The translations under genes and the position numbers were made by a program. A stretch of DNA of 48,388 nt. It comes from a virus. The stretch covers positions 1 through 48,388 of IMG/VR virus record IMGVR_UViG_3300023284_000582. One strand, given 5' to 3'. Under the pieces are notes generated by a model. That model had not been told where the DNA came from. It did no database searches and saw only the letters and a list, made by a program, of their open reading frames with translations. Positions 1 through 48,388 of the stretch are shown one piece after another; within the stretch, counting starts at the first letter, position 1; every line of letters starts with the position of its first letter.

Positions 1-144
1 CATTCCCTATTATCTTATAAAGAAGGTCTTCAAATAATCCGTTAGTTCCATTTATACCTCCCTCTTCATGGTCTATTAATAATTGTGCTGCTCCGATTTG
101 AAATTCTCCGCTATTATCATTTACAAAAGTAATAGGACCAAGAT
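1..144. repeat. Terminal direct repeat, left copy
   Basis: These 144 bases are identical to 48245-48388. A single tail gene reads in frame through the join, so the repeat marks closure of a circular (or circularly permuted, terminally redundant) genome of about 48,244 bp. It could also be an assembly overlap of a circular molecule; the sequence alone cannot separate these. Confidence 0.95.
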
Positions 145-277
145 CAATTAAGGGCTCATCATCAAAAACACTTAACGCATTATCCTTTCTAAAATCTACC
201 TGGATCACATCTTTCTGCCAATCTTTAGGAGCGTTTACCTGAACACCTTTTATAATATGTGAGAAGCTTATTGCCAT
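1..277 (-). CDS. Distal tail protein, N-terminal part (gene crosses the window ends)
   Basis: The ATG at 277 overlaps the tape-measure stop codon (TAATG), and the frame stays open to base 1. Through the terminal repeat it continues in frame into the gene ending at 46662, giving one protein of about 619 residues; this part holds the first 92. It begins MAISFSHIIKG and has no hydrophobic segment. Its place right after the tape measure is where siphophages encode distal tail or baseplate proteins. I do not recognise the family; the tail role is inferred from position. Confidence 0.85.
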   Translation of the reverse strand, partial: MAISFSHIIKGVQVNAPKDWQKDVIQVDFRKDNALSVFDDEPLIDLGPITFVNDNSGEFQIGAAQLLIDHEEGGINGTNGLFEDLLYKIIGN

Positions 278-3200
278 TACGTAGGATAGTAATCAGTTTT
301 CGTTTTATTTCCTCGCTTATGTTTAACGGCCATGAATCGAAGCATTTTGTCAATTTTTAGCTCATCATAAGGAATGTTATTGATTGCTGTTACCATTTCA
401 TTTTTCATTCCTCTAAATTCATTTAGGAAATTCTCATTACTCTGGTATGCTTTCTTTTCTATTATTACTTCACTAGCATAACTCTGTGCTAGTTTTCCGG
501 TTCTTGACTTATAAGCTAATTCTGCGAGAGAATCATTACTCATGCCACCAACCATTTTATTTTGTTTATTTGTCATTATACGCTCACCTCCATCGGCCCT
601 AATCACGTAATCGTCTTTACCAGTATTGAGCACCGGGCTAGCATCATTTCCAAGCATTTCAGTACCTTCATAAAAACCTGATAAATTTTTAATGGTCTTT
701 ATCAATAACGTTACATCGGTAATGGTTTTAGTAAATGCTGTATTAGGATTGTTCTCTAAATTTGCTGCAAATGTTTTTAATGCAGTTAATTCCAATTCTT
801 GTATTTTCTGTTTAGCAATTTCTTTTTCACGTCGAGCCTCTAATTGTGCTCTAGTCCTTTGTTCAAATGCCAAATTCTTCCTTAAATCTTCGTCCTCATT
901 TTCGGCTAATCTCTCAAGTCTGCTACTTCTTTTTTCACTCGCCTTGATATCATCATCAATTATCTTTTCACGTTCCTTAGAGGCTTCTCTTTGAGCTTCT
1001 ATTTGAGCTTCCAAAAGTTGTGCCAGTCCATCAATTATAGCTTTAGCACTCTTTTTTCTGATTTTAGCAAGTTCTTCTTCCCTCTCTTTTTCAGCTTCGA
1101 CTATTTGTTTATTCCCTTCAGCAATAAAATCAAAAACCTTTCTGGATTCTTCTATTGCATCCTCCGTATTTATTTCAAGAGTTACCTCCGGCCTATCTTC
1201 GAGTGATTTCTTTATATCCTCATCTATTTCACTAAGACCTTTTTTAATACCAGTTCCTATAGCTTTCCCTGTTTCTTCCCCTAGGTTTTCGGCAGCATCC
1301 ACCGCCCCCTCTGTAGCTGATCCAACTAACGCCAATAGTCTTGCTTTTAATTCTGGCCCTAAATCATCAAATCCAGCTCCAAAAGCGTCTTTTATAGCCT
1401 TTATCCCTGCCTTAACTTCAGTGCTTGTTGCGGCATCAAAAAAGCCCTTCCCTAATTCTCTTTTAAAATTCTCAAACGCCTCCTCTAAATCAATTTCGGT
1501 GAATGGGTTTAGAGCAGCGGCTAACACTTTCCCGGCTGATTTCGCCACTCTTACAATTGATTTAAATCCGCTACGAACGCCATTAAAAAGGCCTGTAAAT
1601 ATCTGAATAACACCAATAACAACATCTGATAATCTGGAAAAAGCTTTAACAACTTGATCTATTACAATATCTGCTATTTCCGGTAGATTATTAAGAGCGA
1701 ATATAAGTATCTGCACATTCTCAGTAGTACTTTGAAATAGTCCGTCCAGGAATTCGAATCTACTTGCAAGCTTCCTAACAACATCAATCATTATTCGCAA
1801 AGGAAGTGTAACTAATTTCAATGCACCTATAAAGACAGTGAATTGAAGTTTTATGCTATTGAGAATAAAACCAAATATGGAAAATTGATCTTTTGCTTCT
1901 CTACTTTCCCCGGAAATGATACTTAAGCCTTTAGCTAAATCTTGCACCGTTTCAGTTGCAATAGCGTTCATGGTTCCGCTACCGTCCTCCATTGACAATA
2001 TAAGCCCTTCCCAGGAACTATTTAGAATTTTTACGGAGCCTTCAAGAGTATCTAATTGTGTTAAGGCCATTGCCTCAGCCGTTCCACCTGCTTTTAATAA
2101 GGTTTGGTTTAACTCAAGCACGGAGTCAGTCCCTTTTAAGAACGTACTAAACGCTGCTACACTCCTTTTGTCAGTAAGTTGTAAGGCTTCACCAAGATCA
2201 ATGCCACTAGCCTGCAAATCCTTAAGACCCTTCACTAAGCTAGGCAGATTTTTTACCGGGCCACCTAATGATTTGGCTAGTTTTCCATTTGAATCAGCAA
2301 GGTTTAATAATATATTTCTTGTTGCAGTTGCCGCACTGCTTGCGTCAAATCCAGCGTTTGACAATTCACCAAGCAAGGCCGTGGTACCTTCAAGAGAGAA
2401 TCCAAAGGAAGCAGCTACCGGGGCAATGGTTGACATTGACGCATTTAACTTATCAAAATCTAGCGCACTAGCAGATGTAGCTTTTGCCAACACATCATTT
2501 ACTTTTTGAGTTTGAGATGCATCTAAATTAAAAGAACGTAATGTAGCACCCGTTAAAGCTGCTTGAGCTGCTAAATCTGAGCCCATTGCTGTAGCGGCAT
2601 CCAATGTTGATGCTGCCATTTGTTGTATATCTGAGATCGGGAACCCAAGTTTAGCTAGTTCGGTTTGGAGCCCGGTGACTTCTGAGGCTGAAAACGCAGT
2701 AATTGCCCCCAATGCTTTGGCCTGGTCAACCAACGGTTGCATTTCCTCCTTAGTCTTCCCAAGTACTGCTTGTAGATTAGCATTCGCCTGTTCGAAACCT
2801 TTTATAATCCCTATAGCTGAACCGATTGCCTTACCTGCTATTAATACCCCTGCCGCTATTGCTCCGGTTGCTGTTGCAAATTGTCCAGCTGTTCCTAATG
2901 ATCCGGCTAAAGCAGATTTATAATTACCTACATTGTCATTAAATCTTCCGATTTGTCCATTAGCACGATCTATGCCGCCTCTAATTTTTAATACTGACTT
3001 TCTTAGTCGCTCAGTTTCTTTTGTGGCTTTCCCTTCTGTTATAATAAGGTCTTTGAATTCCTTTTCGAGCCTGATTAATTCTTTTCGTTCACGCGCATAA
3101 GCGCCCGTAAGTTTATTGTTTGTGTCAGTTAGTTTTTTGGCGATCTTTTCTTGTCGCTCCTGTTCTTTTCTAACTTGTATATTGGTCCTATTCTTAGCTT

Positions 3201-3471
3201 GTAATGCTTGTTGTTGGGCTTTCTCAAGATTTACCAAATCTTTTTTTAACTTCGCATCTTCTCGCTCAACTTCAATTAACTTTTTAGTAGCATTAGTTAC
3301 CTGATCAATTTCTTTGTCAAGATTTTTTAAATCATCGGAAGTTTCAAACTTAAAGCTACCAACTATTTTTCTTGAATCTTCTGCTAGCCCCCTAATTTCA
3401 GCACGGGTTAAGACAATCGCTGCTCGGAGAAGTTCTGCGCCTTTTATTTCATCATTTAAAACACTAGCCAT
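277..3471 (-). CDS. Tail tape measure protein (TP901-type core)
   Basis: A 1064-residue protein that sets tail length and is assembled inside the tail tube. Residues about 60-185 are charged and coiled-coil-like. A glycine/alanine-rich hydrophobic stretch follows near 190-225. A region at about 230-500, with the pattern 'ITAFSASEVTGLQTELAKLG ... AATAMGSDL', matches the TP901 tape-measure core. Further hydrophobic segments lie near 530-640 and a long charged coil near 790-900. At a usual ~1.5 angstrom per residue it predicts a tail of roughly 160 nm (inference). It lies between the tail-tube module and the distal-tail genes and overlaps both neighbours by one base. Confidence 0.95.
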   Translation of the reverse strand: MASVLNDEIKGAELLRAAIVLTRAEIRGLAEDSRKIVGSFKFETSDDLKNLDKEIDQVTNATKKLIEVEREDAKLKKDLVNLEKAQQQALQAKNRTNIQVRKEQERQEKIAKKLTDTNNKLTGAYARERKELIRLEKEFKDLIITEGKATKETERLRKSVLKIRGGIDRANGQIGRFNDNVGNYKSALAGSLGTAGQFATATGAIAAGVLIAGKAIGSAIGIIKGFEQANANLQAVLGKTKEEMQPLVDQAKALGAITAFSASEVTGLQTELAKLGFPISDIQQMAASTLDAATAMGSDLAAQAALTGATLRSFNLDASQTQKVNDVLAKATSASALDFDKLNASMSTIAPVAASFGFSLEGTTALLGELSNAGFDASSAATATRNILLNLADSNGKLAKSLGGPVKNLPSLVKGLKDLQASGIDLGEALQLTDKRSVAAFSTFLKGTDSVLELNQTLLKAGGTAEAMALTQLDTLEGSVKILNSSWEGLILSMEDGSGTMNAIATETVQDLAKGLSIISGESREAKDQFSIFGFILNSIKLQFTVFIGALKLVTLPLRIMIDVVRKLASRFEFLDGLFQSTTENVQILIFALNNLPEIADIVIDQVVKAFSRLSDVVIGVIQIFTGLFNGVRSGFKSIVRVAKSAGKVLAAALNPFTEIDLEEAFENFKRELGKGFFDAATSTEVKAGIKAIKDAFGAGFDDLGPELKARLLALVGSATEGAVDAAENLGEETGKAIGTGIKKGLSEIDEDIKKSLEDRPEVTLEINTEDAIEESRKVFDFIAEGNKQIVEAEKEREEELAKIRKKSAKAIIDGLAQLLEAQIEAQREASKEREKIIDDDIKASEKRSSRLERLAENEDEDLRKNLAFEQRTRAQLEARREKEIAKQKIQELELTALKTFAANLENNPNTAFTKTITDVTLLIKTIKNLSGFYEGTEMLGNDASPVLNTGKDDYVIRADGGERIMTNKQNKMVGGMSNDSLAELAYKSRTGKLAQSYASEVIIEKKAYQSNENFLNEFRGMKNEMVTAINNIPYDELKIDKMLRFMAVKHKRGNKTKTDYYPT

Positions 3472-4031
3472 TATGCTGCTTCTCGTTCTTTTGAAAGTTC
3501 TATATAATCATCTTCCATTTCATGAAATTCCAAGACAGTTGTATTATATTTATCAATCTTATAAGGTGTGTTCCTTTGGAGTATAATTAATTTACGGCCA
3601 TTACTCATACTAACTTCATCTAATATGCTTTTCTCAATAGCCGCAATATTATTTTTAGTAATACGAATCCAATTATCTGAAAATAAGTTTCCATTGATAT
3701 AGTCGCAATAATGACCGTGAAGTTTTATTTTTAACTCTTTGATCTCCTCCGCTCTTTCTCCTAAACCAATTAATTTAATATAGCTGTTTTCAATAATGCC
3801 CCATATTCCTAAGGACTTAAAAGTTTTGTCTTCACGAATTTTGAAGATCATGAAATATAATTGAATGAATATGTTAGATTGATTTACTAAATATTGGAAG
3901 TCGTTCTTTTCTCGAACATCCCACCATGCACCAATAGATAAGGTATCGATCGATCTATGATAATGCTTTCTTTGCTTCCGCAATAAAAAACGGTCGTATA
4001 AACGCGCAAAGTATAAGTAAATTTTCTTCAT
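3471..4031 (-). CDS. Uncharacterised tail-module protein upstream of tape measure
   Basis: A 186-residue protein whose stop shares a base with the tape-measure start. It is rich in aromatic and basic residues at the N terminus (MKKIYLYFARLYDRF) and has a motif 'LSIGAWWDVREKNDF'. The position between tube and tape measure is that of tail assembly chaperones, but I recognise no family. The start at 4031 makes a 77-base overlap with the upstream gene. The next Met lies well inside, so either the long overlap is real or the two are joined by frameshifting. Confidence 0.75.
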   Translation of the reverse strand: MKKIYLYFARLYDRFLLRKQRKHYHRSIDTLSIGAWWDVREKNDFQYLVNQSNIFIQLYFMIFKIREDKTFKSLGIWGIIENSYIKLIGLGERAEEIKELKIKLHGHYCDYINGNLFSDNWIRITKNNIAAIEKSILDEVSMSNGRKLIILQRNTPYKIDKYNTTVLEFHEMEDDYIELSKEREAA

Positions 4032-4395
4032 TTAATCCTACTATATCCTGCCCAAAATCATCAAATAAATTATCTCCACCCCCTTTATCTCCGTTTGCTT
4101 CTATATCAAATCCCTTAATTTTTGGAAGAATTTTAAACGAATTATAAAATTCTCCCGTATCATTTAAAGTAATATGATCAATCCTCTGACCTTTAGAGAC
4201 TTTTATCTGAATAGTAAAAGGGCTGTAATTTCCTAACGAAACGCCTAGGCTATCCTCACCCTTTTCAAAAAGCTGATCCTTTGTATTTAGTTCAATAATT
4301 TTTTGTTGAACTTTTGAATTCTTCCACACTTCCCGTAGAATCCTATCAACATCAAACTTCCTAAACTTCTGATTTAACTTCTCAAATCCATTCAT
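3955..4395 (-). CDS. Putative minor tail / tail-completion protein (gp10-like)
   Basis: A 146-residue protein. The segment 'DHITLNDTGEFYNSFKILP' resembles the 'DTG.L..S' pattern of tail-completion (HK97 gp10-like) proteins, which join the tail to the head; this is a weak motif match. The ATG follows directly after a hairpin and T-run (4397-4425), so its expression may depend on read-through. The C terminus overlaps the next gene by 77 bases. Confidence 0.7.
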   Translation of the reverse strand: MNGFEKLNQKFRKFDVDRILREVWKNSKVQQKIIELNTKDQLFEKGEDSLGVSLGNYSPFTIQIKVSKGQRIDHITLNDTGEFYNSFKILPKIKGFDIEANGDKGGGDNLFDDFGQDIVGLNEENLLILCAFIRPFFIAEAKKALS

Positions 4396-4396
4396 G

Positions 4397-4425
4397 ATAA
4401 AAAAGGGGCTTACTTATCGCCCCTT
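4397..4425 (-). terminator. Intrinsic terminator-like hairpin between tail genes
   Basis: On the minus strand AAGGGGC, a 9-base loop and GCCCCTT form a 7-bp stem running straight into T6, immediately before the ATG at 4395. The stem also covers the last codons of the 59-residue gene upstream. A partial terminator here would lower tape-measure expression relative to the abundant tail tube (inference). Confidence 0.75.
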
Positions 4426-4589
4426 TTCTCTTCTTTTGTATTCCCTCCTGGGAACATCTCTAAGACTTCTTTCATTTGACTATCACTAAGCTTATCCTTA
4501 TAGATTTTCTTTACTTCATCCTTCGTATAATGCTTAAGCAATACAGCTATATTGATGTCTGTCCGTTGATTGTTATGTATAAATTCCAT
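4410..4589 (-). CDS. Small charged tail-module protein
   Basis: A 59-residue open frame starting MEFIHNNQRT, 2 bases after the tail-tube gene. It is charged and helical in character (Lys/Glu/Asp-rich) and ends in the terminator stem. Small proteins placed between tube and tape measure are often tail assembly chaperones; nothing in the sequence proves that. Shifting frame near its end does not extend it into the next gene, so I see no frameshift product. Confidence 0.75.
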   Translation of the reverse strand: MEFIHNNQRTDINIAVLLKHYTKDEVKKIYKDKLSDSQMKEVLEMFPGGNTKEEKRGDK

Positions 4590-4591
4590 AG

Positions 4592-5545
4592 TTATGGTAT
4601 TGTAAAAATGAATGGTCTGGTTTCAACTTTTTTGTCCAACATTGGTTGCAATGGGTCTACTTGTAAAACATCACCAGATACCTGAAGCACCCAAAGAAAC
4701 TCATAGATTCCACTATTTGCCGGATTTTCTGTAACGGAAGTCAACACGACTGGCCCGGGGGTTGGCGATATTTCTTTCATTGTAAAATCAACAGTAACCA
4801 GACCTGTTGTAATTTCTTTATTCCCGGCTCCAACTCCACCAAAATCAAAGAATATATTAGCAGTTCCAGTAGTTGCAGTTACAGTTACAGTTGAATCTTC
4901 TAAACCAGTAGCATTGTACAGCGATTGAGGGCTTAAAATATTAGCCGTAACTACTTCATCACCGCTGATTGTATCTACTTTATTTCCAAAGTCAACTACT
5001 TGGTCAATATTCCAACTGAACATAATCATGTTAGGGTCAGTTTCATTGGCAAAAACAAAGTTTGATGCAAATGTCCCTTGAGCAATTTTAATAGGGCTAC
5101 CAATATCTTTGGTTAGTTCCTCAACCATAATATTTTCGCAGTCGTCAACCATAAATACCGAGAAGTCAGAAGCAGACCCGCACTTAACTTGTACAAATGC
5201 ACGAAGTTTAATTACATCTTGTTTCATTAATGAGAAATTGACCGTTTGCACACCATCTCTAATTTGAAACATTGTACCTCCACCAGTTTCGAATGTCACG
5301 TTATCAGCCTTAGTAATGCTAACATTTTCTAACTTGCCAATATCAAACCACCTTTTAGACGGGTCTAAAATATTAAGTTTTCCGTCTAAAAATGTTTGAT
5401 CTACCTTAGTTCCAGCAACTGTAAGATCAATTGTGTTATCCAATCCATCGTCAGCGGTGGTTCGGACTAAAAACATTCTCCTGGGAATGCCAAAAGGAAT
5501 AGCGGTATTTCTTACCCCGGTATTCCCAAAATTATTTCCTGCCAT
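4592..5545 (-). CDS. Probable major tail tube protein
   Basis: A 317-residue protein of beta-rich composition (many Val/Thr/Ile, few charged clusters), starting MAGNNFGNTG. Its middle part includes 'WFDIGKLENVSITKADNVTF'. The C-terminal third (about 215-317) looks like an added beta domain. Position upstream of the chaperone-like gene and tape measure is the standard place for the tail tube subunit. Assignment rests on gene order, size and composition, with no specific motif. Confidence 0.7.
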   Translation of the reverse strand: MAGNNFGNTGVRNTAIPFGIPRRMFLVRTTADDGLDNTIDLTVAGTKVDQTFLDGKLNILDPSKRWFDIGKLENVSITKADNVTFETGGGTMFQIRDGVQTVNFSLMKQDVIKLRAFVQVKCGSASDFSVFMVDDCENIMVEELTKDIGSPIKIAQGTFASNFVFANETDPNMIMFSWNIDQVVDFGNKVDTISGDEVVTANILSPQSLYNATGLEDSTVTVTATTGTANIFFDFGGVGAGNKEITTGLVTVDFTMKEISPTPGPVVLTSVTENPANSGIYEFLWVLQVSGDVLQVDPLQPMLDKKVETRPFIFTIP

Positions 5546-5555
5546 TTTTATTTAT

Positions 5556-6092
5556 TTAACAATTTTCATAATTTAAATCCATGTCCACTCTGAACACGTG
5601 AAATTCCTGCATATCAGTAAATTTTATGTTACTAACATTTAAGCCTTCGTAAACCTTATCTATATCGGTTACGAGGCCGATTATTTTTGCTCCTGTCGGA
5701 TTATCTTCTAAAGCATTCAGAACATCTACGTGTGCTTCTTCGTCTGCCCTATGATTAATCAACGGAAATATTTCCTCTAGTTTCAATTGAAAAATAATTG
5801 AAACAGTTATTTTATATTTTCTACTGCCCGTCCGGGTATCGTCTGTAATAAAAAAACTTGAAGCCGCTACATTATCGTTGAAATAAGATTCTTCATAATC
5901 TTTAGTTGCAGGATTAAACAACTCTGGTATTCTCAGGTTGCCGTCTACAATCTTATTTAAATAAGCTCTATGATTAGCCTCATGAGTAACGCCTGATATG
6001 CTTTCCCAATCAAGTTCATTAAATATGTGTTCATTGATCCTGTCAATATCTCTATCTACTCCTACTGGCGCTATTTTCTGTATTAAAGGCAT
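5556..6092 (-). CDS. Putative tail terminator / head-tail joining protein
   Basis: A 178-residue protein, 10 bases upstream of the tail-tube gene, the usual slot for the tail terminator that caps the tube. It has an N-terminal helix-rich part ('DIDRINEHIFNELDWE') and a later strand-rich part ('RKYKITVSIIFQLKLEEIF'). I recognise no diagnostic motif; the role is inferred from order. Confidence 0.65.
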   Translation of the reverse strand: MPLIQKIAPVGVDRDIDRINEHIFNELDWESISGVTHEANHRAYLNKIVDGNLRIPELFNPATKDYEESYFNDNVAASSFFITDDTRTGSRKYKITVSIIFQLKLEEIFPLINHRADEEAHVDVLNALEDNPTGAKIIGLVTDIDKVYEGLNVSNIKFTDMQEFHVFRVDMDLNYENC

Positions 6093-6257
6093 CTATTTCT
6101 TAACCCAAGCTCCTTCTTCAATTGCCCAAAACCCTTTTGAGGTAAAGGTAATATCTGTACTAATTACATAGACAACAGTCCCATTAATCAAAGGAAGTAC
6201 CCCGGCCTGAACAGCTGTATATTTTTTTATTCCATCTTCTTTTATGCTTATTCCCAT
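6093..6257 (-). CDS. Small virion-module protein
   Basis: A 54-residue open frame (MGISIKEDGIKKY) that stops one base before the ATG of the next gene, a spacing typical of translational coupling. It is hydrophobic and beta-like (INGTVVYVISTDITF) and ends FWAIEEGAWVKK. The pattern resembles short repeats seen in tail or fibre proteins, but no family can be named. Confidence 0.7.
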   Translation of the reverse strand: MGISIKEDGIKKYTAVQAGVLPLINGTVVYVISTDITFTSKGFWAIEEGAWVKK

Positions 6258-6259
6258 AA

Positions 6260-6595
6260 TTATTTCGAATCAGTTGAATAAAGTATTTTAATAATCACAT
6301 CTAATGTCCCAGCCGAAATAGCATCATGATTATATGTGAATTCAAATTTATCAGCAGGACTCGTGACTTCAAATGTTATTGTGTCGGTTCCGTTCTTAAT
6401 CTCTACCCCTGCCGGAATTGCGGGCACTGGATCGGCTCCAACGGGATCAATATTTGATTGATTCAAGAACAAAGTACCATCACCATCTACTATTCCCGTA
6501 TGTTTTATACTAACAATGAGTTTAGAACATTTCGGGGCTGTGAATACCTGACTTGTTATATCCTGTGTTGCATCGTGTGCTATAATATCTTTCAT
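6260..6595 (-). CDS. Small beta-rich virion protein
   Basis: A 111-residue protein with beta-sandwich-like composition (for example 'KLIVSIKHTGIVDGDGTLFL') and a Pro-rich turn around residues 52-62. It overlaps the upstream gene by 4 bases (ATGA type) and sits between connector-type and tail genes. It could be a decoration or minor structural protein; I do not recognise it. Confidence 0.7.
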   Translation of the reverse strand: MKDIIAHDATQDITSQVFTAPKCSKLIVSIKHTGIVDGDGTLFLNQSNIDPVGADPVPAIPAGVEIKNGTDTITFEVTSPADKFEFTYNHDAISAGTLDVIIKILYSTDSK

Positions 6596-7749
6596 ATTGA
6601 TCCTATTTCTATTTCTATTTCACCACTTTCATCTGATTCTAATTGTCGATCAAACGTTTTTCTCAATTGATTAACAGCGTTTTTACGTTCCCTTTCCCAT
6701 CTTTTTGCTACTGTATTCTGATCTAATACCACTGTCTGCACCTCTAATTGTTTATCGCTGGTTTGTTCTCTTTGATTCCTGTTGCTTCGATTATGAGCAT
6801 TCTGCAAGAACATTTCTAACGTTATTAATTCGAATGTAGACTGAAAGAAACTACCAAAATATTCAAGATTATCTTTTACATATTCAGTAGCATCCAAATA
6901 GGCGCTTATGTTAAAGTTTAGTCCATTTCCTACTGTGCTGATAGAATAATCTGAACTCTCTGGCGTGGACCCAATGCCATTAATTGTATATGCGACAAAT
7001 CCATCAAATTGCAATGCGTCGATAAATGAACTGTTGTTAAATACATCTTGTGTCGGGAAAACTAATTCCCATCTACCCTTTTCACCAAACAATATTTTAT
7101 TTGTTTGCGCTTCGAAAGTTAAACGACCGTCTGCCGTTGGATTTAAAGTAATTGTGTCTTTTAAAATCCCCTGGTTTATTATGGATAACGTTACAGGTGA
7201 CGCCGTAGGGGCTTGCAATGCTGCGCTATTAATCTTTATCGCGACATAATCGGAGCCTTTGGGCTCAAACGCCCAGCCGTTAAAATTACCAGATAAAGCG
7301 TTTACCTCATCCTTTATTACATCTCCAACGCTATATAAATATTGATTATCAACTAATCTTTTTTGTAATTTCAATTCAGTTAATAACCTGTCTTGAACTT
7401 TGAAAACGTGTAGTCTAATCCTTAAACTATCAATAGTTGTTTCCAACCAGTTAGTTGGAGAAGATGCAGGAGTGTTTCCAACATTAGAAGCCGTTAAAGA
7501 CATGAATATTATACCTCCGGCCTCTACTATGTCAGTACGTTTTCTGCTGTCCTCAAACTTTCCATATGTAGTAGCTATATTGAAAGTGTCGAAAGTGATT
7601 TCAAGAACAGGAAGGAATTTCAAAAGATTGTCAATAGTGATGCTCGAATGAACACCACTATTGAAATACATTTTGCTATCTGGAACAGCAATTAAATCAC
7701 TATCCAGCGTAACATTACTTGTAAAATCTTCTGAAAATCCTAATACCAT
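6592..7749 (-). CDS. Structural protein with carbohydrate-binding-like motif
   Basis: A 385-residue protein right after the decoration protein. Residues about 80-105 carry 'SLTASNVGNTPASSPTNW', which resembles the Asn-Gly-Pro-Trp pattern of short carbohydrate-binding modules found in phage fibres. The last 60 residues are helical and charged (KRWERERKNAVNQLRKTFD). The gene shares one base with each neighbour. Possible roles are a head fibre or head-tail connector; I cannot choose between them. Confidence 0.65.
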   Translation of the reverse strand: MVLGFSEDFTSNVTLDSDLIAVPDSKMYFNSGVHSSITIDNLLKFLPVLEITFDTFNIATTYGKFEDSRKRTDIVEAGGIIFMSLTASNVGNTPASSPTNWLETTIDSLRIRLHVFKVQDRLLTELKLQKRLVDNQYLYSVGDVIKDEVNALSGNFNGWAFEPKGSDYVAIKINSAALQAPTASPVTLSIINQGILKDTITLNPTADGRLTFEAQTNKILFGEKGRWELVFPTQDVFNNSSFIDALQFDGFVAYTINGIGSTPESSDYSISTVGNGLNFNISAYLDATEYVKDNLEYFGSFFQSTFELITLEMFLQNAHNRSNRNQREQTSDKQLEVQTVVLDQNTVAKRWERERKNAVNQLRKTFDRQLESDESGEIEIEIGSI

Positions 7750-8186
7750 TACACTACTGTAAGAGTAATGGCGCCTGCGGTAACAGCGCTACCAGAAACA
7801 TAGAAATTAGTTCCATCACTAACAATGTCAACATAGTCCCCTAGTGATTCAGCGCTTTCTACAAAGCTTATCGTATTCTCATTTACCCCTGCAACAGCAG
7901 CGCCATTCACTAACACATTGCCTTGAATTATATTAGTAGCGCTGATAACTGTCCACGGAGTCGTTGCAAAGGCAAGTCCCGTAACAATTCTACACGTAAA
8001 CCCTTTTAAGGTGACAGCCGGAAGGGTTATTGCAACACCAGCCGCAGCCTTCAGTACTAAAACCTTTCCACTATCTTCATCTGTTAACGTAATTGCAGCT
8101 GTTACGTCTTCGGTTAAAGCCTGGCTTTTACCGTTTCCTTCAATATAGACCTTTGAGTCTTCTGCTTGATATACAAACCATCCCAT
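7749..8186 (-). CDS. Probable capsid decoration / head protein
   Basis: A 145-residue, small-residue-rich beta protein two bases downstream of the capsid gene. The segment 'ITLTDEDSGKVLVLKAAAG' followed by 'AITLPAVTLKGFTCRIVTG' is the pattern seen in phage head decoration and capsid-stabilising proteins. Lack of charged clusters and abundance of Ala/Val/Thr fit an outer-capsid protein. The exact fold is inferred. Confidence 0.7.
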   Translation of the reverse strand: MGWFVYQAEDSKVYIEGNGKSQALTEDVTAAITLTDEDSGKVLVLKAAAGVAITLPAVTLKGFTCRIVTGLAFATTPWTVISATNIIQGNVLVNGAAVAGVNENTISFVESAESLGDYVDIVSDGTNFYVSGSAVTAGAITLTVV

Positions 8187-8188
8187 AA

Positions 8189-9268
8189 TTACGAAGTTAA
8201 ACCTTTAATTTTTACAATATCCTGTGCCCTGTTTGCCAAGTCAGAATTAAACCTAAATACAAAATAGAACCTAACCCATATTGCCATTTCCTCAAAATGA
8301 GTCATGATTAGGTTGGAATCAGTAGCCGGAGAAATCAAACTAGTTGCTTCAGTAGCTTCACTATTTACGAATACATTCGCTCTCATTTTTACAAATGGAA
8401 GTTCCATATCCGTGATAGACCACTTTTGGCCGTTAATTTCAGTACCGTTTCTAAAGTCCCAAGGGAAATTCTCAATCATTCCCACCGATCCGTCCCGGTA
8501 GAAGAAACCGTTGAATATGTCGGATCCCGGGGAAATGTTTCCAGTCTCATGCAGTCTATCACTAGGAAGGAATCCAAGAGCCTGAAGGTTTTTGTCGTTA
8601 TTTGCTCCAAACTTAGCTGCCTCTGATCTCTGAACAGCCATACCTCCTCTACTTGTAGTCAATCGGTAATTACCCGGAAGCTCATTTGCCTCCATTAACT
8701 GTTCGAGGTTAAAAAACATTGTTTCTTTTTGGGCCGCCTTATTGACTTCCAATGTGTCTGTGCCAGCATTAAATACAAAAGTACCGTCACCCTGAGAAAC
8801 TTGCGTAGTAAAATTCAGCAATTGACTTTTACGTGTTTCCATTTGAGCCTCAAGAATACTTTCGGTCACAATACCCATTTGATAGGCAACATTCTTCATC
8901 ACTTGTTGACGTGTGAACTCTGCATCTACAGCGTTATTGTCAAATGCACCGGGGAAATGTCTGAATCCCGAAAATACATCGAAAGGCACAAATGTATATT
9001 GGTCCGTTTCTGGTAGGTTATCAGGAATAAAATTGAACCCAGGTGTCTGTACAACAGATACTGTTTGGTCTCTGATTACAGGGATTTGTACGTCCCTTGA
9101 TGCTGAAAGACTCATTAAAGCCTCCATTGCGCTAGGTGGAATGTATTCCGTTGTAGCCGGAGTCGACGCTTTAACGCCATCCACCAGACCCAGCTCAGCA
9201 AACCTCTTTTCATTGGTTGCAGCTGTTTCTTGGATATCATTCCATTGTGATACGTCTAAAAATGCCAT
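8189..9268 (-). CDS. Major capsid protein
   Basis: A 359-residue protein, typical length for an HK97-fold capsid subunit without a separate delta domain. It follows a scaffold-like gene and precedes the decoration gene. The N terminus (about 1-30) is helical. Residues about 55-80 read 'SASRDVQIPVIRDQTVSVV', like the start of the E-loop/P-domain region, and the C-terminal part ends in strands and a helix. No catalytic protease is encoded in this reading frame. The call rests on gene order, size and fold-like pattern. Confidence 0.85.
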   Translation of the reverse strand: MAFLDVSQWNDIQETAATNEKRFAELGLVDGVKASTPATTEYIPPSAMEALMSLSASRDVQIPVIRDQTVSVVQTPGFNFIPDNLPETDQYTFVPFDVFSGFRHFPGAFDNNAVDAEFTRQQVMKNVAYQMGIVTESILEAQMETRKSQLLNFTTQVSQGDGTFVFNAGTDTLEVNKAAQKETMFFNLEQLMEANELPGNYRLTTSRGGMAVQRSEAAKFGANNDKNLQALGFLPSDRLHETGNISPGSDIFNGFFYRDGSVGMIENFPWDFRNGTEINGQKWSITDMELPFVKMRANVFVNSEATEATSLISPATDSNLIMTHFEEMAIWVRFYFVFRFNSDLANRAQDIVKIKGLTS

Positions 9269-9287
9269 TTGTTTTTAATTTCGTTAA

Positions 9288-10187
9288 TTAAGCCGCAGCA
9301 ACATTGCCACGGATTTTGTTATTATACTCAGAAAATAGTTTTGAATATTTTTGATCCAAGACACTGAGCCCTTTATGTGTTGAAAGCAAATGGTCTTTTA
9401 TAAGCTTTGAACGTTCAATAGAATCATTAACAGCAGTATCCGGCACACTAAATGGAACACCTTCAATCTTTTCTAGTGTAATTGGTTTTGCGTTCGGACC
9501 TTTTTGCTGCCTACCTTTTGCTAATTCTGTCAATTCAGCGTCTTTGCTTATTAATTCTGACAGTTTTATTGTTTTATGTGGGTTTTCCTTGTTGATAGCC
9601 ATCCATTCGCCCTCAACTTTTTCAGGAGTCCATTCGTTTAGAGTCTTTTTAACGAATTCATCCCATTTAGCTTTCGCCTCATAAGAATTAACATCCTGTG
9701 AAAAACTAGGTTTAACACTGTTGAATGCTGTTTCAAGCTTCAAGCCAGAATGCTGTTCAAAAAGTGTTTCATACTTTTCTTTATAAGGCATCAAATCGTC
9801 TACTTGTGCCGCTTTCTTTTGGAATTCCTCCAAGGTTTTTTTATTAGCCTCGAATTCTTTTACTAGAGCTTCGCTCCCTTTAACTGATTTTATTTTTTCG
9901 TCGTATTCATCTATTTTAGTTTGAAGCTCAGTAGATTTAGATGTTGAAAAAGAATCCCATGATCTATTAATGAAATCACCTACTTTTTCTCCTTGATCTC
10001 TTTCAACCCCTGTGAGCTCAGTAATCCTTTTAGACGCTCCGGTCAATATTCCTTCAGCATCCTTATTGGCTTTGCCGTCCCACTCCCCTTTAAGGTCTGC
10101 AATTGCGTTTGCTACATGTGAACTAACAGCTGTTACTTGCGCCTCTTCTAATTTATTCTCTTCTATGAATTCTTTTGAAAACTCCAT
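9288..10187 (-). CDS. Probable scaffolding protein
   Basis: A 299-residue, strongly charged protein directly upstream of the major capsid gene. Residues about 80-165 are dense in Lys/Glu with heptad-like spacing (for example 'TKIDEYDEKIKSVKGSEALV'), indicating a coiled coil. Scaffold proteins with this layout guide procapsid assembly and are then lost. I see no protease motif. Confidence 0.75.
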   Translation of the reverse strand: MEFSKEFIEENKLEEAQVTAVSSHVANAIADLKGEWDGKANKDAEGILTGASKRITELTGVERDQGEKVGDFINRSWDSFSTSKSTELQTKIDEYDEKIKSVKGSEALVKEFEANKKTLEEFQKKAAQVDDLMPYKEKYETLFEQHSGLKLETAFNSVKPSFSQDVNSYEAKAKWDEFVKKTLNEWTPEKVEGEWMAINKENPHKTIKLSELISKDAELTELAKGRQQKGPNAKPITLEKIEGVPFSVPDTAVNDSIERSKLIKDHLLSTHKGLSVLDQKYSKLFSEYNNKIRGNVAAA

Positions 10188-10210
10188 AATCTTTTATTTC
10201 GTTTGGTTAA

Positions 10211-10771
10211 TTAAACTTCTTCCTTTTGTTTTTCTGCAATCTTCTCTTTGATAGTCTCAAGGCTCCATAAATGATGTCCTTTTTTACCAAAAATATTTAC
10301 ATATTTTTCCTTTGCTTCTACTAACTCAGGAGGAGTTTCTGATTTATCTTCAACAACCGAACTGTTACCGGACTGCATTGCTTTAACCATTGCTTTTAAT
10401 TCTGCACCCTCTTTCTTAAGCTCTGCTATTTCTTTTTGTTCTGGTGTCAGCTTAATGTCAAGTTTTACAACCAAAGAATCTTGCACTTTCTTTTCTACTT
10501 CTTCCGGAACATCCACAAATGTATGGGATACATAGTGGCCGTTCTCATCCGTTTTTATTTTAGCAAACCCTATTACGTCAATTTTAATTATACCACTTGG
10601 TATAACTTGTTTTAACCAATTGTTCCATTCCATCGTGTCGAAAGGAAGGCTAACCTTATGGTTGTCGTTTACAACTTTTCCTTTTTCATCCTTAACAACT
10701 CCTGGAATGCCTTTCTTGATTTTGTAAATGTGAAGGTGTATTGTTGGGTGTTTTTCTTTTAAATCACTCAT
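10211..10771 (-). CDS. Uncharacterised capsid-module protein with coiled coil
   Basis: A 186-residue protein between portal and scaffold. The first 100 residues look beta-rich, and residues about 110-140 are a short Lys/Glu coil (EIAELKKEGAELKAMVKAM). The slot is often filled by a head protease or a minor head protein, but no Ser-His or ClpP-like motif is visible, so no function is assigned. Confidence 0.75.
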   Translation of the reverse strand: MSDLKEKHPTIHLHIYKIKKGIPGVVKDEKGKVVNDNHKVSLPFDTMEWNNWLKQVIPSGIIKIDVIGFAKIKTDENGHYVSHTFVDVPEEVEKKVQDSLVVKLDIKLTPEQKEIAELKKEGAELKAMVKAMQSGNSSVVEDKSETPPELVEAKEKYVNIFGKKGHHLWSLETIKEKIAEKQKEEV

Positions 10772-10777
10772 AATCTT

Positions 10778-12475
10778 TTATTCTGTGGGTATTGTTTGTA
10801 TTGTACTTTGATTTATTATTTGTGTAATTAAATTATTTATTAATACCAGCTTTTCGGACTCCGTTCCTTCTATCATTCTGGAAAACTCAAGGATGTCACC
10901 GAATTGAGATTCAAATATTCCTATCCAATGTGTGAATTGTGTTTGATATTGAAATGTGGTGTCGGTTACAATGTTTCTATCAATGGCCTTATCGAAATCT
11001 AAGTCGCTCGGATAAGGCAGAAGCTTGTTCAGGAGAACATTCTTTTCTGATTTGTCTTTATTAAACTTATTCTGAGTTTGAGATAATTTGATAAGAATCC
11101 TCTGTCTTTCAATTGGGTTTGGTGCTTTTTCAAATAAAGCCAATAATTGTTCTTCCGATTCTTGGAAAAAGTCAGTCCCATAATTAGCCTCATTGGTCAC
11201 ACGGTCGGGGCCAAATTGAAAACCTAACATTTTGTTGTCTGATCGTTGTCTTATTCTGGATAATTCAAACGAAACATCCCGTAACCTATCTTCTTTTGAT
11301 ACAAGTCCTATTTTATTCTGCAACTCGTTCATTGCTTCCTCTTTGCCTTCTTTAGATACTCCGGCTAATGAGATTATAATACTTTGTTCGATTTCCTTAA
11401 CTCTGGTGTTGATGTAGTCCAATTGTTCTACAGGCATATGGAAATAGTTGATGAAATTCTTTACCGCATCTACATCAACAGATCCATCTTGTTTTCTTGG
11501 AGCTTTAACATTTATAACCGTACCTGCTTGATGTACTGATTTAGACTCTGTAATTTCACTACCTATTCTAGCTCTTTGGCTGCCTATTTCTTTTGAACTC
11601 ATGGGATGTCCAGGACTAGAGCCTTTTATATCATCTCCTTTTTCATTCTCTTTGGTCTTAAGTACTGTTGTTACCGGAATAGCTCCGTTAGGATCAGACA
11701 TACGTTGTAATGTCTTAAGAAATACATATTCCTCCAACTCTTCACGCATATAGCTAAACCTAGATTTTCGAACTATATCGTCGTCTGCAAAAGGTTCGTC
11801 AGCTATATAATCAGCGGGGCATACTCCTAAATCATGAGGCACATCTAACAAAATGCTTAAGGTTTCTTTCTCAAAGAACTGAAACCGTTCATCGTCCATG
11901 AATAAGAAGCCTTGTATTATACCGTTTTCAGTAGGCAATGAAGCGCTAAACGCTATTCTTTTAATGGTGCTGTTAGACGATTCTAAAGCTTTAACATTGT
12001 CAATTGACACCATGTGTCTAACAGGCATGTTAATATCAATCAAATCATGCACCATGATATCGTTATGCCGAAACATAAGTGCATCGAAGACTAATTTGTT
12101 GAATTCTTTTATTTGTAAACTCTCAGGAGCTTCTACATTTTCACCATTAATCGTATAATTGAAAAAAGAATCCTCTGAGAAGAAGACTCTTTTAAGTTCC
12201 GGTATAACCCTTTGATTAATTAGTTTAGAAGATGATATAGGGAACCGGAGATATTTAAAAAAACTAAGGAAATTATCTGTTTTAAAAACGGTCTTTACCC
12301 AATTAAGGAAGTCATCATTTCCTCTGAATTGGCGTTCGCCCCAAACCTTTAAATAGTCAAGGGTTATTTCTTGTTGAACTGTAGATTGGGTGAAGTACGC
12401 TAATTGCCTTTGCTGTTTTCTGGCAAGCTGTATAGATGAAGACCCCACTTTCTTTTCAATAAATTCTTTAGACAT
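10778..12475 (-). CDS. Portal protein
   Basis: A 565-residue protein downstream of the large terminase. It is of portal size, with a helix-rich C-terminal half ending in Gln/Asn-rich residues and charged helices near 355-420, expected for the portal stem and crown. Portals form the dodecameric ring through which the terminase packs DNA. No short signature exists for the family, so the call rests on order, length and composition. Its own promoter (12523-12555) lies upstream. Confidence 0.8.
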   Translation of the reverse strand: MSKEFIEKKVGSSSIQLARKQQRQLAYFTQSTVQQEITLDYLKVWGERQFRGNDDFLNWVKTVFKTDNFLSFFKYLRFPISSSKLINQRVIPELKRVFFSEDSFFNYTINGENVEAPESLQIKEFNKLVFDALMFRHNDIMVHDLIDINMPVRHMVSIDNVKALESSNSTIKRIAFSASLPTENGIIQGFLFMDDERFQFFEKETLSILLDVPHDLGVCPADYIADEPFADDDIVRKSRFSYMREELEEYVFLKTLQRMSDPNGAIPVTTVLKTKENEKGDDIKGSSPGHPMSSKEIGSQRARIGSEITESKSVHQAGTVINVKAPRKQDGSVDVDAVKNFINYFHMPVEQLDYINTRVKEIEQSIIISLAGVSKEGKEEAMNELQNKIGLVSKEDRLRDVSFELSRIRQRSDNKMLGFQFGPDRVTNEANYGTDFFQESEEQLLALFEKAPNPIERQRILIKLSQTQNKFNKDKSEKNVLLNKLLPYPSDLDFDKAIDRNIVTDTTFQYQTQFTHWIGIFESQFGDILEFSRMIEGTESEKLVLINNLITQIINQSTIQTIPTE

Positions 12476-12522
12476 TGTCCGTATTGAATAGCTTGAAAGT
12501 CTTTTTTCAGCGTACTATTTTA

Positions 12523-12555
12523 CAAATGTATATAAATTATTTTTAACTAATACAA
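12523..12555 (-). promoter_or_regulatory. Promoter upstream of portal gene (TTG-N22-TACATTTG)
   Basis: Minus-strand TACATTTG matches the Bacteroidota -7 element TAnnTTTG, with TTG 22 bases upstream, inside the 17-23 range known for Flavobacterium promoters. It lies in the only gap in the head operon and would give a leader of about 40 bases before the portal ATG. Confidence 0.65.
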
Positions 12556-12573
12556 GTTTTTTTGTTTTTAATT

Positions 12574-12801
12574 TTATTTTTCTAAATCATTGATCTCTCG
12601 TATGTTTTTTGGAGGAACTGAATATTCGCAACCGTTTTTATCGGTAACAATGGCTCTACCTCCTTTTGTTAATCGGGTTAATATCAATTCTTGTTTTTCA
12701 CGGATAAGAGGTTTTAATTCTCCATTCATCATCAAATCCCCATCGGGAGTCAGGTAAATCTTATTGCCTATATTTGATTTTATAAAGTCTAAGGTTTTCA
12801 T
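12574..12801 (-). CDS. Small protein between terminase and portal
   Basis: A 75-residue protein using the ATG at 12801 (MKTLDFIKSNIGNKIYLTP). A longer reading from 12876 would overlap the terminase C terminus by 59 bases and add a hydrophobic tail-like leader, so I reject it. The protein alternates Lys/Asn and hydrophobic residues and ends NIREINDLEK. Family unknown. Confidence 0.7.
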   Translation of the reverse strand: MKTLDFIKSNIGNKIYLTPDGDLMMNGELKPLIREKQELILTRLTKGGRAIVTDKNGCEYSVPPKNIREINDLEK

Positions 12802-12817
12802 ATACAAATATACTAAA

Positions 12818-14224
12818 TTATTGCCAATCAGAACTATATCCAGAATCATATGACATATGAGCATAGCGTGACCCATCCCAAAAATGATTAAACTTATCTT
12901 CAGGCTTGTTAATCGCTATTCCATTTATCTCCATGAACCTATAGTTTTCAGCTTCTTTTCTTGCAAATTTATATAATGCATTTCTAACAATGTATATTTT
13001 TTTCTTTCGCATTGATGTTATCCAAAACATAACAGAGTGTGTCTTCACTACTTTTTCAACCTCCCAATCCATTTCATAAAGAGCGGATACCATTTGAAAT
13101 GACCCCTTTGTTTGATGGGTAAACCTGTCAGCACTATCTGCTGTTATTGGATCGTGTTTACTTATTCCTATTGATTTAAGAAAAGAGTCAATTATGTCAG
13201 GGGTTTCCATTGGCTGATAGCACAATAGTTCTAAATAAATATTTGGTCCTTCTTCACCATATTTCACTAACGCTGTAGGATCGTTGGTGAAACCAAAATC
13301 TAAACCGTATGTATGAGCAACGTGTGACGGAAACTCATCTATGTATTGAACATTATTGAAAATTAGCCCTTTCATTGAGCCTCTTAAACCAAGCCCATAA
13401 ACTTTCCAATTAAACTCATCAACCGTATTGTATTCTATGTTTTCCGGGTGTGGTGGTGGTTGGTTTTTATCAGAAACCTCTTCACCTCTATACATCATTT
13501 TATTGCCTTCTATCTGATAGCTTCCTGGTAGCCACGGTTCATAACCTAGTATTTTGTTTTTTTCTTTTATTGAAATATGCGTGTTCTGATTAAATGTAGT
13601 CCTTAAGAACCCTACATCCGGTCTGGTTATAACAGAATTAAAAATCCAGTGTTCAGTGAATGATGGGTTGTAATCCATCCACCAGAATTTCCGGCAACGC
13701 ATTTCAACTTGATCAAACACACCTCTTTTGATCATCATTGCTTCGTTGAAAAATGCATAATCACAACCGCCTCCGTGTTTTCCATCACCTAAAAAATAAA
13801 CCTTTGAATTGCCTATTTTAAAACTCTTAACTTCTTCAGCTTCCTTGAATTTATTGGGTAGGCCAAAATCATCTAATCGTCTTTTGAAATCATCATATAG
13901 AGTTGTTTTAAATTCGTTGTACGTTTCCCGGTAAATGTTGATCGTACACCCGTCAGTTACATGTAGAATAGTGCTGAGATAAATTATAAAATCAACGCCT
14001 GACCATGTCTTGCCTGATCGGCTGGACCCTTCTAATACAACCCCTCCATAACCAGCGATTAGTTTATCCTTAGAATCATATTGTTGTTCACTTAATGATT
14101 TTAGGATGAAATTATAATTAACATTATTCTCCGTTGATTCACAGTCTTGTAATTGTTGTGTTCTATTCCAACGGTCACGCAACTCTATAAGGTCTAGGTA
14201 TTCTTCTTTTTGTGCTGGGGTCAC
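12818..14224 (-). CDS. terL: Terminase large subunit
   Basis: The 468-residue DNA-packaging motor and nuclease. Residues 66-73 form the Walker A loop GSSRSGKT. 'CDYAFFNEA' (154-162) is the Walker B motif with the catalytic Glu, and 'MDYNP' (183-187) is the coupling motif. The RNase-H-like nuclease follows: 'GLDFGFTNDPTAL' (307-319), 'ITADSADR' (360-367) and a late Asp in 'HFWDGSRYAH'. Length is normal. It overlaps the HExxH gene upstream by 4 bases. The small subunit is not adjacent but lies at 21883-22347 in the early unit. Confidence 0.95.
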   Translation of the reverse strand: MTPAQKEEYLDLIELRDRWNRTQQLQDCESTENNVNYNFILKSLSEQQYDSKDKLIAGYGGVVLEGSSRSGKTWSGVDFIIYLSTILHVTDGCTINIYRETYNEFKTTLYDDFKRRLDDFGLPNKFKEAEEVKSFKIGNSKVYFLGDGKHGGGCDYAFFNEAMMIKRGVFDQVEMRCRKFWWMDYNPSFTEHWIFNSVITRPDVGFLRTTFNQNTHISIKEKNKILGYEPWLPGSYQIEGNKMMYRGEEVSDKNQPPPHPENIEYNTVDEFNWKVYGLGLRGSMKGLIFNNVQYIDEFPSHVAHTYGLDFGFTNDPTALVKYGEEGPNIYLELLCYQPMETPDIIDSFLKSIGISKHDPITADSADRFTHQTKGSFQMVSALYEMDWEVEKVVKTHSVMFWITSMRKKKIYIVRNALYKFARKEAENYRFMEINGIAINKPEDKFNHFWDGSRYAHMSYDSGYSSDWQ

Positions 14225-14520
14225 CTTTTTGACTTTTCAAATTGATGTAAAAGCAAGCTGAACTTTTGCACAAACTCTTCATTATCACTCAATTCATGCT
14301 CTCCTAAAGTGTTCAATATTGCATGAGTAACTTCATGGTATAATGTTTGTTCGATGTTGTCAATTTTTAAATCTTCTCCATTGTGAGTTTTTGTTAGGTT
14401 TATTAAGCTTGAAGTAAACCACATCTGACCATAAGCACCATTTTTAGATAGCTCCTTTTCGTTAAACTTGATTTCCCACTCTATTCCTCCGAGCGTAAAT
14501 TTACTAGGTAATTCTTTCAT
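14221..14520 (-). CDS. Small HExxH metallopeptidase-like protein
   Basis: A 99-residue protein with 'YHEVTHAILN' at residues 61-70, giving a HEVTH zinc-protease motif. A possible third ligand Glu lies 15-16 residues further on, in 'DNEEFVQKF'. This is the arrangement of small gluzincin-type phage proteins. The N-terminal half is beta-rich. It is coupled to the large terminase (ATGA overlap). The substrate is unknown; processing of a head protein is possible but unproven. Confidence 0.75.
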   Translation of the reverse strand: MKELPSKFTLGGIEWEIKFNEKELSKNGAYGQMWFTSSLINLTKTHNGEDLKIDNIEQTLYHEVTHAILNTLGEHELSDNEEFVQKFSLLLHQFEKSKR

Positions 14521-14732
14521 TAGTTCTGCATTCTGGTTTCTAATATCTTTAGGCGTTTAGGACAATTAAATTCAACGGCACAAATAGTGTTCACTGTTTC
14601 ATATCTTATTGCATACCATTCATAAGGGTTAAAGTCTTTTATACATTCCGGGTTATAAGTAACTGTAACTACCTTTATATGCTTCCTAATATCCTCTATG
14701 TCTATCAGGTTTATCAACTCTTCGAAAGTCAT
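14520..14732 (-). CDS. Small protein, tandem paralogue 1
   Basis: A 70-residue protein. It aligns with its upstream neighbour (14729-14920) along the pattern I..IK.VT..Y ... FN...W ... IC.VE, so the two arose by tandem duplication. It shares one base with the next gene. Function unknown. Confidence 0.7.
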   Translation of the reverse strand: MTFEELINLIDIEDIRKHIKVVTVTYNPECIKDFNPYEWYAIRYETVNTICAVEFNCPKRLKILETRMQN

Positions 14733-14920
14733 ACCGGTTCTATCTCTACTTCACAAATACCTTCAGCTATTCTTTGTATTATTCGCTTTCGGAATAAACA
14801 CCACTGACTGGCGTTGAAATACCTGGTAGCCTCTCCGTTAGTATAGTTAATAGTAACACTTTTAATGTTCTTTTCTATACTGTATGCGTCGCGAAGCTTT
14901 AATAGTTCTTCTTGTTCCAT
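14729..14920 (-). CDS. Small protein, tandem paralogue 2
   Basis: A 63-residue protein and tandem copy of the downstream gene, with shared 'NIKSVTINY' and 'ASQWCLF' positions. It overlaps the downstream gene by 4 bases and the upstream one by 22. Function unknown. Confidence 0.7.
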   Translation of the reverse strand: MEQEELLKLRDAYSIEKNIKSVTINYTNGEATRYFNASQWCLFRKRIIQRIAEGICEVEIEPV

Positions 14921-15120
14921 CGATCAGAAACTTTGATTATGAACGCTAATGTACGCAATTTAAAATTATCGATTGATAAAGTAAGCTCCAATAGTCTCCA
15001 TTTCAATGTTTTTGTAATAGGCTTAAGCTCTATATTGTTGTCTGTGCAATGCATAATCACATCTACTTGATAAGAGATTATCGCAGCGGTCTGTGTTTCT
15101 ATCTGTTCTTGTGTGGTCAT
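14899..15120 (-). CDS. Small uncharacterised protein
   Basis: A 73-residue protein starting MTTQEQIETQ, with a mixed hydrophobic/basic C terminus (LAFIIKVSDRWNKKNY). It overlaps the gene on each side by a few bases, which supports a coupled accessory operon. No family recognised. Confidence 0.6.
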   Translation of the reverse strand: MTTQEQIETQTAAIISYQVDVIMHCTDNNIELKPITKTLKWRLLELTLSIDNFKLRTLAFIIKVSDRWNKKNY

Positions 15121-15476
15121 TTTATTTCTAGTTCTTCACCAGTTAATATGAAATATAGGTTTTGTATCTTATGAATTGGTAGATTTTCAATGAACTGAAT
15201 TCCTTCATCATTATAAAAATCAATGTGAATACCCAAATACATTTCTGCTTTTTCTGAAATATGACAAGCAAATTCCTGTATAGATTCATAATCAAATTTA
15301 GGCCACCATTCCTCGGTTAATGGAATGGGGTTAAAATCATATTCAAGATGTTTTTTTTCTTCTAAAACTGAATAGGCTAAATCAAACATTTCCTTATCTA
15401 AGGGCAATTGTATAAATCCATTTTGATCATGAAAATATTCTACCCAATTCCCAATTCTTAATTCATTTGCTTCCAT
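15117..15476 (-). CDS. Small protein of the 'MEANELRIGN' family
   Basis: A 119-residue protein beginning MEANELRIGNWVEY and ending 'IQNLYFILTGEELEIK'. I recognise this as a common accessory type of Bacteroidota phages and prophages, with an internal 'PLTEE' motif. A second member lies at 31522-31854. Function unknown. The start is preceded by AAAGACTATG, the leader seen on many genes here. Confidence 0.8.
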   Translation of the reverse strand: MEANELRIGNWVEYFHDQNGFIQLPLDKEMFDLAYSVLEEKKHLEYDFNPIPLTEEWWPKFDYESIQEFACHISEKAEMYLGIHIDFYNDEGIQFIENLPIHKIQNLYFILTGEELEIK

Positions 15477-15481
15477 AGTCT

Positions 15482-15835
15482 TTAACTCTTTGTATCATAC
15501 TTATTTTTCAAACGCTCGTATTCAGAACGTTCTTTTATTTCCAATTCGTTAAGCCTTGATACTTCCTGTTGATCCTTGTCTATTTTACGTTTTTCAAAAT
15601 CTTTATCAGATTCCAATTCATATTTAATAGCATTAAATTCAATGTCTGTGCAAAAACTAGAATCAAAATCTTGTTCCAACTCAGCGTACAAGTCTAAATG
15701 AGTAGCTCCTTTATTTAGAGCTTCATTCAACCATACTATTAAATCAGTTATTTTGGTTGCATTTTTATAGCTAGAGCTATTCTGGACATAAAATCCTTCA
15801 GTTTTTATTTCAATTTCTTTTATCTCTTTTTCCAT
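15482..15835 (-). CDS. Accessory protein paralogous to 28383-28760
   Basis: A 117-residue acidic protein. The middle section 'NEALNKGATHLDLYAELEQD' and the later 'YELESDKDFEKR' align with 'NDATHIYFSADVYDG' and 'TLESKKDYQKR' in 28383-28760. The last 40 residues are a charged coil. Its start carries the GACTATG leader. Function unknown. Confidence 0.75.
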   Translation of the reverse strand: MEKEIKEIEIKTEGFYVQNSSSYKNATKITDLIVWLNEALNKGATHLDLYAELEQDFDSSFCTDIEFNAIKYELESDKDFEKRKIDKDQQEVSRLNELEIKERSEYERLKNKYDTKS

Positions 15836-15853
15836 AGTCTATATTTTAGTTAA

Positions 15854-16081
15854 TTAAAATCTGTTTCTAAAAGCAGTTAACTTTTCCTGAATAGGATCAA
15901 AAATACCAAGCCTTTCACCATTTTTATCTACATAAACATGGTCTCCTCCCAACATATAGGTTTCTCCTATGTCTTTATATTGTACAGTTTTTTCACGCAT
16001 AAAAAATAGTTTGCCTATTATTCCAGGAGTAAACGTAACGGTGTAAATGTTCTTATTTTGTTCTATATTGGTTATTTTCAT
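15854..16081 (-). CDS. Small uncharacterised protein
   Basis: A 75-residue protein (MKITNIEQNKNIYTVTFTPG) with strand-turn-strand composition and a Gly-rich centre (YMLGGDHVYVDKNGERLGIF). It lies between the paralogue above and the GIY-YIG gene. No family recognised. Confidence 0.7.
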   Translation of the reverse strand: MKITNIEQNKNIYTVTFTPGIIGKLFFMREKTVQYKDIGETYMLGGDHVYVDKNGERLGIFDPIQEKLTAFRNRF

Positions 16082-16093
16082 AATCTCTTCAAT

Positions 16094-16762
16094 CTACTCG
16101 TTTATAGTTTCCTTTACTATCTCAGGATAACAATTAAACCCATGTTCATTCATCAAATCCAATATTTCATTATTGGATAAATCGAACCATTCGCCACGTA
16201 TTCGACAATGTTTAAATTTCTTATGCAATTTAGATTCAATATTATCTTCACATACAGCAAATAATTGTATTGTTGGTTTTTCTGATTGGAGAACGGTTTC
16301 GCGATGCATTGGGTTTACTGATTTACCTATCTTAGTATAACCAGTATTTGAATCACGCATTAAATACGTTTTACTTGGCTTTTTAGGCTTTTTCGTACCC
16401 TCCATTTGACCAACCGTGAATTCTATTAAATGAGTTGTAAACATTGCGCTAAGATAATGCTCTCCATCCCTCTTGAATATCATTTTTATATCTAAATCAC
16501 AAAAAGCTAACGTCAATAAAAAAATAAAATATATGTTCCTAGTCTTACCGGATGCACCGTAATCAAAAAATTGTGAGCTAGAGATGTATAACCATCCATT
16601 CATCTCTATAAGATCAATTTCATTTGGGTCATATTCACCAAAATCAATTTGATCAATTCTTGAACACAATTCTTTTTGGTGAAGAAACAAATCTTTCAAT
16701 GCGTATTCTACGCCTACTTCCTCAATATATTCTCTCGTTATATGTCCAAATGTACTTTCCAT
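16094..16762 (-). CDS. Protein with C-terminal T5orf172/GIY-YIG-type nuclease domain
   Basis: A 222-residue protein. Residues about 132-205 carry the T5orf172/MUG113 pattern of the GIY-YIG superfamily: 'YLMRDSNTGYTKIGKS' (first strands and the Tyr-Ile-Gly equivalent), 'LHKKFKHCRIRGEWFDL' (the conserved Glu-Trp-Phe). The N-terminal 130 residues form a separate, unrecognised domain, often DNA binding in such proteins. Upstream lie a promoter (16860-16890), a first hairpin and a conserved hairpin ending 10 bases before the ATG, suggesting post-transcriptional control as in some homing nucleases. Confidence 0.8.
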   Translation of the reverse strand: MESTFGHITREYIEEVGVEYALKDLFLHQKELCSRIDQIDFGEYDPNEIDLIEMNGWLYISSSQFFDYGASGKTRNIYFIFLLTLAFCDLDIKMIFKRDGEHYLSAMFTTHLIEFTVGQMEGTKKPKKPSKTYLMRDSNTGYTKIGKSVNPMHRETVLQSEKPTIQLFAVCEDNIESKLHKKFKHCRIRGEWFDLSNNEILDLMNEHGFNCYPEIVKETINE

Positions 16763-16772
16763 AAAATAAAAA

Positions 16773-16815
16773 ATCCTACGAGGGTCAGCTTCGGTACCGC
16801 CTTCCCCAATAGGAT
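16773..16815 (-). promoter_or_regulatory. Conserved 5'-UTR hairpin element before GIY-YIG gene
   Basis: On the minus strand a 6-bp outer stem (ATCCTA/TAGGAT) encloses TTGGGGAAG...ACCCTCG, with an inner GGG/CCC pairing and a possible third small stem. It is followed by a T-rich run, and the ATG at 16762 begins 10 bases later. The same layout and core occur at 37558-37606 before an HNH gene. The outer stem sequences differ completely while both still pair. It could be a riboregulator or an attenuator. Confidence 0.65.
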
Positions 16816-16830
16816 AAATATTGTTTAAAT

Positions 16831-16851
16831 ATGATGGGTACCGACCATCAT
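16831..16851 (-). other. 7-bp hairpin at predicted transcript 5' end
   Basis: ATGATGG/CCATCAT with a 7-base loop (TCGGTAC or complement). It begins about 9 bases after the -7 element of the promoter at 16860-16890, so it would form the very 5' end of the GIY-YIG mRNA and could protect it from decay (inference). Confidence 0.55.
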
Positions 16852-16859
16852 TAATACTT

Positions 16860-16890
16860 CAAAGGTATGTATTTGCTTCTTATGATGCAA
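16860..16890 (-). promoter_or_regulatory. Promoter for GIY-YIG gene (TTG-N20-TACCTTTG)
   Basis: Minus-strand TACCTTTG fits TAnnTTTG, with TTG 20 bases upstream. The predicted start is near 16853, giving a leader of about 90 bases that contains two hairpins. Confidence 0.6.
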
Positions 16891-16921
16891 TGTTTTTCGT
16901 CTGCTTCCTGGGAATATGCCT

Positions 16922-17128
16922 ATTATAACTAAATAAAATTGTTGACTTTATCGGTTCATATTGGAAACAAATTTGTTTAGTTATAATCCTATGAAATGGT
17001 GAGTATGCGTATAGGTTTCGGGGCAACGGTGCCCCTTATTGAAAACGGTTATTGTGAGGTACGAACAATAAAGAGAGTTTTTAATGAGGGTAAAATGAAT
17101 AGAAGCGGGGGTGTTTGTTATTTCTTAT
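16922..17128. ncRNA. Structured element R1, twin of R2 at 21169-21360
   Basis: Within a 407-base gap there is a 12-bp stem (16922-16933 with 16976-16987) and an inner AATTGTT/AACAAATT stem (16937-16943 with 16966-16973). Its loop (16946-16968) reads CTTTATCGG..ATATTGGAAAC. Next come a GGGGC/GCCCC hairpin (17020-17035), a TTATTGT/ACAATAA hairpin (17049-17071) and a tail (17101-17128) that starts AGAAGCGGG. The same parts in the same order occur in R2. Strand of transcription is unknown; a plus-strand gene starts 42 bases after the tail. It could be an RNA or a DNA site such as an origin. Confidence 0.65.
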
Positions 17129-17169
17129 GGTGCTATTAAAAAATTACTATATTGCATAAAAATAAGACT

Positions 17170-17406
17170 ATGAATTTTAAATTAATACTTAAAATAGATC
17201 AAGGATATGGCGCTGAATATTCTTTTAAAAATATAGGAACTACTAAGTTTCAATGCTGCCCCAGGGTTGAAGAGTTTATTATATTTGAAAACAAAACATA
17301 TAAAATTGCAAAAATCACTCATTCAGAAAATGAGATAGAATTAATTGTGAATATATACAATCCTAAAGATTATGGAAATTATGAAATAGAAGCAACTATT
17401 GATTAG
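17170..17406 (+). CDS. Small plus-strand protein downstream of R1
   Basis: A 78-residue protein whose start at 17170 is chosen because it carries the AATAAGACTATG leader typical of this genome; an ATG at 17152 would add only MHKNKT. It is beta-like (FKLILKIDQGYGAEYSFKN) with one CC pair. It stands alone on the plus strand, follows R1 and converges on the minus gene ending at 17396. No family recognised. Confidence 0.65.
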   Translation: MNFKLILKIDQGYGAEYSFKNIGTTKFQCCPRVEEFIIFENKTYKIAKITHSENEIELIVNIYNPKDYGNYEIEATID

Positions 17407-17626
17407 GTAAATCATCAATAACCTTCTTAAGGTAGGAAATATAATTTTCTGCTGAATGTTTTATTTCATCTGCTACTGCAATTAATTCAATTAATTCTGA
17501 GTGATTAACCTTAGAACCTATATGCGGGAATGAAATTGTTCTTAATTCTTTTGCTCTTTTGGAATATTTTCCAGCATCAAGATTATCTTTAAAAGTATTT
17601 ATTTGTTTTTCCATTTCCTTGATCAT
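17396..17626 (-). CDS. Small helical protein
   Basis: A 76-residue protein (MIKEMEKQINTFKDNL) of helical, amphipathic character, probably a coiled coil. It converges on and overlaps the plus-strand gene by 11 bases. An alternative start at the second Met would shorten it by four residues. Family unknown. Confidence 0.65.
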   Translation of the reverse strand: MIKEMEKQINTFKDNLDAGKYSKRAKELRTISFPHIGSKVNHSELIELIAVADEIKHSAENYISYLKKVIDDLPNQ

Positions 17627-17656
17627 TACATGATAAATTTTATGATTGCAATATCA

Positions 17657-18244
17657 TCAATTTTTTGCAGACTTCTTCTTATAATATTCATAAATAGGAG
17701 GTAACCTCTTATTGAGTTTAATTCCAAACGTTCCCATGACTAAATAAGAATCCTTACCACCTATCTTTGTGGATGTGAATTTTCCTCCATTAATATAATA
17801 TTCTACAAATTTATCTAATTCATCATTTAAAGTAACATCATATACTTCTAATATGTTACCACCATAACGAACATCCCTTACAGGACTCGTATCACGATCC
17901 ATGGATATTTTTATTGGCGGCAGCTGTTTCTTTCCTTGTCCACATAAGAAAGTTAGAGTTTCAATAAACATCCAACTAGATGAATTATATTTGAATTTAA
18001 ATCGTAATGATGTTGTACTTCCGTCTGCATAAATACCAAAATATACGTGCAACTTTAATCCATAGTTAGAATTTCCTATAAGAGTTCCCATAGGCATAGG
18101 TCCCGTCTTTACCCATGTTATCTGTTCAAATTTATCATTACTTAAAAATAAGCCCCAAGGTTTTTCTTTTTTTAGTTCTTTATATGATTGTGATTGCAAG
18201 GTTAGCGATGCGCAACATAGTAGAATTACTAATAAATATTTCAT
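17657..18244 (-). CDS. Predicted secreted protein, first gene of the left unit
   Basis: A 195-residue protein with a clear Sec signal peptide: MKYLLVILLCCASLTLQSQS, cleaved near residues 18-20. It could also be processed as a lipoprotein at one of the two Cys, though the spacing is not typical. The mature part is beta-rich with several Gly/Tyr clusters (YYINGGKFTSTKIGGKDSYL). It is the first gene leftwards from the divergent control region. A periplasmic or envelope role, such as superinfection exclusion or lysis support, is possible but unproven. Confidence 0.75.
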   Translation of the reverse strand: MKYLLVILLCCASLTLQSQSYKELKKEKPWGLFLSNDKFEQITWVKTGPMPMGTLIGNSNYGLKLHVYFGIYADGSTTSLRFKFKYNSSSWMFIETLTFLCGQGKKQLPPIKISMDRDTSPVRDVRYGGNILEVYDVTLNDELDKFVEYYINGGKFTSTKIGGKDSYLVMGTFGIKLNKRLPPIYEYYKKKSAKN

Positions 18245-18368
18245 AGTCTTTTATAAATATACCTATACAAATATAACAAAAAATACGTGAAAATACGTAA
18301 GTAAAAACACCTATGTATAACATCATAATTATTACTACGTATAACAAATAACATTTTAAATTAGCGTA
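18245..18368. promoter_or_regulatory. Divergent control region with direct repeats
   Basis: The region holds a minus-strand TATATTTG -7 element (18268-18275) without a clear -33 box. It also has a perfect-register tandem 10-mer (AAATACGTGA, AAATACGTAA; 18281-18300) and a direct repeat TAYGTATAACAW (18312-18323 and 18336-18347). These spaced repeats look like operators for the adjacent LuxR-type HTH protein (inference). It separates the leftward secreted-protein gene from the rightward regulator pair. Confidence 0.6.
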
Positions 18369-18569
18369 ATGGAAAGAAACATTACGCCCAAACAGCTGGA
18401 AATACTCCGGTTGTTAGCAGATGGTTATTCGAGTGAAGAGATAGCGGTTAAGCTTGAAAATAGCCAGAGGACTATCGAAAAAATGCGTAGTGATATGTTG
18501 ATTAGAGTAGGAGTAAAGAACGTTGCTCACCTTATCGCCTGGGGGTTTAGAAAAGGTTACCTTGCGTAG
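18369..18569 (+). CDS. LuxR/GerE-type HTH regulator
   Basis: A 66-residue protein that is a single LuxR-type helix-turn-helix: 'LTPKQLEIL'-like start (ITPKQLEILRLLADGYSSEE), then IAVKLENSQRTIEKMRSDM and a final helix 'VAHLIAWGFRKGYL'. There is no sensor domain, as in small GerE-like regulators. Placed beside the divergent repeats, it probably controls this switch region. The next gene follows after 4 bases. Confidence 0.85.
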   Translation: MERNITPKQLEILRLLADGYSSEEIAVKLENSQRTIEKMRSDMLIRVGVKNVAHLIAWGFRKGYLA

Positions 18570-18573
18570 GACT

Positions 18574-19077
18574 ATGGAAACTCACGAAGAGTTAGATTTA
18601 ATACTTAAGCATTTTTATAACAATAGAAGTACGCGTGAAGAAGAAGGAATGATGGTGTTCACCATTAATGACATCATTGAATATGCCAAAGAATACGGAA
18701 TTAGTACAAACCATGCTGCATTAGCTGTTAGAAAGCTTGCAAATAATGACGAACTTTTGAAAAGATTTCCTAAAGGCACAAAGTATAAGGATGAAACAAT
18801 CTCTAATGAAGAGACATTTATTATAACTTATGACGGAATGATTCTTTATGAAAATGGAGGATTTAGTGAAAAGTTCAAAAAGGAACGAAGAAATAAAATT
18901 ATTGAGTTGATTAAATTTTGGGCAATCCTTATCGGTTCTTGCGGCGTTCTCTTCTCGATAGCCATAAGGATATATCAATCCGTAGAATCTGCAAAACAAG
19001 ATAAGCTACATAAACGAGTGGAACAGATAGAACAGAAAGTGAAATTAATAGAGACCAGTAAATCACAGGGTCGTTAA
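18574..19077 (+). CDS. Membrane-anchored protein with N-terminal winged-helix-like part
   Basis: A 167-residue protein started at 18574, where the GACTATG leader sits; a start at 18523 would overlap the HTH gene by 47 bases. Residues 1-70 look like a small winged helix ('FTINDIIEYAKEYGISTNHA ... AVRKLANNDELLKRF'), as in replication or restart domains. Residues 113-134 form one membrane helix (FWAILIGSCGVLFSIAIRIY) and residues 138-160 a coiled coil. Topology and function are unknown. Confidence 0.7.
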   Translation: METHEELDLILKHFYNNRSTREEEGMMVFTINDIIEYAKEYGISTNHAALAVRKLANNDELLKRFPKGTKYKDETISNEETFIITYDGMILYENGGFSEKFKKERRNKIIELIKFWAILIGSCGVLFSIAIRIYQSVESAKQDKLHKRVEQIEQKVKLIETSKSQGR

Positions 19078-19116
19078 CATCTAATTGTATCATAATAACT
19101 GACTTCTTAGAAGAGA

Positions 19117-19284
19117 TTAGCCTACTTTAATTCTGACGCTATCTATACTTACAGAAACGCCACCCTTATTCAATTTCTTTATCAATTGAAATAATTTCTT
19201 CGCGTCTTTAATCGACGAAGGAGCAGCTCCTTTAATTAGATTCATAGCTCCTTCCTTTTGCTTATTTAAATTATATTCGTTCAT
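19117..19284 (-). CDS. Small protein, last gene of the early unit
   Basis: A 55-residue open frame (MNEYNLNKQKEGAMNLIKGA) with a helical middle (SIKDAKKLFQLIKKLNKGG) and a strand-like end (VSVSIDSVRIKVG). It faces the plus-strand pair across a 39-base gap with no clear terminator. Family unknown. Confidence 0.65.
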   Translation of the reverse strand: MNEYNLNKQKEGAMNLIKGAAPSSIKDAKKLFQLIKKLNKGGVSVSIDSVRIKVG

Positions 19285-19323
19285 AAGTGTTTTAGTTAAT
19301 CTACGATCTTTCCAAATAGGGGG

Positions 19324-19337
19324 TTACTTACCTAAGT
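19324..19337 (-). repeat. Gene-end repeat copy 1 (ACTTAGGTAAGTAA)
   Basis: Copy of a 14-base motif lying just after a stop codon. Four exact copies occur between 19324 and 20169, plus one imperfect copy at 26754-26766. Confidence 0.8.
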
Positions 19338-19347
19338 TGTTGGAGGG

Positions 19348-19551
19348 TTAATTACATACGAAATATCCTTTAGCCTCCTTTGCTCTAATCTCTTTATAAA
19401 ATCTAGTTAACATCTGAGATACATTGTGTACTGTAGCGTCACAATCCTTTATAACTTTAGTTTCGCTATTATAAATGCAATGTGATTCAACATAAATCTT
19501 TGCTTCTTCAAATAGACTTATTGGTTCTTTATAATTAATTGATTCGCTCAT
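19348..19551 (-). CDS. Small uncharacterised protein
   Basis: A 67-residue protein (MSESINYKEPISLFEEAKIY) with two Cys-containing segments and a helical C-terminal half. The leader is AAAGAACTATG. Gene-end repeat copy 1 follows its stop. No family recognised. Confidence 0.65.
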   Translation of the reverse strand: MSESINYKEPISLFEEAKIYVESHCIYNSETKVIKDCDATVHNVSQMLTRFYKEIRAKEAKGYFVCN

Positions 19552-19562
19552 AGTTCTTTGTA

Positions 19563-19757
19563 TTAATCTCTTACATGATCATCATCCCAAGGATCAAATC
19601 CGGCTAGGCAGTTTTCGCGATATAATAACCTATATTGTACAATAACAAATGGGGTCCATTTATGCCTATTAATAGATATACGCGTGTATATTCGTCTTAA
19701 TCTACCGCCTTTAGCGGCTTTGTCCCAAGTTCCAAAATTTATACTTATTGTCTTCAT
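19563..19757 (-). CDS. Small basic protein paralogous to 21740-21880
   Basis: A 64-residue protein. The pattern F-G-T-W ... GGRLRRI ... I ... WTPFV ... YRLL matches the 46-residue protein at 21740-21880 along its length, so the two are duplicates. This copy has an acidic tail (DPWDDDHVRD). Function unknown. Confidence 0.75.
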   Translation of the reverse strand: MKTISINFGTWDKAAKGGRLRRIYTRISINRHKWTPFVIVQYRLLYRENCLAGFDPWDDDHVRD

Positions 19758-19771
19758 AAGGTTTTTATAAT

Positions 19772-19803
19772 TTTTAGTTTGTATTACTTACCTAAGTCCT
19801 TTT
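19772..19803 (-). repeat. 32-base gene-end repeat, copy 2
   Basis: Identical over 32 bases to 20002-20033 and containing the 14-base motif (19784-19797). The TAG stop of the gene at 19792 lies inside it, so a gene end plus spacer has been duplicated. Confidence 0.85.
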
Positions 19804-19992
19804 GGAGGATTGAATTCTTTTTTTTAATTCTGATTTTATTAGCGGAATTAGACCATCGACAATTTTATACATTGCTGAAGGTGGTATATAAGTATATCCA
19901 GTTTCATTTTCTGGCATACACTCATATACTTTTTTTTCATCAAACTGTTTGCTTAAGTAAGCTGCTATTTTATCTCTAAAATTCTTATCCAT
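19792..19992 (-). CDS. Small uncharacterised protein
   Basis: A 66-residue protein (MDKNFRDKIAAYLSKQFDEK) with two amphipathic helices around a Tyr/Pro-rich loop (GYTYIPPSAMYKIVDG). Its stop lies within repeat copy 2. Family unknown. Confidence 0.65.
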   Translation of the reverse strand: MDKNFRDKIAAYLSKQFDEKKVYECMPENETGYTYIPPSAMYKIVDGLIPLIKSELKKRIQSSKRT

Positions 19993-20001
19993 AATCTTCT
20001 A

Positions 20002-20033
20002 TTTTAGTTTGTATTACTTACCTAAGTCCTTTT
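20002..20033 (-). repeat. 32-base gene-end repeat, copy 3
   Basis: Identical over 32 bases to 19772-19803. The stop of the zinc-ribbon gene lies in it. Both copies encode the same last residues (K-R-T). Confidence 0.85.
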
Positions 20034-20153
20034 ATCAGGATCAATATTTACTGATTTACATACTTCACAATAATTATCCCTATCATAAGAATATCCTTTT
20101 TTAGTTATTGTAAATATTCCACCACATCTGCATTTGATCTTTTCAGTGCTCAT
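20022..20153 (-). CDS. Small zinc-ribbon protein
   Basis: A 43-residue protein with 'KCRCGG' near the N terminus and 'YCEVCK' 19 residues later, a C-x-C ... C-x2-C zinc-binding pattern. It lies between repeat copies 3 and 4. Such mini-proteins are usual in Bacteroidota phages; the role is unknown. Confidence 0.7.
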   Translation of the reverse strand: MSTEKIKCRCGGIFTITKKGYSYDRDNYCEVCKSVNIDPDKRT

Positions 20154-20155
20154 AG

Positions 20156-20169
20156 TTACTTACCTAAGT
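20156..20169 (-). repeat. Gene-end repeat copy 4
   Basis: Exact 14-base motif. It contains the stop codon of the gene at 20164, and the preceding CCTCCAATAA resembles the region before copy 1. Confidence 0.8.
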
Positions 20170-20538
20170 TATTGGAGGGTTGATCAGTTTTAATGCTTCC
20201 TGAAGACCTTTTTCTAATGCTTCTTCATGTGAATCAAAGAATGATTTTAACCTTCCTTTTTCTCTAAATATGATAGAATTTACAACACCTTTATTTATGG
20301 ATACTATTTCCAAATTATAGTCTCCAAATCTTGCTGTAAAATTACTTATTGGATTTACATGAATATTATGCTTCTCCCTTAACCATCTTGACAGTACTGA
20401 TTGAGGTGGTAAATTATGACCGGTTAATGTTACTCTTTTTCCAACATTATGGGCAGTAACAGCAGGATTATTTGATATTAAATCAAATCCTTTCTCCTTA
20501 GCCAATTTTGCAGTTTCAAATGTTATTAGTTGTTTCAT
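20164..20538 (-). CDS. Uncharacterised accessory protein
   Basis: A 124-residue protein starting after the AAGACTATG leader. It contains 'KRVTLTGHNLPPQSVLSRWL' and 'KHNIHVNPISNF'. The pattern 'LPPQSVLSRWLREKHNIHV' with later 'YNLEI' is seen in small phage accessory proteins I cannot name. C-terminal residues 88-118 look helical. Confidence 0.7.
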   Translation of the reverse strand: MKQLITFETAKLAKEKGFDLISNNPAVTAHNVGKRVTLTGHNLPPQSVLSRWLREKHNIHVNPISNFTARFGDYNLEIVSINKGVVNSIIFREKGRLKSFFDSHEEALEKGLQEALKLINPPIT

Positions 20539-20593
20539 AGTCTTCTTATTTAATCTGTTAAGTAGTGTTTATCTAAATACTGCTTGTTATTCC

Positions 20594-21064
20594 TTACATG
20601 AATAATTCAAATTCTTTTCTATCAGGATGAAATCTAAACTCTTTACAACAGGCTAGGAATTTACTTCCTAATATGATTGGATGAAGGTAATTCCCGGGCA
20701 ATTCTGCAAACTCTTCAGTAAATAGATTGTTAATTCCTTCAATCTCAAATTTAATATCAAACAAGGGGCTCTCGTGTGCTCCATCTTGACCAGCATATAG
20801 CGCTCTTTGATATCCTGATGCTATTAATCTATGGGTTTCCGCAAACCCACGTGTAATATGTGACTTGTAGGCTCCCGTATCAATCGCCGCTTCAAAAACT
20901 TCATTCACTCCCGGTATTTTAATTTTAAGAATAGGAGTATAATAGGGGCTCAAAATCCCTTGAACAACCTGATCTAAATCATATGGTACTATATCTTCCA
21001 TGCGTATAACCTTAAAGTTATGTTCGTAAAAACTTATAGGGGCAATATAATAATCGTTATTCAT
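20594..21064 (-). CDS. Retropepsin-like aspartic protease
   Basis: A 156-residue protein. Residues 53-72 read 'VNEVFEAAIDTGAYKSHITR', with the catalytic DTGA at 62-65 preceded by a hydrophobic strand. 'HPIILGSKFL' (128-137) is the counterpart of the second hydrophobic-hydrophobic-Gly motif. One DTG per chain means the enzyme would act as a dimer, as in retroviral and bacterial retropepsin-like proteases. The first 40 residues are an extra N-terminal part. It lies downstream of the structured R2 region. Substrate unknown; head or replication protein processing are guesses. Confidence 0.75.
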   Translation of the reverse strand: MNNDYYIAPISFYEHNFKVIRMEDIVPYDLDQVVQGILSPYYTPILKIKIPGVNEVFEAAIDTGAYKSHITRGFAETHRLIASGYQRALYAGQDGAHESPLFDIKFEIEGINNLFTEEFAELPGNYLHPIILGSKFLACCKEFRFHPDRKEFELFM

Positions 21065-21168
21065 TTTTATCTAGTTAAAGTTTATAACCCATAGAATATA
21101 ATTAATGTCAATAATCCCCACAAATCAAAAAATTTCATGCTCTACACTATATTCCTTATTCGCGGGGC

Positions 21169-21360
21169 TACTTAACATAATATAAAGTTATAGGTCTTTC
21201 GGAATTATATGGAAAGCACTTCTATAACTATACGTTATGTTAAGTAAGCTTTGGGGCTTTAAACGCCGGTAATTCTTAACTTTTCCCATAAGAATTAATT
21301 ACGGAAGTCTGTAGTAATAGGTGTTTATTGCCAGAAGCGGGAGTATTTATTTTTTCATAT
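21169..21360. ncRNA. Structured element R2, twin of R1
   Basis: The outer 12-bp stem is 21169-21180 with 21235-21246, the inner 8-bp stem AGTTATAG/CTATAACT is 21186-21193 with 21222-21229, and the core hairpin is CTTTC...GAAAG (21196-21216). Next come GGGGC..GCC (21253-21267), a 9-bp hairpin (21270-21278 with 21289-21297) and a tail at 21333-21360. The tail matches R1 at 23 of 28 positions. Stems differ in sequence from R1 but still pair, which is evidence for a conserved structure. Confidence 0.7.
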
Positions 21361-21510
21361 TACGGTAATCAATTTCATTTCTCATTTATTATTCTGATCG
21401 AAGTCAGAAAGTTTTATTAAAAATTAAATACAGGCCTGTCTGAGGTATACCCGTGATTTTTGTTTGCAGATCCGTATGTGCGTTTTGGGATTCATTTTAA
21501 ACCGTTGCCC

Positions 21511-21583
21511 ATATGGATTTTAAAATGTGGTAAGAGCGACTGAAAGGAGTGGACCACATGATCCGTAGGATTAAAATCCATAT
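21511..21583. ncRNA. Long nested hairpin in the R2 region
   Basis: A perfect 13-bp outer stem (21511-21523 with 21571-21583) and a perfect 7-bp inner stem ATGTGGT/ACCACAT (21525-21531 with 21553-21559) surround a GA-rich loop. The one-base junction on the 5' side makes chance pairing unlikely. Strand and role unknown. Confidence 0.6.
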
Positions 21584-21739
21584 ACTCTTATTTTCTGCGA
21601 AGCAGGAGCTCCGTTTGTTTATTTGCATAATCCTATGTTTTACTACTATCATTTAAAAAGTGTTTCCCTAGAGATAATCGTTATTCACTCGCTTGAATCG
21701 CCGTTTGGTGTTTTAGATGCTTCCTTAGAATAATGCTAA

Positions 21740-21880
21740 TCATTTTAACAATCTATATTCAATAAACACGAACGGGGTCCAAATATATCCTTTAATCCAT
21801 ATTCTCTGGAATATACGCCTCAATCTGCCTCCACTTGCACCATTATTCCAGGTTCCGAATCTTATAGTTAATAATTTCAT
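21740..21880 (-). CDS. 46-residue paralogue of 19563-19757
   Basis: A 46-residue open frame (MKLLTIRFGTWNNGASGG) starting two bases after the terminase stop, with a TGACTATG leader. It shares FGTW, SGGRLRRIF/KGGRLRRIY, WTPFV and YRLL with the 64-residue protein and lacks its acidic tail. The conserved positions support a real gene despite its size. Confidence 0.75.
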   Translation of the reverse strand: MKLLTIRFGTWNNGASGGRLRRIFQRIWIKGYIWTPFVFIEYRLLK

Positions 21881-21882
21881 AG

Positions 21883-22347
21883 TCATTTCTTTTCATCTTT
21901 TTTCAATTCCTCCATAGCCTCTTTTATTGCCATTTCCTCTAATTCCTCTAGCCTTGCGCGTTGTTTATCTGTGTAATCTGTTCCAATCTTATCTCCACCA
22001 GATGTAATATCTGTTTTGTCCGGCGCATTGTACCCGACCATTTTATTAATGACCTCAATAGCTTTGATCTTATCGATTGTTCGTTCATCTTTGGAGTCTT
22101 CCCCTTGTAGAATCTTTTTAAGCTCTAAAATGTTCCCTAGCGCGCTTACCCCGGCTAATTTACTTAAGTCCTTTTGTATTTCCTCGATATAATCAGTTAT
22201 GCAAGTTTTTGCAAGCAGTTTAGACTGATTCGATCTAGCAGTATCATAGTCTGCATTAGGATAAGCAACCTGATAAGATCGTGTGCCATTCCAGTCTATT
22301 ACGTACTGTTCTGCAAATACTCTCCATTCTGGTTTTAAGTCATTCAT
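21883..22347 (-). CDS. terS: Terminase small subunit
   Basis: A 154-residue protein with the typical start of terminase_2-type small subunits: 'FAEQYVIDWNGTRSYQVAYP' (an N-terminal HTH in which Asn-Gly-Thr precedes the recognition helix), then 'SNQSKLLAKTCITDYIEEI'. The middle is helical for oligomerisation and the C terminus acidic/basic (MEELKKDEKK). It recognises the packaging site and regulates TerL. It is placed at the end of the early unit, about 7.7 kb from terL, next to the structured non-coding region. Confidence 0.9.
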   Translation of the reverse strand: MNDLKPEWRVFAEQYVIDWNGTRSYQVAYPNADYDTARSNQSKLLAKTCITDYIEEIQKDLSKLAGVSALGNILELKKILQGEDSKDERTIDKIKAIEVINKMVGYNAPDKTDITSGGDKIGTDYTDKQRARLEELEEMAIKEAMEELKKDEKK

Positions 22348-22523
22348 AATTCAGCAGTTATAACTAAATAAACTATTACTAACAAAGATATTGATACATA
22401 GGTTGCTAGAATTTTTAATATTAAATAAGATGGGAACCAAGCAAAAACAATAAATAGTGTCACGTCACCAACTAACATAATTATAGCTAATGTCGGTCTA
22501 ACATATTTTACTATACTTCTCAT
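22344..22523 (-). CDS. Small two-helix membrane protein
   Basis: A 59-residue protein with two hydrophobic segments (about 10-30 and 33-56), starting MRSIVKYVRPTLAIIMLVGD. Its ATGA overlaps both neighbours. It could be a holin-like or membrane accessory protein, but its position in the early unit argues against a plain holin. Confidence 0.7.
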   Translation of the reverse strand: MRSIVKYVRPTLAIIMLVGDVTLFIVFAWFPSYLILKILATYVSISLLVIVYLVITAEL

Positions 22524-22792
22524 GTTAATTTAACATGCATTAAATACAAGGATTTCCGAGGGATTATATCCTCTTGCTTATTATCCTCAGGCAAATCTAA
22601 TTTAGATGTTATATCTTTATACCTGACTGTAATTGGTAAATTCATTAATATTTCACTGGGCTTAAAACCAGTATTATCAAATCCTTTTTGAAACTTAGCT
22701 ATTTGTCCAGCAGTGTAAGCTACTATACCGCGTTGTCTCATTGACCATGTAATGAACTCATCTAACTTATCTGCTGCCTCTTTATAGTTCAT
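22520..22792 (-). CDS. Uncharacterised helical protein
   Basis: A 90-residue protein. The first half is helical (NYKEAADKLDEFITWSMRQR) and the rest mixed, with 'KPSEILMNLPITVRYKDI'. It couples to the membrane protein by an ATGA overlap. Family unknown. Confidence 0.65.
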   Translation of the reverse strand: MNYKEAADKLDEFITWSMRQRGIVAYTAGQIAKFQKGFDNTGFKPSEILMNLPITVRYKDITSKLDLPEDNKQEDIIPRKSLYLMHVKLT

Positions 22793-22802
22793 AATTAGAT
22801 TA

Positions 22803-22994
22803 TTAAGAATATAATTCTTGATTTATTTCTTTTTCAATTTTTTTCAAAACCAATTTCTCTATTTTTGTCCATGTTCCGTTATTAATAAATGAAGACCCTT
22901 CTTCTTCGATTACTGTATACATATATTTTATAAGTAGCCTCCTATAATCCATACATCTTATTTCAAACTCTTCTGGTGTTAAGAATCCCATCAC
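22803..22994 (-). CDS. Small helical protein
   Basis: A 63-residue protein (MMGFLTPEEFEIRCMDYRRL), largely helical, ending KIEKEINQELYS. It overlaps the next gene upstream by 4 bases. Family unknown. Confidence 0.6.
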   Translation of the reverse strand: MMGFLTPEEFEIRCMDYRRLLIKYMYTVIEEEGSSFINNGTWTKIEKLVLKKIEKEINQELYS

Positions 22995-23365
22995 TTACCA
23001 ATTAATATGTTCCATGCCTTCTTTAGTCTTTGCCAGAATGTTGGTTTTAAGTTCATTCTTTTAATTTTTTCAGCTAATATCTGGTTCCTTCCTACATTAG
23101 TAACATTAAGAACTCGTTCTGTTCCTGATGCAAATTTAGGACTTTCAAATATATTGTTATGCTCCAAAAAATTGATAAGTAAACGAGCGTCTTTTTTAGC
23201 CATTTCCTTAACCAATCCTTCAATATGTTCCTGCGCATAACTAACCGCTGCTGCTGGGTATTCGTAAATAATCTTTACGAACTCAAGACGCAAATCGTCC
23301 AATTCTTTTAAAGTCTCAGCTTTGTCAGCATCCTTTAATATTTCTGTTAGAGTCCTCATAGACAT
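22991..23365 (-). CDS. Uncharacterised helical protein
   Basis: A 124-residue, almost all-helical protein (MSMRTLTEILKDADKAETLK) with a basic, aromatic C terminus (TFWQRLKKAWNILIGK) that could touch a membrane or nucleic acid. The start may be the first or third residue. Family unknown. Confidence 0.65.
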   Translation of the reverse strand: MSMRTLTEILKDADKAETLKELDDLRLEFVKIIYEYPAAAVSYAQEHIEGLVKEMAKKDARLLINFLEHNNIFESPKFASGTERVLNVTNVGRNQILAEKIKRMNLKPTFWQRLKKAWNILIGK

Positions 23366-23520
23366 TTGTTTTGACCATTATATTGTCCATCTTGTTCTAT
23401 AATCAAATAATCATTTAAATCAAATGACCATCCTTGTTGCATTAATGTTAGCATTTCTTCCTGATGTAAAAATAATAAATAATTATCACTAAGGTTTAAT
23501 AGGTATCTCAGATCTATCAT
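23356..23520 (-). CDS. Small acidic protein
   Basis: A 54-residue open frame (MIDLRYLLNLSDNYLLFLHQ) rich in Leu and Asp/Glu, sharing 10 bases with the downstream gene. It fills an otherwise empty gap in the operon. Family unknown. Confidence 0.6.
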   Translation of the reverse strand: MIDLRYLLNLSDNYLLFLHQEEMLTLMQQGWSFDLNDYLIIEQDGQYNGQNKCL

Positions 23521-23522
23521 AA

Positions 23523-30106: not shown

Positions 30107-30253
30107 TTAAATGGTTTTATCGTATATTTTTATACTAAAATACATCAAATCTAAGTATAGGAATTCCCTAGCAAAGTTAAACCCCAACAAAGCAGAATCA
30201 TATTTCCCGTAATCGAATCCAAGAAATGAAAATATAAAACCATTATAAGAATT
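30107..30253 (-). pseudogene. Open frame without a start codon, probably one-base frame break
   Basis: Forty-eight open codons with a convincing coding pattern (LGFDYGKYDSALLGFNFARE, FLYLDLMYFSIKIYDKTI) but no ATG before the late Met. An ATG lies at the right distance in another frame (M-V-L-Y-F-H-F). Adding one T to the CATTTC run would join them into a 45-residue protein. So it is a frame-broken gene, a sequence error, or a -1 shift site. A promoter-like element (30146-30175) lies inside it. Confidence 0.45.
30146..30175 (-). promoter_or_regulatory. Promoter-like element (TTTG-N18-TAGATTTG)
   Basis: TAGATTTG fits TAnnTTTG with TTTG 18 bases upstream. It would serve the gene at 29857-30096. 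Confidence 0.5.
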
Positions 30254-30285
30254 CTATTCTATATTGATACAAGTAAATGTCATGT

Positions 30286-30507
30286 TTAAATGGTTTCTAG
30301 TTCCTTTAAATCAATATTTTCAATCTTTTTAGTCTGGCAATCAAAAACATGGGCCCATTTATACTTCTCATGTTGCCTTTTCTTGTGAAGTATTTTAGAC
30401 TTAATATATTGAATACATTGATCCCTTGTTTCTAAATCAATATCAAAATCATCCATACCTCCGGCAGGATAATAATAGTCTCCAGAAAATACTAAAAATC
30501 GTTTCAT
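30286..30507 (-). CDS. Small uncharacterised protein
   Basis: A 73-residue protein (MKRFLVFSGDYYYPAGGMDD) with an 'F-x-G-x-Y-Y-Y-P-x-G-G' start known from small accessory proteins of many phages and bacteria, then a helix and 'KWAHVFDCQTKKI'. Function unknown. Confidence 0.7.
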   Translation of the reverse strand: MKRFLVFSGDYYYPAGGMDDFDIDLETRDQCIQYIKSKILHKKRQHEKYKWAHVFDCQTKKIENIDLKELETI

Positions 30508-30806
30508 AGTTCTTTTTCTATCATTTCTAAAGCCTCGTTTACACTATTAATAATCCAATATTTAACTCCTACGCTCTCTAAATTGGTTTTACACGTTAAC
30601 TCTCCCTTTCTTAATTTACGTTTGCTAGGAATTAAGGACCCGTCTTTAATTTCAGCTGAATAAGTTTGACCCCTGAAATAAACTAGTATGTCAAATGAAT
30701 CGCTGACTTCCGATATTATAATCACATACGCACCTAATTTGCGCAGTGCTTTTACAATTTCACCTTGGTTTCCGTCCGGCTTTCCTCCACTTCTGTATTT
30801 ACTCAT
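30504..30806 (-). CDS. VRR-NUC-like / resolvase-type nuclease
   Basis: A 100-residue protein. 'GNQGEIVKALRKLGAYVIII' supplies the N-terminal Glu. 'SFDILVYFRG' and 'YSAEIKDGSL' give the D ... E-x-K of a PD-(D/E)XK core. 'SKRKLRKGEL' follows. Small nucleases of this shape cut branched DNA. It lies between SSB and the NinB-like gene, so a recombination role is reasonable. Confidence 0.75.
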   Translation of the reverse strand: MSKYRSGGKPDGNQGEIVKALRKLGAYVIIISEVSDSFDILVYFRGQTYSAEIKDGSLIPSKRKLRKGELTCKTNLESVGVKYWIINSVNEALEMIEKEL

Positions 30807-31003
30807 TTATTTTGACTTTTAAGTTCGCTATAAATGTCTTTTATTGTTGTATGATCTTCTTTATCATAATAGGTAATCCATTCCCCTCCGTAAAGTAATA
30901 CCATCCATGTTTGTTTAAATGCACCAAAAAGATACACAATCAATATGATCACGAATATGAAGGGTATTGCTAAAATTCGTTGAAATATTTTTCTCTTATT
31001 CAT
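30803..31003 (-). CDS. Small membrane protein
   Basis: A 66-residue protein with one hydrophobic helix (residues about 10-30, 'ILAIPFIFVIILIVYLFGAF') after a basic N terminus, and a polar tail. It is preceded by the structured element 31031-31101. Function unknown. Confidence 0.7.
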   Translation of the reverse strand: MNKRKIFQRILAIPFIFVIILIVYLFGAFKQTWMVLLYGGEWITYYDKEDHTTIKDIYSELKSQNK

Positions 31004-31030
31004 AATTCTATTTTCTTAGTTATTAAGATA

Positions 31031-31101
31031 AAACGGGTAGGTAGCGAGTTGCGGAACCGCACCGCATTACTATCCTATGCTATTCCGCCCCTTGTCCGTT
31101 T
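31031..31101 (-). promoter_or_regulatory. Structured 5'-UTR element with tRNA-like D arm
   Basis: The outer stem AAACGG/CCGTTT encloses GCGGAA/TTCCGC and, inside that, GCAT-AGGATAGTA-ATGC, which looks like a tRNA D arm preceded by TA. GGG and CCC flank the inner part as in the hairpins at 16773 and 37558. It lies between ssb and the membrane-protein gene. Confidence 0.5.
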
Positions 31102-31109
31102 ATTTCATT

Positions 31110-31517
31110 CTAAAACGGTAAATCATCCGGTTCCATACCTTCACCAATAGGCGCGCTTTCTTGCCTGGATTGTTGCGTCTGCTGCTTACCCCCTAACATT
31201 AAGACATCGTCTACCACAATCTCTGTTAGATAACGTTTGTTACCTTCTTTATCATCATAACTTCTGGTTACAAGCTTTCCAGTTACAACAACCTCATTAC
31301 CTTTAAATAGATATTTTTCAATTATTTCAGCGGTCTTATTCCATGCAATACAATTATGCCATTGAGTCTCAACTATTTTTTCACCGCTTGCATTTTTGTA
31401 TGATTCATTGGTTGCTATTGAAAATTTAGCTAACTTTTTGTCTGAATCAAGATTGATTATTTCAGGATCATTTCCTAAATTCCCAATCAGTTGTACTTTG
31501 TTTCTTAATCTACTCAT
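31110..31517 (-). CDS. ssb: Single-stranded DNA-binding protein
   Basis: A 135-residue SSB. The OB fold spans about 1-105: 'NKVQLIGNLGNDPEI', 'KLAKFSIATNESYKN', 'ETQWHNCIAWNKTAEI', 'GNEVVVTGKLVTRSY', 'RYLTEIVVDDVLMLG'. A Gln-rich linker and the acidic tip DDLPF follow; the tip recruits partner proteins. Normal length for a phage SSB. Confidence 0.95.
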   Translation of the reverse strand: MSRLRNKVQLIGNLGNDPEIINLDSDKKLAKFSIATNESYKNASGEKIVETQWHNCIAWNKTAEIIEKYLFKGNEVVVTGKLVTRSYDDKEGNKRYLTEIVVDDVLMLGGKQQTQQSRQESAPIGEGMEPDDLPF

Positions 31518-31521
31518 TTTT

Positions 31522-31854
31522 CTATTGTTTTGTTTTCTCTTTTATTTCTAGTTCTGATCCTGCGGTTAAATAGTGCCAATTTTGCGCTTCATGAACGTAG
31601 TAAATTTGTTTTATTCTTTCACCGTTTAAAGTTATATAAATCCCATCATAAGCGGTATTGCCCTGATCCCAACAAAAAGAGATTAAAAACTTACTTTTCC
31701 AACCTTCTAAACGTTTTAGCCGTTCTTCGGTTAATGGGATGCCTTTATAAAAAGCATTATAATGTTGTATCTGGTAAAGATCTTCTACCGATATAACCAT
31801 TTCCATTCCTCCAATACTGGCATGGTTCCCAATTCTTAATTCCTTTGCTTCCAT
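31522..31854 (-). CDS. 'MEAKELRIGN' family protein
   Basis: A 110-residue relative of 15117-15476: same start (MEAKELRIGN), 'GIPLTEERLKRLEGWKSKFL' and end 'HYLTAGSELEIKEK'. The start has AAGACTATG. This copy has lost the usual 'HQLQNLYF' part. Function unknown. Confidence 0.8.
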   Translation of the reverse strand: MEAKELRIGNHASIGGMEMVISVEDLYQIQHYNAFYKGIPLTEERLKRLEGWKSKFLISFCWDQGNTAYDGIYITLNGERIKQIYYVHEAQNWHYLTAGSELEIKEKTKQ

Positions 31855-31882
31855 AGTCTTATTATTTTAATCTGTTTGTTCC

Positions 31883-32161
31883 TTAATTTTTTCCTTTACA
31901 GCCCCCACAATAAAATTTACCTTTTGTTTCACAGTATAAGCCCTCACTATTACAGTCATATAAACTATCGCAATTACTACACTTTTCAATATTATCGATA
32001 AGCAATGGAAAATGTTCCTGTAAGTACCATATTATGCTAAATGCTTTTTCTGGACTTAGTCTAGGATTCTGGCCATGTCCTAAATAGATGCCTTTTGGAA
32101 TATCTCCCTGTAAAAAATTATAAAACTCTTCGACCCATTTTAAATTTATTTTAGTTTCCAT
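31883..32161 (-). CDS. Small protein with C-terminal zinc site
   Basis: A 92-residue protein; residues about 63-90 hold 'CSNCDSLYDC', 'YCETKGKFYCGGC', enough Cys for one or two zinc sites. The N-terminal part includes 'LGHGQNPRLSPEKAFSIIWY'. Family unknown. Confidence 0.7.
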   Translation of the reverse strand: METKINLKWVEEFYNFLQGDIPKGIYLGHGQNPRLSPEKAFSIIWYLQEHFPLLIDNIEKCSNCDSLYDCNSEGLYCETKGKFYCGGCKGKN

Positions 32162-32180
32162 ATTCTTCTGTCTTTATAGT

Positions 32181-32795
32181 TTAAAATTCTAAATTACAAC
32201 TCTCTAATTTTAATTCATCTTCAAGTTCATCATATAAATAAGGCATCAATATAACATGGAAAATACCAACTTTGAAATACCAAGATTTATCAGGAGTTCC
32301 TTTTATTTTTTCTATTGTTGATACTTCTATAAGACCGCACAATCGTATAAGTCTATGTAATATTTTAGCTCTTAATTTACCTTCCTTACCAAACGAGTAA
32401 TATGCACTTGATTCACATTCGCCGGAACCATTACAATCATAACATTCATGTTCATGACCTAAATCACACTCTGCATATCCATTTCCTTCACAACTACTAC
32501 ATCGTCCAAATTCCGGTAATTTATTTTTTTTAACTGCTTCAATAAGTTTTTTTACTTCTATAATTATAGGGGTTTTATAGAAATCTTTTTCCTTTGGTAA
32601 AACAGCATGTACATTTGGTTTATCTTGTTCATTACAAGAATCGAGTGTTTTTTCCAAATCCTTTATAGGGATCCATATTAATGAATGTCCATCTGTTCCA
32701 CAATAAATTCCATTTTGCTTAAAAGGATTCTTTAAGTTTTCCCGTTCCTCACTACAAAACATTTGAAAAACTCGGTTGTAATCTATTTTTGTCAT
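32181..32795 (-). CDS. Protein with DnaJ-type zinc fingers
   Basis: A 204-residue protein. 'CSSCEGNG' (99-106) and 'ECYDCNGSGEC' (117-127) are CxxCxGxG-like repeats as in DnaJ. The J domain is absent. N-terminal residues 1-90 and C-terminal 140-204 are unrecognised mixed regions. Similar proteins are frequent in Bacteroidota phages. Role unknown, probably protein or nucleic-acid binding. Confidence 0.75.
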   Translation of the reverse strand: MTKIDYNRVFQMFCSEERENLKNPFKQNGIYCGTDGHSLIWIPIKDLEKTLDSCNEQDKPNVHAVLPKEKDFYKTPIIIEVKKLIEAVKKNKLPEFGRCSSCEGNGYAECDLGHEHECYDCNGSGECESSAYYSFGKEGKLRAKILHRLIRLCGLIEVSTIEKIKGTPDKSWYFKVGIFHVILMPYLYDELEDELKLESCNLEF

Positions 32796-32812
32796 AGTCT
32801 TATATTTTTCGT

Positions 32813-33085
32813 TTAAATTAAGTTAAAATAATTTGCTGTTAACATTGCTTGTACTGAATTATTGGTTTCTAATTTTGCATGTATTGTCTGCCTATAATGC
32901 GCTGAAGTATTAGGAGAGATATTCAATGTTTCAGCTATATCCACATTCCGCATTCCGATTGATATTAGTTGAAGTACGTCCAATTCAGTATTAGCGAACT
33001 TTAATGCTTCAATCATAATACGTTTATCCTCCATTTTGTCAACGAAATCCTGTTGAGCTATTTGTATTTTCTTTTCTCTGGTCAT
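32813..33085 (-). CDS. LuxR/GerE-type HTH regulator 2
   Basis: A 90-residue protein. 'TELDVLQLISIGMRNVDIAE', 'LNISPNTSAHYRQTIHAKL' and 'SVQAMLTANYF' form a LuxR-type HTH, the second in the genome. The start at 33085 overlaps the upstream gene by 47 bases; a start at 33034 (MEDKRIMIEALKF) avoids this and keeps the HTH. Probably an early/late transcription regulator. Confidence 0.75.
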   Translation of the reverse strand: MTREKKIQIAQQDFVDKMEDKRIMIEALKFANTELDVLQLISIGMRNVDIAETLNISPNTSAHYRQTIHAKLETNNSVQAMLTANYFNLI

Positions 33086-33944
33086 TTAAATAATCGTTTA
33101 CACTTATACTAATTCCTTCTTTGTCTATTTCCTGTAATGTTTTAAACCAATATTGAAGGCTTTTTCTAAAGCATATTGATTTAATTTTGTCTCCAAATCC
33201 ATCCGGCACAGCCTCTTTATAAACCAATTCAACTTTATCTTTGAAGCGATTAACATCATAAGCCCCTATCCGGTATTTCTCCTTCTCAGAAGCTTCTTTC
33301 CACCAAACCTTTTTCATGTGGGCATCAATTACATTTCCAAGAAACCCATTATTATTAGCTTTGAAACCAATCTTTTCTAGTCCTGCACATATTCTATCTG
33401 CCGATTCGCTTAGTTCCCAATTGTCGCGCCAATACTTAAATTCAGTTTCCACCATTTCAGGAAACCTATCCCAATAAGCAACGACCTTTTCCTTTGACTC
33501 ATTCTTAGTCGTTTTAAGAGCTTCTTTTTCTTTTGCGGTAGTCAGAGCTATAGAAAGTATTTGCTTACGATTAAGGTATATCTTAAGCCATTTTACGATG
33601 CTTTTTGCACTCATGTAACTGAAGTCTTCCCCGTATTCTCCAAAACACCCCATTTCAATAGCTAAACAAAGCTCTTCAAGTTTAGCGTTTGGATAGTTTT
33701 TTTTCACATGCTGGTAAACATCCCTAGCCATCGTTAAAACTTTGCTGTCAGAAATATCCTTTTCGTGTCCTAAAATCTGGTAACCCTTCCGAATGCAGAT
33801 TACCAGCATTTTTTCACAATCTAACTTTGGGTATCGCTTTATTGCTCTGCCTTGTTCATCCGCTTCTATGGCTTTGATTTCGTATTCAGTCCATTTCCGG
33901 CCATAACGGACAAATTGATTTTCTTTTGCTGGTAAATTATTCAT
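33039..33944 (-). CDS. Replication-module protein, unrecognised
   Basis: A 301-residue protein. 'LEELCLAIEMGCFGEYGEDF' followed by 'SIVKWLKIYLNRKQ' resembles a helical stretch recurrent in replication-module proteins of Bacteroidota phages. The remainder is helical and charged. It lies downstream of the putative initiator, so helicase loading or initiation is possible. No ATPase or helicase motif is present. Confidence 0.6.
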   Translation of the reverse strand: MNNLPAKENQFVRYGRKWTEYEIKAIEADEQGRAIKRYPKLDCEKMLVICIRKGYQILGHEKDISDSKVLTMARDVYQHVKKNYPNAKLEELCLAIEMGCFGEYGEDFSYMSAKSIVKWLKIYLNRKQILSIALTTAKEKEALKTTKNESKEKVVAYWDRFPEMVETEFKYWRDNWELSESADRICAGLEKIGFKANNNGFLGNVIDAHMKKVWWKEASEKEKYRIGAYDVNRFKDKVELVYKEAVPDGFGDKIKSICFRKSLQYWFKTLQEIDKEGISISVNDYLNDQRKENTNSSTGFR

Positions 33945-34593
33945 TGTTCAATTCGTTTTCTTCTTCTAAAAGTTTATGGATCCTGGCTACTTGTTCGTTA
34001 GCTTCTAATACTGGATCTTTCTTTTGCGCGGAATCTTTTCTTTCTCCTTTTTTTTCTCTACTAAACCAGGTTATTAATCTTCTTTCAAGATTGAATGGTT
34101 GATTTTTTGCAAATTGATACCTTAGTTTTTTTCCCTCCTCGTTATGCTCCGTCCAATACATATAAAATTCATTAAGCATGTCTTTACCATATTTTTCCAA
34201 AAACTGATGTAAGGAATTCTTGAATTCCACCTTAAACTTTTCTCTTAATTCTTTATAGTTTGTTCTTTCTTCTTTCTTCTTTGGTTGAAGGGTTCCTTCT
34301 GGGGTGACTTCATGGGAGCCTTCAAGGGTTATCTGCCTAAGTCTCTCATTTTCAGCTTTTATGTCAAACCCTAATTTACCAGAAAGTTTTGAACCTATAA
34401 TAAAGTCCATGGTCTTTTTGTACGTTTTGAAATACTTTTGGACAATTTTAGTCTTAATCGTAGGAGTTTTCCCACGATAATATAGAATAACATTGATAAG
34501 AAATTCATTTAAATGCTTCTCTTTCCCGTCGAAGAATTCCTCTGCGATCTCAATATCCTGAATGGTAATTTTAATGAAGTCTTTTTTGGACAT
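33937..34593 (-). CDS. Putative replication initiator / DnaD-like protein
   Basis: A 218-residue protein. The N-terminal 75 residues are helix-rich with 'EKHLNEFLINVILYYRGKTP'. A Lys/Glu linker follows, then 'FYMYWTEHNEEGKKLRYQFA' and 'NLERRLITWFSREKK', the YW...RRL..W pattern of a C-terminal domain seen in Bacteroidota replication proteins. It has its own promoter (34697-34726) and a leader hairpin. Function inferred from pattern and place. Confidence 0.6.
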   Translation of the reverse strand: MSKKDFIKITIQDIEIAEEFFDGKEKHLNEFLINVILYYRGKTPTIKTKIVQKYFKTYKKTMDFIIGSKLSGKLGFDIKAENERLRQITLEGSHEVTPEGTLQPKKKEERTNYKELREKFKVEFKNSLHQFLEKYGKDMLNEFYMYWTEHNEEGKKLRYQFAKNQPFNLERRLITWFSREKKGERKDSAQKKDPVLEANEQVARIHKLLEEENELNNE

Positions 34594-34627
34594 GCGTAGC
34601 GGTTATGTTTTTGATATAGCGGTTTAA

Positions 34628-34672
34628 ATTAAAGGAGGGAAGCACCGCCACAGAACTTCCGCTCCCTTTAAT
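34628..34672 (-). promoter_or_regulatory. 5'-UTR hairpin before the putative initiator gene
   Basis: Outer stem ATTAAAGG/CCTTTAAT and inner GGAAG/CTTCC with a 13-base GC-rich loop. It lies between promoter 34697-34726 and the ATG at 34593. It could set mRNA stability or translation. Confidence 0.55.
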
Positions 34673-34696
34673 CTTTGACTGTCCCTGAGAACAATG

Positions 34697-34726
34697 CAAA
34701 TATAGTTTATTTCTTGGTGTTATCAA
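34697..34726 (-). promoter_or_regulatory. Promoter (TTG-N19-TATATTTG)
   Basis: TATATTTG with TTG exactly 19 bases upstream, in a gap between genes, about 95 bases before the start of the gene at 34593. Confidence 0.7.
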
Positions 34727-34734
34727 TGGTTAAT

Positions 34735-35220
34735 TTAATGGAATTCAACTACGCCTTTATTTTCAGATGCACTTTTAAATGCTTCCATCCATTCTTCGTA
34801 TCTTTCCAACCAAAAAAGTCCATATTTTGGGAGAACTATTTTTGCTGAATCAAACCAACTAACAAAGTCTTTGTAAATTATTTTTGAAACTTCCCAATCT
34901 AAACAACCTTCATTATCTGCGAAATCTATAAAATCATAAAATGGAATGTTTTCAGGTAGTTTATCCCAAATAATTTTATCATATCTATCTAATAAATCTT
35001 TTCTATCAATTATCTTAATAAGAACCTCTCTAAATCTACTATGTGTCGAATAGCTATATCCAGCTGCTTTTGCCATCGAGTCACCACAATAAGCTGCATT
35101 ATATTCTAAATTTTTAACTTTCCATTTCCATGAATCATCTATTACAAATGCAATAAAATCATAATCATCTTCTGATTCAGTTTTTCTGATATTATTGTAT
35201 ACTGTTACATCTAGTCCCAT
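34735..35220 (-). CDS. 'MGLDVT' family protein
   Basis: A 161-residue acidic, aromatic-rich protein starting MGLDVTVYNNI, a start I know from a widespread hypothetical family in phages and bacteria. Notable are 'NAAYCGDSMAKAAGYSYSTH' and a Trp-rich C terminus. Function unknown. Confidence 0.75.
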   Translation of the reverse strand: MGLDVTVYNNIRKTESEDDYDFIAFVIDDSWKWKVKNLEYNAAYCGDSMAKAAGYSYSTHSRFREVLIKIIDRKDLLDRYDKIIWDKLPENIPFYDFIDFADNEGCLDWEVSKIIYKDFVSWFDSAKIVLPKYGLFWLERYEEWMEAFKSASENKGVVEFH

Positions 35221-35238
35221 AATAAAAAAAGCCCCTCA

Positions 35239-35259
35239 GGAAACACCCGATACGGTGCC
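35239..35259 (-). other. Leader hairpin before 35220 gene
   Basis: GG-CACC/GGTG-CC stem with a bulge, followed after GAGGGGC by T7 close to the ATG at 35220. A weak TACATTTG box lies upstream at 35310-35317 without a clear -33 element. Confidence 0.4.
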
Positions 35260-35333
35260 CCTTTAGAGCCTTGATAAATGTTTTTCTTTGAAGTGTGTCG
35301 CCTTCATTTCAAATGTAATTGTTCTTGTTTTAA

Positions 35334-35870
35334 TTAGGATTGTTTATGATGATCACAATTATCACATAGAGGCGCACCACAAACTAATCCAAGTGTTTCA
35401 GGGCAATCCCTAGCAGCTTTTAATCCACATACGCAACATTTCAATTCAGAGTGTTCCTTGCAATATTCTCCGTGAACTGCATGTTCATTACATTTACCAA
35501 TAAATGCCTTAATAAATATACACTTTCCGTCCTCTTGTTGTACTGTTCTTTGATCACTAGGAGGTTCAATAGGTTTTTTTGCATTCCAAATATCTTCAAA
35601 TGAATACTTAGTTTTAATCCAGAATTCCTTAATTAATTTAAAGGCTAATTCCTCATCACATTCTTGTAACTCAAAATCAATACTGCATAGATTTATCAAA
35701 TTTACCACTAGGTTTTTTATTTGATTGTCTAATTCATCCGGTATTACTGGTTTGCTTTTTTCTTTGTAAAACTCAAGTGTTTCAACTGCCCAATTTGGCA
35801 AAACAAAAGTACCGCCCTTTTTCATCTTTTCATTTTGAGATAAAAGCTCATTTATTAATTCATCTTTCAT
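35334..35870 (-). CDS. Protein with C-terminal zinc-binding Cys/His cluster
   Basis: A 178-residue protein. Residues about 110-176 have 'CIFIKAFIGKCNEHAVHGEY', 'HSELKCCVCGLKAARDC' and 'CGAPLCDNCDHHK', many Cys/His pairs for two or more zinc sites. The N-terminal 100 residues are helical. Such proteins recur in Bacteroidota phages. Role unknown. Confidence 0.75.
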   Translation of the reverse strand: MKDELINELLSQNEKMKKGGTFVLPNWAVETLEFYKEKSKPVIPDELDNQIKNLVVNLINLCSIDFELQECDEELAFKLIKEFWIKTKYSFEDIWNAKKPIEPPSDQRTVQQEDGKCIFIKAFIGKCNEHAVHGEYCKEHSELKCCVCGLKAARDCPETLGLVCGAPLCDNCDHHKQS

Positions 35871-35888
35871 AGTCTTCTTTTTAAGTTG

Positions 35889-36065
35889 TTATTGTCCTGG
35901 AAATTCAATGTATTTAGTTAATACTAAATTTCCTTTAGTTCTGTTTCCTAGTGGCCTCACGCGGACTTTATCTTGCCCGGTGTAGTCTTCTGCCAGTTCA
36001 ATGTATTGCTCCTCTTCATAGCCTTCGTGTCGAGTTACTAAGGAAATTGGGCTAATGTATTTAAT
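35889..36065 (-). pseudogene. Open frame lacking ATG, -1 relative to upstream gene
   Basis: Fifty-eight open codons with a strong coding look ('HEGYEEEQYIELAEDYTGQD', 'KVRVRPLGNRTKGNLVL', ending KYIEFPGQ), but no ATG, GTG or TTG near its start. One extra T in the CAATTTCC run would join it to the upstream gene, giving a protein of about 131 residues. Either the sequence lacks a base, ribosomes shift by -1, or an unusual start is used. Confidence 0.5.
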
Positions 36066-36280
36066 TTAATTCCTTCCTCATAACCCATTTCATACGCTAA
36101 ATCCTCTATAGCTTGAATATCTCCATACTTCTTAGCTTTTGCATATCTAGTTACACGATTACCTAAAATATCAACTTGTTTAGTTAATTCATCAATATCA
36201 CGCCCAATTCTAACGTGTTGAAATACTAATACATAACTATCCAATGTTATACTTGCGTTATAATAATCTTGGTTTGTCAT
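36038..36280 (-). CDS. Small helical protein, possibly frameshifted at its end
   Basis: An 80-residue protein (MTNQDYYNASITLDSYVLVF) with amphipathic helices ('DIDELTKQVDILGNRVTRYA') and 'EDLAYEMGYEEG'. It stops in the region where the frame at 35889-36065 begins. Family unknown. Confidence 0.65.
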   Translation of the reverse strand: MTNQDYYNASITLDSYVLVFQHVRIGRDIDELTKQVDILGNRVTRYAKAKKYGDIQAIEDLAYEMGYEEGIKLNTLAQFP

Positions 36281-36300
36281 AATTTACTTTTTTTTATTGT

Positions 36301-36525
36301 CTATTGATTTAATTTCTTAATTTCAACTTCTACTTTTGCCCAATAAGCCCATCTTTCATCATTTAAAGTATAACATGAATGTTCCATCAACTGATCCATT
36401 ACGCTTATAATTGCACATTTTTTAGCCTCTTCAATTGTGTCAAATTCAGAATCATCATTTAACGATTTTGCTGAATGTTTGCTGAATTTAATTATTAATT
36501 CATTGGCTTTATCTTTTGGTGTCAT
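36301..36525 (-). CDS. 'MTPKDKANEL' family protein
   Basis: A 74-residue protein from the ATG at 36525 (MTPKDKANELIIKFSKHSAK); an ATG three codons earlier adds MIA. 'EFDTIEEAKKCAIISVMDQL' and 'WAYWAKVEVEIKKL' follow the pattern of a very common small Bacteroidota phage protein. Function unknown. Confidence 0.75.
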   Translation of the reverse strand: MTPKDKANELIIKFSKHSAKSLNDDSEFDTIEEAKKCAIISVMDQLMEHSCYTLNDERWAYWAKVEVEIKKLNQ

Positions 36526-36543
36526 AGCTATCAATCTTTTTGT

Positions 36544-36702
36544 TTATTTATTATTGTCTTTTAAAACGGTTAAAATCTCGTTTATTTCCTGTTCTACCTT
36601 GATTCTTTTAGGATGATCCAATGGTAAATATCCGGCTAACTCTTTAGCAAACTTGAAGTGTTCCCAATAACTACTATTCAGAATTTCAATATTTACTTTC
36701 AT
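36544..36702 (-). CDS. Small uncharacterised protein
   Basis: A 52-residue open frame (MKVNIEILNSSYWEHFKFAK) with a helical C terminus (IKVEQEINEILTVLKD). It fills a gap between two coupled genes. Family unknown. Confidence 0.65.
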   Translation of the reverse strand: MKVNIEILNSSYWEHFKFAKELAGYLPLDHPKRIKVEQEINEILTVLKDNNK

Positions 36703-36727
36703 AATATTAGTGTTTAATGTTAACAGT

Positions 36728-37015
36728 TTATTCTTGACTTATTCGTGCGATATAGTGAGGGAAATTTGCTGATAAATCAACGTTACCCTCTTCATCGAAG
36801 TCACCAGAATTAAAATCAATTATTAAATAATCGTCATTCCACCCATCCTCTTTTTTATGTAAGGCAATATTTTCAATTCCATATAATCCGTCTGAACTTT
36901 CATCATCAGCGAATAACACACCTCTTGCTGGCTCACCTATTAATACTCTTGTGTGACTTGGAAACTTATTTAGTTTTTCAATCACTTGTTTTACTGTTAA
37001 TATTGACATAATCAC
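36728..37015 (-). CDS. Uncharacterised acidic protein
   Basis: A 95-residue protein with 'TVKQVIEKLNKFPSHTRVLI', a frequent start in small phage proteins, then an acidic core ('DDYLIIDFNSGDFDEEGNVD'). The start could be the first or the third residue. Function unknown. Confidence 0.65.
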   Translation of the reverse strand: MIMSILTVKQVIEKLNKFPSHTRVLIGEPARGVLFADDESSDGLYGIENIALHKKEDGWNDDYLIIDFNSGDFDEEGNVDLSANFPHYIARISQE

Positions 37016-37020
37016 TTTTG

Positions 37021-37548
37021 TTAAGATTTAATAATTTCTTCTAATTTATCCTGATAAGCTTTTGCAGCATCTTTTTCCATTTTAAAATATCCTAGCCATA
37101 TATGTTTACGTCCATGATATAGTTGTGCCACCCATTTTGAATGTTTCTTATTCCAGCATACACCTCTGAATTTTGATGTTTTATTTTTCCGGTCCTTAGA
37201 ACAATTTTCCCTGTTAGACACTAATTGTAGATTATCTAATCTATTGTTCAGTTTATCGTTATCAATATGATCAACCACAACTTTATAACCGCATCGCGTA
37301 TGATTCATAAAGGCTTCCGCTAACAATTGATGTAAATATATTGATTTCTGTTTTCCGTTTCTACTCAGAAATATCATTATATGACCGTATGAACTCATGT
37401 GTTGAGTTACGATTTTTTCAGGTATTATTCTGGGTTTTAACGCTCGTCCGTTTACTGATCTTTCAAGTCTTTTTACTTGACCTAAATTTGATATATCATA
37501 GTAACCTTCATAACCAACTACCGGCTTCCAAATTTCTTGATTGTCCAT
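37021..37548 (-). CDS. NUMOD4-HNH homing endonuclease 2
   Basis: A 175-residue protein. NUMOD4 is at about 5-32 ('EIWKPVVGYEGYYDISNLGQ', 'VKRLERS'). HNH follows with 'VVDHIDNDKLNNRLDNLQLV' and 'NRENCSKD' (about 90-122). A C-terminal AP2-like part has 'KFRGVCWNKKHSKWVAQLYH' and 'IWLGYF'. It is a paralogue of 25222-25797. A promoter and a conserved hairpin precede it, the latter ending 9 bases before the ATG. Confidence 0.9.
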   Translation of the reverse strand: MDNQEIWKPVVGYEGYYDISNLGQVKRLERSVNGRALKPRIIPEKIVTQHMSSYGHIMIFLSRNGKQKSIYLHQLLAEAFMNHTRCGYKVVVDHIDNDKLNNRLDNLQLVSNRENCSKDRKNKTSKFRGVCWNKKHSKWVAQLYHGRKHIWLGYFKMEKDAAKAYQDKLEEIIKS

Positions 37549-37557
37549 AAATAGAAA

Positions 37558-37606
37558 TACCTGATCGGGTTCCGCTAAAGTCGGATTGCTTCCCCCAAAT
37601 CAGGTA
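37558..37606 (-). promoter_or_regulatory. Conserved 5'-UTR hairpin element before HNH gene
   Basis: Perfect 8-bp outer stem TACCTGAT/ATCAGGTA enclosing TTGGGGGAAG, a TCCG-ACTTTAG-CGGA hairpin and AACCCG. This is the same plan and interior as 16773-16815 with an unrelated outer-stem sequence. A T-rich run separates it from the ATG at 37548. Confidence 0.65.
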
Positions 37607-37664
37607 TGTTTTGTAAATGAATCATAATCCGACAAATGATTTATTATTAATGTTTTATGTATTA

Positions 37665-37696
37665 CAAATATACTCAAAATTCAGGAGGCACCCAAA
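37665..37696 (-). promoter_or_regulatory. Promoter for HNH gene 2 (TTTG-N20-TATATTTG)
   Basis: Near-perfect consensus with full TTTG and TATATTTG. The predicted leader of about 110 bases holds an AATCAT/ATGATT hairpin and the conserved element. Confidence 0.7.
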
Positions 37697-37724
37697 CCGT
37701 TACAATATTATCTCTTGCTTTCAT
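37674..37724 (-). CDS. Possible 16-residue peptide
   Basis: MKARDNIVTVWVPPEF, coupled by ATGA to the 58-residue gene upstream, but the promoter of the HNH gene overlaps it. Only a candidate. Confidence 0.25.
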   Translation of the reverse strand: MKARDNIVTVWVPPEF

Positions 37725-37897
37725 GACTGTTGAGCTTTCTTAAATGCAAAATGCCACATCATTCCTTTATCCAATAATGCCCATAATTTAAACGCTTTTT
37801 TCTTATTGAACATCTTCCACCATGCCCAGGTTAAAAGTTCCTTAGACGTTGCCCCATAGGTCAAATCATCTAATCTTTTCTTTTCTTCTTTATCCAT
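37721..37897 (-). CDS. Small Trp-rich basic protein
   Basis: A 58-residue open frame with AAGACTATG leader (MDKEEKKRLDDLTYGATSKE) and an aromatic core (LLTWAWWKMFNKKKAFKLW) ending in 'MMWHFAFKKAQQS'. Trp/Lys-rich amphipathic helices suggest membrane or protein contact. Family unknown. Confidence 0.7.
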   Translation of the reverse strand: MDKEEKKRLDDLTYGATSKELLTWAWWKMFNKKKAFKLWALLDKGMMWHFAFKKAQQS

Positions 37898-37937
37898 AGT
37901 CTTAAGCAGTTTCTTTTAATCTTCCAAAGATTCATCA

Positions 37938-38327
37938 TTATCCTTTTGGATAGGCCATTCTTTTTAAACTCATAAAGGCTACATTTTTAACTAATGTGCC
38001 ACCTGTACATTCATAATCACACTTAATCAATTGATCAACTATTTTAGCAAGCGTGTTATATTTTTCCATTTCTATATCAGCTTGAGTCTTTTCAACTTTT
38101 ATAGGCGTTGGTATAGCTAAGAAGAATAATTTACCCTTACTGCTTGCTTCAACGCTCATTTGTTTGAATCCATATTTCTCAGATAAACCAAGCCAATATT
38201 TATTAACCTTTTCTTGGGTGTCCATTCCAGTTGTAACATTGCCAATTTTCAGTACTGGCATTTGATTTTTATTTATGGAAATAATATCGTCCATTTCCTG
38301 TTGTGTCATTTTAAATTCTTGTTTCAT
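37938..38327 (-). CDS. Uncharacterised accessory protein
   Basis: A 129-residue protein (MKQEFKMTQQEMDDIISINK) containing 'VNKYWLGLSEKYGFKQMSVE' and 'FFLAIPTPIKVEKTQADIEM', a combination I know from small proteins of Bacteroidota phages near RecT. Function unknown. Confidence 0.7.
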   Translation of the reverse strand: MKQEFKMTQQEMDDIISINKNQMPVLKIGNVTTGMDTQEKVNKYWLGLSEKYGFKQMSVEASSKGKLFFLAIPTPIKVEKTQADIEMEKYNTLAKIVDQLIKCDYECTGGTLVKNVAFMSLKRMAYPKG

Positions 38328-38367
38328 AATTCTAAATTTAAGTTGTTGTATACCTACCTATGTAGGG

Positions 38368-38640
38368 TTAACGTGGATATAAAAACATATTATCATCACT
38401 CCATTCATGTGGAATTCTAATGACATATTGTGATTCACTCATATATTCAAGGCCATCATATCCTACAGAATCATCACCAATACTTTTTATTTTTGAAGAA
38501 TCATAAGCAGTAAAATGTCCATATAAATTAGCAAACGATAAGCCTTTTTTCTTACAATCATTAAACGCACGTTTAAGTTTTTTGAATGCCTTTATCTGCT
38601 CGTTAGTTAATTCTAATAATTCCATTAGTTCTAAATTCAT
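38368..38640 (-). CDS. Small uncharacterised protein
   Basis: A 90-residue protein. The first half is helical ('LTNEQIKAFKKLKRAFNDCK'), the second has Tyr/Asp-rich strands. The leader is CGACTATG. Family unknown. Confidence 0.65.
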   Translation of the reverse strand: MNLELMELLELTNEQIKAFKKLKRAFNDCKKKGLSFANLYGHFTAYDSSKIKSIGDDSVGYDGLEYMSESQYVIRIPHEWSDDNMFLYPR

Positions 38641-38669
38641 AGTCGTTATTTTTAATGTTTATACAATAC

Positions 38670-39221
38670 TTAATTCTTAATTAGTGAGGTCCAAAACTCA
38701 AGGGTTAAGGATTGGTCTTTGAAATCTTTTACATGATATTGTGGAACTTGACCACATGTAAAAAACACACCTTGTGTAAAATAAGCACCGCCTTTAAAAT
38801 CAATATAATCCTTTTCAATTAATTCAATTTCAAACCCTTTATACCATACGTTTTTTAATGCTTCTGGATAATCTATTTCAATATATTTTTTATACTGAAT
38901 TGCTCCCTCCATAGAATTATTGACCATGTCCTTTACGGTTTCAGGTTCAGTCATGACCCTTCCATCTTTTACAACTACCAACCTTTTTAATTCCAATGTA
39001 GAACATATCCGTGAATGATACATTCGGATTAAATTAAGCTTCTCCCATGCCACAAAATTTGAGCCTGCTACTTCAATAAAATAATTAGTAATCTCCTTAC
39101 TATCTATTTCATTTACCAGTTGCCCCAACGTTGGCTGGGTTGGGAACTTTTCAAATAATATCTCTGCTAATTTCATAATACTTCTTTTAGTTTTTTTTGA
39201 TATCCGATTACAGGGTTCCAT
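38670..39221 (-). CDS. Uncharacterised 183-residue protein
   Basis: Mixed alpha/beta protein (MEPCNRISKKTKRSIMKLAE); an internal Met at residue 16 is an alternative start. It contains 'YHSRICSTLELKRLVVVKDG' and 'WYKGFEIELIEKDYIDFKGG'. Next to recT, but no exonuclease motif is present. Function unknown. Confidence 0.65.
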   Translation of the reverse strand: MEPCNRISKKTKRSIMKLAEILFEKFPTQPTLGQLVNEIDSKEITNYFIEVAGSNFVAWEKLNLIRMYHSRICSTLELKRLVVVKDGRVMTEPETVKDMVNNSMEGAIQYKKYIEIDYPEALKNVWYKGFEIELIEKDYIDFKGGAYFTQGVFFTCGQVPQYHVKDFKDQSLTLEFWTSLIKN

Positions 39222-39241
39222 ATTTCTAAGTCGCTCACAAG

Positions 39242-39496
39242 TTAAAATTTTACGTCTGCTCTAAATGATGATAACACTAATACTAATTGAGGAATTGTTA
39301 CTATATCCAAGTGAATATAATTAGAATTTGTTCCTATTTTTATCTTTAGATACCACTTATATTGAATGTCTCCTTCATTGTAATAAAAATATCCGTTTAT
39401 TACATCCATCTTATAGATAGTTTCGCCTGTGACAACTTTTCTATTAAAGCCTAGCTTTCTAAGCTCCTTTCTAGTTAAATTTAATTGTTGTTTCAT
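39242..39496 (-). CDS. Small uncharacterised protein
   Basis: An 84-residue protein (MKQQLNLTRKELRKLGFNRK) with a basic helical start and beta-rich body ('NSNYIHLDIVTIPQLVLVLS'). It abuts recT. Family unknown. Confidence 0.65.
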   Translation of the reverse strand: MKQQLNLTRKELRKLGFNRKVVTGETIYKMDVINGYFYYNEGDIQYKWYLKIKIGTNSNYIHLDIVTIPQLVLVLSSFRADVKF

Positions 39497-39500
39497 AGTT

Positions 39501-40406
39501 TTAGTCGTTAGTGTGTTGATCCAACTTTTTATGAATATCTCTCATCCCATAATTTTGACCAGATTCAATAGGGTCTAATTGGTTATCCTTCAGATATTGA
39601 ATAACTTCCTTTGCTCTTTCACCACTCATTATTAGTAATTCTCTTTCAATTTCTTGCTTTTGATTCTCATCCAATAAGCTATTCCTTATTAAAGAATGTA
39701 TCATTTCAGCTTGGCCGTGACTTACACCATAATCCTGATCAACCAAATGATTGGCAGCGGCCAACTTTGCCCATCTGTCTGTTTTTGGTAAATATTTTGT
39801 AAGCCTTCGTATAACAGTCTTCCTGCCCATTTCAGAATAATTTGACTCCCATATACAGGATTTTGATTTACCGCTCTTAAAAGACTTGTATGACTCTGAG
39901 CCTTCACGAATTTCATTCACCTGTTCAGCGGTCATTACTTCAACCTGTTTATTTCCATCATGGAGCACAGCCACAGCGTAGAATAATTTAATTTCAGTAC
40001 TCTTTCGTTTTGGCTTGTGAATGATTTCTACTGATGTTCCTAGAGTTTCTTCAAATTCATCGCCATCATAAACCGGGTGAGAATACACAGATTTTGCGCT
40101 TCCCGTATCAGTTATAAGTTTCACTAATCCCTGATAACTTGGTTCAAGACAACAAGTCAACTGTTTATCAGTATATCTCGGAACCAAATAGGCCAATTTT
40201 AAAGCCGGGTTTAACGTTAAACCTATCTGACTAATGTTGAGAACAGCAGATAATTTGCTTTCTACAGTAGTTTTGTTTAGGTACCCATTCTTATTGAATA
40301 TTTGTAAAGCAAAGCTTATTTCTTTTTGAAAAGTCTGCTTATCTGTTACTGTAATGAACTTTTCTTGTATTGGTTTGAAAAATTCTACCTTCATTAATTC
40401 TTTCAT
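39501..40406 (-). CDS. recT: RecT-family single-strand annealing protein
   Basis: A 301-residue RecT. 'LQIFNKNGYLNKTTVESKLS', 'AVLNISQIGLTLNPALKLAY', 'VPRYTDKQLTCCLEPSYQGL' and 'SYSEMGRKTVIRRLTKYLP'-type segments are the conserved core (the RecT/Redbeta-type oligomerising, ssDNA-annealing domain). The start at 40406 is chosen for its AATAAGACTATG leader; a start at 40433 overlaps the upstream gene. The usual partner exonuclease is not recognised nearby. Confidence 0.9.
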   Translation of the reverse strand: MKELMKVEFFKPIQEKFITVTDKQTFQKEISFALQIFNKNGYLNKTTVESKLSAVLNISQIGLTLNPALKLAYLVPRYTDKQLTCCLEPSYQGLVKLITDTGSAKSVYSHPVYDGDEFEETLGTSVEIIHKPKRKSTEIKLFYAVAVLHDGNKQVEVMTAEQVNEIREGSESYKSFKSGKSKSCIWESNYSEMGRKTVIRRLTKYLPKTDRWAKLAAANHLVDQDYGVSHGQAEMIHSLIRNSLLDENQKQEIERELLIMSGERAKEVIQYLKDNQLDPIESGQNYGMRDIHKKLDQHTND

Positions 40407-40420
40407 AGTCTTATTTTGAT

Positions 40421-40675
40421 TTAATCCTTCCAATTCTCTATTAATTCGCTCAATATTTGACGCGTTTTCCCCTCTGAATAATAGTAGGCTTTTAATACTC
40501 CGGCATAGTTAGAATGCATCCGTGATTTAATACAATGCCACTTGCATTCTGCTGGGGTTCCATGAAATATGACCTCATTTCCCTCTTCAAAATATTGGTC
40601 TTCCGTTTTCTTATTCGTAGACCAAAACGGTTTTGGGTTCTCCTGGTCAGTAGCTAATAATATTACGTAATTCAT
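40421..40675 (-). CDS. Small uncharacterised protein
   Basis: An 84-residue protein from the ATG at 40675 (MNYVILLATDQENPKPFWST), which has the AACTATG leader; an upstream ATG at 40720 overlaps the next gene. Pattern 'IFHGTPAECKWHCIKSRM' and 'YAGVLKAYYYSEGKT' suggests a compact alpha/beta fold. Family unknown. Confidence 0.65.
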   Translation of the reverse strand: MNYVILLATDQENPKPFWSTNKKTEDQYFEEGNEVIFHGTPAECKWHCIKSRMHSNYAGVLKAYYYSEGKTRQILSELIENWKD

Positions 40676-40680
40676 AGTTT

Positions 40681-40842
40681 TTATTTTTGATTTGCTTCTG
40701 TATCTATCCTGGAACCACACTCATCACATATAGGCTTAAATCCATAGCTACCATACTGTGCGTTTTCTTCTAGCTCAGTTACAGGAGTTTCTTTCTTGCA
40801 CTCACGGCAATGATCGGTTTCCACTTGTTTTACTTCGGTCAT
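40681..40842 (-). CDS. Small zinc-ribbon protein
   Basis: A 53-residue open frame (MTEVKQVETDHCRECKKETP) with 'CRECKK' and 'ICDECGSR', two C-x2-C knuckles 25 residues apart. It overlaps the RHH gene start region by 4 bases. A zinc ribbon of unknown role. Confidence 0.7.
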   Translation of the reverse strand: MTEVKQVETDHCRECKKETPVTELEENAQYGSYGFKPICDECGSRIDTEANQK

Positions 40843-40973
40843 GATTTTATGTTTAAAGCTTTCTTAATAAGAAGTTCAACCCAATTATTAAAACTTCTGC
40901 CTTCTTTTTTCGCTTGTTTTTTCCCTTGTTCTACGAGGCCAATATCAAGTCTTAATCCGTGTTGCTTTTTCAT
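40839..40973 (-). CDS. Ribbon-helix-helix regulator
   Basis: A 44-residue protein from the ATG at 40973 (MKKQHGLRLDIGLVEQGKKQ). A short strand (HGLRLDI) and two helices ('VEQGKKQAKKEGRSFNNWVE', 'LLIKKALN') match the Arc/MetJ-type RHH fold, a dimeric DNA-binding unit. A longer reading from 41036 would overlap the upstream gene. It probably represses the early promoter nearby (inference). Confidence 0.75.
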   Translation of the reverse strand: MKKQHGLRLDIGLVEQGKKQAKKEGRSFNNWVELLIKKALNIKS

Positions 40974-40980
40974 AATGATT

Positions 40981-41265
40981 TTAAATATATTTTTGGATAA
41001 GTTTGATACCAGAATAATCCTGCCTAGAACAAGCATCCTCTAAAACGTTTTGCGGACATTTGTTAATGACATGCTCTACAATATTAATATCTTTGTCGCA
41101 GAGATCAGACCAAAGAACATAAAGATTTGTACCTAGAATTGATTCGTATTGCTCAAGTTTCTGAAGAATGGTAATTACCTGTATTGCATTTTCATGCGTG
41201 GTTAATTGCATAAGGAATGACAGTGCGCCCGGATTACTTTGTGACCATTTGATTATTTGTTCCAT
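40981..41265 (-). CDS. First gene of the early unit, uncharacterised
   Basis: A 94-residue protein from the ATG at 41265 (MEQIIKWSQSNPGALSFLMQ). A start at 41319 is rejected because the early promoter lies within that stretch. The segment 'LGTNLYVLWSDLCDKDINIV' is one I associate with small phage proteins of similar place. Helical; function unknown. Confidence 0.75.
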   Translation of the reverse strand: MEQIIKWSQSNPGALSFLMQLTTHENAIQVITILQKLEQYESILGTNLYVLWSDLCDKDINIVEHVINKCPQNVLEDACSRQDYSGIKLIQKYI

Positions 41266-41289
41266 AATTAATATTTGATTGATGTTATA

Positions 41290-41320
41290 CAAATGTAATA
41301 CAATTAATTTATAATACAAG
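41290..41320 (-). promoter_or_regulatory. Early promoter (TTG-N19-TACATTTG)
   Basis: TACATTTG with TTG exactly 19 bases upstream, at the head of the leftward early unit and just after the late terminators. The predicted start is about 18 bases before the ATG at 41265. Confidence 0.75.
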
Positions 41321-41365
41321 TGTTATACTTATTTATTTTTAAGAAAAGATTTTCGATAAATACAA

Positions 41366-41397
41366 AAGCCCCCAGAGAACTATGAAACCGGGGGCTT
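41366..41397 (-). terminator. Late-unit terminator 2
   Basis: AAGCCCCC/GGGGGCTT, an 8-bp GC-rich stem with a 16-base loop, followed on the minus strand by TTTTGTA. It separates the late and early units. Confidence 0.8.
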
Positions 41398-41430
41398 AAC
41401 TTTCGACTATGAAAGTATAAAATAAGAAGG

Positions 41431-41454
41431 GATTTGCACAACCTAGTGCAAATC
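41431..41454 (-). terminator. Late-unit terminator 1
   Basis: Perfect 9-bp stem GATTTGCAC/GTGCAAATC with a 6-base loop, followed on the minus strand by CCTTCTTATTTT, 20 bases after the last late stop codon. A further 6-bp hairpin (41399-41416) lies between the two terminators. Confidence 0.8.
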
Positions 41455-41473
41455 AACACTACGAATATACTAA

Positions 41474-42235
41474 TTAATCCGGAATATCCCTAAATTCATC
41501 TTCCAGCAATAAACTGATTTTATCAGTAGCGTTTTTAATCAAACTGAAATCTTCCTTTAAAAACTTTCGTTCTTTCGTAACATATGCTACAACGAGAGCG
41601 CCAACCATATATGAGCGCGTGTGTCCGCTTTCGGGACTCATGACTGAGAAATCACCCACTGTTATTATTCCGGCTACTTCTGCCATCCTGTGGCGTTCAG
41701 AATCTTTTTCGGTTTTCAGATCATCAATATGGTTTACAATGGTATACCCGTTATTTTTTTGCATCTGCTCGATTATAGTTGCCATTTTCCAAACAGGCAC
41801 CTCTTTAAGTGATTCCTTCGAACTTGGTATCCATGGGTCTTTGCATTCATGGGTTATAACTACTCTGTCGTGTTGATTTTCGGGAAAAGATTCCATTCCT
41901 ATGCCTAGTTTGTAATTTTCACCTACCCACAACTCCACCCGTTCAGCTTTCAATTTTTTCTTAATACCGCAAATAATGTCGTAATATAAATCGTTATCCA
42001 TTACTGATATGATGAAACTGTCAGGCCTTGGAATCCTATCATCTATTCCAGCAAATGATTTTATTTCCCCTTCAAGCATGGTTATTTCTTTTTTACAAGA
42101 TTCCAAATCTATTTTAAGACTGGTATTTTCTTCAAGAAGTTTTTTCTTTGCCTTTTTGACTGAAAAAAACTTAAGAACCAATCCAGCTATTACACCAAGT
42201 TCTATTATTACCCCTGTTAATCCTTCCCAATCCAT
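41474..42235 (-). CDS. Membrane-anchored protein with coiled coil and GAF-like domain
   Basis: A 253-residue protein, last gene of the late unit, where lysis genes often lie. Residues 9-24 form one membrane helix (VIIELGVIAGLVLKFF), 25-60 a coiled coil, and 70-250 an alpha/beta domain with 'AERVELWVGEN' and a C-terminal helix, resembling GAF-type folds. It could be a lysis accessory or a sensor. No holin signature (several helices) is present. Confidence 0.6.
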   Translation of the reverse strand: MDWEGLTGVIIELGVIAGLVLKFFSVKKAKKKLLEENTSLKIDLESCKKEITMLEGEIKSFAGIDDRIPRPDSFIISVMDNDLYYDIICGIKKKLKAERVELWVGENYKLGIGMESFPENQHDRVVITHECKDPWIPSSKESLKEVPVWKMATIIEQMQKNNGYTIVNHIDDLKTEKDSERHRMAEVAGIITVGDFSVMSPESGHTRSYMVGALVVAYVTKERKFLKEDFSLIKNATDKISLLLEDEFRDIPD

Positions 42236-42237
42236 AA

Positions 42238-42516
42238 TTATCCAATTTCACTCGGCACTTCCCAACTTTGTAAAATAACTTTTACCCCCTTTAATGTATA
42301 TTCTGTACAAAATGTTAATGCCATTATTTCCGTAAATGTGTATTGAGAGAATGCTGCAACCATTATATCAATTTCATTCTGAGTGGTTTTAATATATAAT
42401 TTAGTGGCATTCTTATGCCGCTGTGTATTATTCTCACCAATACACATGTTCAACGCATTCAAATAATCTTCATTTTTAGCCTGCGCAATATCCATTATAA
42501 AATATCTTCTTTTCAT
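42238..42516 (-). CDS. Small late protein
   Basis: A 92-residue protein from the ATG at 42516, giving TAATATG coupling with the fibre gene; an ATG at 42528 overlaps that gene. Helical ('YLNALNMCIGENNTQRHKNA') with 'IMVAAFSQYTFTEIMALTF'. Could be a fibre chaperone by position. Family unknown. Confidence 0.6.
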   Translation of the reverse strand: MKRRYFIMDIAQAKNEDYLNALNMCIGENNTQRHKNATKLYIKTTQNEIDIMVAAFSQYTFTEIMALTFCTEYTLKGVKVILQSWEVPSEIG

Positions 42517-42517
42517 A

Positions 42518-45500
42518 TTATGGTACATCTGTATTTACATTGCTTTGATCCATGTTGATTGCGGTTCCATCGTTCGAACCCTTATTGTCTGTGATTGTTG
42601 GAATAGTATCACCATCAAATCTATACCAGGATAATAGATTTGCCTTTGCAGAATGTTCATCTAAATCACTAGGCTTTCCATCCTTTCTTGTTTCCAAAAC
42701 TTCGGCTCCTGTTAATTCCTTATTCCAGACAGACACCTCGTCCTGTTTTGCGTCAAGAAAACGTGATTTTTCACCCAGTTCTTCCCTTGAACCCATTAAC
42801 ATAGGCCTTGCATTTAAAGTCGATCCTGCTAGAGAATCAAAATCTGTTATAGTTGCCACGCTTACACCATTAGCGTATAGTGTAACTCCTGCGGCAGTAA
42901 TGGAACCATCATAGGTCATAACTAAGTGTACCCATGTAGTTGTAGAGGTAAATGTTTGACTAGTTTTAACTGTAATTCTTCTTTGACCTAAATTAAAATC
43001 GGTTAAATCAAAACGAAATCTATTGTCCGAATTGAATTGCAAAAACCATCCTTTATCTACCGCCCCACTAGGATGATCTCTTTTAGTTAGCAATCCTTGT
43101 TCAGTGCCTAATCCGTCTCTTTTTACCCAAAGACTAATGCTGAAAGCATCGGTAGTTTCAAAATCCAGAACGTCTCCAAAGTCTACATGTTCGTTTGTAC
43201 CGTCAAATAGTAATGAAAACCCACTGAAAAATACTTCAAAAATACGAGATGAAACCACGTAAAATACTTTCGATAATAAATTTCCTTTTATTTTTGATGT
43301 CGTTGTATAATCATCTGATTCAATGCTTTTATCCAACCTTAACGTAAGTGTAAGGCCTTGTATAATTTGACCTATTAAAGAATCTCTCAATGAACTCAAA
43401 ATGAATACATTTAATTCATTCTCCTTATATATCCTTTGAATACCCACAAGGCCATCAGGATTAGTTTTCGTAGTTGTATCATCGTGAATTACTTTTACTT
43501 TATTATCTTCTAATTGCAGAAGTTTACCATTTAAATCTACATCCAGTAAATCTGTAGAACTAAATGTAGCCGTAAACGCACTTTCTCCATAATCTGCAAC
43601 AGTAGAATTTCCTGAGAAATGTATATAAATAGTGTCTACACCTTGAAAACGCATGGTCATTCGTAAAGCAGCCCTAATAACATAATTATTGCTGCCGGAA
43701 TACCTACTAGTTTTCATATTCAGCCCGTCATTAGGTTCGTTCGAATCTAAAAACACGGTATCAACTCCCGCCAATGGTTGGTTTTCATCCCACGGAATTT
43801 GTTGACCTACATAGACATTATAGAATTGATCCGGGGTAGAAAAGTTGTCCGTTTCAATGAAAACTTGTCTAAATTGATTTCCAATAGGAATGTTAAAATC
43901 TCGTTCAGTATCAAGACTTAAAACCTGTCTCAATTGACCTCCTGTATTGACCAACGCGCCTCTACTAATCGGAAAGTTAAATTCATCAATTATGAAAAAT
44001 GTATCCGCTACAGTATTATAGGCCACTATAAGAGCTGACATTTTACTAATAATTATCTGGTCATTGGTTGTTGTAGGTATGTGAAACCGATAAGCAGAAA
44101 GAAATATATCTTCATTCGCTAAGGCAATATTAGTCTTACCATTAAATACGCCTGCCGTGAAATCTGTTGTATGATCAAAATAGTTGGCTTCATCAAAAAC
44201 GACTAATCCTGAAATATCTGAGTTCTTTGAGTATGTACTGTTATCTATTTTGAGTGTTACCCTATTTGATGTATTATTTGTTGTGGTAGAATCCTCTACA
44301 ATGGCTGCCAACAGATATAAATTATTATTCTCTAGTTGAGCTTGTTGAGCTTGTGTAAGTATGGTTTCAAAGCTGCCTGATATTTGCTGAGCAGTATCCA
44401 GGTTTATATCTAAATTCCTTATAATTCCGGTTCCAACAACAGGCGCCGCATCAATTGTAGTTCTTACGGTTTCTTGAAGCCAAATATCTTTCATTGTGCC
44501 TGTGGCAGTCTTATAGGTGGCCGCTACAGGTTGGAAACTATGAAATATAGTAATAGGATCGCCAGTTAAAAAAGTAGTTCCCACAGCCACAGAAATAACA
44601 AAAGAAACTTTAGTGCTTTCTGTGATCTCAATATCGTCTAATGGATTGCTTCCGGCAACCGTTTCATAACTGACAGAGTCAAGCGTGTATACATTTTCTC
44701 CACCGTCAAAGCTTTCATTAAGCCAACCTATTGAATCAACGCCTACATCTGGAATAGTGATTCTTCTCAAGTTGCCTAAATTTTCAGCGCTACCAATATC
44801 AAAAATACGCCTATATTGAAGTGTACTATTTTTAAATGGGTTAGGGGAATTTAGATTTGTTTGATTCTGCTCTTGGCTTTCAGCCCAATAATGGGTTGCT
44901 AAAAATATATGTTCATACTCAAACTCTCGGGTATAAGTATCTACAGTTGCAGATAATCTTATTTTAAAAGGATCAGTTTCCTGAGTTAGCCACCTTTGAG
45001 GGTTTCTAGGGTTACTAGTTGAAAATGATCCGGTTACATTGTTATTCTTATATTGTTGTACAGACTCTGTAATCGTGTCGATTTCAGACTTGACATTTAA
45101 TCCGTTTGTAGTGTATTGAAAATTGACTTCAGTAAAAGATTGCTTAACTGCGATTCTAGCCTTTGTGTAAATCGCATTGGCTCCGGCTCCTGCTACTATT
45201 AATATAGTATCTTGTACCGATTTAATGACACCACTAGTAATGATTAAGACAGACCCGCCGCCCGTAGTATTAATGAAATCTATAATATCATCCGGTAGAA
45301 ACTTGTCCGCTATAAATGATCCTGAAAGCCTTGTTATTTTTTTATTACTTCCTTGGTCTGTTATTTCGAATTGGTTCGAATCAGTAACCGTTACTTCTGC
45401 ATCAATGGTAACTTGTAAAGTAGCTGTTTCTTTTACCCGGTCACCTACATTTCCCTTCCAAATGTTAGTAAAATCACCGGTAAGTGTCGCGAAATCACTC

Positions 45501-45553
45501 CCGTTACGATTTTCATAAAAAAATGCCTGATCAAATACTACTATATTACTCAT
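42518..45553 (-). CDS. Large tail fibre / receptor-binding protein with LamG domain
   Basis: A 1011-residue beta-rich protein. The last ~220 residues form a concanavalin/LamG-type domain: 'SLLFDGTNEHVDFGDVLDFE', 'FSISLWVKRDG', 'WVHLVMTYDGS', 'VTLYANGVSVAT', 'DEVSVWNKELTGAEV' and 'LLSWYRFDGDT'. Such domains bind glycans, so this is the best candidate for host recognition. The first ~780 residues are repetitive strands (structural shaft). It lies at the distal end of the tail module. Confidence 0.8.
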   Translation of the reverse strand: MSNIVVFDQAFFYENRNGSDFATLTGDFTNIWKGNVGDRVKETATLQVTIDAEVTVTDSNQFEITDQGSNKKITRLSGSFIADKFLPDDIIDFINTTGGGSVLIITSGVIKSVQDTILIVAGAGANAIYTKARIAVKQSFTEVNFQYTTNGLNVKSEIDTITESVQQYKNNNVTGSFSTSNPRNPQRWLTQETDPFKIRLSATVDTYTREFEYEHIFLATHYWAESQEQNQTNLNSPNPFKNSTLQYRRIFDIGSAENLGNLRRITIPDVGVDSIGWLNESFDGGENVYTLDSVSYETVAGSNPLDDIEITESTKVSFVISVAVGTTFLTGDPITIFHSFQPVAATYKTATGTMKDIWLQETVRTTIDAAPVVGTGIIRNLDINLDTAQQISGSFETILTQAQQAQLENNNLYLLAAIVEDSTTTNNTSNRVTLKIDNSTYSKNSDISGLVVFDEANYFDHTTDFTAGVFNGKTNIALANEDIFLSAYRFHIPTTTNDQIIISKMSALIVAYNTVADTFFIIDEFNFPISRGALVNTGGQLRQVLSLDTERDFNIPIGNQFRQVFIETDNFSTPDQFYNVYVGQQIPWDENQPLAGVDTVFLDSNEPNDGLNMKTSRYSGSNNYVIRAALRMTMRFQGVDTIYIHFSGNSTVADYGESAFTATFSSTDLLDVDLNGKLLQLEDNKVKVIHDDTTTKTNPDGLVGIQRIYKENELNVFILSSLRDSLIGQIIQGLTLTLRLDKSIESDDYTTTSKIKGNLLSKVFYVVSSRIFEVFFSGFSLLFDGTNEHVDFGDVLDFETTDAFSISLWVKRDGLGTEQGLLTKRDHPSGAVDKGWFLQFNSDNRFRFDLTDFNLGQRRITVKTSQTFTSTTTWVHLVMTYDGSITAAGVTLYANGVSVATITDFDSLAGSTLNARPMLMGSREELGEKSRFLDAKQDEVSVWNKELTGAEVLETRKDGKPSDLDEHSAKANLLSWYRFDGDTIPTITDNKGSNDGTAINMDQSNVNTDVP

Positions 45554-46455
45554 TAACTTCTTTTTCTAATCCAAGTCCTATTTTGTAGGATTACCTCATG
45601 TTGCCCTAAAGTTTGCCCAAGCACATAATCTTCAGATTCAGTGCTTGACTTAAATACCGGTATGTCAATTAGGGTTTCATTTCCGAAGACGTTATAATCC
45701 GTGAAAAACACACTATTCCCAAGTAGCATATCATCCATTATTTGGTTACTTATTACACTGGGAATTGACATGGTTTTGAACCTGTACTTTTTAATGACGG
45801 CATCTTGAATCTGTTCCACATCCTGAAAGCCACTACGGTAGTTTTCAATAATATCCTCTCGCGGTTCTTTTATTAAATCCGCAAATATTCTCACTTGTTG
45901 TTCAAAATTCATTCCGGTATAATCAATCCCATTTTCAATATCATTATTCTGAAATGATTTCAGTCGAATGGTACCATTTGCGCGCCTAGCCGAATATGCA
46001 AAAAGTTGATAAGGAACACTTGATAATGTGGATCCATTTGTAATGATTACCCGATCTGCTTTAATTTGATAACATCCTGGACCTTCTAAATTGAAAATCT
46101 TCTCAAAGTCAGCAAAGAAGCTTGTTTTTAATGGCTGAGTTGGAAAGCCTCCAACAGCTGTAAATATACCATAAGTATCATCTGTAATTGTTGCTATTTC
46201 AATATCATTTTTAAATAATTTGAATGTAGCTGTATCAGTTGCAATTGACAACGAGACTAGGAAATGACGCTTATCATTCTTAAATTCTTCTCCTCCAACT
46301 TCAGCAAAAACACGCTCCACATATTCACATTCCCCCGTATCAAAATCGAATGTAGGTGCGGTTATGTCTTCCCGACTAATGACCTCAAATACTTGTTTGA
46401 AAACGCCACCATTAAATGTCATAGGATCACTATTTGTTTCCTGCGTTGCTATCAT
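45553..46455 (-). CDS. Distal tail / baseplate protein
   Basis: A 300-residue protein between the junction gene and the fibre gene. N-terminal 160 residues are beta-rich ('FLVSLSIATDTATFKLFKND'); the rest has 'FEQQVRIFADLIKEPREDII' and 'YRFKTMSIPSVISNQIMDDM'. The start at 46455 overlaps the upstream gene by 26 bases; an ATG at 46422 would avoid it. Baseplate role inferred from position. Confidence 0.65.
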   Translation of the reverse strand: MIATQETNSDPMTFNGGVFKQVFEVISREDITAPTFDFDTGECEYVERVFAEVGGEEFKNDKRHFLVSLSIATDTATFKLFKNDIEIATITDDTYGIFTAVGGFPTQPLKTSFFADFEKIFNLEGPGCYQIKADRVIITNGSTLSSVPYQLFAYSARRANGTIRLKSFQNNDIENGIDYTGMNFEQQVRIFADLIKEPREDIIENYRSGFQDVEQIQDAVIKKYRFKTMSIPSVISNQIMDDMLLGNSVFFTDYNVFGNETLIDIPVFKSSTESEDYVLGQTLGQHEVILQNRTWIRKRS

Positions 46456-46660
46456 TTCTCAATGTTTCTACAAATATATTAAATTTTTTAAAGCTGTCCA
46501 TCATACCATCCATGTCCATTATTTTCATGCTTTTATTAAAATCATCATGGAAAGAATTAATGCTTTTCATTTGATCAGGGGTAAGGTGTTTAACCATTTC
46601 TTTTTTAAGTTCTTCGTAGCCCTTACCAAGCATTTCAAAACTGTCTTTAAATTCTTTCAT
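46430..46660 (-). CDS. Small helical tail-module protein
   Basis: A 76-residue, Met/Lys-rich helical protein (MKEFKDSFEMLGKGYEELKK) one base after the junction gene. It could be a chaperone or a minor virion protein. Family unknown. Confidence 0.7.
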   Translation of the reverse strand: MKEFKDSFEMLGKGYEELKKEMVKHLTPDQMKSINSFHDDFNKSMKIMDMDGMMDSFKKFNIFVETLRNDSNAGNK

Positions 46661-46661
46661 A

Positions 46662-48388
46662 TTATTCCGGTTCTACAAATTGCTCTTGTAATTTATTACA
46701 ATACACTTGCCTCCTCCAATAATCAATAACTGCTGTATCTTCATCCGGCAACCATCTAAGACCTGTTATTTTAGCTTCTGCTCCGTCATCCAGGAAAAAT
46801 GAATTGTTCATAACGGCCTCAAAATCTTTAGAATTAAACGGTATAGTCTCCCCTATTATTACCCTCTTTTGACCCCTAAAACCATTAGCGACAAACGAAG
46901 TTTCATTCCAGTATTTGTCCCATAATACTTTCGCGCTGAGTTTCCCTCTATGATCCGCAGGGATTTCACCATTTTCTAACCAAATAACTTTAGCTACATT
47001 ATGTACCTTGTTACTAACTCTTAATCCTCCTATTCTTGCTTCAATGTCAAATATTGAGATCAAACTAGCTGGTACATCAAATCCTGCTTCTTCAAATTTT
47101 TCGAGCCCAAACAAGACAACGTCAGCAAATACTTTTACTTGTTCTTCTTCAGCCGTTAATTGACTTTTCCTATTCCCCAGTGCTAAAGGAATATCAACCC
47201 TTCTAAGACCTCCACGCTTAGATAATCTAGGATCAGTTTCTGCCTCTAAACTTGCAATTACTTCAAAATTAGTTCCCTTAAATAGAGATGAGGTCCAGGA
47301 ATCCGAAACATCTGTAGTATATGCTATTAATGTGTTCGCTTTAAAGTCGGCTCTATTAAAAAATCGTTCTTCGAATTTTTGATCCAAGTTATTAATATCC
47401 TTGTCTGCTATATTTGTTTTAACAAAAGTAGAGTCACTTCTCCAAAATGGACTATTTTCACTGTGGACCTGTAAAGTATTCCCAATTATTTCAAACCTGG
47501 CATTATATTTAATTTCTAATAATTCGAAGAAGTCTGAAATATAATATCCAAAATCATCAGGCTTTGGTACTCCTGAATCTAAAGAAGGAAAACCTATCAA
47601 ACTTGTAATAACACTATTTATGGGTGAAAAAGTGGAGCTTGGCTTACTGGGCAAATATACCGTGTTGTCTAAGTCGTTAATAGTTGTCTCTAAGTCAAAG
47701 CCAATAAACTCAGTGGCTTTTTCAAGTAAAGTTTTAAATAATATTCCTTTATTTGGGAATAAAGGAGGTATAACGATTAAGATTATTTTACCAACTATCT
47801 GTAATATTTGGGCAAAAATAACTGCAATGAATATAAAGTTTAATGCAGCACTCGCTGCTAAGAATGCAGGCCCAGCTATAGGACCGCCAACACCACCAGC
47901 AGCGTGTGCTACGATATTAGCTACATCAGTTAAAAAGGATTTAACAGCTTGAGCAAGCTGTATGGTTAACAAATCAATAGTGGTTCCAAGAGCATACACC
48001 AGAGCTTCGTTGTCTTGAGATTCAATAATTGTAGGAACATCTACAAAATCAGTTACTGATATAGCCCCAGGTGTACCGGGTGTAAATGTTTCCATGAACC
48101 CAAATGAATTAGCACTTACCTTAGTAATTAGTCCTCGTACATCCTTAAATGATTTAGCATCTATTCTTACTTTTCCCTTACTGACACGGAGGTAGGTTTC
48201 CATGTCTAAATATCCGTCAAAGAAAGTAAATGTATTTGTTCCGTCATTCCCTATTATCTTATAAAGAAGGTCTTCAAATAATCCGTTAGTTCCATTTATA
48301 CCTCCCTCTTCATGGTCTATTAATAATTGTGCTGCTCCGATTTGAAATTCTCCGCTATTATCATTTACAAAAGTAATAGGACCAAGAT
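46662..48388 (-). CDS. Distal tail protein, main part (continues at 1-277)
   Basis: Open to the right edge. Through the terminal repeat it joins 1-277 in frame, so the full protein has about 619 residues and starts at 277; the Met at 48203 is internal (residue 107). Residues about 197-255 are strongly hydrophobic, with Gly/Ala-rich helices ('GPIAGPAFLAASAALNFIFI', 'IVGKIILIVIPPLF'), unusual for a soluble tail protein and suitable for membrane insertion. The C-terminal half is beta-rich ('LRVSNKVHNVAKVIWLENGE'). Role inferred: tail tip or genome-delivery protein. Confidence 0.8.
   Translation of the reverse strand, partial: LGPITFVNDNSGEFQIGAAQLLIDHEEGGINGTNGLFEDLLYKIIGNDGTNTFTFFDGYLDMETYLRVSKGKVRIDAKSFKDVRGLITKVSANSFGFMETFTPGTPGAISVTDFVDVPTIIESQDNEALVYALGTTIDLLTIQLAQAVKSFLTDVANIVAHAAGGVGGPIAGPAFLAASAALNFIFIAVIFAQILQIVGKIILIVIPPLFPNKGILFKTLLEKATEFIGFDLETTINDLDNTVYLPSKPSSTFSPINSVITSLIGFPSLDSGVPKPDDFGYYISDFFELLEIKYNARFEIIGNTLQVHSENSPFWRSDSTFVKTNIADKDINNLDQKFEERFFNRADFKANTLIAYTTDVSDSWTSSLFKGTNFEVIASLEAETDPRLSKRGGLRRVDIPLALGNRKSQLTAEEEQVKVFADVVLFGLEKFEEAGFDVPASLISIFDIEARIGGLRVSNKVHNVAKVIWLENGEIPADHRGKLSAKVLWDKYWNETSFVANGFRGQKRVIIGETIPFNSKDFEAVMNNSFFLDDGAEAKITGLRWLPDEDTAVIDYWRRQVYCNKLQEQFVEPE
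48245..48388. repeat. Terminal direct repeat, right copy
   Basis: Exact duplicate of 1-144. See the left copy. Confidence 0.95.

Follow-up and report, generated by a model that had tools for sequence, protein, structure and literature searches.

An inverted pair of dif-like sites beside a conserved three-way junction in a tailed phage genome

Introduction

Lysogeny by means of host Xer recombinases has been described for filamentous phages and microviruses, and only suggested for tailless dsDNA phages. In CTXphi, attP is made up of two dif-like sites in inverted orientation, which pair with each other when the DNA is single-stranded; in VGJphi it is a 29-bp dif-like site (PMC4246890). Microvirus proviruses of Bacteroidetes have dif-like att sites and no recombinase, and dimer resolution in Bacteroidia was unstudied as of 2011 (PMC3091885). 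We found no case of Xer-mediated lysogeny of a tailed phage in the searchable literature; for marine Vibrio, tailed prophages were described as integrating by their own integrases (PMC11630473).

Here we describe a non-coding gap in a phage genome. Its strongest feature is very probably a Xer recombination site, a kind of element that the first-pass annotation had left unconsidered.

Results

Genome and placement of the gap

The window (the whole stretch of DNA analysed, 48,388 bases) is one virus record, and its recognised genes lie on the minus strand. Judged by predicted genes for tape measure, portal, TerL, TerS, RecT and SSB, it is a tailed phage, whose TerL is nearest to that of Cellulophaga phage Nekkels_1 (53%). 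The contig ends have 144 identical bases in common. We ruled out that this repeat marks physical ends and take it as an assembly overlap, because end repeats of exactly 144 bases occur in two other contigs (127 in one) and the repeat sits within a gene whose reading frame crosses the end junction. The ends are thus arbitrary and the genome maps as a circle. A stretch of 7.6 kb with many small genes separates TerL (12818-14224) from TerS, unlike in most relatives, where the two are adjacent or less than 2 kb apart.

The gap (21065-21739, 675 bases) does lie directly 3' of the TerS gene, as annotated, save for a doubtful ORF between the two (Table 1). Its other neighbour is an ORF that looks retropepsin-like by motif and matched no family. 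Every ORF of at least 20 aa inside the gap received a spurious-like codon score, and we rejected a coding role for these tiny ORFs. Neither TerS nor the 156-aa ORF, used alone as query, brought up a close relative, and blastn of the gap in phages gave no match.

Table 1 Features of the window and of related loci
Feature	Position	Strand	Description
156-aa ORF, neighbour of gap	20594-21064	minus	retropepsin-like by motif (AAIDTGA ... IILGSKFL), read from translation
Hairpin R2	21169-21246		two dif-like sites in inverted orientation, 18 nt apart, with outward XerD arms
dif-like site A	21170-21198	minus	29 bp: XerC arm AAGACCTATAA, 7-bp centre CTTTATA, XerD arm TTATGTTAAGT
dif-like site B	21217-21245	plus	29 bp, degenerate centre: CACTTCTATAA, CTATACG, TTATGTTAAGT
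Extra stretch	21247-21459		between junction block and hairpin; ~205 nt more than in G002
Conserved block	21460-21593	minus	three-way junction + tail AAAACGCAC..GATCTGCAA; homologous to L138:168-302 of G002
Three-way junction	21511-21583		P1 21511-21523/21571-21583; P2 21562-21564/21568-21570; P3 21525-21531/21553-21559
Doubtful 46-48-aa ORF	21740-21886		sole thing separating gap from TerS
TerS, terminase small subunit	21883-22347	minus	phrog_51 4.5e-16; PF03592 above cut-off
tRNA-like genes	25128-25231; L076:8918-9034; L022:8576-8698; L046:1723-1837; L026:9036-9149; L006:7866-8004; L008:8926-9072	minus (window)	
~185-nt RNA (alignment A5, model R1)	L022:9166-9344; L030:9313-9495; L035:9097-9279; L076:9235-9409		20 other loci too

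One hairpin stands out in the gap

Of the stems reported earlier, we confirmed the 13-bp stem with an inner 6-7-bp stem (21511-21583), the hairpin R2 with its 25-nt arms (21169-21193/21222-21246, 88%) and, near 21390-21409, a hairpin capped by GAA. The suggestion that the gap is unusually structured overall did not hold. The full gap plus flank is only mildly structured (z about -2 to -2.5), and the R2 segment was the sole outlier in a scan of the whole window, being its most stable 150-nt segment relative to shuffles (dE -18.2). Folded as single-stranded DNA, R2 gave a z of -5.6 to -5.9, and none of 200 shuffles was equally stable. The segment with the nested stems reached a z of about -1 in the window scan, and the nested 13-bp stem is unexceptional by energy (z -1.3 on the minus strand, -2.7 on the plus strand). 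A single perfect 13-bp stem is about what chance provides, as the annotation itself had held; what takes this one out of chance is its conservation in another phage (see below), not its stability.

A large phage RNA of the GOLLD or ROOL kind and a pRNA, which had been suggested for this place, are out, since the gap matched no Rfam family at the gathering score. A scan up to E=10 returned nothing except meaningless microRNA models on R2. R2 was also rejected as an intrinsic terminator: it has no U run and is followed by AAGCTTTGGGGC on the plus strand and AGCCCCGCGAAT on the minus strand.

A dif consensus for Bacteroidia

To find out what dif looks like in the host class, we searched 198 Bacteroidia genomes for the pattern ATAA-N6-TTATGTTAAGT. 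It was present in 40 genomes, once in each save for one genome with an inverted pair. One narrow class of centre was found at 34 of the 41 sites (TTTATA 14, TTAATA 10, TAAACA 4, TTTACA 3, TTAACA 3), and the most frequent of these is the centre seen in the window. A reversed control pattern had matches in about 23 of the 198 genomes, so the case for dif rests on the conserved centre and arm and not on the count. Twenty sites with flanks, from 20 genomes, gave the consensus TTGTCCTATAA-TTTATA-TTATGTTAAGT, which is derived from sequences and not from experiments.

A Weeksellaceae chromosome has an inverted pair of the R2 kind (score 36.2, the sole match in the 400 kb sampled). It lies at 1.154 Mb, near the antipode of an origin that skew places at about 2.9 of 3.34 Mb, and hence close to the skew-inferred terminus, a coarse placement in one complete Bacteroidota chromosome.

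The XerD-arm palindrome was found in 15 genome contigs, which belong to several phyla and include four from Bacteroidota. In these four, ATAA, which was absent from the search pattern, stands exactly six bases inside the arm in 6 of 8 half-sites. A relaxed 18-base palindrome occurred in 7 Bacteroidia genomes versus about 11 for the reversed control; with no enrichment, chromosomal hairpins found by their arms alone are no evidence by themselves. Inverted XerD-arm hairpins also lie between genes in Polaromonas, Rhodobacteraceae, Bacteroidales MAGs and Thermoflexales (L162-L176). Chance is an unlikely source of these because the hosts are GC-rich, and each may represent a dif locus or the trace of a Xer-exploiting element.

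The hairpin is very probably a dif-type Xer site

The arms of R2 (ACTTAACATAA/TTATGTTAAGT) correspond to the XerD half of dif. On both sides the 11-bp sequence TTATGTTAAGT agrees with the XerD-arm consensus TTATGTTAA(A/G)T; it is identical to the XerD arm in the dif published for Rhodoferax ferrireducens and matches that of E. coli dif at 10 of 11 positions (PMC2731167). The XerC arms end in CCTATAA and TCTATAA, in keeping with the expected (C/T)ATAA. Both half-sites have a centre of 7 bp and not the six of chromosomal dif. This parts the site from chromosomal dif but not from sites of the attP type, since the attP of VGJphi and CTXphi have extended centres. As in IMEX of the CTX type, two inverted dif-like sites are present that are able to pair in single-stranded DNA. 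We also weighed a likeness to integron attC, with its RYYYAAC/GTTRRRY ends, and dropped it by inspection once the XerC arm, spacing and centre fitted dif.

Site A is identical to the derived Bacteroidia dif at 24 of 28 positions, with one extra base in the centre. Scored with a matrix of the 20 Bacteroidia dif sites, and with one centre base skipped, it reached 35.5; the 20 real sites scored at least 30.2, and the best of 30 shuffled windows, given the same freedom, 17.7. It is the sole match above 22 in the window, where site B (19.2) is second best, and across about 1.7 Mb of related phage DNA scores above 22 occurred only in the window and in the contig G002, described below. By its sequence, the hairpin is thus very probably a dif-type Xer site.

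The window gave no match to Phage_integrase (PF00589) or Resolvase (PF00239). It thus resembles CTX-type IMEX also in having no integrase of its own. G002 has one sub-threshold Resolvase match, and neither phage has a confident tyrosine or serine recombinase. On balance, we favour the reading that the gap carries an IMEX-type, attP-like Xer site for recombination with the host dif. Against it, model R2 found nothing in 247 Bacteroidia genomes, and no prophage of the lineage was seen at a dif site.

A three-way junction shared with a second phage

Relatives were collected by a TerL scan (80 loci) and a TerS scan (42 further loci). With the gap as query against 25 phage records, the contig G002 (IMGVR_UViG_3300022670_000218), whose TerS is 42% identical to that of the window, matched with both hairpin arms. 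Reading of this locus (L138) revealed the nested stem too, and the 13-bp stem is part (P1) of a three-way junction. The conserved block is 75% identical over 92 nt (E 1e-6 with blastn, 2e-7 with nhmmer, both against the collected loci; alignment A7), and CCACTCC.....GTCGCTCTT is conserved between the two phages in the 21-nt loop of P3. Of 10 pairs that differ in P1, P2 and P3, 9 have compensating changes on both sides, in an alignment made by structure; random substitutions reach 9/10 in 0.4% of trials. The junction folds alone in both phages and on either strand, so the fold does not separate action as RNA from action as DNA. We regard the junction as a conserved structure with good confidence, from two sequences only. 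Pairing of the tail of L138 with the P3 loop as a pseudoknot was rejected by eye, since the window does not keep it.

In G002 the junction and an inverted XerD-arm hairpin have the same order and orientation as in the window, at a distance of 5-10 nt versus about 213 nt. The better half-site of G002 scored 29.1 with an 8-bp centre, and its dif centres are more degenerate than those of the window. The locus of junction plus hairpin is common to these two phages only: the pattern CCACTCCnnnnnGTCGCTCTT gave 17 viral matches and AAAACGCAC..GAYCTGCAA was searched likewise, G002 alone being real in each case, and blastn of the junction in plasmids gave no match.

The position beside TerS and the conserved fold would suit a pac/cos site or packaging RNA, as the first-pass annotation proposed. 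We found no positive evidence for this, and it is very improbable. The element matches no Rfam family; in G002 it sits after an HNH/AP2 ORF about 4.7 kb upstream of TerS, not adjoining it, and no TerL of the window's type was found there; other relatives bear a different conserved RNA between TerS and TerL. The annotation was nevertheless right that the place holds a special, structured, non-coding element.

The evidence for dif also bears on a role in which host XerCD would act on the pair to resolve dimers or concatemers of a phage genome that is circular or plasmid-like and never integrates. The sites cer and psi resolve plasmid multimers, and cer has an extended centre; the 7- and 8-bp centres of the two phages recall such plasmid sites, and the genome of the window maps as a circle. 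Within one molecule, however, a pair in inverted orientation would cause inversion and not resolution, a single site would be enough, and the ORFs scanned included no recognisable plasmid-maintenance gene. We consider multimer resolution unlikely.

The pair might instead be a captured remnant, the footprint of a small Xer-exploiting element (of the microvirus or inovirus type) or a segment of host dif, now without a role. Some Bacteroidetes microvirus proviruses bear an additional dif-like copy near one end (PMC3091885), and the two phages differ in where the locus lies with respect to TerS. Decay would be expected of a dead remnant, whereas here arms and junction were kept together, with compensatory changes, while other DNA diverged, which makes a remnant improbable in our view. 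As far as the sequence goes, dimer resolution or an inactive remnant would suit it equally well as the attP reading.

Other RNAs and repeats

Many loci of the TerL scan have tRNA-like genes and an RNA of about 185 nt between TerS and TerL. The RNA, which ends in a closing stem plus a U run, has 94% of cells paired and 33 of 44 pairs changed on both sides (0/500 shuffles as good), and gave no Rfam match. It looks like an undescribed phage RNA family unrelated to the element of the gap. Its model had no match in the window; the best in the gap, with filters off, was 4.3 bits.

The tRNA-like genes (104-147 nt) share an RNA cassette with this RNA in relatives. They have good acceptor, D and T arms, and varied inserts replace the anticodon arm; Rfam tRNA scores are 35-49 bits, and ARAGORN finds none of them. 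In the window, the end of an HNH/AP2 ORF (25222-25797) falls inside the tRNA-like gene.

Gaps longer than 500 bases also occur at 16763-17395, 24717-25221 and 25798-26331. The first (633 bases) holds a long hairpin (16922-16987, 22-nt arms, 91%) with arms unlike dif. The last (534 bases, minus strand) has further tRNA-like pieces (T-arm-like AGTGGTTCAAGTCCACT) and long complementary stretches. The near-palindrome ACTTACCTAAGT occurs four times exactly (19326, 19786, 20016 and 20158), before consecutive small genes, and six times with at most one mismatch versus 0.2 expected; perhaps it is an operator or a promoter-linked repeat.

Discussion

From the sequences we infer XerCD binding, integration and a role for the junction, as follows. 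Host XerC and XerD would bind the arms of the inverted dif-like pair and carry out recombination between this phage site and dif on the chromosome, and the integrase-less tailed phage would lodge at the host terminus. With its extended centre, the site would favour exchange next to the XerD arm, where TTTATA agrees fully with dif. Another possibility is that single-stranded DNA folds into the hairpin, as it does in CTXphi. The three-way junction would be a conserved accessory element, perhaps protein-binding or a transcript structure. Our proposal that a lineage of tailed dsDNA phages lysogenises Bacteroidota at dif via host XerCD, with a hairpin attP and the junction assisting, is a tentative one. 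This combination has so far been described in pieces only, for filamentous, microvirus or tailless phages.

If the site works, integrase-less phages annotated as virulent could be temperate, and dif would be the place to look for their prophages. The analysis also yields a testable consensus for the dif of Bacteroidia.

Comparison with known systems

GOLLD, ROOL and pRNA are like the element of the gap in being non-coding structures in phage genomes and differ in that the gap has no Rfam match. The closer likeness is to the attP of CTXphi (attP1/attP2, IMEX; PMC4246890, PMC5357621). Both have inverted dif-like sites able to fold into a hairpin when single-stranded, an extended or mismatched centre in at least one site, and no integrase gene found. 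In contrast, CTXphi is a filamentous ssDNA phage and the window a tailed dsDNA phage of about 48 kb; the sites are spaced by 18 nt in the window and by 90 in CTXphi; the centre is homologous to dif on the XerD side in the window and on the XerC side in CTXphi; and only the window's sites have a conserved three-way junction beside them. Site A has the length of the VGJphi attP (29 bp), which is a single site rather than an inverted pair and whose centre mismatches dif on the XerD side.

The microvirus proviruses BMV1-7 (PMC3091885) share with the window the likely host phylum, dif-like att sites and the lack of a recombinase gene, and some carry an additional dif-like site, as the window has a second one; they are, however, 6-kb ssDNA microviruses and not tailed phages. 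With the chromosomal dif of Bacteroidia, as derived here, the window has in common the XerD arm (11/11), the centre TTTATA and the inner 7 nt of the XerC arm, and it differs by one extra base between XerC arm and centre and by an inverted second copy 18 nt away.
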